Below, piece after piece: positions 1 to 64,000 of a DNA stretch of 64,000 nt; position 1 is the first letter of the stretch; every line of letters begins with the position of its first letter. The position numbers were made by a program, and so were the translations under genes. This stretch comes from an uncultured Microcaldota archaeon (GTDB taxonomy: Archaea; Micrarchaeota; Micrarchaeia; Norongarragalinales; CAINOH01). Below the pieces are notes generated by a model. That model was not told the origin of the DNA and searched no databases. It saw only the letters and a list, made by a program, of their open reading frames with translations. Where the stretch lies: contig CAINOH010000024.1 in NCBI GenBank assembly GCA_903851445.1, forward strand, positions 18,080 through 82,079. Reading direction: 5' to 3'.

Positions 1-464
1 GGAAACTGAAGCGTTTGATTGGAACACTGTGTACACGGCGACCATTCACCTCACGCCAAGAAACGGGTATAAGTTGGCCGGAGTTGCCGAGAACTTCTTT
101 ACAGTGGAAGGAGCAACGAACGTTACGAACCCCGCTGACTCGGGAGTCATAACCGCGGTGTTCCCGGCAACTGCAACAAAGATAGTGATTGACAATGCTA
201 CGATACTCGGGGTAACCGTGCCAGTGGGGGGCGCGACTCCGGTGCCAGGGATTACGGAAACGGACCAATACTGGGGCGAGGTGACTTGGTCGCCGGAAAC
301 TGAAGCGTTTGACGTGGGAACGGTGTACACGGCGACTATTAACCTCACGCCATACTACGGTTACACGTTGACCGGAGTTGCCGAGAACTTCTTTACAGTT
401 GAAGGGGCAACGACGGTTACAAACCCAGCTGACTCTGGAGTCATAACCGCGGTGTTCCCGGCGG
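1..464 (+). repeat. Intragenic direct repeat, two copies offset by 294 bp (1-170 and 295-464)
   Basis: ggaaactgaagcgtttga...ccgcggtgttcccggc recurs with high identity 294 bp downstream in the same frame. Confidence 0.85.
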
Positions 465-1579
465 TGCCCCCTGAAAACGGCTCCTGCGGTTCGAGCAGCG
501 GCCAGTACATTTCAGAAGAGCCCACAACCGACCTTTGCAGTACGGGCGTCAATACGACGATAACCTCCAATGACACGGGATGGACGTGGGGTTGCAACAG
601 CATGCACGGCGGCACCAACACTTCCGCGACCGCGTGCTATGCGATGCAGCTACCGTACGTGAATACCACCATCGCATTCAGCTCTGGCGCGTATACCAAT
701 GCTGTAGCTGTCTCGCCCGACGGCGCGTACGCCTACGTCGCGGATGGGGACTACGTTAGCATGGTTTGGGTCATTGCTACGTCAAATAACACTGTCGTGG
801 CCAACATCTCAGACATCAACTATTATCCACAGGATGTGGCTGTTTCGCCTAGTGGTACGTACATATACGTCGCGAGTGCGTATGGCGATTTCTGGGTTAT
901 TGCTACGTCTAATAACACGCTCATGGCCCATACCTCGGTCGGCTGGCAGTCACGTCATGTGGCAGTTTCGCCTGATAACGCGTACGTATATGTGCCGTAC
1001 TATTATGAATACGATGACAGCCCTGGCAATGTTTCGGTTATCAATACATCTGATAACACTATCGTGGCCACCATCCCAGTCGGATATAGCCCCAATGGTG
1101 TGGCTGTCGCACCTAGTGGCGCGTACGCCTACGTCACGAATGGGGGAGACAACAAGGTTTCGGTTATCGCTACAACCAACAACACCATTGTAAGCAACAT
1201 CTCAGTCGGTAATAACCCTAAGAATGTGGCTGTCACGAACAACAGCGAGTATGCCTACGTCACGAACTACAATTCCAATACTGTTTCGGTTATCGCTACA
1301 ACCAACAATACTGTAGTTGCCACCATCCCAGTCGGCTCTCATCCACAGGGCGTGGCTGTAGCACCCAGTGACGCGTACGTCTACGTCACGAACTACAACG
1401 CCAACACGGTTTCGGTCATTGATACGCTCGATAACACGGTCGTAGCCACCATCCCAGTAGGCCATCATCCCCACGGCGTGGCGGTTACGCCCGATGGCGC
1501 GTACGTCTACGTCACGAATCAGGCTGACAACACGGTTTCGGTCATCAGCACGGGCGCATTCTACTACCCGCTGCCCTGA
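2..1579 (+). CDS. Surface/secreted protein with tandem Ig-like repeats and YVTN beta-propeller (5' end truncated by window)
   Basis: Frame open from base 2 (ETEAFDWNTVYT matches the downstream repeat). Two ~98-aa repeats, then a Cys-containing GSCGSSSG...WTWGCNS module, then many YVTN repeats (PVGxxPxGVAVxPxGxYVYVTN). Confidence 0.85.
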   Translation, partial: ETEAFDWNTVYTATIHLTPRNGYKLAGVAENFFTVEGATNVTNPADSGVITAVFPATATKIVIDNATILGVTVPVGGATPVPGITETDQYWGEVTWSPETEAFDVGTVYTATINLTPYYGYTLTGVAENFFTVEGATTVTNPADSGVITAVFPAVPPENGSCGSSSGQYISEEPTTDLCSTGVNTTITSNDTGWTWGCNSMHGGTNTSATACYAMQLPYVNTTIAFSSGAYTNAVAVSPDGAYAYVADGDYVSMVWVIATSNNTVVANISDINYYPQDVAVSPSGTYIYVASAYGDFWVIATSNNTLMAHTSVGWQSRHVAVSPDNAYVYVPYYYEYDDSPGNVSVINTSDNTIVATIPVGYSPNGVAVAPSGAYAYVTNGGDNKVSVIATTNNTIVSNISVGNNPKNVAVTNNSEYAYVTNYNSNTVSVIATTNNTVVATIPVGSHPQGVAVAPSDAYVYVTNYNANTVSVIDTLDNTVVATIPVGHHPHGVAVTPDGAYVYVTNQADNTVSVISTGAFYYPLP

Positions 1580-1613
1580 TTGCCGCAAGGGATTTGGCAG
1601 TTCAGAATCAGGA

Positions 1614-1688
1614 AGCCACCGAAGGGATTTGAACCCTCGACCTATTGCTTACGAGGCAATCGCTCTACCAGTCTGAAGCTACGGTGGC
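1614..1688 (-). tRNA. tRNA-Thr(CGT), no intron
   Basis: Reverse complement GCCACCG...CGGTGGC acceptor; anticodon arm ATTGC-CTCGTAA-GCAAT; T-arm GAGGG TTCAAAT CCCTT. Confidence 0.92.
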
Positions 1689-1784
1689 AATTTGGCAGGA
1701 AATTAAAGGGTCGTTCAACGTTTAAATTCTACGCCTTCCAATTAATTTAGTGAAAATTACTGCAACCTCTATGGTGCGCTTTCA

Positions 1785-2618
1785 ATGAAACTTGAGCTGA
1801 TGAACTTCCTCACCGGGTTCGTGCTGTCCGGAGCCATGGCCATGTTCATCGAGCGCCGCGACGTACTCACTTTTGGCGGGATGGTCACGGCAATAGCCCT
1901 TGGCACGATGGTGTACGGCCTTGGCGGCCCGCTGTGGATGGGCGTGCTCTTTGCGTTCTTCATATCCTCAAGCGCGCTCACCAACATCTTTTACAAGGAA
2001 AAGGAGAAGGTCAACCGCGAGCAGTTCGAGAAGGGCGGTCCGCGCGACCCCTGGCAGGTCATCGCGAACGGCGGGCTCTCGTCGCTGCTTGCGGCAGCGT
2101 ACTTTCTCTACCCCCGGCCGGTCATGCTAGCAGCTTTCCTTGGCGTGCTCGCAACCGTGAACGCGGACACGTGGGCTACTGAGATTGGCGTGCTGAGCAG
2201 GCCCGGGCCGCGGCTTGTCACCAGCTTCAAGGCAGTTGAGAAGGGCCGCTCGGGCGGGGTCACCATCCTCGGAAGCGTCGCGTCGCTTGCAGGCGCGCTC
2301 TTCATTGGCGGCTGCGCCGCGGTGCTTGCAAGCATCTTCGACCCCGGCCTGCTTTATGCATTCGGCTGGCAGAAAGTGCTGATAATCGCCGGGCTTTCGG
2401 GGTTCCTCGGCTCCATCATAGACAGCATCATCGGCGCCACCATACAGGCGCAATACTACTGCGGGTCCTGCAAGAAGGCGACCGAGCAGCGCGTGCACCA
2501 CTGCGGCACGCGAACAGTGCTCAAGTCAGGCTCAAAGTTTGTTGACAACGACACGGTCAACCTTCTTGCCTCAATAGCTGGCGGAATCATCGCCGCGCTC
2601 CTGTTCCCCTTGCTTTAA
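1785..2618 (+). CDS. DUF92/TMEM19 family integral membrane protein
   Basis: Polytopic; NADTWATEIGVLS, GRSGGVT and DSIIGATIQAQYYC motifs typical of DUF92. Confidence 0.8.
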   Translation: MKLELMNFLTGFVLSGAMAMFIERRDVLTFGGMVTAIALGTMVYGLGGPLWMGVLFAFFISSSALTNIFYKEKEKVNREQFEKGGPRDPWQVIANGGLSSLLAAAYFLYPRPVMLAAFLGVLATVNADTWATEIGVLSRPGPRLVTSFKAVEKGRSGGVTILGSVASLAGALFIGGCAAVLASIFDPGLLYAFGWQKVLIIAGLSGFLGSIIDSIIGATIQAQYYCGSCKKATEQRVHHCGTRTVLKSGSKFVDNDTVNLLASIAGGIIAALLFPLL

Positions 2619-2659
2619 ATTCTTTGCAAGCCAAAAACAATTTCCTGCCAAACCGACAT

Positions 2660-2800
2660 GCCGAGGTGGCAGAATCCGGTATTGCGCTGGTCTCGAAATA
2701 GCCTAATGCCCTCCTTACGGGATTTCGGCTTTCCTTGCACGAAGCAAGCGGGAAAACCAGTGCCCTTGCGGGCTTTTGGGTTCAAATCCCAACCTCGGCG
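2660..2800 (+). tRNA. tRNA-Ser(CGA) with 57-nt intron at 37/38
   Basis: Acceptor GCCGAGG/CCTCGGC; anticodon stem CTGGT/ACCAG; long variable arm TGCCCTTGCGGGC; T-arm TGGG TTCAAAT CCCA. Confidence 0.9.
2698..2754 (+). other. Predicted archaeal tRNA intron (canonical 37/38, BHB)
   Basis: 4-bp helix CTCG/CGGG flanked by 3-nt bulges AA|A and AA|A next to anticodon stem CTGGT/ACCAG. Confidence 0.85.
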
Positions 2801-2882
2801 CTTTCTTTTCCTGCAACGTAGTACGCGACTGCTTTTTATTTGCGCAAGGGATTAGCTTCTTTTCCAAGGAGGTTTTTTTCCA

Positions 2883-3323
2883 ATGCAGGTTACCAAACTC
2901 GCCAATGAAACCAAACCGGGTCAAAAGAAAGGCACGTTAAACCTGGCGATAAAGTACGACGTGTTTACCGAAAAACATCCAGAGCGTGACAGCCGTCTCG
3001 TGATGCTTCGGGTGACCCCACTGAACGGGGAAAAGTCAGAGGAAGGGATTGCGGGCCATTATGTGGGAAAAATCCACGTCAACTCCCTGAGCGAGCGGAT
3101 GATAAAGGAATTCAAAAGAGAAGGCCTGGAAATCGTCCCCTCTGACGAGTCGGGCAACGGCATGATATACAGGCCGATCCGCGGTAAAGCTGAGGAAATG
3201 CTTTACAAGAAAGTTGAGGCCGCAAGGCGTGAAAAGATGGAAGATACCCTTGCGGCAGTCAAGAAGGAATATCCAAGCAAGCCCACGCGAAGCAGGGAAC
3301 ACATCGAAAGGATGTTCCAGTAA
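2883..3323 (+). CDS. Hypothetical protein
   Basis: 146-aa ORF with no clear family recognised. Confidence 0.6.
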   Translation: MQVTKLANETKPGQKKGTLNLAIKYDVFTEKHPERDSRLVMLRVTPLNGEKSEEGIAGHYVGKIHVNSLSERMIKEFKREGLEIVPSDESGNGMIYRPIRGKAEEMLYKKVEAARREKMEDTLAAVKKEYPSKPTRSREHIERMFQ

Positions 3324-3325
3324 GG

Positions 3326-4015
3326 CTACTTCTTCTTTCCCTTCCTGAAAGCCGGAGCTGCAATAACCTTGCCTTTCTTTTCGTCCATTCTCCAAATCAG
3401 GTAGGAGTATGCAAAGAGTCCGATGGACGCGACGATTATGAGAAATACTCCCAGAAGGAGCGCGGAGGGCAGGAGTATTGCGCAGACTATGAGCGCAGCT
3501 CCGAGCGCGTAGAATACCTTGGACCCGAGCTTGTGCGTGCGGCTCCAGTTGTCCTCGCTTGAGAGTGCCCAGGGAGTGCGGATGCCCACGAACCAGCTTG
3601 GCCTGCAGTCCTCGAAGTAGTAGCCGAGACTGACAAACAAGAGGCCGAGGAGTACGGACACTGCCACGCCCATGTCAAAGGAGTATCCGAGGTTGGCTGC
3701 GATTGACAGCAGGATGACTGAAAAAAAGAACAGGGTGAATGCAAGGACAAGGGACCAGTATTTTTCACGCGCCTTTTGGCCGTACTTGTCCCACAGCGGG
3801 TCGAACTTTGGGATCGCGTAAAAGAGCACCACGATAAACAATGGCAGCGCGCCAAGCCACACTATGGAGCCGCTGTCCGAGAACCCGTTTGCCTTGCCGT
3901 TGATTCCCCAGTGCGTGGCAATCTTGCCGGGAAGGCTCGGCGCTATCCAGACACTGAACAATAGGCAGCACAGCGAGACGATTACCGCGGCTGAGAAATA
4001 TTTTGGAAGTTCCAT
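3326..4015 (-). CDS. SdpI/DUF1648-like membrane protein
   Basis: IATHWGINGKANGFSDS near N-terminus plus several TM segments, typical of DUF1648/SdpI proteins. Confidence 0.75.
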   Translation of the reverse strand: MELPKYFSAAVIVSLCCLLFSVWIAPSLPGKIATHWGINGKANGFSDSGSIVWLGALPLFIVVLFYAIPKFDPLWDKYGQKAREKYWSLVLAFTLFFFSVILLSIAANLGYSFDMGVAVSVLLGLLFVSLGYYFEDCRPSWFVGIRTPWALSSEDNWSRTHKLGSKVFYALGAALIVCAILLPSALLLGVFLIIVASIGLFAYSYLIWRMDEKKGKVIAAPAFRKGKKK

Positions 4016-4086
4016 AAACTACAACGGGCGGCCGGCAGGATAAAAGGATTGCGATAAGGGGCGACTATGCCTTTGACGGGGGGCAG

Positions 4087-4296
4087 TTATTTTCGCGGGA
4101 CGATTATCCACATTATGAAGTACAGCAGGAAGAACGCGCCGTAGAACGGCGGTATCATGCAGAGCGCTATCCACGCGAGCCGCACTATGGTGGGGTCAAC
4201 TTCGGCGTATTCCGCGATGCCGCCGCACACGCCGCCGAGGATGCGGTCCCGGAACGAGCGGTACAAACGCTTTACCTTGCCTTTATTCCTTGCCAT
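4087..4296 (-). CDS. PspC domain protein
   Basis: MARNKGKVKRLYRSFRDRILGGVCGGIAEYAEVDPTIVRL...; start chosen internal to the longer ORF. Confidence 0.85.
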   Translation of the reverse strand: MARNKGKVKRLYRSFRDRILGGVCGGIAEYAEVDPTIVRLAWIALCMIPPFYGAFFLLYFIMWIIVPRK

Positions 4297-5023
4297 TAAA
4301 CCACCTTCTGCCGCAGCAGTCGCAACCGCAGTCGCACCCGCACCCGCAATTGCGGCGCAAGGGAAGCGCGATGAAGCCAAGCACCAGGAACAGGAGGAAT
4401 ATCGCACCGTAGCCAGACTGGATGAACATGACAATCTGGATGAATGCCACGTGCGGCCAGTAGATGTTCACGATGCCAATAAGCGACATTATTATCCACG
4501 CAGCCCAGACTGCGCCTGCAGCGTCCACGAACGGCCTTGTGAAGCGCAAAAAGCGCGGAAGGAGGTGAATGGCGTATTTTGCGTATTCAAAGAACAGCGC
4601 AACAGCAAAGAACAGCGCGATGTTGGACAGAAAGAACGCTGATACTGAAGGGAAGAAACCACCCTTGGCGCCCAGGTCAAGGAAGCTGAGCAGCCAGGCG
4701 AAGATTGCAAGCATTGCAGTGCCGAAGAGGCTTTTGAAAAGCGGTGAAAGCACGCTAAAGGAGCCGAAGGAGTGGCGGCAGTGGCACTGCTCGCCGCAGT
4801 TGCAGTAGAACGGGCTGCCAAAAACCCGGGCTTTCGGCCTCCGGCCGTTTCTTTCAAACCCGAAGCCCTCGTCAAAGCGCTCCTCGATGCGCTCGCCAAG
4901 GTCCTCCATGCTCTGGCCGAACTCCTCGGCCCAGTCCCGCATGTGGCGGGCAAACCTGCCTGCGGCCGGCCGGCCCGCGTAAGACCGTCTCTTGTGCCTT
5001 GCTTTTGCTGCCATACCCATCAA
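4283..5023 (-). CDS. Hypothetical polytopic membrane protein with two Cys-rich segments
   Basis: 246 aa; YCNCGEQCHCRHS and C-terminal NCGCGCDCGCDCCGRR; overlaps the PspC gene start by 14 nt. Confidence 0.7.
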   Translation of the reverse strand: MMGMAAKARHKRRSYAGRPAAGRFARHMRDWAEEFGQSMEDLGERIEERFDEGFGFERNGRRPKARVFGSPFYCNCGEQCHCRHSFGSFSVLSPLFKSLFGTAMLAIFAWLLSFLDLGAKGGFFPSVSAFFLSNIALFFAVALFFEYAKYAIHLLPRFLRFTRPFVDAAGAVWAAWIIMSLIGIVNIYWPHVAFIQIVMFIQSGYGAIFLLFLVLGFIALPLRRNCGCGCDCGCDCCGRRWFNGKE

Positions 5024-5198
5024 CCCTGTTTACCATTATGCCATAGGTGAGGCCGCCAAAGCCACATCCCACCAGTTCCAAAACATTAATCCCCGACCGC
5101 TGTTAAAGCCTTTGGATTCGCCACAAAACGGTGCACCCTAGTGGTTCCAGAGAAGCCAGCCGGGGCGTTAAAAAAATCAACTGTGATTAGTTATTGCG

Positions 5199-5936
5199 TT
5201 GGAAAAGGACGAAGGGAAAACGAATATGGAGCCCGAGGGAAAACTCTGCGCAATAATTACGGGCCGCGGGCACGATGCCGCGCTCTTACAGGTGCAAAGG
5301 GCCCGCGAACTAGGCGCGGGCCTGGTAGAGTTGCGGATGGACCTGATTCTGGGCAACAGCTTGGACGTTGGGAAACTGACCAGGAAGGCGCACTCGCTTG
5401 GTTTTACCTGCATAGTCACCTGGCGCGACAAGGAAGAGGGCGGGAAATACGAGGGAAAAGGCAAGGAACAGCTAATGCTTGATGCGATAAAGTCCGGCGC
5501 GGATTTCGTCGACGTTGAACTGGGGCGCACAGGAACAATCGAAGCTGTAAAGGCCGGCGCAAGAAGGGCAGGATGCAAAATAATCGCGTCCTGGCACGGC
5601 TTCGGAAAGCAGCCAGCGCTTTCAAAGATGGAGGAAAAAATCAAGGAGGCCAAGTCGGCTGGCGCGGACGTTGCAAAGGTTGCTTTTGTTGCAGAAAAAA
5701 ATGAGTGGAAAAAGGCAATTGACGGGCTTTTTCTGGCAGCAGGAAAGAACGGCATCGCGCTCATCGCATCTCCGATGGGCGATTGCGCGCTGGAAGGCCG
5801 TGCCTATGCACTGTCGAAAGGCTCGCCTTTCGCATATTGCACCCTTGGCCCGGATGAAAGCGTCGCATCTGGAGTGCCCGCAATAGGGCAGCTCAGGAAG
5901 GCGGTTGCGGGGCAAACGGTTAAATGCGAAAGATGA
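5199..5936 (+). CDS. aroD: Type I 3-dehydroquinate dehydratase
   Basis: LVELRMDLI, IIASWHGF, VAKVAFVA, IALIASPMGDCA and GSPFAYCTLGP motifs; start may be the internal ATG near 5226. Confidence 0.85.
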   Translation: MEKDEGKTNMEPEGKLCAIITGRGHDAALLQVQRARELGAGLVELRMDLILGNSLDVGKLTRKAHSLGFTCIVTWRDKEEGGKYEGKGKEQLMLDAIKSGADFVDVELGRTGTIEAVKAGARRAGCKIIASWHGFGKQPALSKMEEKIKEAKSAGADVAKVAFVAEKNEWKKAIDGLFLAAGKNGIALIASPMGDCALEGRAYALSKGSPFAYCTLGPDESVASGVPAIGQLRKAVAGQTVKCER

Positions 5937-6418
5937 GAAATCAAAGCATGAATGACGGGAAGTTCATGCGTATTGCCATAATGAAGGCGCGGGAAGGGAT
6001 AAGGCACGGCCAGGCGCCCTTTGGCGCGTGCATAGTCCGCAAGGGTAAAGTATTGGTGTCAAGCCACAATGCAGTATTTGGCCACACGGACATCACAGCT
6101 CACGCCGAAATTAACGCGCTCCACAGCGCCTGCCGCAAGCTTGGGAAAATCGACCTTTCCGACTGCGTTATATACTCCACGACCGAGCCCTGCCCGATGT
6201 GCTTTACCGCGTGCCACTGGGCGAAAATCCCGAAGGTCTTTTACGGCACGAAGATTGCCGACGCTGCAAAGTACGGGTTTTCCGAATGGCCCATCTCGAA
6301 TAGGAAGATGGAACTTTTGGGAAAAAGCAAGATCAGGCTGGTGCCGGGGTTCATGCGAAAGGAGTGCCTGGAGCTCTTTAAGGAGTGGACCAAAAGGAAG
6401 GGAGCACGCGCATACTGA
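5924..6418 (+). CDS. Nucleoside/guanine deaminase-like zinc deaminase
   Basis: HAEINAL and TTEPCPMCFTAC zinc/catalytic motifs; overlaps aroD by 13 nt. Confidence 0.85.
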   Translation: MRKMRNQSMNDGKFMRIAIMKAREGIRHGQAPFGACIVRKGKVLVSSHNAVFGHTDITAHAEINALHSACRKLGKIDLSDCVIYSTTEPCPMCFTACHWAKIPKVFYGTKIADAAKYGFSEWPISNRKMELLGKSKIRLVPGFMRKECLELFKEWTKRKGARAY

Positions 6419-6429
6419 GGCGAAAAACG

Positions 6430-6642
6430 ATGGCTAAAAAGAATGCAGGAAAGTCAAAGAGGCTGTATTTGTCACGCCGCGAGCGCAAGGTAGCTGGCGT
6501 GTGCGGCGGCATCGCGGAATACGCCGAGGCGGACCCGACCGTAATCCGGCTTCTGTTCATACTGTTCGCGCTGATGACCGCGGTAGTCGGCGGCGTGTTC
6601 TTCTACCTTCTTGCGTGGGCAGTCATGCCTTCAAAGGACTAG
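6430..6642 (+). CDS. PspC domain protein (second copy)
   Basis: RRERKVAGVCGGIAEYAEADPTVIRLLFILFAL; start chosen at ATG 6430. Confidence 0.85.
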   Translation: MAKKNAGKSKRLYLSRRERKVAGVCGGIAEYAEADPTVIRLLFILFALMTAVVGGVFFYLLAWAVMPSKD

Positions 6643-6667
6643 TTTGCCGAAAGGCAGAAGGAGCAGC

Positions 6668-7258
6668 TCAGCTGAACATCAGGACCTTGAGCCCTGCGAC
6701 CATCATCTCTATCCCAAGCGCCACCAGGAAGAGGCCGAAGAGCCGGCTTATGAACATTATGTAGGAAAGGTTGACCTTGCGGATGAAGTAGGTTATGAGT
6801 AGGAACAGGAACGCCACGAGGGCGAACGCGCCTACGAGGTTCGCAATGACCGACGCAGCGCCGACCTCGGCTGTGGTGATTATCAAGAACGAGAGCGTGG
6901 CAGGGCCGGTAAGGAGCGGGGTCGCGATTATGTTTATCAGGTCGTCGGGCTTTGCCTTGTCGTAGTCCCCGTCCTTGTCACGGGCCATGCTCAGGCCAAG
7001 GAGGAACACCAGCACGCCCCCTGCCACGCGGAACGAGTCAAGGCCGATTCCGTAAACCTGGAAGAGCAGGGGACCGAGGAGCACGAACCCGAACGCAACC
7101 AGCAGGGCGAGCCCCACGGAGTAGACCGCGACCTTGCGCACGTCCATCTTGCGCTTGTATGCCAGGAAAAGCAGGGGCACCGAGGAAAGCGGGTTGAGCA
7201 GGAAGAATATCTTGAGCACGAGGTCCGAGTTCAGGAACATGGTAACGCCCGCAACCAT
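6668..7258 (-). CDS. MarC family membrane protein
   Basis: NPLSSVPLLFL and ATPLLTGPATLS motifs, six predicted TM segments. Confidence 0.85.
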   Translation of the reverse strand: MVAGVTMFLNSDLVLKIFFLLNPLSSVPLLFLAYKRKMDVRKVAVYSVGLALLVAFGFVLLGPLLFQVYGIGLDSFRVAGGVLVFLLGLSMARDKDGDYDKAKPDDLINIIATPLLTGPATLSFLIITTAEVGAASVIANLVGAFALVAFLFLLITYFIRKVNLSYIMFISRLFGLFLVALGIEMMVAGLKVLMFS

Positions 7259-7285
7259 TCGGAACCCGGAAAATATAAACGCCCC

Positions 7286-7864
7286 CTAGGCAAGCCCGAG
7301 GTGCGAAAGGAGTATCTTCAGGCCTATTGCCAAAAGCGCTATCCCGCCTACTATGTTGAAGCGGCGGCCAAGCATCGAGCCGAAGCGGTCGCCCGCATAC
7401 GCTCCGATGAACGAAAGTGCGAAGGTGACTGCGCCTATGGTTGCTATTGCGAGCACAAGCGGCACGTCAAGGAACGCCAGGCTCACCCCGGCTGCGAACG
7501 CGTCTATGCTTGTCGCAATGGCAAGGACGATGAAAGTCTTGATTGAAGTCGGGAGGGCACGTTCCTTCTCGTCCTCCTTGCCAAAAAGCGAGTCGTAGAG
7601 CATCTTGAGGCCGATTGCCGAAAGCAGGATGAAGGCAATCCAGTGGTCAACCCCGGATACGATTTGCCTCGCGCCGGAGCCCAAAAGCCAGCCGAGCGCG
7701 GGCATCAATGCCTGGAACCCGCCGAAGAACAGGCCGCAGAGGAGCGCAGTTGTGAAGAGCCGGTGCCGCTTCTTGTAGTCCTCCTGGCCGCCCAAGGTTA
7801 TGGAAACCGCGGTGGCGTCCATCGCAAGGCCTATCGAGAGGATGAGAATCTCTGTAAAGTCCAT
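7286..7864 (-). CDS. mntP: MntP-like manganese efflux pump (DUF204)
   Basis: SIGLAMDATAVSITLG and ATSIDAFAAGVSLAFL duplicated motifs. Confidence 0.85.
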   Translation of the reverse strand: MDFTEILILSIGLAMDATAVSITLGGQEDYKKRHRLFTTALLCGLFFGGFQALMPALGWLLGSGARQIVSGVDHWIAFILLSAIGLKMLYDSLFGKEDEKERALPTSIKTFIVLAIATSIDAFAAGVSLAFLDVPLVLAIATIGAVTFALSFIGAYAGDRFGSMLGRRFNIVGGIALLAIGLKILLSHLGLA

Positions 7865-7954
7865 GAAATAGGATTTGACAGGCTGTGTTTATAGGGATTT
7901 GCAGGGCTTTGGGAAGCAAAGGCATATTAATATGAAAAGTATGAATAGTATGAT

Positions 7955-8185
7955 ATGACTAACAAATCAGGCAAGCCCGGCATCCACCACTGCCACGGGG
8001 TGGTCCGGACAATAGTGGTCGGGCCGCGGGGCCAGGTAGTCATCCCGAAGGAGGCCCGCGAGTGGATGGGAATAAAGCCCGGCGACCAGCTGGTGCTGCT
8101 CTCAAAGGTGCCCGGCGCGATGATGATAATCCGCGCCGACGGCATCCGCCACCTGGCAGAGAAGATAATGAGCAAGATAAAATAG
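7955..8185 (+). CDS. AbrB/SpoVT-type DNA-binding protein
   Basis: VVGPRGQVVIPKEAREWMGIKPGDQLVLL swapped-hairpin AbrB motif. Confidence 0.85.
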   Translation: MTNKSGKPGIHHCHGVVRTIVVGPRGQVVIPKEAREWMGIKPGDQLVLLSKVPGAMMIIRADGIRHLAEKIMSKIK

Positions 8186-8229
8186 CGTGCAGGGCGGCGC
8201 GCCTTCCAGACGTACAAATAGTGTTTTTT

Positions 8230-9165
8230 ATGTTCGAAATCGAGACCCACGGGCTTGAGAAGAAGTTCGGCAACTTCACCGCAGTCAACGCCATTGACCT
8301 TGAAGTCAAGAAGGGCGAGATATTCGGCTTCCTCGGCCCGAACGGCGCGGGAAAGACCACCACGATAAAGATGCTCACCACGCTTGCCACGCCGACGAGC
8401 GGGACCGCAAAAATCGCGGGTTTTGACGTTGCCACACAGCCTGCAAAGGTGCGCTCGCGGATAGGCGTCGTGCCCCAGACGTTCTCGCTTTTCGAGGAAC
8501 TTTCGCCGATGGAGAACCTGTGGTACATCGGGAAGCTCAACGAGATTCCCGAAAAGGAAATCGAGTCAAAGAGCATCGAGCTTCTCAAGGCAGTCACCCT
8601 TTACGACAAGCGCGACCTGCCCTCGGGCGGGTTTTCGGGCGGGATGAAGCAGAGGCTCTCGCTTGCGGCAAGCCTGCTGCACGAGCCGAACATACTTTTC
8701 ATGGACGAGCCCACCACCGGCCTGGACCCGCAGAGCAGGATTGCGATGCGCGACATCACCCGCGACCTGAACAGGAAGGGCGTCACAATCATCTACACCA
8801 CCCACGACATGGACGAGGCGGAGAAGCTGTGCGACCGCATCGCCATCATGGACCACGGCAACATCATAGCAATCGGCACCGCCGACGAGCTCAAGCGCAA
8901 GGTATCAAAGCACGAGATTGCCGAGATTGACGCGCCCGACGCGTCCAAGGAGACCGTTGATGCGCTCAGGAAGCTGCCATTCATACACTCCGTCGAAAAG
9001 GACGGCTCGCGGCTGGTGTGCGAAGTGTCGGACGGCTCGGAAATGTTCTCAAAATTATCTGACTTCTTCAAGAAAAGGCAGCAGCAGGTCAATGAGATAC
9101 GCATACGCAAGCTGTCGCTTGAGGACGTGTTCATCAAACTTACAAAGAAGGACTTGAGGGAATGA
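8230..9165 (+). CDS. ABC transporter ATP-binding protein
   Basis: Walker A GPNGAGKTTT, signature SGGMKQRLSLA, Walker B ILFMDEPTTGLD; start ATG 8230. Confidence 0.92.
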   Translation: MFEIETHGLEKKFGNFTAVNAIDLEVKKGEIFGFLGPNGAGKTTTIKMLTTLATPTSGTAKIAGFDVATQPAKVRSRIGVVPQTFSLFEELSPMENLWYIGKLNEIPEKEIESKSIELLKAVTLYDKRDLPSGGFSGGMKQRLSLAASLLHEPNILFMDEPTTGLDPQSRIAMRDITRDLNRKGVTIIYTTHDMDEAEKLCDRIAIMDHGNIIAIGTADELKRKVSKHEIAEIDAPDASKETVDALRKLPFIHSVEKDGSRLVCEVSDGSEMFSKLSDFFKKRQQQVNEIRIRKLSLEDVFIKLTKKDLRE

Positions 9166-10817
9166 AAAGGCAGGAAAAGACGGACAAGCGTGACGCTGAC
9201 GAGAAGCTCATAGACCTGGACAAGGTCAGGGCGATTATCACCAAGAACTACATGGTGCTGCGCCGCGACAGGACGCGCATGATAGCCCTGATCGTATTCC
9301 CGATAGTCATGATATCCATTTTCGGAGCGACAACAGGCGTCACGCCAAAGCACCTTGCAACTGCAATTGTTGACAACGACCAGAGCCTGCTCTCAAGCCA
9401 GGTGGCGGGCCAGCTGCAGACGCTTGACGTCCTTAGCATCGAATACAGCGTGGGCAGCGAGTCCGAGGCAAAAAAGCTCCTTGACGAGGGCAAGGCCAAG
9501 GCGGTCGTGATAATCCCGCAGGGGTTTGAGGATGCCATCAAGGAAGGCCGGCAGACGACCATCCGGCTGATGGTCGACCAGTCGGACGCCACTGTCGCAC
9601 AGATTGCATCCGCAAGCATCAGGGGATTCATAACCGGGCTGTCAAAGCAGGCCAGCGCACAGATGATAGCACAAGAGCAGGTTAACATTGCGATTGCCGC
9701 AAGGAAGGTGGCTGCGCTGGAATCGCTGCTCTCCTCGGGTGCGCAGGCGGCCGGGACTGTTGACGCGTATGACCTGGCAGCTGAGCAGGCTACGCTCGCG
9801 CGCTACCGGCTTATGCAAAGCACGGACACGCTGACCAAGCTTTCGCAGGCTGTTGCCGCTAACCTATACTCGCCAACAAACGCGGACTACTTGAACGAAC
9901 TTACTTTCGCCTATGACAACCCAAGAGCCAAGGCGTCGGTAGTCAGTGAAATCAACCTGGACCAACAATATGTCGCCCAGATGGCTATGTACAGCGGGCT
10001 TGCAGCAGGGAACATGATGGTGCTGCGCAGCGTCGCCTCCACACAGGCGCTCATCGCACAGGCAAAGGCCGGCTCGCTTGCGCTCTCGGCACAGCTTGAC
10101 TCCGCAGCACCTGTTGCGGACAGCGTGCAGGTCACGCTTGAAGGCTTTGCCTCAACCGACGTCAGCAGCCTTGTCGACCCCATCACGGTCGAGTCGGTGC
10201 AAGTGTACGGCCAGAGGCAGGGGATTGACTTTGCGCTGCCTGCGCTTGTTGCGCTAATCATATTCCAGGGCGCCATAATGGGCATGGGAAGGGCGATTGC
10301 AGGCGAGCGCCACGACGGCTCGCTTACCCGCGTGTTCCTCACGCCGACCTCAAACACCACGATACTGCTTGGGACCCAGCTTTTCTACATGATATTCGAG
10401 ACGTTGCGCGCAATATGCATAGTCCTAATCGCGATGCTGGTTTTCGGGCTGACGATTTCAGGCAACCCGTTCGAGGTCCTCCTGATAATAATCCTGTTCA
10501 CAATGGGAGCAACCGGGGTCGGGCTCGTAATCTCGTCCTTTGCAAAGACCGAGGAGCAGTTCATGCCAATGTCGATGCTCATAAGCCTGCCTTCGATGTT
10601 CCTTGCCGGCGCGTTCTTTCCCATACAGACCATGCCTGCGATACTGCAGGGCCTGGCGAAGGTGCTGCCTATTTACTATGCAGGCGACGCGCTTCGCGGC
10701 GTGATGGTCAAGGGGTTCTCGCTGATGCAGGTGTGGCCGGACGTGCTTTTCCTGTCGCTTTTTGCGCTTGTCATGCTTGCGCTGTCAGTAATGGTTTTCA
10801 AGAGGGAAGTAATGTAA
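9162..10817 (+). CDS. ABC-2 type transporter permease
   Basis: ATGA overlap with the ATPase; N-terminal TM plus extracytoplasmic domain plus C-terminal ABC-2 TM block. Confidence 0.88.
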   Translation: MKRQEKTDKRDADEKLIDLDKVRAIITKNYMVLRRDRTRMIALIVFPIVMISIFGATTGVTPKHLATAIVDNDQSLLSSQVAGQLQTLDVLSIEYSVGSESEAKKLLDEGKAKAVVIIPQGFEDAIKEGRQTTIRLMVDQSDATVAQIASASIRGFITGLSKQASAQMIAQEQVNIAIAARKVAALESLLSSGAQAAGTVDAYDLAAEQATLARYRLMQSTDTLTKLSQAVAANLYSPTNADYLNELTFAYDNPRAKASVVSEINLDQQYVAQMAMYSGLAAGNMMVLRSVASTQALIAQAKAGSLALSAQLDSAAPVADSVQVTLEGFASTDVSSLVDPITVESVQVYGQRQGIDFALPALVALIIFQGAIMGMGRAIAGERHDGSLTRVFLTPTSNTTILLGTQLFYMIFETLRAICIVLIAMLVFGLTISGNPFEVLLIIILFTMGATGVGLVISSFAKTEEQFMPMSMLISLPSMFLAGAFFPIQTMPAILQGLAKVLPIYYAGDALRGVMVKGFSLMQVWPDVLFLSLFALVMLALSVMVFKREVM

Positions 10818-10839
10818 AAACGATTATCAGGTGGTTTGT

Positions 10840-12039
10840 ATGAAAAACGAAATATTGTTCGCATTTGTGTTTGCCTTGCTGGCAGTCAACGTATCCGCGT
10901 TGAACCGGCCCGACGTGCGCATCACGGGCTACTCGATGCCGGTTGCCCTGCTTGCAGCGGACCAGTCGGAAGTCACGCTTTCGCTTGAGAGCGTGGGAAA
11001 GCTTGACTGCGCCTACCGCGTGATAGCGCAGGCCTCGCCGTCATACCCAATCAGTTTGCACGGCCCGGACGTGATAGTGGTCGGCGACCTGTGCAAGGCC
11101 GATGGCGCAAGGAACATAACATTCGTGTTCAACGCAGACCAGAACGCCAACGCAGGCAACAACCCGGTGTCGGTCACAATCACTTATGAGAGCGAGAACG
11201 CAGCGCCCTATTCGACGCTCCAAAACCTCAACATCCCGGTTTCCGGCTTCCCGGAACTCCGTGCGCAGGTGACCTCAAGCACGCCCATTGACATCCACCC
11301 CGGAGACACCGCAACAGTAGAGATTACACTGGACAACATCGGGTCTTACAAGGCCCAGGCCATCGAGGCCACCCTGAACGCGCCGACGCCTATGGAGGTC
11401 AAGGCAGCTACCAAGACGGCGATAATCGCCGAGCTTGCGGCCAAGAAGTCGGCCAAGGTCACTTACACGATTTTCGTGCCAAAAGGCCAACGGCCGGGAG
11501 TGTATTCGGCTGGCCTTGCGCTGTCTTACATAGATGAGGCCGGGATGCGCGTCTCAAAGTCAATTCCAGTAAGCATAACCGTTGCCGCGAAGGCGGACTT
11601 GGCTGTCGCGCCGAGCGCGGATGCCGTGTTCATCGGCGCAAATAACGCTGCAGCCCGCTTTACCATAAAAAACAACGGTGCGGACGCTGCAAAGAACCTC
11701 CGGGTAAAGGTCATCCCCCAGTTCCCAATATCAACTGACGGCAGCGAGAGGCTGGTTGGCGACCTTGCGCCGGGCGCGACTGTCGAGGTTGCATTCAACG
11801 TCAACGCGGACAAGGAAGCGGCTGCCGGAAACTACGCACTGCAAATCCAGGCGACTTACGAGGATGCCTCGGGAACCAAGTACCGCGAGAGCGTCGAGAC
11901 CGGGATAACCGTCCATCAAAAGGACCTCTTTACCTCAATATTTGGCGACTACTGGTTCCTCTGGGCCATTGCGGCAATAGCGCTCGCGGTCTTCCTTGGC
12001 CGCAAGGCAAGGTCAGCCCTTGGAAAGAAGAAGGCATAA
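10840..12039 (+). CDS. COG1361-like secreted/anchored protein with CARDB/NEW3-type Ig domains
   Basis: Signal peptide, repeated DTATVEITLDNIGSYKAQAIE-type domains, C-terminal TM helix; follows the ABC permease. Confidence 0.75.
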   Translation: MKNEILFAFVFALLAVNVSALNRPDVRITGYSMPVALLAADQSEVTLSLESVGKLDCAYRVIAQASPSYPISLHGPDVIVVGDLCKADGARNITFVFNADQNANAGNNPVSVTITYESENAAPYSTLQNLNIPVSGFPELRAQVTSSTPIDIHPGDTATVEITLDNIGSYKAQAIEATLNAPTPMEVKAATKTAIIAELAAKKSAKVTYTIFVPKGQRPGVYSAGLALSYIDEAGMRVSKSIPVSITVAAKADLAVAPSADAVFIGANNAAARFTIKNNGADAAKNLRVKVIPQFPISTDGSERLVGDLAPGATVEVAFNVNADKEAAAGNYALQIQATYEDASGTKYRESVETGITVHQKDLFTSIFGDYWFLWAIAAIALAVFLGRKARSALGKKKA

Positions 12040-12055
12040 GGGCGTTTGGGCCCAA

Positions 12056-12068
12056 CCCCCCCCCCCCC
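12056..12068 (+). repeat. Homopolymeric C13 tract
   Basis: cccaaccccc/ccccccccgc: 13 consecutive C followed by a T-rich intergenic stretch. Confidence 0.9.
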
Positions 12069-12201
12069 GCTCTTTTCCGTTTTTCTCCCTTCTTTCCTTT
12101 ATTCCCCTTTTTTGCAAATCTTTTTCTTTACTTGCACACTAATTGTGGATAAACCACCGGAAGCTGCGAAGCCTCCCAGCCTAAATCATAGGCGTTTTTG
12201 A

Positions 12202-13893
12202 ATGATAGCAATCAGCGACTTTGGAGTCATCGTCATAGTCGCAACCATCGCCGGCGCAGTCGCGATAATGCTCCGCCAGCCCTCGGTAATCGGCCTACTT
12301 GTCGCTGGAATGATAGTCGGTCCCCACCAGCTGGGCCTTGTAGGCAGCATGGACTCGATATCAAGCTTTGCCGACGTGGGCGCCATCCTTCTGCTCTTCG
12401 CCATCGGCCTTGAGTTCTCAATGGACAGCCTGAAGAGCCTGGGCGCCAAGGCGACCATACTTGCAGCAACCAAGATGGGCATCATAATGCTCCTGGGCTA
12501 CCTTGCGGCGACGCTTTTCGGCCTCAAGCCCATCACGGGAATGTACCTTGGCGCAATCTTCTCAATCACGAGCACGGCCATAGTCTCCAAGATACTTTCT
12601 GAGAAGAACTTTTCCGACCGACCGGAGGCGCCGCTCCTGATAGCCTCGCTGATTGTGGAGGACATCATCTCGATATTCATGCTCGCGGTGCTCTCGGGCA
12701 TCAGCGGGTCGGGCGAACAGGTCTCGTTCAAGTTCATCCTCTCGGTCGCGAACTCGCTCGTGATATTCGGGGTGTTCTACCTGGTCCTCTCGAGGATACT
12801 CAAGATAGTGCTTGACTGGCTTTCCGAAAACCGCGCAGAGGAGACGCTTGCGTTCTCCGCCCTGAGCATGGGGGTCGGCCTGAGCTTCCTCGCCCAGTTT
12901 GCGGGCCTGCCTGCGTCAATCGGTGCGTTCCTTGCAGGCAACCTCATAGCATCGCTCAAGAAAGCCGAGGAGTTCAAGCAGGCGATTTACCCGCTCATCT
13001 TCGTATTCTCCGCGTTGTTCTTCCTCTCAGTCGGGATGGTGGTTGACCTGCGCTCGATAATCTCCAACATCTGGCTGATTGCGGGAATCGCCATTGCCGC
13101 GATTGCAATCAAGTTCGTGGCAACGCACGTGTCATACTACTTCGTCGAGGCGGACTCGCGCTCGGCCACTTTTGCAGGGATTGCGATGCTCTCAATCGGC
13201 GAGTTCTCGATACTGATAGCCCAGCTTTCGCGCAACGTGGTCACCGACATCGACCTTATCGGCATCACGTCTGCTTTGGTGCTGATCACTTCGCTTACGA
13301 CGTCGTTTTTGATTGACGACTCCGAATTCATCTGGAGGAAGCTGCGGCGCACGCTGCCTGCACGCATAGTCGACGCCGGACGGCAGATTGCACGCCAGAA
13401 CCAGCAGGCGTTCTACGCGGTGCAGTACAACTACTCGTTCAACAGCAAGGTCGGCTCAAGCGTCTCCTTCCTCCGCGAGAACCTCCTTCTGATGGTAATC
13501 ATCTTCGGGGTCATACTCTACTCGACGCAGTCCGCCCAGACGTTTGCCTTTGGAGACACGATCATAACGCTCAAGGGCCTCGGGCTGGGCGTCGCGCTGG
13601 TTGCAACAGCGGCAATAATGGCAAGGACGATAATCGCAATGAGAAAAAGCGACTACTATTCCATACGCAGCGCAGGGCTCCTGTCGATGTACCGCAAGCT
13701 GGCGCGCACATTCAGCACCTCGGCCATCATCTGGCTTGCCATTGCCCTGCTCGCGGTGCTCGTTGTCTTCGGGTCCAACCCCGAAGCAAGCAGGATGATA
13801 ACGCTTGTTGCGATACTGGTGGTCATAGCGGACGTGTACAGGCGAAGGGAAGGCAAGATGGGAATGCTGCAAGGCCGCTCTGACTATTATTAG
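12202..13893 (+). CDS. CPA2 (Kef-type) cation/proton antiporter
   Basis: LFAIGLEFSMDSLKSLG, FSITSTAIVSKIL and LPASIGAFLAGNLIA motifs. Confidence 0.88.
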   Translation: MIAISDFGVIVIVATIAGAVAIMLRQPSVIGLLVAGMIVGPHQLGLVGSMDSISSFADVGAILLLFAIGLEFSMDSLKSLGAKATILAATKMGIIMLLGYLAATLFGLKPITGMYLGAIFSITSTAIVSKILSEKNFSDRPEAPLLIASLIVEDIISIFMLAVLSGISGSGEQVSFKFILSVANSLVIFGVFYLVLSRILKIVLDWLSENRAEETLAFSALSMGVGLSFLAQFAGLPASIGAFLAGNLIASLKKAEEFKQAIYPLIFVFSALFFLSVGMVVDLRSIISNIWLIAGIAIAAIAIKFVATHVSYYFVEADSRSATFAGIAMLSIGEFSILIAQLSRNVVTDIDLIGITSALVLITSLTTSFLIDDSEFIWRKLRRTLPARIVDAGRQIARQNQQAFYAVQYNYSFNSKVGSSVSFLRENLLLMVIIFGVILYSTQSAQTFAFGDTIITLKGLGLGVALVATAAIMARTIIAMRKSDYYSIRSAGLLSMYRKLARTFSTSAIIWLAIALLAVLVVFGSNPEASRMITLVAILVVIADVYRRREGKMGMLQGRSDYY

Positions 13894-14047
13894 TTTTAAA
13901 AGAAAAAGTGGAAGCCGCGCTTCCTGTGCGTCCCGGGCCCCTCGCTGCAAAAAACCGGTTTGCTTAGGCTGTTTTTTATAAGGGAAAACACTAATGGGTG
14001 CATACCTGGCCCTTGGGCCGAAGAACGCTTACTGGAGAGTGCTTGCT

Positions 14048-16564
14048 ATGGCCAACAACGTCTATTGGTTTTCCGAAATCAACAAGTCCTCGATTCCCAT
14101 CGCGGGTGGCAAGGGCGCCAACCTTGGCGAGATGTTCCAGCTCGGCCTGCCGGTGCCCGACGGCTTCGTGGTGTCGAGCGAGGCGTACTTCAACTTCGTG
14201 CGCGCTACCAAGATAGACAAGCTCATTGAGTCCACGCTCTCGGGGCTTGACGAGCAGGACTCGGACAAGCTGGACCAGGCGAGCGAGACCATCAAGAACG
14301 CCATCCTGGCTGAGCCGGTGCCCAACGACATCCGCACCGACCTTGTCCGCGCCTACAACAAGCTGTGCGGGGTGAGCATCTTCCCGCTTGCAAGCCAGGA
14401 GTTGCTCGTGGCCGTAAGGAGCAGCGCAACAGCCGAGGACCTGCCCGAGGCCTCGTTTGCGGGCCAGCAGGCCACATTCGTGAATGTGAAGGGAGCTGAC
14501 ATGCTCGTTGACGCGGTGCGCTCGTGCTGGGCCAGCCTCTTTGAGGCAAGGGCAATCTACTACCGCATAACTGAGCACTTCGACCACAACAAGGTCGGGC
14601 TGTGCGCTGTTGTGCAGAAGATGGTGGACAGCGAAAAGAGCGGGGTCATGTTCACGGTAAACCCCATCAACAGGAACCCGAACGAAATCATGATTGAGGC
14701 TGCGATTGGCCTTGGCGAGGCCGTTGTGAGCGGGTCGGTCACGCCGGACAACTACATTGTCGCCAAGGACTCGATGCAAATCGCAAACAAGACCATAAAC
14801 AAGCAGGAGTTTGTGATTCTCCGCGGAAAGTCCGGCACCGGCTCGGAAAAGGCCGACCTGCCTGATAACCTTGCCTCTGCGCAGAAGATCCCGGACGACC
14901 AGATAACCAGGCTGGCGGACTTTGGAAAGAGGATTGAGGAGCACTACGGCGCACCCCAGGACATCGAGTGGGCAGTTGAGAAGGGAAAAATATACATAGT
15001 CCAAACTCGGAACATCACCACGCTAAAGGACAGGTTGCCGCAGGAAGAGAAGACGCAGGAGGTGAAGGTCGCAGTGGAAGCAAACGAGCCGATAGTGCAG
15101 GATACAATCAAACCGCGACCTCAAGCAGCACCCGCGCCAACTGTTGACATACCCAGGCCGCAGGTCATCGTAGAAACTGCGGTCCCAACATCATCCTCAA
15201 AGGCAAAGCCCATACTAAAGGGCCTGGGCGCCTCGCCGGGAACTGCGTGGGGGCCCGTGCGGCTCATCTACTCGCCAAAGGAAATACACAAGGTAAGGCA
15301 GGGCGACGTTTTGGTAACCGAGATGACCTCGCCGGACTACGTGCCTGCGATGAAGCGCGCCGCAGCAATCGTCACGAACTCTGGCGGCCAGACGTGCCAC
15401 GCCGCAATAGTGAGCCGCGAACTCGGGATACCATGCATCGTCGGCACGCGCACCGCGACCATTGACCTTAAGGAGGACCAAATCATCACGGTGAACGCGA
15501 CCCAGGGCGTGGTGTTTGAGGGAAAGCTCGCAACCACAACTGCAGCAGGCTCAAACCCGACCACCAAGGCAATGGAAAAGGAGGTCGCGTCTGACGCGTT
15601 CATGCAGGAAGTGGTGCGCGCAACCAAGTACCTCTCCGGGCCGCAGAGCGACAACATCGTAACAGGCACCAAGCTCTACGTCAACCTTGCCGAGCCTGAG
15701 AACGCTGAGAAAATCGCATCAAAGCACGTCGACGGGGTCGGCCTCTTTAGGGCGGAGTTCATAATCGCCGGGTTCGGAAAGCACCCAAAGGCGATGCTCA
15801 AGCAGGGTAAGCGCGAGGAGTTCATCGACGCTTTGTCGGACGGCATGCGCAAGATGTGCGCAGCTTTCTACCCCCGGCCGGTCATCTACCGCGCAACCGA
15901 CTTCAAGACCAACGAGTACAGGAACCTCGAGGGCGGCGAGGAGTTCGAGCCAAAGGAAGAGAACCCCATGATTGGCTTCCGCGGCTGCTTCCGCTACATC
16001 AAGGACCCCGAAGTGTTCAACATGGAGCTCGAGGCCATCAAGCGCGTGCGCGAGACGTACGGGATGAAGAACCTCTGGCTGATGATACCGTTCGTGCGCA
16101 CGGTCAACGAGTTCAGGGCGTGCAAGAAGCTTGTGGACGCGGCCGGGCTTGCGAACGGCGGGTACGACTTCAAGCTGGGCATAATGTGCGAAATCCCCTC
16201 TACAATCATCCTTGCCGAGGAGTTCTGCAAGGAAGGCGCGCAGTTCTTCTCAATAGGGAGCAACGACCTGACCCAGCTCACCCTCGGCCTTGACCGGGAC
16301 AACCCGATTGTGGCTGACGACTTTGACGAGCGCGACCCATCTGTCCTCGAGTCCATCCGGCTGGTAATCGAGCGCTGCCACAAGCACGGCGTGCCGGTGG
16401 GGATATGCGGCCAGGCGCCGTCGGTCTACCCTGAGTTTGCCGAGGCGATTGTCGAGTATGGCATCGACTCAATCAGCGTCAACTCCGATGTGATTGAGGC
16501 AACGCGCAAGACAGTGGCAAGCGCGGAGCAGAGGCTATTGATGAAGAAGGCGCGAAGCAATTAA
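14048..16564 (+). CDS. ppsA: Phosphoenolpyruvate synthase
   Basis: GGKGANLGEM, AVRSSATAEDLPEASFAGQQ, GGQTCHAAIVSRELGIPCIVG, FFSIGSNDLTQLTLGLDRD and VGICGQAPS motifs; start chosen at ATG 14048. Confidence 0.93.
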   Translation: MANNVYWFSEINKSSIPIAGGKGANLGEMFQLGLPVPDGFVVSSEAYFNFVRATKIDKLIESTLSGLDEQDSDKLDQASETIKNAILAEPVPNDIRTDLVRAYNKLCGVSIFPLASQELLVAVRSSATAEDLPEASFAGQQATFVNVKGADMLVDAVRSCWASLFEARAIYYRITEHFDHNKVGLCAVVQKMVDSEKSGVMFTVNPINRNPNEIMIEAAIGLGEAVVSGSVTPDNYIVAKDSMQIANKTINKQEFVILRGKSGTGSEKADLPDNLASAQKIPDDQITRLADFGKRIEEHYGAPQDIEWAVEKGKIYIVQTRNITTLKDRLPQEEKTQEVKVAVEANEPIVQDTIKPRPQAAPAPTVDIPRPQVIVETAVPTSSSKAKPILKGLGASPGTAWGPVRLIYSPKEIHKVRQGDVLVTEMTSPDYVPAMKRAAAIVTNSGGQTCHAAIVSRELGIPCIVGTRTATIDLKEDQIITVNATQGVVFEGKLATTTAAGSNPTTKAMEKEVASDAFMQEVVRATKYLSGPQSDNIVTGTKLYVNLAEPENAEKIASKHVDGVGLFRAEFIIAGFGKHPKAMLKQGKREEFIDALSDGMRKMCAAFYPRPVIYRATDFKTNEYRNLEGGEEFEPKEENPMIGFRGCFRYIKDPEVFNMELEAIKRVRETYGMKNLWLMIPFVRTVNEFRACKKLVDAAGLANGGYDFKLGIMCEIPSTIILAEEFCKEGAQFFSIGSNDLTQLTLGLDRDNPIVADDFDERDPSVLESIRLVIERCHKHGVPVGICGQAPSVYPEFAEAIVEYGIDSISVNSDVIEATRKTVASAEQRLLMKKARSN

Positions 16565-16599
16565 GAAGAACTGGGAGATACAAGAGAGAGGGTCGAAAG

Positions 16600-17181
16600 A
16601 TGATATTCGGCTTTTGCGGCACGCTGGGCTCAGGAAAGGGCACTGCAATAGAGCTATTGCAGAAGGAATTCGGAGCTACTAGCTTCAGCCTTTCTGACGA
16701 GATTAGGCAGGAGTGCAAAAAGCGTGGCTTGGGACTCGAACGGACCAACCTGATTGCTGTTGGAAACGATATGCGGAAAAGCCACGGTGACGGCTATTGG
16801 GCGGACAGGGTTGCCGAAAAGGTCAAGGCCCTTCCGAACTGGCAGAAAAAAGTCGCCACCGTCGATTCCATCCGGCTTCCTGCAGAGGTTGAGGGGCTTG
16901 TTGAACAGTTCGGGAAGGGATTCGCGCTTATCAGCGTCGACGCGCCGGTTGAACTGCGCTACGAGCGCATCAAGAAGCGCGCAAGGGCAGGCGAGCAGCT
17001 GCTTTCGCTTGAGCAGTTCGAAGCGTCCGAACACAAGGAACAGTCAAAGGCAAAAGGCGAGCCCAACCTTGCCGCGACGATGGCGCTAGCTGACTATGAA
17101 ATCGTCAACGACGAGAGCAGACCGGAGCTTGAGCGCGGAATCCGCACGATTGCCAACAAGTACCACCAGAAGACCAAGTAG
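16600..17181 (+). CDS. Dephospho-CoA kinase-like/UPF0200 P-loop nucleotide kinase
   Basis: GTLGSGKGTAIELL P-loop, LSDEIRQE, VDSIRLPAEVE. Confidence 0.75.
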   Translation: MIFGFCGTLGSGKGTAIELLQKEFGATSFSLSDEIRQECKKRGLGLERTNLIAVGNDMRKSHGDGYWADRVAEKVKALPNWQKKVATVDSIRLPAEVEGLVEQFGKGFALISVDAPVELRYERIKKRARAGEQLLSLEQFEASEHKEQSKAKGEPNLAATMALADYEIVNDESRPELERGIRTIANKYHQKTK

Positions 17182-17217
17182 GAATTGCTGGCACATCAAC
17201 CAAAACAATATAACTAT

Positions 17218-17231
17218 TTATTGAGCAATAA
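17218..17231. promoter_or_regulatory. Inverted repeat TTATTG-AG-CAATAA upstream of antitoxin gene
   Basis: 6-bp perfect arms with 2-nt spacer, 37 nt upstream of ATG 17268. Confidence 0.5.
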
Positions 17232-17267
17232 CTGTACAACTATTGACTGTGTCTAGAGGTAGGGGAA

Positions 17268-17504
17268 ATGAACATCGTGCTTGGCGCGCCGTACAACAAG
17301 ATAATCGACAACGCACTGAAGAAGGGCCAGGCAGGCACCAAGGCCGAAGTCATACGCCAGGCTTTGAAGCTTTACCAGCGGTACTTCGAGGACGAGGAGA
17401 CGCTTGTCGCAAGGGCGATTGAACGGGACATGGCATTGATAAGGTCGGGAAAGATGAAGACCTATTCACTCAAGGAAGTTAAGAAAAGACTGAATATCGA
17501 CTGA
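17268..17504 (+). CDS. Putative antitoxin of a RelE/ParE-type TA module
   Basis: MNIVLGAPYNKIIDNALKKGQAGTKAEVIRQALKLY, RHH-like N-terminus; paralogous to 50508-50744. Confidence 0.75.
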   Translation: MNIVLGAPYNKIIDNALKKGQAGTKAEVIRQALKLYQRYFEDEETLVARAIERDMALIRSGKMKTYSLKEVKKRLNID

Positions 17505-17562
17505 AAGTTGTAGACTTGCCCAAAATACCCTTTGACGCGTAACAACTCAAAGGGAGTTTTTC

Positions 17563-17820
17563 TTGGAACACGAAGTATCCGACGAGGCGTTCGCCGAAAT
17601 CCAAAAGATGGACCACGGCCTGCAGGAACTATTCATCCGGCACATCGAGAAAGTCTCCAACATGCCTCCAAGAAGGCACCTGCGCTTTGGAAATCCGCAC
17701 TTTGTTGAGAAGGTCACAAAAAGTGCGAGATTCGCATACAAGATAGAGAACGAAACCGTTTACGTCGTGCGCTGCTTTGCCACGCACAAGGAATACGAGC
17801 AGTGGTACAGAAACCTGTGA
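17563..17820 (+). CDS. Putative RelE/ParE-type toxin (TTG start)
   Basis: HLRFGNPHFVEKVTKSARFAYKIENETVYVVRCFATHKEYEQWY; paralogous to 50246-50506. Confidence 0.78.
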   Translation: MEHEVSDEAFAEIQKMDHGLQELFIRHIEKVSNMPPRRHLRFGNPHFVEKVTKSARFAYKIENETVYVVRCFATHKEYEQWYRNL

Positions 17821-17841
17821 TCGCATCCAAGCGGCTGCGAC

Positions 17842-18543
17842 TTATCCGACTATAGTCCCGCAGTCCCTGCTTCCCTCGACCAGCTTCTTCAGCTGGTCAA
17901 GCTTCTTCCCATTAGCAAATACTATTTCTATCCCACTTCTTGCCGCAAGCTTGCAGGCTATTATGTCAAAGACAAACGGCGCCGTGGGTTCGCGGGTATC
18001 CAGGCGGGTTGCAAGCTCGATGAGCTGCTCATAAGACATTTTCTTGATGAGCTTGGCTTTCGGGTTCTTGGAAGGGTCGGAATCGTAAATCCCGTCAATC
18101 TTGGACAGGTTGATTAGCCGCCTTGCCTTGAGCCTCTCTGCAATTATGACAGCAGCGTGGTCGGAGGTTGCGCCCTCCACAAACCCCGCGCCAACTGGGA
18201 TTAGGTTGAGCCTGGAGGCGAGCTGAACTTCTGACAAGTCGGTGATTGACTTTGGATAGGCAACGTCCTCGCCAAGAAGCGAAATCAGGAGAGTTGCGTT
18301 GACGTGGTTTATCATCTGGCCAATCTTGTCGGCCATGACTTGCGTGCCGTTCTTCCTGGCTATGTCCTGATATTGGGCGGAAAATTTTCCTCCGCCAACA
18401 GAGATTGCGAGCTTGAAGCCCTCTGCGTGCAGCTTCTTGATTAGCGCTGCTGCTGACTTGACGTATTCGGCGTCAATGTCGCCGTTATCCTTGAACAGGA
18501 GCGAGCCGCCAAGGGAAATCACGGTAAAATCTTTCTTGTCCAA
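17842..18543 (-). CDS. pyrH: Archaeal-type UMP kinase
   Basis: SLGGSLL, VGGGKFSAQYQ, GATSDHAAVIIAERLKA and NLSKIDGIYDSDP motifs. Confidence 0.88.
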   Translation of the reverse strand: MDKKDFTVISLGGSLLFKDNGDIDAEYVKSAAALIKKLHAEGFKLAISVGGGKFSAQYQDIARKNGTQVMADKIGQMINHVNATLLISLLGEDVAYPKSITDLSEVQLASRLNLIPVGAGFVEGATSDHAAVIIAERLKARRLINLSKIDGIYDSDPSKNPKAKLIKKMSYEQLIELATRLDTREPTAPFVFDIIACKLAARSGIEIVFANGKKLDQLKKLVEGSRDCGTIVG

Positions 18544-18643
18544 AAACGCATCACCAGCTGAAAATGGGCCGAAGTAACCAAAGCCCCTATTAATTCATTA
18601 ACCATTAGCACCAATAAATATTGCGTTAGCAGGGGTGGGCAGG

Positions 18644-19222
18644 ATGGCAGACTTTTCAGCAATAATCCGCGGCCTAAAGCCGGTCTTCGACGAGAAGGAA
18701 AAGAGGCAGGACAAGGTCTTGGTCCTCAGCCGCGAGATAGTCAGGCTTTCAGCACGCGCAATCCGCGACATCCACACTGGAGAAAAAGTCGAGCTTTCGG
18801 CAACCTTGGAGGAGCTTGAAGGCAAGGTCAAGGAAATCCGGCAATATGACGACGACTTCTCCCACATCACCGAGCACTGCTATCAGGAATACGTCGAAAT
18901 CAAGACATTCCTTGCAATAACCTACCACCAGGACCTGCCATCGCCCGATGACCTTTCGATGCCGGTCACCTCTTACCTTTCCGGCATTGCCGACTGCGTC
19001 GGCGAAATCAGGCGCGCAATCCAAATCAGCCTCAAGGAAGACAAGGACGACGAGGCCAACTACTACTTCGGCAGGATGAACGACATCTACGACAACATAA
19101 TGCTCCTCAAATACTCCACGTCAATCATCGGGCCGCTCAAGCAGAAGCAGGACATGGTGCGCTCCTCCATTGACCACGCGCGGAGCGAGCTTCTGATGGC
19201 GAAGTTTACAAAGAGGTCGTAG
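18644..19222 (+). CDS. Translin-family protein
   Basis: RQDKVLVLSREIVRLSARAIRDIH, GIADCVGEIRRAI and YDNIMLLKYSTSIIGPLKQKQDMVRSSI typical of translin/TRAX. Confidence 0.8.
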   Translation: MADFSAIIRGLKPVFDEKEKRQDKVLVLSREIVRLSARAIRDIHTGEKVELSATLEELEGKVKEIRQYDDDFSHITEHCYQEYVEIKTFLAITYHQDLPSPDDLSMPVTSYLSGIADCVGEIRRAIQISLKEDKDDEANYYFGRMNDIYDNIMLLKYSTSIIGPLKQKQDMVRSSIDHARSELLMAKFTKRS

Positions 19223-19226
19223 GCTT

Positions 19227-19889
19227 TTGGAAAAAACCAAGTACAAGCACCTGGCAGCATTCGACTTCGACTCCACGCTGATTGAGGGCGAGGTCATCAA
19301 CGGCATTGCCGAGATTGCCGGAATGGGCGCAATAGTCTCCAAGATAACCAGGAAAGTGGTCGATGGCGAAATCCCGTTCGAGGACGCGCTCCACCAGCGC
19401 TGCGCCATGCTTGAGGGTGTGACAATGCAGGACTGCATGCTTTTGGGCGACCGCATCAAGGTAATGCACAACATCGCGCCAACCATGGAACACCTCAAGT
19501 CGCACGGCTTCTACATCGCAATAATCAGCGCCTCCTTGAACCCCGTTGCGGCACGGGTTGCAAGCAGGCGAGACTTCACCGCAGTTGACCAGTTCCTTTT
19601 CAACACCCTGCGGGCAGACAACGGCAAGCTGACTGGCGACGTTCAAATCAAAGTCAGCGACAAGGGCGCGCTCGTGTTCAAGCTCCAGCAGGAGCTTGGA
19701 ATCCCGAAGACCCACACTATGGCAGTTGGCGACGGCAGCATGGACCTGCCGATGTTCGCCCAGTCCGGCCTGAGCATAGCGTTCAACGCAAAGGAAATCG
19801 CAAAGAAAGCGGCGAGCAAGAGCGTTGATGGAAAGGACCTGGCCAAAATCATCCCGGTTGTGGACGAGTGGCTGGCTAAGACGAAATGA
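19227..19889 (+). CDS. serB: Phosphoserine phosphatase (HAD superfamily)
   Basis: FDFDSTLIEGEVI, ISASLNPVA and AVGDGSMDLPMFAQSGLSIAFNAK; TTG start. Confidence 0.88.
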   Translation: MEKTKYKHLAAFDFDSTLIEGEVINGIAEIAGMGAIVSKITRKVVDGEIPFEDALHQRCAMLEGVTMQDCMLLGDRIKVMHNIAPTMEHLKSHGFYIAIISASLNPVAARVASRRDFTAVDQFLFNTLRADNGKLTGDVQIKVSDKGALVFKLQQELGIPKTHTMAVGDGSMDLPMFAQSGLSIAFNAKEIAKKAASKSVDGKDLAKIIPVVDEWLAKTK

Positions 19890-19966
19890 AGGCCAAATAG
19901 CTTTTGCACTTATTTTTACGAATAAAACGCCTTACGGCCAGTTTTCAAGAATGTAAAAAATTAGTG

Positions 19967-19990
19967 GGGAGGGACTGGCAGGTCCCTCCC
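19967..19990. other. Strong hairpin GGGAGGGAC-TGGCAG-GTCCCTCCC
   Basis: Perfect 9-bp arms, 6-nt loop, in the intergenic space between convergent genes. Confidence 0.75.
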
Positions 19991-20015
19991 AGAATGTTTT
20001 GGGGGTGGGTTGAAC

Positions 20016-20031
20016 TGTGCTCGAAAGCACA
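20016..20031. other. Hairpin TGTGCT-CGAA-AGCACA
   Basis: Perfect 6-bp arms with a tetraloop. Confidence 0.65.
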
Positions 20032-20046
20032 ATTACGCGCGATTCT

Positions 20047-20134
20047 GTGATTCCTTTGCGATTCCTGTTTTGCTTTTCCGTGATTTTGCCGCGATTGGTT
20101 CGCGACTGATTCGGGATTGCTACCCGATTGGAAG
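20047..20134. repeat. Degenerate 11-bp-period GATT array
   Basis: gtgattccttt/gcgattcctgt/tttgcttttcc/gtgattttgcc/gcgattggttc/gcgactgattc/gggattgctac/ccgattggaag. Confidence 0.65.
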
Positions 20135-20566
20135 GTAGTACACTTTCCTTCCTGCCTGCTTCTTGGAAAGCAACCCCGCGACTGCGAGCCTGTTGAGGCG
20201 CGCGCACGCGGCGTTCTTTCCCTTGTAGCCGAACTTGTCGGCCACTTCCTGGGCGATTACCTTGCCCTTTTCCTTGACGAATCCTATGATTTCCATGTCG
20301 ATGTCTGCCACGATGTCCTTTCCGGGCACCGCCGCAACAGCGACCTTTTCCACCGAACTCTTCTCAAGCATCTCCTCAAGCTGCGCGACGCGCCTTTCGA
20401 GGAACTCGAGGCGGTCCAGCTTGGCGTTTATCTCCCTCAGCACGAGGTTGAACGACAATTTCTCGTCGGAAATCTTCGAAAGGTAATACGCCGTTGTCAG
20501 GGCGGGGTCCTTGACGGATTCCTTGAATGAATGGTAATCCGATACGATTCCTTCATCCAAAGCCAT
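20120..20566 (-). CDS. Coiled-coil plus winged-helix putative DNA-binding protein
   Basis: LEFLERRVAQLEEMLE coiled coil; C-terminal IIGFVKEKGKVIAQEVADKFGYKGKNAACARLNRLAVAGLLSKKQAGRKVYYLP wHTH. Confidence 0.75.
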   Translation of the reverse strand: MALDEGIVSDYHSFKESVKDPALTTAYYLSKISDEKLSFNLVLREINAKLDRLEFLERRVAQLEEMLEKSSVEKVAVAAVPGKDIVADIDMEIIGFVKEKGKVIAQEVADKFGYKGKNAACARLNRLAVAGLLSKKQAGRKVYYLPIG

Positions 20567-20592
20567 TTTCGGCACCTTTTTATTTCCGGTTT

Positions 20593-20655
20593 GATTGTTA
20601 CTTATTCGCGATTGCGTCACGAATCGTGAGAATCAATCACGACACAATCATGATT
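20593..20655. promoter_or_regulatory. GATT/AATC-rich palindromic region upstream of wHTH gene
   Basis: CACGA-A-TCGTG, AATCAATC, and perfect AATCATGATT (20646-20655). Confidence 0.55.
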
Positions 20656-20800
20656 CTATTGGGATATTTAAACCTATCTAGACCGCGGTTCGCTTAATCG
20701 CACGAAATCCTCTTTCTTCTCGCAATCTCGCTAAAAAACCTTGGGCTGCCTAATATCCTAGGCGAATTTTAAACGGCGGCTTGCCGAAGGCGTTTAGCAT

Positions 20801-21442
20801 ATGGACATTTTGTGCGTGGCAGATTTGCATGGCGAGGTGCAGGCCAAGCAGTTCCTGTTCGAGTTCATCAAGAGTACCAAGCCGGACGCCATCATCCTTG
20901 CAGGTGACGTGACCTGCGGCAGCGTCTCCTATGCCGAGGACCTGTTCGACGGGCTTGAAAAGACCGGGATTCCTTTTTATGCAGTCCACGGGAACAACGA
21001 CCCCGAGCCCGTGCAGGACTTCTTTGAGGAGACCGGCCACGACCTTGCAGGCAAAAGGACGGTAATCGGCGGAATCCCGTTCTACGGCCTTGGCGGCAGC
21101 GGGCCAACCCCGTTCAACACGGTCTGCGAGTATACCGAGGAGACCATTGGGAAGAAACTTGCAGAGCTGAAGGTGCCGGACAATGAAGAGTTCATTCTGG
21201 TGAGCCACGCTCCGCCGCGCGACTGCGAATCTGACAGGACTTCGCGCGGAAACCACGTGGGAAGCAGGTCGCTGCGCGAGTTCGTGCTGGCAAAGAAGCC
21301 GGCTGTTGTGATTTGCGGCCACGTGCACGAGCAGCACTTGACGGAAAAGCTTGGAGGCACAATCATTGCAAAGGTTGGCACGCTGATGCACAGGAAAGCG
21401 CTCGTGCTTTCCATCCCGGAAGACAAGGTCACGCTGCTTTAG
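20801..21442 (+). CDS. Calcineurin-like metallophosphoesterase
   Basis: DLHG, AGDVTCG, HGNNDPE, VSHAPPRD and CGHVHEQH motifs. Confidence 0.88.
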   Translation: MDILCVADLHGEVQAKQFLFEFIKSTKPDAIILAGDVTCGSVSYAEDLFDGLEKTGIPFYAVHGNNDPEPVQDFFEETGHDLAGKRTVIGGIPFYGLGGSGPTPFNTVCEYTEETIGKKLAELKVPDNEEFILVSHAPPRDCESDRTSRGNHVGSRSLREFVLAKKPAVVICGHVHEQHLTEKLGGTIIAKVGTLMHRKALVLSIPEDKVTLL

Positions 21443-21446
21443 ACCC

Positions 21447-22166
21447 TTGATTGAGGTTTTGATTCCCTTGGCAAATTTCAGGATTGAACAGGACAAGAAA
21501 TTCGACGGCATCTACTGGGCGTTCGACCCTTCAGGAAAGCGGTTCCTTGCAACCAAGAACCTGGTCAGGGGCTTCCGGGTTTCGGATGAGCGCGTAATCA
21601 GCGTAGGCGGGGAGGAGTACCGCTTCTGGGAGCCGTCCAGGAGCAAGCTCTCGGCTGCAATAGTCAAGGGAATCCGGAACCTCCCGATCAAGCCCGGCTC
21701 GTCCGTCCTCTACCTTGGGGCGGCCAACGGAATTACCTCGAGCTTTGTCTCCGACATCATTGGAAAGAAGGGCGTGCTTTACGGGGTAGAAATTTCGGCA
21801 TCTGCAATGGAGGACTTCATTTTCGTCTGCCAGAAGCGCGAGAACATGCTGCCGATACTCGCCGACGCACGCTCCCCCGAAAATTACTCAAACATGGTTG
21901 ACGGCAAGGTCGACGTGGTGTTCGAGGACGTTGCTGACCAGGAGCAGGCGAAAGTGATGATCCGGAACGCCAAAGCTGCGCTCAAGAAGGGCGGCTACGG
22001 CATGCTTGCGGTGAAGGCGCGCTGCATCGACTCCGCAGCAGACCCGAGGAAGATTTTTGCGCAGGTCGAAAAGGAGCTTTCCGAAGACTTTGAAATAGAG
22101 GAGAACCTCGACATCAGCCAGTTCGAGAAGGACCACGAGTTTTTGCTGCTCAAGTACAAGGGATAA
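21447..22166 (+). CDS. flpA: Fibrillarin-like rRNA/tRNA 2'-O-methyltransferase
   Basis: YWAFDPSGKRFLATKNLVRG, WEPSRSKLSAAI, VLYLGAANGITSSFVSDI; TTG start. Confidence 0.9.
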   Translation: MIEVLIPLANFRIEQDKKFDGIYWAFDPSGKRFLATKNLVRGFRVSDERVISVGGEEYRFWEPSRSKLSAAIVKGIRNLPIKPGSSVLYLGAANGITSSFVSDIIGKKGVLYGVEISASAMEDFIFVCQKRENMLPILADARSPENYSNMVDGKVDVVFEDVADQEQAKVMIRNAKAALKKGGYGMLAVKARCIDSAADPRKIFAQVEKELSEDFEIEENLDISQFEKDHEFLLLKYKG

Positions 22167-22298
22167 TAACCGCTTTGCCAACTTGCAACTAATTTAAACC
22201 CCGATTTTCAATATTACTCAGGGTTTTTCATTAAGTTTTAACGGCTGACTGCGCGTTTTCTTTTTCGCAGCAGGAGCCGTATAGGTGGGTGTAAACAA

Positions 22299-24290
<1,992 letters not shown>

Positions 24291-24321
24291 AAAAGGCCGG
24301 ACTTTCTTTTTTCTTCTTCTT

Positions 24322-24771
24322 TTATTTTTTAGAATTAGCTGACTCTGCATTTTTCTTCTCAAGCAATGCTTTCCACTGCTCAATCCGGAACCGCGGGGCG
24401 CTCTTCTGGACTTTGGGGTGCGCAAGCAATGCAGTAAGTTCCCCGGAAGAAAGCGTCTCCGGCTCGCGGACTGCGGTAACATAAGGGAATATCTTTCCAC
24501 TACTTTCGTGCCCGATATCAGTGTGAAATACCGCGACGGTGTTCCCGTTGGCATCAGTCTTGTGGAATAGTGGCTTGCCCTTGTTTAACGCGGCAATTTC
24601 CGGGTCAACCTGCACAAGACCCCGCCGTGAGTCAGACGGTATGCGCCGTATATGTATTCCAAGGCCGTAAAGCGACTTTTCGTCCCGCAACTCTTTCATG
24701 CGTGCAAAATGGTCATCAACGCGTTTTTCAACTGCGGAGACGGATTCCCTGATGCGGTTAAAAAATGCCAT
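24322..24771 (-). CDS. Hypothetical protein
   Basis: 149 aa from MAFFNRIRESVSAVEKRVDDHFARM; no family recognised. Confidence 0.55.
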   Translation of the reverse strand: MAFFNRIRESVSAVEKRVDDHFARMKELRDEKSLYGLGIHIRRIPSDSRRGLVQVDPEIAALNKGKPLFHKTDANGNTVAVFHTDIGHESSGKIFPYVTAVREPETLSSGELTALLAHPKVQKSAPRFRIEQWKALLEKKNAESANSKK

Positions 24772-24787
24772 GAAAATACCACCAACC

Positions 24788-26164
24788 TCATTTCGAGCCG
24801 TACATCTTCTGGTGTTCCTTGAACTTCTCGTAGATTCCATCCGGAAGCACGTCCTGGCCTGCAACCTGCATTGTCTTTAGCGCCTCGAACGTGGCGCGCG
24901 AGCGGAGCACGCAGTAGGGCTTGAGCCCGGCCTTCTCAAGCTCGACTAGGGGGTTCTTGCCTTCCAGGTCGGTTTCCTGCCGGTCAAAAAGCACCACCAG
25001 CCCGGCAAGGTCAAAAGGAACGCCCAGTTTCCGGAGCTTCTCAATCGACTCGAACTTTGTGCCGCCGGTTGTAATCACGTCGTCGACGAAAAGCAGGCGG
25101 TCGCCGGGCTTGAGGTTGCCAACAAGGAGCTTGTCCTTGAGGTCGCCGTAGTCCTTGGTCTCCTTGCGGTCGTAGAGCACGCGCTTGTTTACGCCGAAAA
25201 GTTCGGAAAGCGAGCGCGCAACAGTGGTTGCGATGGGAATTCCCTTGTAAGCAGGCCCGAACACCACGTCAAATTTGTCAAGGAGGCCGTTCTCGTAGAT
25301 GCAAAGGGCAAAGGCGTCGCCTATTGCCTGCAGCGCCTCGCCGTCGTCGAGGTTTCCCGCGTTGAAGAAGTACGCGCTCTTGCGGCCTGACTTGAGCGTG
25401 AAGTCGCCAAAGCGCAGGACCTGCTTTTTGAGAAGAACGGAAAGGAGGGAAGAATGGGAAAATGGCGCTTCAGTGCCGCGCACTGCACCCGTTGGAATGG
25501 AATCGTACAATTCCTTGGCCGCTTTACCCGGGTCTGCTGACTCGATGATGCTGCGGCCCGCTATGAAAAAGTCGCACCCCGCTGCAACCGCCTTGGAAGA
25601 GTCGCCGCCCTGCTTGCCTATCCCGGGCGAGATGATGAGCGTGTCCTTTCCGATTATTTTTCGCGCAACAGCAAGCCGCTCGTAATCGTTTCCCGGAGCC
25701 ACGATTCCGTCCACTCCAGTCTCTTTCGCCATCTTGCAAAGCCGCACGGCCTCGCGCAGTCCGAAGAGGTTGCCCTTTGAAGTCATTGAAACTAGGAGAA
25801 AGACGCCCCGGTTGCGCTTCTTGGCCTCCGCAACAACCGCGGCAACCGCGTCCTGGCCGGAAAACCCGTGGCAGATGATTGCATCAAAGCCAGCGTCGTA
25901 GTAATAGGAGGACTTCATCTGGTTGCTTGAGTCTATGTCCGCAAGCTTGGCGTCGAGTATGACCGGCTTCTGGCCGCAGGCCTTCTTGATTTCAGCGACT
26001 GCATCAGCGTGGCTTTTCTTCCAGTAAAGAGGCATCTCAGGATGCACCTTGACTGCCGCAATGTACGGGGCGCAGGCTTTGGCTGCAGCCATTGCCTTTG
26101 CATAGTCCTTCTCGTCAAGCGAGAGTATGAGCCTGGAGCCGGAAGTGCTGATTTGGAATGCCAT
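24788..26164 (-). CDS. Bifunctional orotidine-5'-phosphate decarboxylase / orotate phosphoribosyltransferase (OMPDC-OPRT order)
   Basis: N-terminal LDAKLADIDSSNQMKS and SPGIGKQGGDSSKAV; C-terminal FGDFTLKSGRKSAYFFNAG and LLFVDDVITTGGTK (PRPP loop). Confidence 0.9.
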   Translation of the reverse strand: MAFQISTSGSRLILSLDEKDYAKAMAAAKACAPYIAAVKVHPEMPLYWKKSHADAVAEIKKACGQKPVILDAKLADIDSSNQMKSSYYYDAGFDAIICHGFSGQDAVAAVVAEAKKRNRGVFLLVSMTSKGNLFGLREAVRLCKMAKETGVDGIVAPGNDYERLAVARKIIGKDTLIISPGIGKQGGDSSKAVAAGCDFFIAGRSIIESADPGKAAKELYDSIPTGAVRGTEAPFSHSSLLSVLLKKQVLRFGDFTLKSGRKSAYFFNAGNLDDGEALQAIGDAFALCIYENGLLDKFDVVFGPAYKGIPIATTVARSLSELFGVNKRVLYDRKETKDYGDLKDKLLVGNLKPGDRLLFVDDVITTGGTKFESIEKLRKLGVPFDLAGLVVLFDRQETDLEGKNPLVELEKAGLKPYCVLRSRATFEALKTMQVAGQDVLPDGIYEKFKEHQKMYGSK

Positions 26165-26269
26165 GGATAACTCACCCAAGAAACGCCCAGTCAAAAAAAG
26201 CGTCACTATCTATACGCTCAAAACAGTTTTTAATCAGGTGACAGCTTATGAATGCACAGGCGGCACGCG

Positions 26270-26656
26270 ATGGAAAAGAGGTTCGACAGCAGGTTTGCTC
26301 TAAAGGCCATACTTGCGGTTGCCATCGTGCTCGCGCTCCTGATGACCTACTCGATATTCCTTCGGAACAAGCCGGAGGGGTTCTCTCTCCTGTATTTCGA
26401 ACCCTCGCAGTACACTGCAGGCAACTACGTTGCAGTCCTTCAAAACCGCGAGAACGGCCAGATGGACTACCAGGTGCAGTTTGACCTTGACAACGCAACC
26501 GTGCAGTCCGTCAACAGGACGCTGCAGGATGGCGAAAAGACCGAGTTTGCCGTCCTTGACTACGCGCCGGGGTTTGCAAAGCCGGGTTCAACCATTGAAA
26601 TCACGGCCAAAAGGCAGAATAGCACTGCGCTCGTAATTTATGCAACCAAGAGGTAG
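26270..26656 (+). CDS. Hypothetical membrane-anchored protein
   Basis: N-terminal TM helix and beta-rich ectodomain; start chosen at MEKRFD. Confidence 0.6.
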   Translation: MEKRFDSRFALKAILAVAIVLALLMTYSIFLRNKPEGFSLLYFEPSQYTAGNYVAVLQNRENGQMDYQVQFDLDNATVQSVNRTLQDGEKTEFAVLDYAPGFAKPGSTIEITAKRQNSTALVIYATKR

Positions 26657-26662
26657 TTTGCC

Positions 26663-27208
26663 ATGAGAATCGGGTTTGTGGACTGCGCATCAAACAAGGC
26701 GGACGCTTTCGAGGCATTCAGCGCAATAACAAACGAGATGGTTGCCGGCGCGCAGCTTGAGCGGCGGACTGCACACGACCTTCTCAAGATTCCCCTCACT
26801 GCAAAGAAGCTCCTAACCGGCGGCTGCGACATTGCAGTGGTGTTCCTGATGCTCTCGGAGGACGACCTTGACGCGATGTCGCTTGTACACGAGAAAATCA
26901 TCGACGTAGAGCTTTCCGCTGAGAAGTTCGTGCTCTTCTGCATAATCTCGGACGAGGAGTACGAAAACGACGAGGAGTTTGAAAACATTGCAGAGTCGCG
27001 GATGAAGACGGTTCTCAAGCTCGCGTCCCAGCTCGAGCTTTCGCCTTCGCAGGTCTCCCAAATCATCGGCGACACGCAGATGACGCAGGCGCTTGCCGAG
27101 CTTTCAGGGTTCTCGGCAGCGGTTTCGGGCGACGACGTTCCAAAGGAAGGCGAGGAGCAGCCTGAGACGGGCTCCGGTTCAGAGACCGGCGGCTCAAGCC
27201 TGTTCTGA
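26663..27208 (+). CDS. Protein resembling archaeal riboflavin synthase (RibC)/lumazine-synthase fold
   Basis: MRIGFVDCASNKADAFEAF, RRTAHDLLKIPLTAKKLLTGGCDIAVVFLML and MSLVHEKIIDVEL resemble RibC; acidic Ser/Gly tail. Confidence 0.45.
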   Translation: MRIGFVDCASNKADAFEAFSAITNEMVAGAQLERRTAHDLLKIPLTAKKLLTGGCDIAVVFLMLSEDDLDAMSLVHEKIIDVELSAEKFVLFCIISDEEYENDEEFENIAESRMKTVLKLASQLELSPSQVSQIIGDTQMTQALAELSGFSAAVSGDDVPKEGEEQPETGSGSETGGSSLF

Positions 27209-27309
27209 TTATTCCAGCGCCCGTTTTTCCCTTCAGGGTTTTGGCACTTTGCTGTAACTCAGTATATTGCCCTTTCGTTTCTTACTCGCGCGTTCATTTC
27301 CTACCGGCT

Positions 27310-27681
27310 TTACCTGAATTTTTTGCGGTCGCGATTAAGACCGGCGTTAAGCACATAGGTTTCTAGGGCGCGCCTTATTTGAGATTCTTCAGGCGCGTTT
27401 ATTTCGGGCTTTTCTGCTTGAAGCTCTTTTTCTTCGGGCTTTTTTACCCGGAGAGCGGTTTCTTTGAGCTTTTCTACTTCAAGCCTTTTTACCGGAAGAG
27501 CTGCTTTTTCGGACTTTTTTACGTTGGGCGTTTTGGCCCCTGAAGGAACTTGCATTGAGGGTTCTCTTTCAGGCGCTTCGTACTTGTACCCAGGTAACGT
27601 TTTCTCGGCAATGTCTTTAATACGAAAAGGAAATGGTTTTCCTTTGTTCGGACGCCGTTCATTCGCCATATTTACAAACAT
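27310..27681 (-). CDS. Hypothetical Lys/Glu-rich protein
   Basis: Degenerate VKKxE repeats in the middle of the protein; low complexity. Confidence 0.4.
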   Translation of the reverse strand: MFVNMANERRPNKGKPFPFRIKDIAEKTLPGYKYEAPEREPSMQVPSGAKTPNVKKSEKAALPVKRLEVEKLKETALRVKKPEEKELQAEKPEINAPEESQIRRALETYVLNAGLNRDRKKFR

Positions 27682-27763
27682 CTCCTAAATTATCTCAACC
27701 TTCTTAAACCTAAACGGCTATTTAATTCCAACTCAATTTTAATACTCCCAGAAGGTAGCAGAA

Positions 27764-28768
27764 ATGTTGCACGCAGATTCAGGTGGAAGGCTTTCGTACA
27801 TAGCCGAGAACACCAAGATAGGCTTGGACTGCTCTGGTGACGTCAACTTTGTCTCGCACGCCCATATGGACCACGCGCCATCATCAAGCAAGGCTGGCCT
27901 GCTCTGCTCGGATGAGACTGCGGAACTCTTGGCCGCAAGGAGCCGGGTGCGCCACAACGGCCACAGCCAGGAAATGACCTTGGGCGAGGTGGACCTGAGC
28001 CTGGCTGACTCGGGCCACGTGCTTGGCTCGCGCCAAGTCATAATCAACGGCGGCGCGGACAAGTTCGTGTACACGGGCGACCTGCGCACCGAGGACTCGA
28101 TTTTGTTCAAGGGCGCAAAGCCGGTTGAATGCGACACGCTCCTGATTGAATCGACTTACGGCCTCCCGCGCTTCTCGTTCCCAAAGCGCGAGGCAACATA
28201 CTCTGACATCACATCCTGGGTAAAGCAGGAGGTTGCCTCGGGCAACTGCGTGGTGCTTGGCGGGTACGCGCTCGGAAAGGCCCAGGAGCTCGTGAAGATT
28301 CTGAACGAGAGGATGGGAATAACGCCCATTGTTTCGGATGAAATTGGCGACGTGTGCGCGGTGTACAAAAGGCACGGAATCCACCTTGACTACGTGACCA
28401 CTTCCTCTGATGAAGGAACCAAGGCGCTTATGCGCAACTTTGTCGCGGTCCTCTCGCAGAACAAGGTCAACTCCAAGATGGCTTCCGCGCTTTCGAGGGA
28501 GTACGGGAAGAAAATCTCAACAGCTGTCGCAACAGGCTGGGCGCAGAGCCCGTCCTGGGGCTTTGATGTTGACCGCGCGTTCTGCCTTTCCGACCACTGC
28601 GACTTTGCGGGCCTGGTTGACTATGTGGCGGCAACCGGCGCACGGAAGGTTTACGTCAACCACGGCTCCTCGCGCGAGTTTGCAAGGGACCTCAAGAAGA
28701 AGGGCGTGAACGCGCTTGCTGTTGACGACATGCGCCCCGCAAAGGGCCAGAAGACGCTTTTGGGCTAG
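27764..28768 (+). CDS. Metallo-beta-lactamase-fold RNA-processing exonuclease-like protein (COG1236-like)
   Basis: SHAHMDH, DSGHVLGSRQ, YTGDLRTEDS, IESTYG and VNHGSSREFA motifs. Confidence 0.8.
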   Translation: MLHADSGGRLSYIAENTKIGLDCSGDVNFVSHAHMDHAPSSSKAGLLCSDETAELLAARSRVRHNGHSQEMTLGEVDLSLADSGHVLGSRQVIINGGADKFVYTGDLRTEDSILFKGAKPVECDTLLIESTYGLPRFSFPKREATYSDITSWVKQEVASGNCVVLGGYALGKAQELVKILNERMGITPIVSDEIGDVCAVYKRHGIHLDYVTTSSDEGTKALMRNFVAVLSQNKVNSKMASALSREYGKKISTAVATGWAQSPSWGFDVDRAFCLSDHCDFAGLVDYVAATGARKVYVNHGSSREFARDLKKKGVNALAVDDMRPAKGQKTLLG

Positions 28769-28845
28769 CAGATGGCAAAAGCCGCGGGCCTAAGACTTGG
28801 TTTAATATTTTGCCCTGCAAGAAAATATTCAGGTGCACAAATATT

Positions 28846-29169
28846 ATGGCAGTTGAAGTTTACATCATCGACGGCAAGGACTACGGAAAGCTCGACAAGC
28901 TTCTTGCGGCTGACCCGTACGCAAAGGACTCCTTCAAGACCGTAGGGTACACGCTCAAGGAATCCAAGGCAATGGGCCTCAAGGGCGGCTCGTACATACT
29001 CTACTTCAAGGCCGAGGACGCCACGCTCCTTTCCGCACTATGCTCAAAGCTCGTCGCCGCAGTAGCCGATGCGAAGAAGGCAGACGCAGAGACAAAGGCA
29101 AAGGTGGAAGCGCAGATTGCGAAGGAAGAGGAAAACGCAACAGCCGGCTTCGGCTCTATTTTTGGATAA
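28846..29169 (+). CDS. Hypothetical protein
   Basis: MAVEVYIIDGKDYGKLDKLL...; plausible ATG 28846 and AT-rich upstream. Confidence 0.6.
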   Translation: MAVEVYIIDGKDYGKLDKLLAADPYAKDSFKTVGYTLKESKAMGLKGGSYILYFKAEDATLLSALCSKLVAAVADAKKADAETKAKVEAQIAKEEENATAGFGSIFG

Positions 29170-29179
29170 GAAAAAAGAG

Positions 29180-29282
29180 TGGACTCAGCGGGACTTTCCT
29201 TCCCGGGCCGCTTGGCCTGGAAATTTCGAACCCGCAGCCTCTTGCATGCCATGCAAGCGATCTACCGTTGATCTATGAGCCC
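29180..29282 (-). tRNA. tRNA-Ala(GGC) with 31-nt intron in T-loop (59/60)
   Basis: Acceptor GGGCTCA/TGAGTCC with G3-U70 wobble; anticodon arm CTTGC-ATGGCAT-GCAAG; T-stem GCGGG/CCCGC only forms after intron removal. Confidence 0.9.
29194..29224 (-). other. Predicted non-canonical tRNA intron (T-loop 59/60)
   Basis: Inner helix TTTCC/GGGAA plus GGCC-AAGC-GGCC hairpin; 4-nt (TTCG/GGAA, 3 pairs) plus 3-nt bulges AA|A and AG|T. Confidence 0.85.
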
Positions 29283-29366
29283 AAAAAATAGGATTTGGGG
29301 AAGTTGTAGCGCGACTGCCTGCACAAGACGCCCTTGCGCGTGGTGGGCCGGTCGCCTGCCCGAGGC

Positions 29367-29591
29367 TTATACCGGCGAGACGAACACTACCGTGTCACCG
29401 CGCAGGAGGACCGTGCCAAGCTTGCGCTTGAGCTCCCCGTTCTTGAGCTCCTCGCCATTCTCGATGACCAGGTTCATATGCACGTCGAAGCTGGACAGTG
29501 TGCCGCGGACCTCCACGTCGCCCTTGAGGCGCACGAGCACATTGTTGTTCAGTGCGTTGTTAAGAATGTCAAACGGCCGCTTTTCTGCCAA
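29367..29591 (-). CDS. Sm-like archaeal protein (LSm/SmAP)
   Basis: [44 protein letters not shown] and [16 protein letters not shown] Sm1/Sm2 motifs. Confidence 0.9.
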
Positions 29592-29649
29592 ATTATTTTA
29601 CACCTCTAAAAAAATACCAAATAGGTTCTGGCTTGAATGGAATAAAAAA

Positions 29650-30432
29650 TCATTGGTTCTTCTTTCCAAAGAGCGCGGACAGCAGGCCGGCGAGGAATCC
29701 CTTCTTCTGCGCGGGGATGGCTTCCGCCTTCTCGCCGGTTATTGCGCAGGCAAGGGCCTTGAACCCCAACCCTGCCGGAGTGCCCTGGTTGCCAATCATC
29801 AGCGGGCTCTGCTTCTCGGTTGAGCGCCGCACCTCGGGATCCTCGGGGATTACCGCAAGAACTGGCGCGCCGAGCAGCTTTTCGACTTCCGCCGGCTTGA
29901 CCTCGTCCTTGGAGCCGCGAATCCGGTTTACCACGACGCCGGTAATTTTTATCCCGAACCTGTTTGCGAACTGGCTCATCTTCAGCGCGTCAGCAAGCGA
30001 TGCCGGGTCGGGCGTGACAACCAGCACCAGCTCGCGCGAGCTCTTTATCGCCTGCTGGTTGGTCTCGTCCAGGCCTGGCGGGCAGTCAAGAATCAGGTAG
30101 TCGGCGCTCTTCTCAAGCGCCGCTATCGCGCCCGGGAACTTGGAAAAGTCAAGTTTCTTCAGCCCCTCAAGGGAAAGGCCGGACGGCACGTACTTGAGCT
30201 TTGCGGGCCCCTCGTAGACTGCGTCGGCAATCACGTTTTCGCCGGCAAGCACGTTGTGCAGGCTGATTGGCGCGCGCTCGATTCCCAGCACTATGCCGAT
30301 GTTTGCCATCGCGACGTCGGCGTCAACAAGTATGACTTTCTTTCCCATTTGCGAAAGCAGGATGGATAGGTTTACTGCAACAGTAGTCTTGCCGACACCG
30401 CCTTTTCCCGAACAGATTGCGATTGTCCTCAT
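29650..30432 (-). CDS. MinD/ParA-family ATPase
   Basis: Deviant Walker A CSGKGGVGKTTVAVNL; LILDCPPGLD. Confidence 0.9.
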   Translation of the reverse strand: MRTIAICSGKGGVGKTTVAVNLSILLSQMGKKVILVDADVAMANIGIVLGIERAPISLHNVLAGENVIADAVYEGPAKLKYVPSGLSLEGLKKLDFSKFPGAIAALEKSADYLILDCPPGLDETNQQAIKSSRELVLVVTPDPASLADALKMSQFANRFGIKITGVVVNRIRGSKDEVKPAEVEKLLGAPVLAVIPEDPEVRRSTEKQSPLMIGNQGTPAGLGFKALACAITGEKAEAIPAQKKGFLAGLLSALFGKKNQ

Positions 30433-30438
30433 AAGCAG

Positions 30439-31005
30439 CTATCCCTTCAGCAAGTTATCAATGGTCTGGTTGTCCTGCTCCGCGTCAGTATCCTGCGGAA
30501 GCGCCTCTTCTGCCTTGCCCTCGGCTTCCCACAACTTGAGCCGCTTTAGCAGCTGCTCACGCGCCTCTGGCTTTTCCGGCTCCTTTATCTGCTCCTCGTA
30601 GAAGGGCGAGAACGCGGTAACTTGGAATGCCGACATGTCGCTGTCCTTCGGCAAGAAGGCCATCATGTCATTGAACGCGGTGATGAGCTTGACCTGGTCC
30701 GCCGAAAGCTGGAACAGGTCGACAACACCCTTCGTTGCCGCTGCCGCGTTCGCGATGCGCGGGAAAGCGTCCGAGCCGAACAACAGCTTGTCGTAGCGCA
30801 GGTACTCGTAAGTGCAGGCGATTATCTTCCCCGAGTCGTAGATGAGCGTGCCCTCTTCAAGGCCGCCCACGCCCTTTACCATCAGGGCAAGGTACCCCGT
30901 GAATGCCTTGCGCGCAAGCTCCTTTAGGAGGCCCGAAAAGTCCAGGCCCGCAAGGTCGATGCCTGTCTTGACGCTCTGGCCGGGTGGAAGTATCACTATA
31001 GACAC
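30439..31005 (-). CDS. Conserved hypothetical, upstream partner of the MinD-like gene
   Basis: 188-aa ORF ending 6 nt before the MinD-like gene; resembles archaeal DUF2226-type proteins (tentative). Confidence 0.6.
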   Translation of the reverse strand: MSIVILPPGQSVKTGIDLAGLDFSGLLKELARKAFTGYLALMVKGVGGLEEGTLIYDSGKIIACTYEYLRYDKLLFGSDAFPRIANAAAATKGVVDLFQLSADQVKLITAFNDMMAFLPKDSDMSAFQVTAFSPFYEEQIKEPEKPEAREQLLKRLKLWEAEGKAEEALPQDTDAEQDNQTIDNLLKG

Positions 31006-31099
31006 CGAAACATTTCTTCGACAAAACTAAAAATCAGTTACTGCGGCCGGGCTTAATTAGTTTTGTTTTTACCCTCGCGCGGCTTTCGCCGGCACCGGG

Positions 31100-31567
31100 T
31101 CAGGCGTCCTTGGCCATCAGGACTAGGTCAGCGGAGTTCTTCAGCGCGGTTGAGAAGTCCGGCTCGGCGCCCACCACTATGGTGTCCTTGCCGTGGGCTT
31201 TTGCCTTTGAAAGCAGGGGCTTGTAGTCGGAGTCGCGCGAGACTATTGCAATCGTGTCGATGTGCTCGGAGAAGACGGATTCCATTGCCTCGGTGACCAG
31301 GGCCACGTCAACGTCGCTCGGGATGATTACTACCTCAAAGCCCTGGTTTGTAACCGCCTCGATGAGCTTGTCCGAGGCATACTGGTCCAAAAAGACCTTG
31401 GCCACCTTTACAGTCCCCTGTTTTGCAAGGAGCTTGCGTATCTTGTCCAAGTCAACCCCGAGTTCCTTCCGGAGCATGTTGGGGCCGTCCACGAAGCAGG
31501 CTATTGACTTGGGCTTCTTTCCCTGGGCCTTTATGAACGCGTTAAAAGAGTCTATGGGGCTTGCCAT
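31100..31567 (-). CDS. NYN-domain (PIN-like) protein
   Basis: ACFVDGPNMLRKE, IPSDVDVALVTEAM and IVSRDSDYKPLLSKAKAHGKDTIVVG. Confidence 0.8.
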   Translation of the reverse strand: MASPIDSFNAFIKAQGKKPKSIACFVDGPNMLRKELGVDLDKIRKLLAKQGTVKVAKVFLDQYASDKLIEAVTNQGFEVVIIPSDVDVALVTEAMESVFSEHIDTIAIVSRDSDYKPLLSKAKAHGKDTIVVGAEPDFSTALKNSADLVLMAKDA

Positions 31568-31580
31568 ACGAAACACCAGC

Positions 31581-32342
31581 CTATGGGACGGTTACTGGCT
31601 TGAAGCCAAAAAAGGATGTGACGTTCCCGTCCACCGTCCCAATGACTCTTTCCAGTTCCACGCTTTTAATCTTTGCCACGCGCTCGTAAGCCGCCCGCAC
31701 GTTGGCTGGCTCGTTGCGGCCACCCTGCCAGAGCCAGGGCGAGTCGGTCTCGCAGAAGATGCGCTCAATGGGCGTCCTCTTGATGATTTTGTCAATCGCC
31801 TTGCTTTTGAGCGTCGGGACGGATATGGCGAAATTGGTGGAAAGGGCAAGGTCTATGGCCTTGGCATTGAGGAAGCAGTGGAGCATAACACGGCATTTGT
31901 ACTCCTGCGCAACGCGTATGCACTGCTCCTCTGCATCGCGCGAGTGCACCACAACAGGAAGGTCCAGCGACTCCGAAAGCTGGAGGAATGCGCGGTAGAA
32001 CTTCTCCTGTTTTGCCCACTCTTCCTCTTTTTTGTAGTGGTGTCGGTCCAGGCCGGTCTCGCCAATGCCAACTAGCTTGGCCTTGTTTGACTCTATGAAG
32101 CGCAATTCGGCCTCCAGCGCGTCATCGGCAAGCTCGACTGCATGGTGGGGGCTGAGGCAGATTACCGCCTTGTAGTAGCCCGGGCCGTACTTTTGTGAAA
32201 ACGCGAGCACCCGCTCGTTGTCAGGGTGGTTGTTGCCGGCGTTGATTAATGCAGAGATGCCGGAGGCCTTGGCCCTAGCGATGACCTCGTCGCGGTCGGG
32301 GTCGAAGTCAGCAGTGTCAACGTGGCAGTGCGCGTCAATCAT
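31581..32342 (-). CDS. TatD-family metal-dependent hydrolase
   Basis: MIDAHCHVDTADFDPDRDEVIARA, IGETGLDRHH, VVHSRDAEEQ, FCETDSPWL. Confidence 0.87.
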   Translation of the reverse strand: MIDAHCHVDTADFDPDRDEVIARAKASGISALINAGNNHPDNERVLAFSQKYGPGYYKAVICLSPHHAVELADDALEAELRFIESNKAKLVGIGETGLDRHHYKKEEEWAKQEKFYRAFLQLSESLDLPVVVHSRDAEEQCIRVAQEYKCRVMLHCFLNAKAIDLALSTNFAISVPTLKSKAIDKIIKRTPIERIFCETDSPWLWQGGRNEPANVRAAYERVAKIKSVELERVIGTVDGNVTSFFGFKPVTVP

Positions 32343-32379
32343 AATAGCACCAACATAATCAGCAAGGGGAAGTAAAAAA

Positions 32380-32454
32380 TGGGCCCGGTCGGATTTGAAC
32401 CGACGACCACTTGATTATCAGTCAAGCGCTCCAACCAGGCTAAGCTACGAGCCC
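32380..32454 (-). tRNA. tRNA-Ile(GAT), no intron
   Basis: Acceptor GGGCTCG/CGGGCCC; anticodon arm CTTGA-CTGATAA-TCAAG; T-arm GTCGG TTCAAAT CCGAC. Confidence 0.92.
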
Positions 32455-32559
32455 ATACCATAAGCGCGGCTTTTGGCACCGCTAAAATCCGGGAAAGGAA
32501 TTTGGTGCTCCCAAATATTAAATTGGTTTAGCTTTCGGCCTTGCAGCGGACTTGGAAAG

Positions 32560-32581
32560 TATTATTCCATAAGGAATAATA
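32560..32581. promoter_or_regulatory. Inverted repeat TATTATTCC-ATAA-GGAATAATA upstream of metK
   Basis: Perfect 9-bp arms, 4-nt spacer, 73 nt before ATG 32655. Confidence 0.55.
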
Positions 32582-32654
32582 TTAAAGGATATTTATTCTA
32601 AACTGAGGGTAACCATTGTGCGACCAACGCATTCAAGGTGATTTTTTGGAACAG

Positions 32655-33812
32655 ATGAAGGGAAGGGCGCTTTTTTCGTCGGAGTCGGTCACGGAAGGCC
32701 ACCCGGACAAGATTTGCGACCAGGTCTCGGACGCGATACTTGACGACCTCCTGCGGCAGGATCCGCAAAGCAGGGTGGCAGTCGAGTGCCTCACGACAAC
32801 CGGGCTCGTGATGGTCGCAGGCGAGGTCACCACGAACGGGTACTGCGACGTGCAGGGAGTGGTGCGAAAAACGCTTTCGGACATCGGATACACCGACCCC
32901 GAATACGGGCTTGATTCCAGCGACTGCGCTGTGCTCGTCGCGATACACGAGCAGAGCAAGAACATAGCAGTGGGCGTTGACTCCTCGGGAAGCAAGGAGC
33001 AGGGCGCGGGCGACCAGGGAATGATGCTCGGGTTTGCCTGCGACGAGACCCCGGAGTTGATGCCGCTTCCAATCAGCCTCGCGCACAAGCTCACGCAAAG
33101 GCTTGCCGAGGTGAGGAAGAAGGGGATCCTCACCTGGGTGCGTCCTGACGGGAAGTCGCAGGTCACTGTTGAATACCAGGACGGCGTTCCAAAAAGGCTT
33201 GAAGCAGTTGTGATTGCAGTTCACCACAGCCCGTCGGTTGACAAGGCCAGGATAAAGAAGGACGTCTGGGAGCACGTGGTCAAGCCAGTCTGCGGGAAAT
33301 ACCTTGACGACAAGACCAATTTCTTCGTCAACGAGACGGGCATCTTCGTAAAGGGAGGGCCCGAGGCCGACACGGGCGTGACCGGAAGGAAAATCATAGT
33401 TGACACGTACGGCTCGATGGGAAGGCACGGAGGCGGCGCGTTCTCGGGAAAGGACCCGTCCAAGGTCGACCGCTCCGGCGCGTACATGGCGCGCTACGTC
33501 GCAAAGAACATTGTCGCGGCAGGGCTTGCGAGGCGCTGCGAAATCCAGGTCGCATATTCGATTGGAGTGGCTGCGCCGGTCTCGATTTACGTGGAGACTT
33601 TCGACACCGAAAAGGTCCCGCCAAAGAAAATCGCTGAAATCGTGCAGCAAGTTTTCGACTTTAGGCCGGCAAAGATAATCGAGCACCTCAAGCTAAAGCG
33701 GCCTATTTACAGGAAGACTGCTGCATACGGCCACTTCGGACGCGAGGACCCCGACTTTACCTGGGAAAAGACCGACAAGAAGGACGAGTTGCGCAAGCTC
33801 GCCGGAATCTAA
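32655..33812 (+). CDS. metK: S-adenosylmethionine synthetase, bacterial/eukaryotic-type MetK
   Basis: [70 protein letters not shown]. Confidence 0.93.
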
Positions 33813-33849
33813 TTGGAGCATTCGGCCTGACAAAACGAGTATGACGGCC

Positions 33850-34872
33850 TTACATCCACTTTGAAAGCGCGCTCTGGTTCGCGTCCTCCGGGACTTTGTA
33901 GCCGCGGCTCAGTGCAGACTGCACGCGCTCCTGCGAGAACCCGCGCTGCTCGCACATGTAGTCCATCAGTGCATCCACTTGCGGGGGAGAGAAGCGGAGC
34001 GATTCCGCAGGCGGGTCGAACACGTCCGGGTGCAGGAAGATGTTTTCGATTTCTTTCCAGCGGGGAATATCGGCTTTTGTCGCCTCGAGGATTTGCTCGA
34101 ATGAACTGTACTCACGAACCAGCTTGAGCCCCTTCTTTGCGCCAATGCCAAAAACGCCCTTGTCAAAGTCAGTGCCGCACAGGAGCGCCACCCATATCAG
34201 CTGCTGCCTGGTAATCTTCAAAGCATCAAGGTTTTCCGCAAGGAAATACCTCTCGGGAAGCACCTCGACAGTTTCGTTCTTGCGGGGAAGCTTGCGCCTG
34301 CCCGAGATTGCGAGGTTGCGGATGAGGATGTTCGCGCCGAAAATCAGCGAGTCAAAGTCCTGCGAGGCAGCAGAGTCGGTAATTCCCGCACTCGACATGT
34401 GCGCGCACTGCGCCTCGGCCTCGGTGCTTGCCTGAATCCAGGGGATGCCCATCATCCCAAGCAGCTCCTTGGACTCGGCAATCATGTGCGACTCAAGGCG
34501 CACGGATTGGGCGGAATACGTCCGCATGCCTTCCTCGTCCCCGACTTTTTCGGCCTTGCGGAACTTCTCAAGCGCATCCTGCTTGCGCTCGCTGCGCTCC
34601 ATAATCGTGTTCTCCTTTAAGAGGCTGGGCTTTCCGTCGAAAACGTAAACGGGTTTTATCCCGCGCTCAAGCAGGTTGCAGGTGCGGTAAAAGAGCCCGG
34701 AAAGATGCGAGGTGACCCTGCCCTCTGCGTCCATCAACGGCGTGCCGTCGCGCTGGCGGATCGTGGTGAGGAACTGGTAGAGCACATTGAAGGCATCCAC
34801 TGCGACGGTGCCCTTGATTTCCTCAAGCGTGCACTCGTGCTTTGTGAGTATGCCGTCGATTTTGACTCCCAA
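33850..34872 (-). CDS. fen: Flap endonuclease FEN1
   Basis: TTG start MGVKIDGIL; FDGKPSLLKENTI, EAEAQCAHM, GTDFDKGVFGIGAKKGLKLV; C-terminal PIP-like QSALSKWM. Confidence 0.9.
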   Translation of the reverse strand: MGVKIDGILTKHECTLEEIKGTVAVDAFNVLYQFLTTIRQRDGTPLMDAEGRVTSHLSGLFYRTCNLLERGIKPVYVFDGKPSLLKENTIMERSERKQDALEKFRKAEKVGDEEGMRTYSAQSVRLESHMIAESKELLGMMGIPWIQASTEAEAQCAHMSSAGITDSAASQDFDSLIFGANILIRNLAISGRRKLPRKNETVEVLPERYFLAENLDALKITRQQLIWVALLCGTDFDKGVFGIGAKKGLKLVREYSSFEQILEATKADIPRWKEIENIFLHPDVFDPPAESLRFSPPQVDALMDYMCEQRGFSQERVQSALSRGYKVPEDANQSALSKWM

Positions 34873-34957
34873 AAAAACACACCGCTTTTTGAAAACCCAA
34901 GCAAGAGGATTTAATCTGTGCAGGTTAAAATATGAATAACAGGTGCTTTCGGGGAAT

Positions 34958-35410
34958 ATGGCAGACTGTGACATTTGCGGAAGGCCAGCAACGACAAAGG
35001 CAATAATCGAGGGAGCCACGCTTTCGGTATGCGCTCGGTGCGTGCAATACGGCAGGGAACTTTCCGCGCCAGCCACGAGGCGGCCGCAGCAGTCAAGGCC
35101 GATGGTCGAGCTCGAGGTCGTCGAAGGCTACGGCAGGATTGTGCGGCAGGCGCGCGAACGCGCCGGCCTGACCCGGCAGGAGCTTGCGCGCAAATTATTC
35201 ATACTCGAGAACGTGCTCGAACGAATTGAGAACGAGCACCTGAAGCCCAACGAGGCCGTTGCAAAGAAGCTTGAGAAGGAGTTAGGCATTACACTACTGG
35301 GGCCAAGGGGCGAAGAGGACCGGCAAAAACCGCAATCATTTTCAACAGGCAGCTCAACAACAGGCAGGGGACTTACGCTGGCTGACTTGGTTGAAATAAA
35401 GAAGAAGTAA
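34958..35410 (+). CDS. MBF1-family transcription factor (Zn ribbon plus HTH)
   Basis: CDICGRPATTKAIIEGATLSVCARC and QARERAGLTRQELARKLFILENVLERIENEHLKPNEAVAKKLEKELGI. Confidence 0.87.
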   Translation: MADCDICGRPATTKAIIEGATLSVCARCVQYGRELSAPATRRPQQSRPMVELEVVEGYGRIVRQARERAGLTRQELARKLFILENVLERIENEHLKPNEAVAKKLEKELGITLLGPRGEEDRQKPQSFSTGSSTTGRGLTLADLVEIKKK

Positions 35411-35508
35411 AAAAACTAAACGGCCAAAAAAAACGCTGCGGCCCGGGCCTTTGAAAAACTAAAGGGCTAAATTGCCGCGCTTGCCAACAATTCAAGGCAG
35501 TGACAATC

Positions 35509-36897
35509 ATGAAGCATAAGACCATTCTTTCAGCCATAATATACCTTGCCGACGCGGAGCTGTTCTTTGCACTGGTATTCTCAAGCTTTCCCGACCTGTG
35601 GAAGGTCGTGCTTGCCATCGCCACAATCGCATTCGGCGGGTGGCTCCTGGCAAGAGTCAATGGCTGGAAGACGTACTTCGGGATCAACATCATAAAGGGC
35701 GGCTGGGGCCTTTTGGCAATGAAAAGATTCGCATCCAAGCACCCCAACCTTGCGCGGTTCGTTGCAGACGTTGGAGCAGGCATTGGCTACGGCATGATTT
35801 ACTCCTGGATTACTTTCGGGAAAAAACACGAGAGGAAAAAACTGGCGGTGATGCTCTTCCTTTCACTGGCGTTCTCGCTCCTGCTCGCAGCAGGCTCGGC
35901 ATCCAACCAGACCGTCCTTCTTGCAATACTCGGCTGCGGAATCATCGGCGGCCTTGCATTGCAGTCGCTTGCCACGCTCGTAATCAGCGCGATAAACATA
36001 CTCACCATCCCCAACGCGCCTGCTGGCGCCCAGCTCCTCATCGTCGGAGTCACAGTGCCGTGGGAGTGGGTATTCGGCCTCGTCATCGCGGCAACCATAC
36101 ACGAGTTCGCCCACGGGGTGCTCTGCAAGGTCGAAAAACTGCGCGTGCTCGGCTCGGGCACCATACTGTGGGGCTTCCTGCCCCTTGGCGCATTCGTCGA
36201 GCCCGACGAGGAGAGGTTCAAGCACATCCCGCTCAGGAAAAAGAGGCGCATCCTCGCGGCCGGGCCTTCGGCGAACCTCCTTGCGTTCATCGTCTTCACA
36301 ATAATCTCAATCGGATTTGCCGCTGTCGCGGGCCCGGTATATTCGGAAATGTCAGCGGTGAAGGTCATCTCAGTCAACGCAACAGCATACCCCGGCTCGA
36401 GCCAGCTAGCCGCTGGCGACATAATCACGTCAGTTGATGGCGAACGAGTTGTCGGAATAACCGGGCTTTCAAGCGCGATTTCGGACAAGAAGCAGGGTGA
36501 TGCCCTGACACTATCCACGCAGAACGGCGACAAGACGGTCACCATTGGCGACCAAAACAAGCTCGGCATCTCGGTACTGCCCGCTGCTACGGCAGGCAAC
36601 GAGGTCATTTTCGGAATCCTCGGGTTTATCATGACAGTCCTTGCCTCAACCGCCTACATCAACGTGGCAATCGGAGCAATCAACCTCGTCCCGCTGTTCA
36701 TCACGGACGGCGCCCGCATCGTTTCCGAAGAGCTCAACGACGCGTTCGGCCGGCGGCTCGGAAAGAGGAAGGGGCTGCCCGTTGCAGCAAAACTGTCGTT
36801 TTATGCCAGCGCCGCAGCGCTCCTCCTGATAGCAGTCAACCTGGCGCTGCCAACCGGCCTGCGGATGCTGGATGCGGCTCTCCGGATGCTGGCCTGA
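35509..36897 (+). CDS. Site-2 protease family membrane metalloprotease with PDZ domain (M50)
   Basis: TIHEFAHGVLC (HExxH), PDZ-like LAAGDIITSVDGERV, NLVPLFITDGARI. Confidence 0.87.
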   Translation: MKHKTILSAIIYLADAELFFALVFSSFPDLWKVVLAIATIAFGGWLLARVNGWKTYFGINIIKGGWGLLAMKRFASKHPNLARFVADVGAGIGYGMIYSWITFGKKHERKKLAVMLFLSLAFSLLLAAGSASNQTVLLAILGCGIIGGLALQSLATLVISAINILTIPNAPAGAQLLIVGVTVPWEWVFGLVIAATIHEFAHGVLCKVEKLRVLGSGTILWGFLPLGAFVEPDEERFKHIPLRKKRRILAAGPSANLLAFIVFTIISIGFAAVAGPVYSEMSAVKVISVNATAYPGSSQLAAGDIITSVDGERVVGITGLSSAISDKKQGDALTLSTQNGDKTVTIGDQNKLGISVLPAATAGNEVIFGILGFIMTVLASTAYINVAIGAINLVPLFITDGARIVSEELNDAFGRRLGKRKGLPVAAKLSFYASAAALLLIAVNLALPTGLRMLDAALRMLA

Positions 36898-36954
36898 CCG
36901 GGTTTTTAATCCCATGGCGAGTAATTAGTATCTGGTTTTTTGGAGGTATGCACT

Positions 36955-37308
36955 ATGAACGAAACAACCCCCCAGTCAGAAGACGTGATTATTTCCGGCT
37001 TTAACAACGAGGAGAAGGTATTTTCAGAGTCCGTTCGCGAGGAATGCAACGCGTTCCTTTCCAAGCTCCGCCGGGAGACCGGGGTGCGCTCGCTTGAGCT
37101 GCGCATGAAGTATTCCCAGCACGGGAAAAGCCGGCTCTTTGACGTGCGGGTGACCGCACGGCTTTCTGACCGGCAGGGCGACCTGCACGCGCAGGCCTCT
37201 GCACGCGAACTGAACCTCGCAATCAGGCGCGCGTTCTCCGAGATTGCAGCCCAGGCATCGAAGACCGCAAGCTACAAGGCGGGAATACGCTCGAAGGAAA
37301 GAAGGTGA
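36955..37308 (+). CDS. Hypothetical; weak resemblance to HPF/RaiA ribosome-associated proteins
   Basis: SLELRMKYSQHGKSRLFDVRVTARLSDRQGDLHAQASARELNLAIRRAFSEIAAQ. Confidence 0.5.
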   Translation: MNETTPQSEDVIISGFNNEEKVFSESVREECNAFLSKLRRETGVRSLELRMKYSQHGKSRLFDVRVTARLSDRQGDLHAQASARELNLAIRRAFSEIAAQASKTASYKAGIRSKERR

Positions 37309-37317
37309 AGGGAGATT

Positions 37318-37677
37318 ATGACGAACAAGGGCCAGCTTTTCGGGATAACACTATTGCTTTTGGGCGTGGCGTGCCTTGCGGCGCTGGTTTTCCAGCTCAA
37401 CAGCTACATAACGTACAACAGCACTGCGGGAATAATGAAGGCCGAGTCGCTGAACACGCTCGCCGAGCTCAAGAACGACCCGACCCAGCTGGCAGCCTAC
37501 GGGATCAACGCAACCGACCTTGAGCAGTATGGCCCCCAGCTTTCAAGCTACATCGACAAGAACGTCCAGGCAGTATACCTGCAGGCCAACGCGCTCGTCC
37601 TGCCGATGATCCTTGACGCGCTATTCGGGATTGGCCTGTGCTACTTTGGGATCCAAAAGGCAGCACAACATTCATAA
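37318..37677 (+). CDS. Hypothetical membrane protein with two TM helices
   Basis: N- and C-terminal hydrophobic segments, extracytoplasmic middle. Confidence 0.6.
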   Translation: MTNKGQLFGITLLLLGVACLAALVFQLNSYITYNSTAGIMKAESLNTLAELKNDPTQLAAYGINATDLEQYGPQLSSYIDKNVQAVYLQANALVLPMILDALFGIGLCYFGIQKAAQHS

Positions 37678-37714
37678 AGAAAAAAACATACCACGGTATC
37701 GGGGTAAGGATAGT

Positions 37715-38335
37715 TTGGCTCAACGGGAACTAGTCTTCACATTGCTGGCCATGATGGCAGTCGCGGGTTTTGCACAGGCAGAATGTACAAGCGCAGCGCC
37801 GACGGGCGGTAATGTCATTTACCTGACAGTCGACCCCGCAAGCCTTGCAGGCCAGATTACAATACAAATCTACCTTGTAACGGGGGGCGGCACGCAATGC
37901 ACCATGACCGCGGAAGTGGCACAGCAGGCCCGCGGGTTCTCATTGACTGCATCGCCTGCTGAGACAACATTATCTGGCAATTCCTATTCCGGAAATAATT
38001 ACGTTCAATTCCCACTCACCATCACAGCAACGGCCTCGGCGGCTTCTGCAGCCCCGGAGACGGTCAACATACGGCTCCTGGACAAGGACACGGGCGCGGT
38101 GCTTGCAACGGTGCCCGTCCTGCTCAGCATTTCAGGAACCGGCTCGCCAAGCGCAAAGCCGCACACCTGCACCAAGGAGAACACCACAGAATGCACCGCA
38201 ACGGAGCTTCTCGCGCTCCAGATGGGGCAGAGCGTCATTGAGCAAAACGAGTCGGACATCTACCTGCTTGTTGGCATAATCGCATCTTTTGCGCTGATTA
38301 TTTTCATCTTCTTTGTAGTCATCCCGCGAAAGTAG
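37715..38335 (+). CDS. Secreted protein with C-terminal membrane anchor
   Basis: TTG start, signal peptide LVFTLLAMMAVAGFAQA, C-terminal TM IASFALIIFIFFVVIPRK. Confidence 0.6.
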   Translation: MAQRELVFTLLAMMAVAGFAQAECTSAAPTGGNVIYLTVDPASLAGQITIQIYLVTGGGTQCTMTAEVAQQARGFSLTASPAETTLSGNSYSGNNYVQFPLTITATASAASAAPETVNIRLLDKDTGAVLATVPVLLSISGTGSPSAKPHTCTKENTTECTATELLALQMGQSVIEQNESDIYLLVGIIASFALIIFIFFVVIPRK

Positions 38336-38421
38336 CCCCCTTGCAGGAAAGTGGCCTTTGCGCAAAGCCAATTAATTGCACTGCGACCACAACACTATCA
38401 CAAAAGGTGTGCGGCAACCCC

Positions 38422-40194
38422 ATGCTCTTCTCCAAATTCTGCGAAACATTTGACAGGATAGAGGCAACGCCTTCGCGGCTTAGCTCAACGGACTTCCTCT
38501 CAAAACTGTTCCTGGAAACGCCAGCGTCGCAAATCCGGCGGGCGGTATACTTCTGCCAGGGAAGGGTGGCGCCCGAATTCGAGGACATCGAGGTGGGAAT
38601 CGGCGACAGGATTGCAGAGCAGACGATTGCGAGGACTGCCGGGGTCACTGTTGCCAAGGTGCAGGCCGAGTACCGGAAGAGGGGCGACCTGGGCGTTGCT
38701 GCTGCTGCGCTCCTTGAGAAAAAGGCGCAGACGAGGCTTGCAAGCGAGGAACTTACGGCGCAAAAGGTGTTTGAAAGCGTAAGCAGGATGGCGCAGGCAG
38801 CCGGCACCGGCTCGCAGGAAAGGAAAATCAAGATATTGTGCGAGCTGCTTTCAAAGTCCTCGGGCGCCGAGGCAAAGACGCTCATCCGCTTCTGCACCGA
38901 CAACATGCGCATCGGAATCGGCGAGCCCACCATAATCGACGCGCTCTCGTTCGCGGTTGCCGGCGACAAGTCGCTCAAGCCCGACATCGAGCGCGCGTTC
39001 AACCTCTCTTCCGACCTCGGGATGGTAGCTGAAGTGCTCCTTTCGGAGGGCATCGGGAGAATACGCGCGTTCAAGCCAATCGCAGGAAACCCCATCCGGC
39101 CGGCCCTTGCGGAGAGGCTTGAGAGCGCCGAGGCGATAATCGAAAAGCTCGGCGAGTGCGCGGTTGAGGGGAAGTACGACGGGTTCCGCATCCAGGTGCA
39201 CAAGGACAGGGCCGGAAAGGTGCGTGTCTATTCGCGGAAGCAGGAGCCGATGACGGACATGTTCCCCGAACTTGTCAAGGCAGTTGCAACTGACGTTGAC
39301 GCCAAGGAGTTCATACTGGAAGGCGAAGCAGTCGGCATCGACCCGAAGTCGGGAAAGATACTGCCATTCCAGGTCACGGTACAGCGAAAGCGAAAGCACG
39401 GCATAGACGAACTGTCAAGGAGGATACCCCTGCGGCTGTTCTGCTTCGAAATCCTCTTTTTGGACGGCCGGGACATGACATACGCGCCCTACAGGGAGCG
39501 CCACGCAATGCTTGAGAAGACCGTATCAAAGTCAGACAGGATAACGGTTGCCGAGTACAAGATTTGCAAGGACGCAAAGACGCTGCAGCGCTACTTCGAG
39601 GACGCCCTTTCAAGGGGGCTTGAGGGAATCATCGCAAAGGACCTGAACGCTCCGTACATTGCAGGAGCGCGGAAGTTCGCCTGGATAAAGCTCAAGAAAT
39701 CCTACCAGGGCGCGCTCTCGGACACCGTTGACGTAGTCATAATCGGCTTCTACTACGGAAAGGGCAAGCGCACCAAGCTCGGGTTCGGCGGCCTGCTCAC
39801 AGCGGTGTATGACGACGAGGACGACAGGTTCAAGTCAATCGCGCGCGTAGGCAGCGGGTTTTCCGAGGAACAGATGGAACAGTTCTCAAAGATGCTCGGA
39901 AAAATAGTCGTCAAGGAAAAGCCCCGCGAAGTTGACGCGCTGATGGAACCCGACGAGTGGGTCGCGCCAAAGTACGTGGTCGAAGTCAACGCGGACGAAA
40001 TAACCAAAAGCCCAGTTCACTCCGCAGGAAGGGGAATAGGCGCCGACGGAGAGGAAGTCGGGCTCGCGCTGCGCTTCCCGCGCATGACCGCAGCGGGAAT
40101 CCGCGACAAGTCGCCCCACGACGCGACAACTGTCAACGAGATAATCGAGTTGTACGAGATGCAGAACCGCGCAAAGAAGCACTCGAGGCGCTGA
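38422..40194 (+). CDS. lig: ATP-dependent DNA ligase
   Basis: Adenylation motif EGKYDGFRIQVHK, EGEAVGID, EGIIAKDLNAPY and FAWIKLKKSY motifs; start chosen at MLFSKF. Confidence 0.93.
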   Translation: MLFSKFCETFDRIEATPSRLSSTDFLSKLFLETPASQIRRAVYFCQGRVAPEFEDIEVGIGDRIAEQTIARTAGVTVAKVQAEYRKRGDLGVAAAALLEKKAQTRLASEELTAQKVFESVSRMAQAAGTGSQERKIKILCELLSKSSGAEAKTLIRFCTDNMRIGIGEPTIIDALSFAVAGDKSLKPDIERAFNLSSDLGMVAEVLLSEGIGRIRAFKPIAGNPIRPALAERLESAEAIIEKLGECAVEGKYDGFRIQVHKDRAGKVRVYSRKQEPMTDMFPELVKAVATDVDAKEFILEGEAVGIDPKSGKILPFQVTVQRKRKHGIDELSRRIPLRLFCFEILFLDGRDMTYAPYRERHAMLEKTVSKSDRITVAEYKICKDAKTLQRYFEDALSRGLEGIIAKDLNAPYIAGARKFAWIKLKKSYQGALSDTVDVVIIGFYYGKGKRTKLGFGGLLTAVYDDEDDRFKSIARVGSGFSEEQMEQFSKMLGKIVVKEKPREVDALMEPDEWVAPKYVVEVNADEITKSPVHSAGRGIGADGEEVGLALRFPRMTAAGIRDKSPHDATTVNEIIELYEMQNRAKKHSRR

Positions 40195-40269
40195 AGCTGG
40201 TTTCCAGCGGACAAAAAAGATTGGCGGCAAGAAGCGCAAGGCCGCCAATAGAAAAAAATGAAAGGGAGC

Positions 40270-40629
40270 CTAAAGTATTTCAGGGTTCTCCTTGGTCGGC
40301 GACAGGTAGATTGTCGTGCCCGGAGTGAGGCTTTCGCGGAGCTTGACTGAGATATACTTTCCGTACTTGCCCTCGTTTATCCAGCCGCTCCCGACGTATC
40401 CTTCCATACCCTTGGCCTTCACCGAAAACTGCGGCTTGTTGCCGTGAGGCTCGGGCGAAAAGCCCTCGGCCTGCGCATCCACTCTTGGTTCCATCATTTG
40501 ATTACCCACCTTTTTTTGCGCATAGAACTCCGAAAAGCTCGCCTCCGAATAGCCCGGCCTTGCGGGCGCAGCACCCGAAAGAACGGCGCTCAATGGGGGA
40601 AGCCTTCCGAACTTGCCTGCGTAGAACAT
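40270..40629 (-). CDS. Hypothetical protein
   Basis: MFYAGKFGRLPPLSAVL...; C-terminal SGWINEGKYGKYISVKLRESLTPGTTIYLSPTKENPE. Confidence 0.6.
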   Translation of the reverse strand: MFYAGKFGRLPPLSAVLSGAAPARPGYSEASFSEFYAQKKVGNQMMEPRVDAQAEGFSPEPHGNKPQFSVKAKGMEGYVGSGWINEGKYGKYISVKLRESLTPGTTIYLSPTKENPEIL

Positions 40630-40646
40630 AAGTCTATCACATCCTC

Positions 40647-40778
40647 TTAGCAGACCGATGCGGCCATTACCAGGGAGACCCTGTTGCCGCGGTTCGATAT
40701 CTGCTCTATTGCCAGCGGAAGCGACTCCGCAATCCGCCTTACCTGGCTGTATGAAAGCCCTGAAACGTCCATGTCCAT
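40647..40778 (-). CDS. Possible 43-aa small protein
   Basis: MDMDVSGLSYSQVRRIAESLPLAIEQISNRGNRVSLVMAASVC*, directly upstream of the 40270-40629 gene; below the ORF-track length cutoff. Confidence 0.45.
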   Translation of the reverse strand: MDMDVSGLSYSQVRRIAESLPLAIEQISNRGNRVSLVMAASVC

Positions 40779-40853
40779 CCAAAACACCTCTGTGCATCAA
40801 AGTCGTGCGGATTTCGGTATATAAGCGAAAAGAGACCCCGTTTCCGGTGAAAA

Positions 40854-41153
40854 TCAGCCAGTCTTGGCTGCAGGATTTTCAAAGGACTCGACAAGCTGGA
40901 CGGGCTCGACTGGCCGGGCAACCAATTCCAAAAACGAGTTCTTCAGCGAGCAGGATACAGTCTCTTTTGATGCCTTGAACGGAAGGTGGAAGACGCCCTC
41001 CCAGCGCACGCGGCGGCCGGTTGAGACGGTCACGCGGGCTATGTCGTTGCGCACGGCCACCTTCGCGACCCCGGCGGTTATCTCCCCAATTTCCATTACT
41101 ACGCGGATGGAGCCGTCGGAAAGCTCAACTGCCTCGAAAACCTTTGCCTGCAA
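40854..41153 (-). CDS. Hypothetical protein (start uncertain)
   Basis: LQAKVFEAVELSDGSIRVVMEIGEITAGVAKVAVRND...; TTG start assumed. Confidence 0.45.
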   Translation of the reverse strand: MQAKVFEAVELSDGSIRVVMEIGEITAGVAKVAVRNDIARVTVSTGRRVRWEGVFHLPFKASKETVSCSLKNSFLELVARPVEPVQLVESFENPAAKTG

Positions 41154-41247
41154 TTTCCCAATCCAAGTGATTAGCCCGCATTTTCCCCTTATGTGTGAGG
41201 TAAAACGCGGTAAAACTTTTGGTTTAAATTGCGCAGGCCATTTCCCG

Positions 41248-41263
41248 AAGGGTTTAAACCCTT
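41248..41263. promoter_or_regulatory. Perfect palindrome AAGGGTTTAAACCCTT upstream of tRNA-Gln
   Basis: 16-bp palindrome with TTTAAA core about 27-32 nt before the tRNA 5' end. Confidence 0.5.
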
Positions 41264-41304
41264 GGGGGGCATAATCTTTTCCGCAGCCCCGTAGTACAGC
41301 GGTC

Positions 41305-41332
41305 AGCCTGCTGCAAAAGGACAGGCCCGCAA
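41305..41332 (+). other. Predicted non-canonical tRNA intron (D-loop)
   Basis: 4-bp helix GCGG/CCGC, bulges TC|A and AA|A, inner helix GCCTG/CAGGC. Confidence 0.85.
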
Positions 41333-41371
41333 AAGTATGTCGGCCTTTGGAGCCGAAGACAGCGGTTCGAA

Positions 41372-41421
41372 TTCTCCAAAGCACGATGGCCCAATCGCCG
41401 CTGAAACTTTGGGGACGCAAC
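41372..41421 (+). other. Predicted non-canonical tRNA intron (T-loop 59/60)
   Basis: Outer T-stem AGCGG/CCGCT; 4-nt TTCG/CGCA (3 pairs); bulges AA|T and AC|T; 9-bp inner helix TCTCCAAAG/CTTTGGGGA. Confidence 0.88.
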
Positions 41422-41459
41422 TCCGCTCGGGGCTATAATTTTTGAAAGGTGTTATCCAG

Positions 41460-41708
41460 ATGGGAAGAATAAAGGGGACTCAAATCAAGGTGCTTTCAAG
41501 GCACATGCTCAAGACCAACGCCGCAATGTTCTCGGCCAGCTTTGACGAGGACAAGAAAATCGTCGACAAGCTCGAGCTCGGGATGAGCAAGACCGAGAGG
41601 AACAAGCTCGCAGGCGAGATTGCGCAGGAGATTGCAAAGCTCGACCGCATCGTGAAGCAGCAGGAGGCCGAGGAGGCATCCAGGGAGGCTGCAGCGGCGC
41701 ACGCATAG
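41460..41708 (+). CDS. Ribosomal protein S17e-like
   Basis: MGRIKGTQIKVLSRHMLKTNAAMFSASFDEDKKIVDKLELGMSKTERNKLAGEIAQEI resembles archaeal eS17. Confidence 0.75.
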   Translation: MGRIKGTQIKVLSRHMLKTNAAMFSASFDEDKKIVDKLELGMSKTERNKLAGEIAQEIAKLDRIVKQQEAEEASREAAAAHA

Positions 41709-41764
41709 AAGCGCTTGCGCTAAACTTTTCCTAATTCTTTTTATTTTTCGATTTTTTCCAATCC

Positions 41765-42172
41765 TTATTTCTGCAGCCGCAGCAGGATTTCCCGGTTGCT
41801 GTCTAGGATTTTCTTGTTCAGCTCGAGCAGGGACCTGCTGAGCGCAATCAACTCGTCAAGCTTCTGGCCAGGGTCAAGCGAAGGCGAACTGAGGACGCTT
41901 CCTGAGATATCAGGCCCTGCCGGCTCGTCAAAAAGGGACGGCTTTGCAGAAGGGGCCTGGGCTGTTGGCTCCTCCGAAAAGAGTGATGAACGTGCCTTGG
42001 CCGCCACCTCGGGGGCTGCGGGCCTCGCAGCTGCCTTCTGGCCTGCAGCTGCCTTGGCCTCTGCCAGCACCTTTTGCGTTTCTGGCACGCCAAGGTCGGA
42101 AAGGTTTGAAAGAATCTCGGACTCGGGCATACCCGCCGCAAGCATCTCGCGGACAATCTGCTTTATCTCCAT
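41765..42172 (-). CDS. Hypothetical coiled-coil protein
   Basis: MEIKQIVREMLAAGMPESEILSNLSDLGVPE..., C-terminal coiled coil LIALSRSLLELNKKILDSNREILLRLQ. Confidence 0.6.
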   Translation of the reverse strand: MEIKQIVREMLAAGMPESEILSNLSDLGVPETQKVLAEAKAAAGQKAAARPAAPEVAAKARSSLFSEEPTAQAPSAKPSLFDEPAGPDISGSVLSSPSLDPGQKLDELIALSRSLLELNKKILDSNREILLRLQK

Positions 42173-42327
42173 AAAAACCACGCGCAATTTTACAGGACGG
42201 GATTAGGCAATCCCATCTTATAATACGTACGCAACCGCGGCTTGCCCTTGGGCCGAAACCCATAAGGGCGATAGATTTTAAGCAACGATTACCTCAGATA
42301 ATCCGAAAGCATTTCGCAACTGCGGTT

Positions 42328-43776
42328 TTGGTAATGCAGCTAGACCTTCCACTCGGCCCATGGACTCGGATGTTCAACGCCCAGTGGGGCGACTACCCGC
42401 TGATGGTGTACCAGAACCCCGACAAGATGATGATGCTCACCCTCTTTGAGAAGAGGGAAGGCAAGGTCACGGGCGCCCTGACTTTCCTCAAGAAGGGCTT
42501 TGTCATAGAAGGCGACATTTCCAAGATAGCGCTGTCGCAGCGCCAGGATGTCATGATTGTATCCAAAATATCGCGCGAGCACGCCGGGAAGTACCTGCTC
42601 ATAAGCTCCTCGCCCACGTTCATCGAGTACAACAGGGACTCGCTCACCAAGGCCATAACGCAGCAGGGCGCGGAAATCGAGCACCTTTCCAAGGCGATGA
42701 TAGAGATACTGCACGGCTACGAGTGCAAGGCAACGGACTTCCGCATTGTCGAGGACGACGAGCTGCAGCTCTTGCTCGGCGACCCGTTCTCGCTATTTGC
42801 CTACCTTTCCGTCTCAAAGGGCCAGGGGACGCGGGCGCAGCAGAACAAGGCAAAGTGCCTCTTCGGCATCGACCGCGACAACGAGCCGGTCAGCGTCAAA
42901 CTGACTTCCCTCCAGACCGTCGCAATCACCGGCGGCAGGCTCCCGCAGAGACTGCACGCGATGCACATAGTGCTCGAGTCCGCATTGATGAACAACATCT
43001 CGACAATGGTCTTTGACAGCGGCAGCACGTTCTCGGGCCTGGCACAGCCCAACAAGGACGCCTCGAAGTACGAGGAGTTCAAGCTCACATCGATCCCGCT
43101 GGGTTTCCCGTTTCGGGAGTACGAACTTGAGAAGGGCCTGTTCATCGACCTCTCAAAAATCGACCCGGAAGTGTTCCTGCTGGCGTTCGGGATTGAAAAA
43201 AGCGACATTGCAAGCGTAATCAAGCGGACGTACGTGGAAAAGCCCGGAAGCTTCCATGCGATGACCGACCTGGCCTTGGCAATGGACCAGCTCCACGAGA
43301 GCGCTGAAATCACGAGGTATACTATATGCAAGGCCATGAGGGCGGCGACGGTAATCCAAAAGAGCTCGCCCAACGTGTTCGCAAAGACCGGTGCCTTCGA
43401 GGCACCCGCAACTTCCGGCATAGGCAAGGTAATCCACGTCAACCTGTCCGGCCAGCAGCCCGACATCGCAATGCTTGCCGCCTATTCGCTGCTGGAGATT
43501 GCAACTTCGGACGACTCGCCCGAAAAATCGATGCTCCTTGCATTCACCCGCGATGCCACGGAGATACCGGCAGCAGTCATGTCAAAGCTGCGGGCCACTG
43601 CATCCAGCGGCACCCGGCTCGTCCTTTCCGCCCAGCACGAAAGTGACATTTCCGATTTCAACGCCACTCTCGGCATTGAAATAATCGGGGATGACGCCAT
43701 CCTTTCCGAGGAGGGCGAAAAACAGAGGAGAATCAGGCTGCGGCCAGCGTACTCTTTTGACAGCGAGCTTGCCTGA
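42328..43776 (+). CDS. HerA/FtsK-like ATPase fold protein lacking a recognisable Walker A (putative pseudo-ATPase)
   Basis: FGIDRDNEPVSVKLTSLQTVAITGGRLPQRLHAMHIVLESALMNNISTMVFDSGSTFSGL; LLAFTRDATEIPAAVMSKLRATASSGTRLVLSAQHESDISDF. Confidence 0.55.
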   Translation: MVMQLDLPLGPWTRMFNAQWGDYPLMVYQNPDKMMMLTLFEKREGKVTGALTFLKKGFVIEGDISKIALSQRQDVMIVSKISREHAGKYLLISSSPTFIEYNRDSLTKAITQQGAEIEHLSKAMIEILHGYECKATDFRIVEDDELQLLLGDPFSLFAYLSVSKGQGTRAQQNKAKCLFGIDRDNEPVSVKLTSLQTVAITGGRLPQRLHAMHIVLESALMNNISTMVFDSGSTFSGLAQPNKDASKYEEFKLTSIPLGFPFREYELEKGLFIDLSKIDPEVFLLAFGIEKSDIASVIKRTYVEKPGSFHAMTDLALAMDQLHESAEITRYTICKAMRAATVIQKSSPNVFAKTGAFEAPATSGIGKVIHVNLSGQQPDIAMLAAYSLLEIATSDDSPEKSMLLAFTRDATEIPAAVMSKLRATASSGTRLVLSAQHESDISDFNATLGIEIIGDDAILSEEGEKQRRIRLRPAYSFDSELA

Positions 43777-43781
43777 GCCGC

Positions 43782-44192
43782 CTAGGTCCTGTGCTTGTCC
43801 AGCTCTTCAGCTATGAGCTTCCGCGCCTGCTTGAGCGTGACAAAGTCAAGGGGGTTTATCGAGTCAAGGGTATAATGGAGCTCGGACACCTCGGCCTTTG
43901 TAGCCGCCTGCTCGCGCAGCTCGGCAACCTGCTTCTTGAGCGCATCCACCTCGGAAGCAAGGCCCGAATTGGACTCGCCACTTGCGGGGAAAGAACCGGT
44001 TGAAGGCAACTGGCCCGCTGACTCGATCTTGGCCAGCTTGTCATTGTGGGTGACTATGGTCCTGCCGATGATGTCCTCGTTCTTCTCAATCATGCGAATT
44101 TTCTGGGCGATGAGGCTGATCTTGGAGTCCAGCATCTGGATTTCCGCCTTCAGGTCGTCGTACTTTTTCTGCGGAGTGGGGGAGTCTGACAT
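43782..44192 (-). CDS. Hypothetical coiled-coil protein
   Basis: KYDDLKAEIQMLDSKISLIAQKIRMIEKNEDIIGRTI...NPLDFVTLKQARKLIAEELDKH. Confidence 0.6.
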   Translation of the reverse strand: MSDSPTPQKKYDDLKAEIQMLDSKISLIAQKIRMIEKNEDIIGRTIVTHNDKLAKIESAGQLPSTGSFPASGESNSGLASEVDALKKQVAELREQAATKAEVSELHYTLDSINPLDFVTLKQARKLIAEELDKHRT

Positions 44193-44350
44193 GAGTTCAC
44201 CAGTGGATAATTACCTGACCAACTAATCACCCAACAGCGCCATAAAAACATTCTGATGCGGGTTTGGCCGCGGCATTTGCGCACATTAAAAAGCCGGCGT
44301 TTTTGAAAGACTAACATTAGCGCCCGTAAGAACGGGAAATGGTGGTTCCA

Positions 44351-45862
44351 ATGAAGAAAGCCCTGCCCCTGAAGGCAATCCTTGCCGCAATAGCGGTCGT
44401 TGTAGTGGTACTGGTCGTCGCTTTGGCTGCGCTGCCGCAGAACAACAGCGCTTCCATGAACATAAGCTGGAACAGCCTTGCTGACGCGCAAAAGGCGCCG
44501 GACTCGGACGCGCCAAAGGCGGTTGAGATTACGGTGTACCAGGCTCAGGACACTTATACTCCCTCGTACTGGAACAACGGCTACCGGTCCACCACGCAGG
44601 CGCTCAACTACAACCCGTCCGACGGGATTGCGCTTGTCAAGGAGACGCGCAACGTCGACCTGCCAGCAGGAGTTGCAAGCCTTGCAATCAAGGGCACCTC
44701 GGCATACCTCGACCCGACAAGCGTGCATCTTTCGGACCTTTCAGGAAAGTCGCTTTCCATACTCGAACAGAACTATGATTATGACTTGGTGGATGGTTAC
44801 AAGTTGCTTGACAAGTACATTGACAAGCAGATTACGGTCAAGTCCGGAAACGACACCACTACAGGCGTGCTGCTTTCCGCAAGCGGCCCGGTCCTGCAGA
44901 CTGCAAACGGCGTGACCGTGCTCTCAGGCTACGACAAGATAGATTTCCCGTCGCTTCCCGAGGGCCTCATCACCACGCCCACAATCAGCTGGATCCTGGA
45001 CTCGCAGGCTGCTGGCAGCCGCGACGTCGAGGTCAGCTACCTTACAAGCGGGCTCAACTGGAACGCGAACTACGTGGCAATTGACAACGCCGACGACACC
45101 GCGCTTTCCCTCCAGGCGTGGATTTCGCTGCGCAACGATGCGGGAACAACGTTCAAGGACGCCAAGCTCAAGCTCGTTGCCGGTGACATCAACGTTGTGA
45201 CTCCGAACGCATACCCAAGTTACGCGACTATGGACGCTTACGGCGCAAACGGAAAGGTCGCAGCTGTTACCGAGCAGAGCTTCTTCGAGTACCACCTCTA
45301 CACGCTCGAGCGGCCGACCACGATTGCATCAGGCCAGGTCAAGCAGGTTGAGATGACAAGCGCGGACAACGTCGCCGCAAAGAAGGAGTACATCTACGAC
45401 GCGTCGCAAAGCTCGAAGGTTTCAGTAAAGCTTGGCTTCAACAACACCGAAAAGTCCGGGCTTGGCATTGCGCTGCCCAAGGGCAAGGTGCGCGTGTACA
45501 AGGCGGACTCCACAGGTTCGCTGCAGTTCCTCGGCGAGGACTCGATTGACCACACGCCGAAGGACGAGGCGGTCAAATTGACCATTGGAAACGCGTTTGA
45601 CATTGTTGCTGAGAAGACGACCACCGACTCCTCGATGAGCGGAAGCTGCTCGAGCAGGTACTCCTACAGGATAACGCTCCGCAACCACAAGGCCGAACCA
45701 GTCACTATCAAGGTTGTTGAGCACGCGTACGGCGAGTGGGACGTAACTAGCGAGACTTTCACGCACACCAAGGACTCGGCGACACAGCTTTCGTGGAACG
45801 TGCCTGTTGCTGCTGATGGCACTTCAACTGTCGAGTACACGATTAGGACGGTGACTTGCTAA
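44351..45862 (+). CDS. DUF4139-like membrane-anchored extracytoplasmic protein
   Basis: N-terminal TM; LVKETRNVDLPAGVASLAIKGTSAYLDPTSVHL; VSYLTSGLNWNANYVAIDN; C-terminal SYRITLRNHKAEPVTIKVVEHAYGEWDV. Confidence 0.75.
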   Translation: MKKALPLKAILAAIAVVVVVLVVALAALPQNNSASMNISWNSLADAQKAPDSDAPKAVEITVYQAQDTYTPSYWNNGYRSTTQALNYNPSDGIALVKETRNVDLPAGVASLAIKGTSAYLDPTSVHLSDLSGKSLSILEQNYDYDLVDGYKLLDKYIDKQITVKSGNDTTTGVLLSASGPVLQTANGVTVLSGYDKIDFPSLPEGLITTPTISWILDSQAAGSRDVEVSYLTSGLNWNANYVAIDNADDTALSLQAWISLRNDAGTTFKDAKLKLVAGDINVVTPNAYPSYATMDAYGANGKVAAVTEQSFFEYHLYTLERPTTIASGQVKQVEMTSADNVAAKKEYIYDASQSSKVSVKLGFNNTEKSGLGIALPKGKVRVYKADSTGSLQFLGEDSIDHTPKDEAVKLTIGNAFDIVAEKTTTDSSMSGSCSSRYSYRITLRNHKAEPVTIKVVEHAYGEWDVTSETFTHTKDSATQLSWNVPVAADGTSTVEYTIRTVTC

Positions 45863-45969
45863 GAAGAAGCGCTGGAGGCTTTTGCTTCCTTTTCTTTTAT
45901 ATTTTTTTATTTTCTATTTCTTTTTGAATTTTCTGAAAGAAGGCTACTGCAAAGGTTGGCGCCCAAAAA

Positions 45970-45984
45970 ACCGGCTGCGCCGGT
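45970..45984. terminator. Hairpin ACCGGC-TGC-GCCGGT downstream of the DUF4139 gene
   Basis: 6-bp perfect arms in an AT/T-rich intergenic region. Confidence 0.35.
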
Positions 45985-46106
45985 GACAAGATACCTCATT
46001 TATACCATAGCAGACAAATTATGAACCCCGCAGTAATATAGTAATTTGCCGGCTGCTTTGCTGCCCGGGCGCTAGAGCCACAAGAAAATAGGCAGAGTGT
46101 TTTTCA

Positions 46107-47414
46107 ATGATTTCACGAATCTCCCGCTTGTATGAAAAACAAAAGGGCGGTTTCCTGTTCCTTGGGATAGTCTCGAACGCCTGCGCAGTCCTGAGCATGG
46201 GAATTTCCTACTTGTTCAACATATTGATGGCCCGAAGCCTCAGCCTTTCCGACTTCGGCCTGCTCGGGGTTGCAATAGCGTATTACACCATCCTCATCAT
46301 TCCCACCGGCAGCCTGAGTACGATACTGACCCGCGAGTTTTCCAAGCTGCAGAAAGCAGGAAAGCAGCAAGAGATAGCTTTCCTTGCAAGGAAATACGCC
46401 AAAAAAGCCCTCCTATACAGCGGCCTTGTCACGCTATTGGTGATTACTGCCGCACTGGCACTATCCAAGCCCGAAGTAGCCATAATCGTATTCCTTGTGC
46501 CTATAGGCTATGCGGCAATCCCGCTCAACAGCATACTCCAGTCTTCCGAACGCATTGTCGCGCTGTCAATATTGGGCCTTGCAGGCGCGGTATTGAAGCT
46601 CGTTTTCGGCCTGGCTGTGGTTGCACTTGGCTTTGGCCTGTTTGGGGCAGCAGGGGCAATATCCACATCCGGTCTCCTGATAATCGCAACAACCTACCTC
46701 ATCCTCAAGGATTCCCTTTCCAAGACGGCAAGGTTCAAGCTGGGTCTGAGAAAGGCGCTCTCGCTCACAACAGCCATACTGGTAATCCAAGGCCTGTTCC
46801 TCTACGCCGACTTGTTTGCAGTTCAGAACTTCCTTGGCAACGGCCAGACCGGGCTCTACAACGTGGCAGAGACAACTGCAAAGATAACCTATTTCCTCAC
46901 TGGCGCGGTGATACTCGTCCTTTTGCCGAAAATGGCGAAGCTGGACTTCACAAAGGACAAACGTAAGATTGCCATGCTACTGCTTGGCGGCACGGCGTTC
47001 CTTTTGCCTCCGGCGCTTGTCCTAATCGGCTTTCCAAGAGAAATCGTGCTCTTCTTCTACGGTGACAAGTTCAGCCAGGCAATCCCCGCGTTCCAGGCGC
47101 TCGCAGCCGGATTCCTAATCTACTCGATATTCAACATCGTGCAATACGGCCTGCTTGCCAAGGGAAAGGAAAGGGACGTGCTTGCAATCAACGCAGCAGG
47201 CCTTGGCCTGCACTGCTTCCTGCTGTCATACTTTGTGCCTTTGCAAGGCCTGACTGGAGCCGGGATCGCGGTTATAATCTCCTCAACAGCATTGCTTGCG
47301 GCCAGCATCGTGGCGTTGGTAGGGTATACACGGAAAAAATCCACAAAACGACCATTCATATTAGTTCATACTATTCGCAAAAAAGGGATTAAGCTTATAT
47401 ACCAAAATTCCTGA
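46107..47414 (+). CDS. Oligosaccharide flippase / polysaccharide biosynthesis membrane protein
   Basis: LFNILMARSLSLSDFGLLGVAIAYYTILIIPTGSLSTILTREFSK; about 12 TM segments. Confidence 0.85.
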   Translation: MISRISRLYEKQKGGFLFLGIVSNACAVLSMGISYLFNILMARSLSLSDFGLLGVAIAYYTILIIPTGSLSTILTREFSKLQKAGKQQEIAFLARKYAKKALLYSGLVTLLVITAALALSKPEVAIIVFLVPIGYAAIPLNSILQSSERIVALSILGLAGAVLKLVFGLAVVALGFGLFGAAGAISTSGLLIIATTYLILKDSLSKTARFKLGLRKALSLTTAILVIQGLFLYADLFAVQNFLGNGQTGLYNVAETTAKITYFLTGAVILVLLPKMAKLDFTKDKRKIAMLLLGGTAFLLPPALVLIGFPREIVLFFYGDKFSQAIPAFQALAAGFLIYSIFNIVQYGLLAKGKERDVLAINAAGLGLHCFLLSYFVPLQGLTGAGIAVIISSTALLAASIVALVGYTRKKSTKRPFILVHTIRKKGIKLIYQNS

Positions 47415-47461
47415 TAGTTACTAGTTGTTTTCATTAAAGGTTATTAGAGGGGTTTCCAACA

Positions 47462-49450
47462 ATGACATCCGAAGGTTCCCGCATAGAAAAAATCGTAAAG
47501 AACAAGCTGGTGATTTCAGCGGTAATTACCGTTGGAATAATCGCAGCACTGTTCTATTCGGTGCCTGCGTATGCATTCTGGGTCGGGAATGGCAATGTCG
47601 GCGTAAGCTGGATGAACGGGACCCGCGACGTGACAATCACGGTGCCGATAGTAAAGAATATAGACGAGGTCATCAATAACGTCTCCGCAAAAATAATGGT
47701 GAACGGGTCAACTGCCGGAGCCATCCTTGGCAAGGACTACGTTTACGCGACCAACTGCTCGCCTGAATACTATTTTGATACGTCCACTGGATATGGAACA
47801 GGGGGATATGGAGAGGCTCGAACTGGGTATGGATACGGAGTTCGTGGACAGATATACTCCCTGTCTACCGGGTACGGATACCAGTACGAATATGGATATG
47901 GATACGGCTACTATGGCCAGATGACACTTAATGCATCCTCACCACTCTATTGCACGTTCACTTTCAGGAGCCTCGAATACAATACGGCTTATCCAGGAGC
48001 TTACATTTACGTCAACGACATCCAGCTCGACCAGGCTGTGAGTTTCACGCCTACAATCTACGTTTTTGACTATGCATCCATATTCGGAGCAGTCAAGACC
48101 GCGCTCCTGGCACAGAACGTCTACACCAACATCGACACGTGCGCTGCAACTGCAAACGCCTGCAGCGGCCTGTACTTCAACAAGACCCTCGCGACCAACG
48201 CAAGCGTCGGAGGCAACATAACGTTCACTGGCACCCTTGACCTTACAAGCGCCAGCACAATCAGCTTCCTGCAGGGCCTCCAGAACAAGATGAACGCCTC
48301 GCAGGGAATGGTGCAGCTGAACGCGTCATTGACAAGCGCGTCGGACGTGGCGCAGTTCGCAAATGCGGGCACGATAATCACCCTCGTCGGGTTGCCCAAC
48401 TACGGCGCGGCTGTCCCGTCGCTTACTGTCACTTACGACAACGGCACAATAACGACCAACGCGTCCGAAGTCTCGGGACTGACTTACGACGGCGCTGCCG
48501 GAACATTGAGATTCACGGCGTCGCACTTGTCAAAGTACCAGGCTAACGTGCCGTACATTGCAAGCACATCGAACGTCACAATCAATGACAGCACAAGCCA
48601 GGTCATCATCAATGCGGGCACTCCCGCGTTCACGGCGACCATCCCAAGCAATGCGACATCCGCAGTGCTCAACACCACGGCTTACCTGAAGAGCAACGCT
48701 ACGATGACCAACGTCACAATCAACGTGTCCGTCATTGCGATTTCGACATCCCCGCTGCTTTCAGGCACGGTGAACGTCACATTCCCGGCGAACGTCACGA
48801 TATACGGCCCTGCTGGCTGGAACGGCCAGATTGGCCTTCCGATAATCGAGCTGACTTCGAGCGCGAATGCAGGCACCGGAACCGCCACCAAGGCGGTTGT
48901 CCAGCTTGGTTTTGGCGAGGTACAACTGAACTTCTCCAAGGCAGTGCGCATCCTCCTGCCCGGGATGGCAGGCAAGCTTGCGGCGTACAGCCGCGGCGGC
49001 GTTGTCACATTGATAACGACCAACTGCACCAGGGACTCGCAGTCTGACGGCGACGGCCTTGCGCCTGCAGGTGACTGCAAGATAGATGTCGGCTCGGACC
49101 TGGTGATTTGGACCAAGCACTTCACACTGTTCTTTGCATATGTCGGTGGTTCGACAATTAGTTCGTCGTCAGGATTGTACTACACGACCACTGCGTCGGT
49201 AACTCCCACCCCGGCCGCCACCGCGGTTGCATCCGGGACTCCGACTGCGGTTCCGACTGTCTCTGGGACTCCGATTGAGACGCCCGCGCCCGGACAGGCA
49301 ACTGTAACTGCGCAGCCTTCAGTGACTGCGTCAGTCACACCGACTGGGACGTCCACCGGCACAACTGCTGGCAATGACATGCTCTGGATAATCGTCGGAG
49401 TAGTCATCCTGGCTGCTGCAGCGGCGTACGTTCTAATGCAGAAAAAGTAA
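47462..49450 (+). CDS. Surface protein with Gly/Tyr-rich tract, Thr/Pro-rich linker and C-terminal TM anchor
   Basis: N-terminal hydrophobic segment; YGTGGYGEARTGYGYG...YEYGYGYGYYGQ; T/V/P-rich stalk; MLWIIVGVVILAAAAAYVLMQKK. Confidence 0.7.
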   Translation: MTSEGSRIEKIVKNKLVISAVITVGIIAALFYSVPAYAFWVGNGNVGVSWMNGTRDVTITVPIVKNIDEVINNVSAKIMVNGSTAGAILGKDYVYATNCSPEYYFDTSTGYGTGGYGEARTGYGYGVRGQIYSLSTGYGYQYEYGYGYGYYGQMTLNASSPLYCTFTFRSLEYNTAYPGAYIYVNDIQLDQAVSFTPTIYVFDYASIFGAVKTALLAQNVYTNIDTCAATANACSGLYFNKTLATNASVGGNITFTGTLDLTSASTISFLQGLQNKMNASQGMVQLNASLTSASDVAQFANAGTIITLVGLPNYGAAVPSLTVTYDNGTITTNASEVSGLTYDGAAGTLRFTASHLSKYQANVPYIASTSNVTINDSTSQVIINAGTPAFTATIPSNATSAVLNTTAYLKSNATMTNVTINVSVIAISTSPLLSGTVNVTFPANVTIYGPAGWNGQIGLPIIELTSSANAGTGTATKAVVQLGFGEVQLNFSKAVRILLPGMAGKLAAYSRGGVVTLITTNCTRDSQSDGDGLAPAGDCKIDVGSDLVIWTKHFTLFFAYVGGSTISSSSGLYYTTTASVTPTPAATAVASGTPTAVPTVSGTPIETPAPGQATVTAQPSVTASVTPTGTSTGTTAGNDMLWIIVGVVILAAAAAYVLMQKK

Positions 49451-49573
49451 AAGCCGCATAGGGCCGCGATAGCGGCCAATCCCCTTTTTCTTCTTTTTTT
49501 CATTTTCATCCCCTTCAGGTTAACCAATAAATAGCGACCTTTCCATAACCAGTTCGGGAAGGCGAAGGTTGAA

Positions 49574-49888
49574 ATGTCAGTAGTCAGCAAGATTGTTTAC
49601 TCCGGAGTGGACTTCGTGATAGGCGGGTTCCTCCTGTTCATAGCTCCCCGGGTCGGCGACTCGGACATAATGGCCTTCTGGCTCATCGGCATTGGCGTGA
49701 TGACCCTGATGAAGGCCACGCTCCCGCCCAATACGATGCTTGCCAAGGTCTTTTACGGCGGCACGGATGTCCTGATTGGCCTGTTCATGCTGTCAAGCGC
49801 CCAATCGCTTGGCGGGACGGCGGCGGCGTTTGCCTGGGTGCTGCTTGTCCGCGCCGGAGCCACTGCTGCAGGGCTGATTATAGACTAA
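49574..49888 (+). CDS. Small membrane protein, tandem paralog A
   Basis: SKIVYSGVDFVIGGFLLFIAPRV...AKVFYGGTDVLIGLFML. Confidence 0.7.
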   Translation: MSVVSKIVYSGVDFVIGGFLLFIAPRVGDSDIMAFWLIGIGVMTLMKATLPPNTMLAKVFYGGTDVLIGLFMLSSAQSLGGTAAAFAWVLLVRAGATAAGLIID

Positions 49889-49910
49889 ACGGGTAAAAGA
49901 CGGTTGTAGC

Positions 49911-50219
49911 ATGTCCATTGTTTCCCGGTTGTTTTACGGCGGAACCGACCTCCTGTTCTCGGTTTACCTGTTCTTTGCGCCCCAGGTCGCCTGGCTGGAC
50001 ATGGTCACGTTCTTCATGTTCGGCAGGGCAATGATGACCCTGGTGGGCGCGCACATAACGCCATACACTATGGAGTCCAAGCTGTTCTACGGCGGCTCGG
50101 ACGTGCTGATGGGCTTGTTCCTCCTTGCCAATTCGATGTCGATTGGCGCGCTTTCGGGCAATTACGGCACTTTCCTGGTTTTCCGCGGAATCCTGACCTG
50201 GGCCAACATCGAAGTTTGA
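49911..50219 (+). CDS. Small membrane protein, tandem paralog B
   Basis: SRLFYGGTDLLFSVYLFFAPQV...SKLFYGGSDVLMGLFLLA. Confidence 0.7.
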   Translation: MSIVSRLFYGGTDLLFSVYLFFAPQVAWLDMVTFFMFGRAMMTLVGAHITPYTMESKLFYGGSDVLMGLFLLANSMSIGALSGNYGTFLVFRGILTWANIEV

Positions 50220-50245
50220 AAACATTAGAAGACGCGGCCATTTTT

Positions 50246-50506
50246 TCACCTGAACGACTTGTACCACTTTTCGTATTCCTTATGCGTCGCAAAGCAGTGG
50301 ATTACGAAAAGCGTTTCCTCTTTGACATCAAATACGAGGCGCGCCTGACGAGTTACGTCCTCGACGTTATGTGGCATCCCAAACCGGAGGTGCCTGCGTG
50401 GAGGCATCTGTGAAAGCTTCTCCAGATGACTCTTGAAATAGACCTGAAGATGGCGTTCCAATGCAAGGAATTCTTCGCGCGCTGCTGGCTTGAATTCGAC
50501 TTGCAT
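50246..50506 (-). CDS. Putative RelE/ParE-type toxin (paralog of 17563-17820)
   Basis: SQMPPRRHLRFGMPHNVEDVTRQARLVFDVKEETLFVIHCFATHKEYEKWY. Confidence 0.8.
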   Translation of the reverse strand: MQVEFKPAAREEFLALERHLQVYFKSHLEKLSQMPPRRHLRFGMPHNVEDVTRQARLVFDVKEETLFVIHCFATHKEYEKWYKSFR

Positions 50507-50507
50507 C

Positions 50508-50744
50508 TCAAAGCCCTGCCTCCTTCATAACTTTTGACATCGGTATTGTCTTGACCTTGCCAGCGACTATGGGTGCCATCTCGATTTCAACACCTTTGTG
50601 GACCAGCTGCACCTCTTCCTCCTTTATCTGCCGGTCGTAGGCAACCAGCGCCTGGCGGATCACTTCGGTCTGGTTTCCCGCGTATCCTTTTTCTATAAGT
50701 CCCGACAGTATCCGTTCGTATGGCGCGCCGAGATTGATGTTCAT
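50508..50744 (-). CDS. Putative antitoxin (paralog of 17268-17504)
   Basis: MNINLGAPYERILSGLIEKGYAGNQTEVIRQALVAYDRQ. Confidence 0.78.
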   Translation of the reverse strand: MNINLGAPYERILSGLIEKGYAGNQTEVIRQALVAYDRQIKEEEVQLVHKGVEIEMAPIVAGKVKTIPMSKVMKEAGL

Positions 50745-50761
50745 AAAATCACCTATGACTA

Positions 50762-50777
50762 TTAGATGAACATCTAA
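50762..50777. promoter_or_regulatory. Inverted repeat TTAGATG-AA-CATCTAA upstream of antitoxin gene
   Basis: Perfect 7-bp arms, 2-nt spacer, 18 nt upstream of the antitoxin start. Confidence 0.55.
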
Positions 50778-50938
50778 GGATATATTAGTTATGCATTGGT
50801 TAAGCATGGGCTTTCCGCTTATTTTCCTTGGAGTGTTGACTAATCAAGCCTTTCGCAACCGCATTTCCGCTGAATTCCAAGGCGCTGAAAGCCTTAAAAC
50901 CAGCCTTTTCCCTAATTTAGGTTAAGCTGATTTTTACC

Positions 50939-52096
50939 ATGAAGATAGGCATCCTGACTGGCACCCGGCCGGACATAATCAAGATGGCTCCCCTCTATTG
51001 GGAGGCCAAAAAGCGCTGCCACAAACCGGTTCTCATCCATTCCGGCCAGCACTATTCCGACCACCTGTTCACAGGCGTGTACGAGAGCATGGATTTGCCC
51101 CAGCCGGCACACCGCTTTGAACTGGGAGAATGCAGGACTCCTGCGCAGAGCGTAGGCAGGATGATCCTGGCACTGGACAAGTTGCTGAATGCCGAAAAGG
51201 ACTTCGACATCATGCTGGTCCACGGCGACACCATGACCTCGATGGCCGGGGCGCTGACTTCCTACCTTTCCCTGGTACCTGTTGGCCACATCGAGGCCGG
51301 GCTGCGCACTTTTAGCCGCGAACCGTTCCCCGAACAACTGGACACGCGGTGCTCGGATGCCGCTTCCGACCTTTACTTTGCAGCCACCAAGACCAACGAG
51401 CGCAACCTGCAGAACGAGGGGTTCGCCAAGGACCGCATCTACACTGTCGGGAACACCGTTGTTGACGCGGCAATCTGGGCCGCCAAGCGGGGCGAAAGCG
51501 GGAAAGGCTTCTTTTTGTCGCACGGCATTGACTTTACCAAACCCACAATCTACTATTCCATCCACCGCCGCGAGACCACCCTGTCCAAGGAGCGCTTTGT
51601 AGCTGCTGCAAAGGGTGCGATTGCGCTTGCAAGGAAAGGCTATTGCGTGGTGTGGTCAATCCGGCCGGGCACCAAGGCGGCAATCAAGGACTACGGCCTG
51701 GAGGCTTTGATCAAGTCCGAACCTAATGTCATCCGCATTGAGGAAATCCCCTCCTACCCGCACATAATGTTCCTGATGAGCAAGTGCCGCTTTGTTTGCA
51801 CCGACTCGGGCTCGATGCAGGAGGAAGCCGCTGCACTGCACATTCCCTGCATCACCGTACGCTACGTCACCGACCGGCCCGAGAGCGTGGAGGCTGGCGC
51901 GAACATCCTTGCCCCGCCCGACAAGGCTGAGACCATTGCAAAGGCAGCTGACTTTGTCGAAAAGAACCACGCTAAGATGTCCAAGGCCAGGAACCCATAT
52001 GGCGAGGGCAACGCAAGCAAGCTCATCTTCGACGCAATCGAGGACTGGCACAGGAAGGGCCGCGAGAAGCTTATTGGCTGGGAGCACGAAAAATAG
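50939..52096 (+). CDS. wecB: UDP-N-acetylglucosamine 2-epimerase (non-hydrolysing)
   Basis: GTRPDIIKMAPL, VHGDTMTSMAGAL, GHIEAGLRTFSREPFPEQLDTR, TDSGSMQEEAAAL. Confidence 0.9.
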   Translation: MKIGILTGTRPDIIKMAPLYWEAKKRCHKPVLIHSGQHYSDHLFTGVYESMDLPQPAHRFELGECRTPAQSVGRMILALDKLLNAEKDFDIMLVHGDTMTSMAGALTSYLSLVPVGHIEAGLRTFSREPFPEQLDTRCSDAASDLYFAATKTNERNLQNEGFAKDRIYTVGNTVVDAAIWAAKRGESGKGFFLSHGIDFTKPTIYYSIHRRETTLSKERFVAAAKGAIALARKGYCVVWSIRPGTKAAIKDYGLEALIKSEPNVIRIEEIPSYPHIMFLMSKCRFVCTDSGSMQEEAAALHIPCITVRYVTDRPESVEAGANILAPPDKAETIAKAADFVEKNHAKMSKARNPYGEGNASKLIFDAIEDWHRKGREKLIGWEHEK

Positions 52097-52187
52097 CCCA
52101 TTGAAAAGCCATTAATTAACAAATTGCCCCAAGACTTACTGAAGATTTTCGTAATTCTTAAAATTAAGAACCAGCAAGGTCGTACAG

Positions 52188-52976
52188 ATGGAAGATACTC
52201 CCGTAGTGATTTGGTGCGGCGGAAAAGGCACGCGGCTTCGCGAAGAGACGGAATACAAGCCAAAGCCCATGGTAGAAATCGGCGGAAACCCCATACTCTG
52301 GCACATAATGAAGATATACTCGCACTACGGATTCCGCAACTTCGTGCTTGCACTAGGATACAAGGGAAACTTGATTCGCGACTATTTTGCCAACTACGAC
52401 CTGATGAACTCCGATGTCACGCTCAGGCTCGGCTCGAAGGAGCGGGTAGAGCCCCACAACGGCCACGACGAACGAGATTGGAACGTGACCCTCGTTGACA
52501 CGGGCCAGGAAGCGATGACCGGCGCAAGACTGAAGCGTGTTCAAAAGTACGTTGGAAATGATACGTTCATGGCAACGTACGGTGACGCGGTCACTGACGA
52601 AAATATAAAAACTCTTTTTGACTTTCACAAAAAGCAGCTCAAGCAAAAGAGGATTGCGACAGTGTCCGGCATTCGGCCGCCCTCGCGCTTTGGCGAACTG
52701 CAACTGGACGGGGATGTAGTAGTATCTTTCATAGAAAAACCCAAGCTGAATGCCTGGGTCAATGGCGGTTTTTTTGTCCTGGAACCGGATGTGTTCGACT
52801 ATATAGATGACTCCGAGTCGTGTGTGTTTGAAAAGAAGCCGCTTGAGAAGCTTGCGCATGACCGGAAGCTTTCGATATACAAGCACGAAGGTTTCTGGCA
52901 CTCGATGGACACGTACAAGGATGCGCTTGACCTCAACGAGCTTTGGGCAAGGAACGCCCCTTGGAAAATTTGGTAA
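52188..52976 (+). CDS. rfbF: Glucose-1-phosphate cytidylyltransferase
   Basis: WCGGKGTRLREETEYKPKPMVEIGGNPILWHIMKIYSHYG, GLRxx-type YGDAVTDENI, GGFFVLEP, FWHSMDTYKD. Confidence 0.9.
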   Translation: MEDTPVVIWCGGKGTRLREETEYKPKPMVEIGGNPILWHIMKIYSHYGFRNFVLALGYKGNLIRDYFANYDLMNSDVTLRLGSKERVEPHNGHDERDWNVTLVDTGQEAMTGARLKRVQKYVGNDTFMATYGDAVTDENIKTLFDFHKKQLKQKRIATVSGIRPPSRFGELQLDGDVVVSFIEKPKLNAWVNGGFFVLEPDVFDYIDDSESCVFEKKPLEKLAHDRKLSIYKHEGFWHSMDTYKDALDLNELWARNAPWKIW

Positions 52977-53031
52977 GAATCGGATAAATTCAGTAACATT
53001 TCAGGTCTAAGTCCTGCGGCGTTTCGCAATC

Positions 53032-55233
53032 ATGAGAATATTGGTTACCGGTTCGTCCGGGTTCATAGGAAAAAACCTTGTCTCTACTCTTTTGAAATCG
53101 CACGAGGTAGCGGGCCTCTCTTCTTCATTCGGCCGCTGGACTGACTTTGCAGTTGACATCAGTGACAATAAACAAGTGGCAGAGGCGCTTGATATCTTCA
53201 AGCCCGATGTTATTGTCAATTGTGCAGCATTCTCAAACGTGGATGGTTGTGAGACTGACCAAAAGAAAGCCATGGCAGTAAACGTAGAAGGCACCGCAAA
53301 CCTTTGCCAGTGGGCAAGCAAAGCGAGTGTAAAATTCGTTCAGATTTCAACGGACTATGTCTACTCAGGCGAGTCGGGCTCCGTCTATACCGAGGAAAGC
53401 CCAACTAAGCCCTTGAACGTTTATGCAAAGACCAAGCTCTTGGCCGAAGAGGAGGCGTCCAAGGTCAAAAACCACACAATCCTTCGGACCACTTCGGTTT
53501 ACGGGTTCGACCCTGCTGGAAAGAACTTTTTGATGCAGCTTTTGGACGCAAAAAAAAAGCGCAAGATACCAACAGACCAAATCAACAACCCGACAGACGT
53601 CCAGCTTCTTTGCCAGTACGTTGCAGCAGTCGTTGACAAGGACATCCGGGGTACTTTCCTGGCAACGGGGCCGGAGACTCTTGACCGCTACTCTTTTGCC
53701 CAGAAGATAATCAAGGTTTTTGACCTGGAGCCCCTGCTTTTTGCGGCCGCAAAGACCTCCAAGCTCGGCCAGAAGGCAAAAAGGCCGCTGAACCTGACAA
53801 CAAGCTCGAAGAAATTGCAGAAGCTCACGGGAATAGTTCCCTTGGGCATTGATGAAAGCCTGCAAAGGGTTAAAGCTGAAATGACTTCAACCGAAGGCAT
53901 CGAGAAAGCCATTTTTGCGCAGGTGGAAAGCTATTACTCTGCCAAGTTTTCGGGTAGGAAGTTCAAGCTTGGCGAGCAGTACATAAACGCTGCAAACAAG
54001 GTCTTTGACTCCGACGAGCTTACCAACGGCGTGCGAGCCGTCCTTGACTGCTGGTGGACGGAAGGAAGGTTTGCTTTGGAATTCGAGAAAAAACTTTCAG
54101 CGTTCCTTGGAGTAAAACACGTCGCGCTTACCAACTCCGGCTCTTCCTCCAACCTGATTGCGCTCTCCAGCCTGACCTCGCACCTTCTGAAGGAGCGTGC
54201 GCTCAAGCCGGGTGATGAAGTGATTACGGTTGCAGCCGGCTTTCCGACAACAGTCAACCCGATAATTCAGCTTGGGCTGGTGCCGGTTTTTGTGGACGTT
54301 GACTTGGATACGCTCAACATCGACTCCCAGCTCGTAGAGAACGCCATTTCCCCAAAAACCAAGGCAATCATGGTTGCGCACACTCTCGGCAACCCGTTTG
54401 ATTTGGACGCAATCATGGCGATTGCCAAGAAGCACAAGCTGTGGGTAATCGAAGACTCTTGCGATGCCCTTGGCGCGGAGTGGGACGGGCGCAAGGTCGG
54501 AAGCATCGCAGACATTGCAACCTTTAGCTTCTACCCCGCCCATCAGATGACCATGGGCGAGGGCGGCGCGATTGCAACCAGCAACCCGCTGCTTTACCAG
54601 ATTATTTGCTCTGTCCGCGACTGGGGCCGCGACTGCTGGTGCAAGCCTGGAAAGGACAACACCTGCGGCGCGCGCTTTACCCAACAGCACGGCAAACTGC
54701 CTTTCGGGTTCGACCACAAGTATGTTTACTCGCACCTGGGCTACAACTTGAAGCTCACTGACATGCAGGTGGCTATTGGGCTTGCGCAGTTGAAGAAACT
54801 GCCGAGGTTTGTGAAAGCCAGGCGATCAAACAAGAAGAGGCTTCTGGACGCGCTTGGCAAGTACTCCAAGTACTTCCTCTTCCAAAAGCCGCTTGCGAAG
54901 GCGAACCCGTCCTGGTTTGGCTTCACTATTACCTTAAAGGAAGGCTGCCCGTTCTCGCGGGTTGACTTGGTCAAGTTCCTCGATTCGAAGAAAATCAACA
55001 CGCGGCCGGTCTTTGGCGGCAACCTTACTAGGCAACCATATTTTGAGAACGTTAAGTACAGGGCTGTGGGCGGGCTTTCCAACACTGACTACGTGATGGA
55101 GAACACGTTCTGGATAAGCTGCGACCCCAGCCTTACCGACGAGAAGGTAGGGTATATTACCGGGGCGTTTGATGAATTCATCTCAAAGCATTCGAAAGCC
55201 GCAATAGGCAAACCAGGTGAAGGAAGGAAATGA
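53032..55233 (+). CDS. Fusion: RmlD-like SDR (N) + RfbH/E1-type CDP-4-keto-6-deoxyglucose-3-dehydrase (C)
   Basis: N: GSSGFIGKNL, ISTDYVYSG, YAKTKLLAE. C: SFYPAHQMTMGEGGAI (His at the PLP-Lys position) and C-x57-C-x-C-x7-C (DSC...DCWCKPGKDNTC). Confidence 0.9.
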   Translation: MRILVTGSSGFIGKNLVSTLLKSHEVAGLSSSFGRWTDFAVDISDNKQVAEALDIFKPDVIVNCAAFSNVDGCETDQKKAMAVNVEGTANLCQWASKASVKFVQISTDYVYSGESGSVYTEESPTKPLNVYAKTKLLAEEEASKVKNHTILRTTSVYGFDPAGKNFLMQLLDAKKKRKIPTDQINNPTDVQLLCQYVAAVVDKDIRGTFLATGPETLDRYSFAQKIIKVFDLEPLLFAAAKTSKLGQKAKRPLNLTTSSKKLQKLTGIVPLGIDESLQRVKAEMTSTEGIEKAIFAQVESYYSAKFSGRKFKLGEQYINAANKVFDSDELTNGVRAVLDCWWTEGRFALEFEKKLSAFLGVKHVALTNSGSSSNLIALSSLTSHLLKERALKPGDEVITVAAGFPTTVNPIIQLGLVPVFVDVDLDTLNIDSQLVENAISPKTKAIMVAHTLGNPFDLDAIMAIAKKHKLWVIEDSCDALGAEWDGRKVGSIADIATFSFYPAHQMTMGEGGAIATSNPLLYQIICSVRDWGRDCWCKPGKDNTCGARFTQQHGKLPFGFDHKYVYSHLGYNLKLTDMQVAIGLAQLKKLPRFVKARRSNKKRLLDALGKYSKYFLFQKPLAKANPSWFGFTITLKEGCPFSRVDLVKFLDSKKINTRPVFGGNLTRQPYFENVKYRAVGGLSNTDYVMENTFWISCDPSLTDEKVGYITGAFDEFISKHSKAAIGKPGEGRK

Positions 55234-55685
55234 TTGACGGCGTCAAGGTCATCCCGCTTAAGCAGATTCCGGACGAGCGCGGCAAGATAATGCACATGCT
55301 CAAGGCCACCGACCCCTACTTTGAGAAGTTCGGGGAGATTTACTTTTCCCTAGCCTGGCCCGGCGCGGTGAAGGCGTGGCACGTTCACAAGACCATGACC
55401 TTGAACTACGCAGTGGTAAGCGGAAGGATTAAGCTCGTGCTCTATGACAAGCGGCCCAAGTCGCCCACCAAGGGCGAGCTTATGGAGCTTTTCATCGGCG
55501 ATGACAACTATTGCCTGGTGCGCGTCCCTCCGGGAGTAGTGAACGGGTTCAAGCCCTACGGCGACGACTCGAAGCCGGCGATTGTCGCAAACTGCGCAAC
55601 AGAGACACACGACCCGAAAGAAATCGAGAGGATTGACCCGCTCTCCAAAGAAATCCCTTACAATTGGAATGTAAAGCATGGTTGA
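55230..55685 (+). CDS. RmlC-like cupin sugar epimerase
   Basis: KVIPLKQIPDERGKIMHMLK, WPGAVKAWHVHKTMTLNYAVVSGRIKLVLYD, VPPGVVNGFK. Confidence 0.87.
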   Translation: MIDGVKVIPLKQIPDERGKIMHMLKATDPYFEKFGEIYFSLAWPGAVKAWHVHKTMTLNYAVVSGRIKLVLYDKRPKSPTKGELMELFIGDDNYCLVRVPPGVVNGFKPYGDDSKPAIVANCATETHDPKEIERIDPLSKEIPYNWNVKHG

Positions 55686-56822
55686 CTATTTTTCAGCAGC
55701 CCAAACTTTCCGAGCTTTTTGGGAGTAGGTTGCGATTTGTTCAGTACTCAAGTCAAGAAGAGCAGCAGGGCTTTGCTTTCCATAGAACGCCCTATACCAA
55801 CGCACAGTTTCACCAAGGGTCAGGTCCAAGTCGTACACCGCCTGCCACTTGAGCTTCTGCTTTGCCTTCGCAGAGTCTAAATTAAGATAGGCCGCCTCGT
55901 GAAGCTTAGCTTGCGAAATGACGGTATAATCTCCCGAACCCCAGAATCCGATGATTTTTCTCACTACGGTTTCTACCGGTGCGTCTGCATCAGGACCGAA
56001 ATTCCACGCGCCTTCGAATTTTTCGCCATCTTCACAAAGCCTTTTTGCAAGGAGCATATAACCTGAAAGGGGCTCCAGAACAAACTGCCAAGCCCGCGTG
56101 GCGTTTGGATTGCGAATCTCAATTTTCTTTCCTTCTGCAAGAGAGGTAACGCAGTCAGTAACGATGCGATATTTGGCCCAGTCGCCCCCACCCACCACGT
56201 TTCCTGCACGAACAGACGCAACGAATGCAGCGTCCTTGTCTTTTGAATGGTTGAAAAACGAGTTCTGGTAAGCGGATATTGCTAGTTCAGCACAGGCCTT
56301 GCTTGCACTATACGGGTCATAACCGCCGAGCCTGTCAGTCTCCTTAAAACTGCACTTAACATCCTTGTTCTCATAGCACTTGTCGGTAGTTATGCACACT
56401 ACTGCCTTTACTGACGGGGCGCACCTACATGCCTCCAGCACCTTGATTGTGCCAATGACGTTCGTCTCGAAAGTCTCAACCGGTTGCTGATATGACTCCA
56501 GCACCAACGGCTGTGCGGCCAAGTGAAATACTATCTCGGGGGAGTATTTCTTGAACACTTTTTGAAGTGCATCCAAGTCGTTTATGTCCCCTTCAACATG
56601 AACTATGCGTTCCTGCAGCCTCACAGCCTCGAAGAAGTTCGGTTCGGTCGGCGGCTTCAAAGAATAGCCGACGACCTTTGCGCCGAGGGCTGAAAACCAG
56701 AGGGCAAGCCACGAACCCTTGAAGCCCGTGTGCCCTGTCACGAGGATGGTTTTTCCCTCGAAGAACCCATCGAAAAGCAAGTCCTTGACTGCCGCGTCAT
56801 TCTTTTGCATAGTTTTTTTCAT
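55686..56822 (-). CDS. rfbG: CDP-glucose 4,6-dehydratase
   Basis: FFEGKTILVTGHTGFKGSWLALWFSALGAKVVGYSLKPPTEPNFFE, FHLAAQPLV, TTDKCYENK, YDPYSASKACAEL. Confidence 0.92.
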   Translation of the reverse strand: MKKTMQKNDAAVKDLLFDGFFEGKTILVTGHTGFKGSWLALWFSALGAKVVGYSLKPPTEPNFFEAVRLQERIVHVEGDINDLDALQKVFKKYSPEIVFHLAAQPLVLESYQQPVETFETNVIGTIKVLEACRCAPSVKAVVCITTDKCYENKDVKCSFKETDRLGGYDPYSASKACAELAISAYQNSFFNHSKDKDAAFVASVRAGNVVGGGDWAKYRIVTDCVTSLAEGKKIEIRNPNATRAWQFVLEPLSGYMLLAKRLCEDGEKFEGAWNFGPDADAPVETVVRKIIGFWGSGDYTVISQAKLHEAAYLNLDSAKAKQKLKWQAVYDLDLTLGETVRWYRAFYGKQSPAALLDLSTEQIATYSQKARKVWAAEK

Positions 56823-57720
56823 ACCAGTCTACCGTCTGCCGCAAACCATCTTCAATACTTGTTGTTGGGTTCCAACCAAGATATTTCTTTGCCTTATCTA
56901 TGCTGGAGAACCTGCGAGAATTCTCATTAAGCCGGGTCTTTTTCGAATAGGACACGTCCAATTTCTTGCTCATGATGCACTCTATGGCAGACACCAGTTC
57001 GTGCACGGTTATAGGCTCCGAACTTCCAATATTGACCGTGCCACCGGGTACATCCTTGTCAACTGCACAGGATATCGCCCTTGCAACGTCCTGAACGAAG
57101 ATATAATCAATCGCTATGTCTGGACTGTTGAGAAGAATTGACTTGCCCTCAAGACCGTTCGTGATTATATACGGGATTAGTTTAGAAGGGTTCTGGAACG
57201 GACCGTAAGCGGAGGAAGAGCGGATACTTGTACACTGGACGTCGTAGCGAACCCCGAAAAACTCGACGAGTTGCTCATTCGCAAACTTTGAAATAGAATA
57301 AGGAGAAAATGGGTCTGGGTTCTGAGTCTCAATAAACGGTGAGGGGTTGTTCCCGTAGACCTCTGCAGAACTCATACTGATTACCCGATTCAATTTCTTA
57401 CTCTCAAGCGCGCCGTTCAAAAGGTTAACCAAGCCGACCGTGTCATTTTCCAATATTTTTCTTGCGATGGAAATTTCCCTGCTGGTGTCAACAACGCCCA
57501 CAAGGTTGATTATGCACTCCGGCTGCAGCTGCCTGATGCTATTTCGCACATTTTCCTCATGCAACACGTCCAATTGGACGTAAGTAGTGTTCCCATGAGA
57601 AACTAGATCAGTGTTCTTGGCGTGGAAAATGAACAGTTCATCCTGCTTGCGGGTTTTCTCAAAATAATCCACAAGGTTCCGGCCAATGAAGCCCGTTCCG
57701 CCTGCGATGAGAATCTTCAA
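56797..57720 (-). CDS. NAD-dependent sugar epimerase/dehydratase (SDR)
   Basis: GGTGFIGRNLVDYF, SSAEVYG, YSISKFANEQ, YIFVQDVARAI. Confidence 0.87.
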   Translation of the reverse strand: MKILIAGGTGFIGRNLVDYFEKTRKQDELFIFHAKNTDLVSHGNTTYVQLDVLHEENVRNSIRQLQPECIINLVGVVDTSREISIARKILENDTVGLVNLLNGALESKKLNRVISMSSAEVYGNNPSPFIETQNPDPFSPYSISKFANEQLVEFFGVRYDVQCTSIRSSSAYGPFQNPSKLIPYIITNGLEGKSILLNSPDIAIDYIFVQDVARAISCAVDKDVPGGTVNIGSSEPITVHELVSAIECIMSKKLDVSYSKKTRLNENSRRFSSIDKAKKYLGWNPTTSIEDGLRQTVDWYEKNYAKE

Positions 57721-57769
57721 GAGCGTTCACCCAAATCTGGAAATGTCATTTCGCTAATGCACCGTCAAC

Positions 57770-58813
57770 TCAACGGCCTTTTGGTACGATCCTCGCCCGA
57801 AGCGAGTAGAAGCCATATATGCCGAGAAATGAAAGGCACATGAACGGGTGTAAAAACCATGCCAAATCGGGCTTCTTTGCATAGCCACGTATCGAGTCGT
57901 ACAAGGGCTTTACGATTGTAATACTATAAAGGGCATATACAAGAAGGCGTAAGACATCAGTCCCTTTTTTAGGGTCGAATATCCTGTAGCGCCTCTCGCC
58001 CTCGTAACCCGCGACGCTGTCAAATTCCTTGGCATAGGCAGCGCGCTTTCGGAGGAAAGACCACAGGCCGTCAGCTGTGTTGTGGTAGATACAGTTCTTG
58101 ACGAAGGCAAACTTATTGTATCCTTTTCTAACCAAGTCGTAATTGACATCGATGTGAAAAAACGCTTCGGGCCTGGTGTCGGCATTGGCAATCAGCTCCT
58201 TTCTTCGGACCAAGAAACCGTTGCAACCTACTGTGGGAAGGTTTTCTGCATTGAATTCAACCAAGTAGTACTGCCTGTATTCCTTTGCCCTTCCGGATAG
58301 GTGCCAATCTTCGTAATACCACGCCATCCTGTCGGCCTTGCCCATGTAGAACGCAACCGGGTCGTTGAACCCGAAAAGCCCGAAATATCTGTTGAGCAGG
58401 CTTGATTTTTTTATGTAGCAATATCTAAGGGTCTGAGATGCAACTATTTCGGGGTTGTCCGTGAATGGGAAAACCATCTGCCTGAGCCAATTCGTGGTTG
58501 GTATGAAATTGTCTGAGTCAACGTATGCCGCTATATCGTTTTTCGAGCTGTGAAGGCCGACTGCCCGCCTAGCCTCTTGGCTGTTCCAATAGTCTTTCCT
58601 AATAATTATTCTGCCTCCTATTCTTCGTACATATTTTTTTGCGACATCAAGGGTACCGTCAGACGAGCCGGCATCAACTATGACAAGCTCAATCTTCGAC
58701 TGTGGATAATCCTGCGTCGCAATCCGTTCAAGGCAGATCTCAAGGTTTTTCCTGCAGTTGCGGGTAATGACAATGAAACTCACTGAGGGCAGTCTTTCGC
58801 GCATTTGATTCAC
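57770..58813 (-). CDS. Family 2 glycosyltransferase
   Basis: SFIVITRNCRKNLEICLERIATQDYPQSKIELVIVDAGSSDGTLD; YVDSDN; C-terminal TM. Confidence 0.88.
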   Translation of the reverse strand: MNQMRERLPSVSFIVITRNCRKNLEICLERIATQDYPQSKIELVIVDAGSSDGTLDVAKKYVRRIGGRIIIRKDYWNSQEARRAVGLHSSKNDIAAYVDSDNFIPTTNWLRQMVFPFTDNPEIVASQTLRYCYIKKSSLLNRYFGLFGFNDPVAFYMGKADRMAWYYEDWHLSGRAKEYRQYYLVEFNAENLPTVGCNGFLVRRKELIANADTRPEAFFHIDVNYDLVRKGYNKFAFVKNCIYHNTADGLWSFLRKRAAYAKEFDSVAGYEGERRYRIFDPKKGTDVLRLLVYALYSITIVKPLYDSIRGYAKKPDLAWFLHPFMCLSFLGIYGFYSLRARIVPKGR

Positions 58814-58987
58814 TCAATCCAATAAAACATATACCCTAAAGGACGCGGCGGATGGTTAAATTACCTTCCCAGTGTGAACCTTATATTGCCGCATAGGTTG
58901 ATTTCTTCAACCTTTTGGGCGAATGGCCGGCCAATCAACACGGGCGTCGTCCGCGCGGTTTCAACTAATCCACAACAGGTATCCATT

Positions 58988-60037
58988 ATGTCCAAGAAGG
59001 TGCTGATAACCGGGTCTGCAGGCCTCATAGGCTCCGAATCGGTTAAGTTCTTCTGCGAAAAAGACTTCGAAGTCACCGGCATAGACAATGATATGCGTTC
59101 GCAGTTCTTCGGAGCTGAAGCCAGCACAAAATGGAATTCCGACCTGCTTTCGAAGAGCTACTCGAGCTACAAGCACGTCTCTATGGACATACGCGACCAA
59201 AAGGAAATGACCGGGCTTTTTGAAAAGGAAGGTTTCGACCTGATTATCCACTGCGCAGCGCAGCCTTCGCACGACTGGGCTGCCAAAGACCCATTCACGG
59301 ACTTTACTGTGAACGCAAACGGCACGCTAAATGTCCTTGAGAACTACCGCAAGCACTCGCCTGATGCTGTGTTCATCTTCACTTCAACCAACAAAGTCTA
59401 CGGAGACACGCCGAACACGCTTCCGCTCATCGAGCAGGAGACGCGCTACGAGCTGCCAGCTGATCACCCATTCTACAACGGCATTGACGAAACGATGAGC
59501 ATAGACAACTCAAAGCATAGCCTCTTTGGTGTCTCAAAGGCTGCTGCTGACTTGCTGGTGCAGGAATACGGCAAGTATTTCGGGCTCAGGACCGCCGTTT
59601 TCCGTGGTGGCTGCCTGACAGGCCCGGCGCACTCGGGAACCGAGCTTCACGGTTTCTTGGCATACCTTGTAAAGTGCATAATCACAGGCCGAAAGTACAC
59701 CATATATGGTTACAAGGGAAAGCAAGTAAGGGACAACATCCACTCATACGACCTGGTCAACGCGTTCTATAATGTTTACCTGCACCCGAGGAAGGGTGAG
59801 GTATACAACATGGGCGGTTCGCGCCACTCAAACGTTTCAATGCTAGAGGCCATCCGCAAGATCGAGGAACTGACTGGGAAGAAGGCCAACATTGAATATG
59901 CTGAAAACAACCGGATTGGCGACCACATCTGGTACATTTCCGACGTCTCGAAGTTCAAGAAGCACTATCCCGATTGGAGCTTCAAGTACGACATTGACAT
60001 GATTCTGGAAGAAGAATGCGAACATGGACATTTCTAA
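58988..60037 (+). CDS. rfbE: CDP-paratose/tyvelose 2-epimerase-like SDR
   Basis: [104 protein letters not shown]. Confidence 0.88.
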
Positions 60038-61187
60038 AAAAAAAGTCGCCATTTCTACCCACTATCTCATCTACGGGGCACCGCAGGCTCTGCGGGACTA
60101 CTTGATTTCGAAGAAAGTAAGACAACTGCTTTACATTGCACATCCCCTTTTTGCGGATGGCAACCACTCCTACTTTGAGAGAATCAGGGACGGAAAGCTG
60201 GTTGAAAAAAAGGAGTTCCGGATTAGAATTGGCGCCGGCCTGCTGAATTACCCAATCGAGCTTGCCTTGACGCTGAAAAAATGCATCGGTCGCAGGCAAA
60301 AAATCGACCTCTTTATCGGCGTGGACAGCCTCAATGCATTCGCTGGAGTGCTGCTGAAAAAGATGGGCATCGTAAAGACAACAATCTTTTACACCATTGA
60401 CTACGTTCCTAAAAGGTTTGACAACCCTGTTGCCAATGAAATCTACCACTGGATGGATGCATACTGTGTCAGGAACTGCGACCAGACTTGGAACGTGTCA
60501 AGCAGGATTGCACAGGCCCGGAAGGATTATCGCGGCCTGTGCGGAAAGAAATACGAACGCCAGGCCGTTGTTCCCATTGGCGTGTGGCCTGACAAGGTCA
60601 AGATCCGTCCTTTCGGGAAAATCCGCAAGCACCGGCTGCTCTTCATCGGCCACCTGCTGCAAAAACAGGGCGTCCAGCACGTGCTTGACGCAATCCCGGC
60701 CATTGCCCGACAAATACCCGACTTCGACTTTCTCGTCGTGGGAGGCGGCGAATACGAGAACGCGTTGAAAAACAGGGCCAGGCGGCTGGGCATCGAAGGC
60801 CGCGTGACGTTCACGGGCTGGATAAAGGACCGCAGGAAAATCGACGGCATAATGGCTGACAGCGCAGTGGCAATCGCGATGTACCAGAAGTACGACGAGA
60901 AGGGCAATATCTCGTTCACGTACTTTGCCGACCCGACCAAGATCAAGGACTATTTATCCGCCGGACTGCCGGTCATAATGACCGACGTCCCGCACAATGC
61001 TTTGGAAATCAAGCGGAAAGGCTGCGGCAAGGTAATCCGGCCTGACCGCAGGGACATTGCTGCTGCGGTCGTCTCCATGATGAAGGACGAGAAGTCGCTT
61101 CGGACGTACCGCAGCAATGCGAGGAAATATGCATTATTATTCGATTGGGACGTAATTTTTGAAAGGGCACTCAAAGGGATAACATGA
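60024..61187 (+). CDS. GT4-like glycosyltransferase
   Basis: [67 protein letters not shown]. Confidence 0.85.
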
Positions 61188-61810
61188 CTAAAGACCTGTC
61201 ACAATTTCGCCAATATAAAAACGATGTGTTTGAAAAACTGGACTTTGACTTCAAGGAAGGCAAGAAGATTCTTGACGTGGGATGCGGCGACGGGTCTGAC
61301 GCAGAAATTTTCATTAATGAATTCGGGCTCAGCACATTCGGAATCGACATATCCAGGCATGAGAAATCCCGAGGAATAAAGGGATTGCACTTCAAGAAAG
61401 CCGGGATTTACGACATCCCGTTCGAGGAAGGTTATTTTGATTACGTGTTCTTGCACGATGTCCTGCATCACATTGATGAAGAAAAGCAGGACCACCTAAA
61501 TCATGTCAAGGGCCTTGCCGAAATAAGGCGGGTCTGCAAGAAAGGCGGATACATCATTATTATCGAATCCAATCGCTATAATCCGCTGTCTTATCCGCAC
61601 ATGGTAAAACTGGAGGGACATAACAGCTTCAGGCAGGCCTATTTCAAAAAACTTATCCGCGAATCCTTTCCAAACCCGGTGTTCAAGCATTTCGAAGCCC
61701 ACGTCTATCCTAAAGGGCTACTCCCGATTTTCAAGGCCTATGAATACATTGCCGAAAAAATATTTCCTAAATCTATATTGGCGTATAACGTGGCGATTAT
61801 AAAAAAATGA
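61184..61810 (+). CDS. Class I SAM-dependent methyltransferase
   Basis: KKILDVGCGDGSDAEIF, FDYVFLHDVLHHI; ATGA overlap with the upstream gene. Confidence 0.85.
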   Translation: MTKDLSQFRQYKNDVFEKLDFDFKEGKKILDVGCGDGSDAEIFINEFGLSTFGIDISRHEKSRGIKGLHFKKAGIYDIPFEEGYFDYVFLHDVLHHIDEEKQDHLNHVKGLAEIRRVCKKGGYIIIIESNRYNPLSYPHMVKLEGHNSFRQAYFKKLIRESFPNPVFKHFEAHVYPKGLLPIFKAYEYIAEKIFPKSILAYNVAIIKK

Positions 61811-62526
61811 TAACAATAATCGAGAAACTCAAGACATACGGCCCGAAGACCCTGGTACGATACGGGGTGTCCGAAATGGCATATCGCACAAGACGCGTCC
61901 TCAAGAAGTCGTACAGCCAGAAGGAAGAGGACTTGGTCATTGACCGGCTGCTTGGCTTTCCGGAACATGGTTTCTACGTTGACGTGGGAGCGAACGACCC
62001 CAGCCGTTTCAGCAACACCCGCCGTTTCTACGACAAAGGATGGAGCGGGATAAACATCGAGCCGGACCGCCAAAAATTTTTAGAGCTTGAAAAGAAGCGC
62101 AAGAAGGACATTAACCTGAACATAGGCGTGGGGGAAAGGAAGTCGGAACTGGCATTCTACAGGTTCATCCCGGACATGCTCTCGACGTTCTCAAAGACCG
62201 AAGCGGATGAATACAAGCGGCAGGGCTACAAGTATCTCGGCCATTCCAGTGTACATGTGATGCGCCTCGGGGACGTACTGGCGAGGTACTGCAAGGGAAG
62301 GCATATAGATTTCCTCTCCATAGACACCGAAGGATATGACCTGCAGGTGCTGAAAAGCAACGATTGGGCGAAGTTCAGGCCGAGGCTTATATGCATCGAA
62401 TCAGTCCACCACGATAAAAACGGGAGCAAAATGGACCGCGATGAGGAGCAGGAGCCGTTCCTCAAATCGCGGGGCTATAAAAAAGTCTACGACTCCGGGC
62501 TGAACTCGATTTACATGAGAAAGTGA
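61807..62526 (+). CDS. FkbM-family methyltransferase
   Basis: GFYVDVGANDPSRFSNTRRFYDKGWSGINIEPD, IDFLSIDTEGYDLQVLKSNDW. Confidence 0.88.
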   Translation: MITIIEKLKTYGPKTLVRYGVSEMAYRTRRVLKKSYSQKEEDLVIDRLLGFPEHGFYVDVGANDPSRFSNTRRFYDKGWSGINIEPDRQKFLELEKKRKKDINLNIGVGERKSELAFYRFIPDMLSTFSKTEADEYKRQGYKYLGHSSVHVMRLGDVLARYCKGRHIDFLSIDTEGYDLQVLKSNDWAKFRPRLICIESVHHDKNGSKMDRDEEQEPFLKSRGYKKVYDSGLNSIYMRK

Positions 62527-63569
62527 TGCTGGCGACTCCGTCGGGGCGATTCTCACGGGGACAAGACGAGAGATACGACATGAAACCGGTTGAAAAGTGC
62601 GACTTGTGCGGTGGAAAAGAATTCGTGTTCCGCTTCAAGGGGCGCGACATCATGCACGAGGTGCCGGGGGAATTCACCGCAGCCGAGTGTAAGAACTGTG
62701 GCTTGGTATTTCTGAACCCCCGCCCTTCGTCCGAGGAACTGGAAAAATACTATCCTAGCGCCGAATACGATTCCCTTCGTGGGGAGTCAGGCCGCAAAGA
62801 GGTAATAAACGAACTTCTGGGAAAAATACATCGGGGTAAGAAGTCCGGCATCATCTACCGTCTTTTCGCGCCCTACTTCATACGCGAGTTTCCTCACGTC
62901 AACGGGATGAAAATCCTCGACGTCGGCTGCGGAAGCGGCCACTTTCTTGCCGAGATGAAAAAACGGTTCGACAACGAATACTATGGCGTCGAGCCGGGGG
63001 AATTCAACAGGGAATTCGCGGCAAAGAACGGCCTGAAAATGTTCAGGGGGGTCCTGAAGGATGCGCGCTACCCGAAGCACTATTTCGACCTGATACTGGT
63101 CAATCACGTCTTCGAGCACGTGGGCGACCCGACGGATACTTTGCGGGAGCTCAAGCGCATACTCAAGCCGGGCGGCACGCTGACGATTGGGGTACCCAAC
63201 ACCGATGCTTTGAACCGCAGGATATTCGGTAAGTATTGGGTCGGGTATGACGTCCCCAGGCACTTATACAGCTACAGTCCTGAAATACTGAAAAAGTACG
63301 CGCAAAAGGTGGGGCTCAAGACCAAAAGGCTGAGGTTCGGCTTGGACTGGTATTACGGGCTTCCGTTCCAGCTTTTGTTCGTCCTCAACGCCACCAGAAA
63401 AAATAGGCATCAATACTACCACAAGATTAGGAAAAAGGGAAGCTACCAGGCGCTCCTGACTCCGCTCAACGCGGCCCAGTTTGTGTTCCTACTCGTGACG
63501 ATGCCTGTCGCGCACGTCCTGACGCGGCTCGGGTGGGGCGAGACTGTCGAGATATTCCTCACGAAATGA
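62523..63569 (+). CDS. SAM-dependent methyltransferase with N-terminal Zn-ribbon
   Basis: CDLCGGKEF...AECKNCGLVFLNPRPS; MKILDVGCGSGHFLAEM; start could be 62580. Confidence 0.87.
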   Translation: MMLATPSGRFSRGQDERYDMKPVEKCDLCGGKEFVFRFKGRDIMHEVPGEFTAAECKNCGLVFLNPRPSSEELEKYYPSAEYDSLRGESGRKEVINELLGKIHRGKKSGIIYRLFAPYFIREFPHVNGMKILDVGCGSGHFLAEMKKRFDNEYYGVEPGEFNREFAAKNGLKMFRGVLKDARYPKHYFDLILVNHVFEHVGDPTDTLRELKRILKPGGTLTIGVPNTDALNRRIFGKYWVGYDVPRHLYSYSPEILKKYAQKVGLKTKRLRFGLDWYYGLPFQLLFVLNATRKNRHQYYHKIRKKGSYQALLTPLNAAQFVFLLVTMPVAHVLTRLGWGETVEIFLTK

Positions 63570-64000
63570 TCCTGTTCACTATCTCGTTCTTGAGGAAGTC
63601 GTTGAGGTCCTCGGGCGTGCCGAGGCCGTGCATCTGCGAACTGCCCATCTTCAGCGTCTTTATCCTGCCCCCCGCGAGTATCATCTCGTTGTACACCGGG
63701 CAGACGTAGAACTCGTTGTTGACGCGGATGTCCTTGAGAATCATCTGCTGCGCGAACCTCACGAAATCGCTCCCCTTGCCGTAATAATATAATCCCACGG
63801 TGGCCTCGTTGCTGATGGGCCGCTTCTCGGCGACTTCTATGACGAGGCCGTCCTTGTCCTTCTTTACGAAGGACCATTTGGGGTGTGTTGAGTCGAATGT
63901 CAGTATGGCCCCGTCCAGCTTTTCCTTTCGCCCAAACTCGATGAGCTTGTTGAGGTCAAAGTCGATGTACTGGTCCGAATTTGCGATCATCAGGTCGTTG
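63559..64000 (-). CDS. Sugar-phosphate nucleotidyltransferase-like protein (5' end beyond window)
   Basis: NDLMIANSDQYIDFDLNKLIEF...AILTFDSTHPKWSFVKKDKDGLVIEVAEKRPIS; open to the window edge. Confidence 0.7.
   Translation of the reverse strand, partial: NDLMIANSDQYIDFDLNKLIEFGRKEKLDGAILTFDSTHPKWSFVKKDKDGLVIEVAEKRPISNEATVGLYYYGKGSDFVRFAQQMILKDIRVNNEFYVCPVYNEMILAGGRIKTLKMGSSQMHGLGTPEDLNDFLKNEIVNRIIS

Follow-up and report, generated by a model that had tools for sequence, protein, structure and literature searches.

A putative two-intron tRNA-Gln(UUG) gene, interrupted in its D loop and T loop, in a Micrarchaeota genome

Structure of the tRNA-Gln(UUG) locus

In the 64,000-nt stretch of DNA that we analyzed (hereafter, the window), a tRNA-Gln(UUG) gene interrupted by two insertions stands upstream of an ORF that we take to encode a ribosomal protein of the eS17 (RPS17E) family (Table 1). 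Excision of both insertions leaves a 73-nt product that ARAGORN calls as tRNA-Gln(ttg) with every stem paired, the complete canonical tRNA expected where archaeal BHB introns are removed. This product matches the intact tRNA-Gln(CUG) gene of the same genome (anticodon CTG; G000:C9:194348-194420) over 73 of 73 positions with no gaps and 88% identity, and because the alignment to this paralogue is gapless, both insertions are defined without any BHB model. The limits that the original prediction had given for the gene and its introns proved exact to the base, and its acceptor stem (AGCCCCG/CGGGGCT) and anticodon loop (CTTTGGA) were confirmed when we re-read the sequence. A TTTAAA motif ~28-33 nt upstream of the tRNA is a candidate TATA box, judged by its sequence and its archaeal promoter-like position; a scan for bacterial promoters and terminators gave nothing useful. 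When we looked for further copies of either intron as a sign of transposition, the sequences retrieved from genomes yielded only chance words.

Table 1 Features of the tRNA-Gln(UUG) locus and other apparent intron-bearing tRNAs of the host genome
Feature	Position	Strand	Basis
Precursor tRNA-Gln(UUG) gene, 151 nt	window 41285..41435	+	sequence, ARAGORN on spliced form, RNA fold
Exon 1: 5' strands of acceptor and D stem, D loop through nt 20a	window 41285..41304	+	gap-free alignment with tRNA-Gln(CUG); ARAGORN
Intron 1, 28 nt, D loop 20a/20b (after nt 20 of mature RNA)	window 41305..41332	+	BHB geometry against shuffles
Exon 2: from the anticodon arm (TTG) into the T loop, through nt 59	window 41333..41371	+	ARAGORN
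Intron 2, 50 nt, T loop 59/60	window 41372..41421	+	BHB geometry against shuffles, one central mismatch
Exon 3: from nt 60 through the discriminator, A73	window 41422..41435	+	ARAGORN
TTTAAA, candidate archaeal TATA box	window 41252..41257	+	read in sequence; position
Presumed ribosomal protein eS17 (RPS17E) gene, synteny marker	window 41460..41708	+	ORF; tblastn to L092 and L073
tRNA-Ala(GGC), apparent 31-nt T-loop 59/60 intron (29194-29224)	window 29180-29282	minus	sequence
tRNA-Ala(UGC), apparent 46-nt T-loop 59/60 intron	L029 97-214 (G000:C4 near 18422-18539)	minus	T-loop pattern
tRNA-Leu(GAG), apparent ~99-nt D-loop intron and 36-nt T-loop intron	L187 69-288, G000:C9:404986-405205	+	T-loop pattern
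tRNA-Gly(CCC), 34-nt intron after nt 10 (10/11), BHB central helix 4/4	L031 66-170 (G000:C23 near 132455)	minus	T-loop pattern
tRNA-Gly(GCC), insertion in 5' half	L030 (G000:C9 near 116055)	minus	T-loop pattern

Both junctions place two 3-nt bulges around a 4-bp helix, in relaxed form in the T loop. In the D loop, the central helix of the junction, GCGG/CCGC, pairs at 4 of 4 positions between the bulges TC^A and AA^A, with a 5-bp inner helix (GCCTG/CAGGC) on one side and, on the other, an outer helix whose first position is an A-A mismatch, followed by the 4-bp D stem. At the T-loop junction, the central helix TTCG/CGCA pairs at 3 of 4 positions, with a U-C mismatch at U55, between the bulges AA^T and AC^T; the inner helix has 9 bp, and the 5-bp T stem forms the outer helix. 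We therefore regard both junctions as slightly relaxed BHB forms, given the U55-C mismatch in the T loop and the A-A mismatch in the D loop. The BHB fit that had been claimed for both junctions, down to the bulge and helix sequences, lies far beyond that of shuffled introns: the D-loop geometry (central 4/4 with a 5-bp inner helix) arose in 0 of 200,000 shuffles and the T-loop geometry (central 3/4 with a 9-bp inner helix) in 1 of 200,000. Either intron can be shifted by +1 nt with an identical product, and the bulge geometry favors the boundaries in Table 1. The minimum-energy fold predicted for a 152-nt precursor (z = -2.7; none of 200 shuffles equally stable) contains the acceptor stem, the T stem, the anticodon-arm hairpin and both intron hairpins.

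Gene copy number and splicing enzymes

Across the host genome assembly, a draft of 1.09 Mb in 25 contigs that is 81% complete, we found no second tRNA-Gln(UUG), the other tRNA-Gln detected being tRNA-Gln(CUG); an intact copy elsewhere was the finding that the original prediction had held would point to a pseudogene. Because the assembly is 81% complete, a second copy may lie in unassembled DNA. The glutamine codons of 13 nearby genes number 25 CAA against 126 CAG. Since CAA is in use and the anticodon CUG (C34) is not expected to read it, this tRNA-Gln(UUG) gene is likely to be essential, barring a further copy in the fifth of the genome that the assembly lacks.

EndA is encoded as one 388-aa ORF with two PF01974 matches. 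Its layout, alphaN-alpha-betaC within a single gene of ~390 aa, is that of the epsilon2 type, and the protein aligns collinearly with the three-unit epsilon protomer. Among solved structures, its best match is the ARMAN-2 EndA from Candidatus Micrarchaeum acidiphilum (4FZ2; E=3.8e-121); the two are collinear over residues 13-387, and the seven functional residues checked are all kept: the Y236/H251/K282 triad, the R275/W384 cation-pi pair, and the Tyr-Lys of the ARMAN-specific loop (ASL) at about Y160/K161. The roles of these residues have been described, including contact of the ARMAN-specific loop with the bulge and its requirement for activity (PMC12397907), and relaxed-BHB introns are removed efficiently only by (alpha beta)2 and epsilon2 EndAs (PMC6379350). 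The subunit type, which the original prediction had singled out as worth checking, is thus the epsilon type with ARMAN-specific loop residues, a kind that is known to cleave introns at non-canonical sites. Among named genomes, most matches to this EndA come from Candidatus Micrarchaeota MAGs, with identities of 49-71%; by the nearest named relatives of its proteins, the host belongs to Micrarchaeota, and it is the sole member of its family among the genomes searched. EndA of the same kind occurs in 57 of 60 related genomes. In members of one family (f10), a second, shorter EndA-like ORF (~175 aa) lies beside the epsilon EndA (G031:C21:29571-29939, G036:C35:13369-13755, G041:C14:16932-17186).

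The genome also encodes RtcB, the archaeal tRNA-splicing ligase. As a separate observation, this RtcB (L217 1498-4206, minus strand; G000:C14:35529-38282) has an in-frame insert of ~460 aa near profile position 50 that ends in VADGFVVSN^C, as is typical of an intein, so that the host protein of the insert is the ligase joining tRNA exons.

Introns in other tRNAs and in related genomes

Because other tRNAs of the same genome appear to carry introns too (Table 1), tRNA-Gln(UUG) is one of a set, which we sought by a T-loop pattern that tRNAs with other T-loop sequences escape. The set includes a second tRNA with apparent introns in both the D loop and the T loop, tRNA-Leu(GAG), whose T-loop junction fits the relaxed BHB only, and tRNA-Ala(GGC), which ARAGORN misread as an intact gene at 29210-29283.

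We searched 60 related genomes with the mature tRNA-Gln sequence and placed introns by similarity and BHB score. The automatic boundaries are firm at 59/60 and 37/38, and those in the D loop may be off by 1-2 positions. Introns in tRNA-Gln were found at 59/60 in at least eight relatives (G002, G006, G009, G013, G014, G024, G025 and G028), in the D-loop region from ~20a to 22 in G004, G007, G015, G018, G023, G026, G030, G031 and G036, at ~15/16 in G006, G048 and G049, and at 37/38 in several relatives. Two-intron tRNA-Gln genes occur in G002, G006, G014, G025 and G030; that of G006 likewise pairs a D-loop with a T-loop intron (15/16 with 59/60). Introns at matching positions are unrelated in sequence, and the count across relatives points to a wide spread of T-loop introns across this Micrarchaeota order. 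Two tRNA-Gln genes carry longer insertions: one of 222 nt at 59/60 (L096, G028:C40) and one of 316 nt near 46/48 that contains internal repeats and may consist of nested or stacked introns (L108, G005:C14).

The position of tRNA-Gln(UUG) upstream of eS17 recurs in two relatives from other families. The gene is intact, with no introns, in G016 (L073); in G015 (L092) a single intron, different in sequence, occupies the same 20a/20b site in the D loop; in the window the gene has both introns.

Proposed splicing route, alternatives and known systems

We propose, with a probability of about 93%, that the tRNA-Gln(UUG) gene of this genome yields one precursor with two BHB introns, at 20a/20b and 59/60, that is spliced by epsilon EndA and RtcB. 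The sequence, the junction geometry, the sole copy in the assembly, the enzyme genes and the presence or absence of each intron in relatives come directly from our analysis; from these we infer transcription, cleavage, ligation and the order of steps. The gene would be transcribed as a single precursor with both introns, and a homodimeric epsilon-type EndA would recognize each junction by its local fold and cut within the bulges, freeing both introns, after which RtcB would join the exons. In tRNA, the D and T loops dock as the elbow through G18-U55 and G19-C56. Because the introns split both loops, the elbow should not form in the precursor, and would form only after splicing; EndA would then have to act on the local junctions and not on the mature tRNA body, as archaeal EndAs have been described to do (PMC12397907).

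The unspliced gene is missed by both ARAGORN and Rfam, which, together with the missing part of the genome, leaves some room for a pseudogene, a tRNA broken by two insertions while an intact Gln(UUG) lies in unassembled DNA. We consider this very unlikely, because all stems of the spliced form are intact and both insertions lie at BHB junctions, in positions where relatives carry introns of unrelated sequence. Still less probable, to the point of being negligible, is an artefact in which the tRNA was binned from another organism or the insertions were misassembled: the assembly is a draft, but we saw no specific sign of such an error, the exons resemble the genome's own Gln(CUG), the gene order with eS17 is repeated in two relatives, and T-loop introns also appear to occur in tRNAs on other contigs of the same genome. 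Hardly any weight falls on removal of real introns by self-splicing or by a nuclease other than EndA, for although group I introns occur in Micrarchaeota rRNA genes (PMC6125680), they need a core of roughly at least 200 nt, far more than the 28 and 50 nt found here, neither intron contains an Rfam match, and EndA recognizes its substrates by BHB geometry.

The original prediction had set this gene among the multi-intron, non-canonical tRNAs with broad-specificity EndAs of Thermoproteales and some DPANN, a setting that the epsilon EndA, the Micrarchaeota placement and the introns of relatives support. Non-canonical positions in archaea include 20/21 and 59/60 (PMC4090602), and ARMAN-1 and 2 are listed as carriers of multi-intron tRNAs (PMC4033280); these positions, the occurrence of two or three introns in one tRNA and the link to ARMAN have all been published before. 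In the literature searched, to which the original 2011 ARMAN EndA paper did not belong, we found no description of this D-loop and T-loop pair in tRNA-Gln(UUG). New here are a further family with this pair, a locus that reveals the presence or absence of each intron, and the count of T-loop introns across relatives. Depending on the family, the locus beside eS17 carries none, one or two introns, which makes it a clean case for tRNA intron turnover, and the link between epsilon2 EndA and scattered tRNA introns is extended from one studied organism to further Micrarchaeota families. In these genomes, tRNAs that are probably essential escape the common tRNA finders, so claims that a tRNA is absent there call for caution.

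No relation is implied to tRNA-Ile(UAU) of Cyanidioschyzon merolae, a eukaryote (red alga) whose splicing endonuclease is of the eukaryotic kind. ARMAN-1 and 2 share with the host the phylum, the EndA type and its loop residues (PMC6379350, PMC12397907), as well as BHB and relaxed-BHB introns at several positions and more than one per tRNA (PMC4033280, PMC6379350, PMC12397907), but the host is from another family, with an EndA of ~388 aa that is 49-71% identical to named Micrarchaeota relatives. Thermoproteales such as Pyrobaculum likewise have tRNAs with as many as three introns, which sit at non-canonical positions (PMC8450103), but their EndA is of the (alpha beta)2 type with a Crenarchaea-specific loop, whereas that of the host is epsilon2 with the ARMAN-specific loop. 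On balance we lean towards the view that this Micrarchaeota order, beyond ARMAN-1 and 2, forms a large hot spot of non-canonical tRNA introns, comparable to that of Thermoproteales and under-annotated. On this view, introns, above all at 59/60 in the T loop, would be gained and lost independently at orthologous tRNA loci, and standard tools would miss the affected tRNAs.
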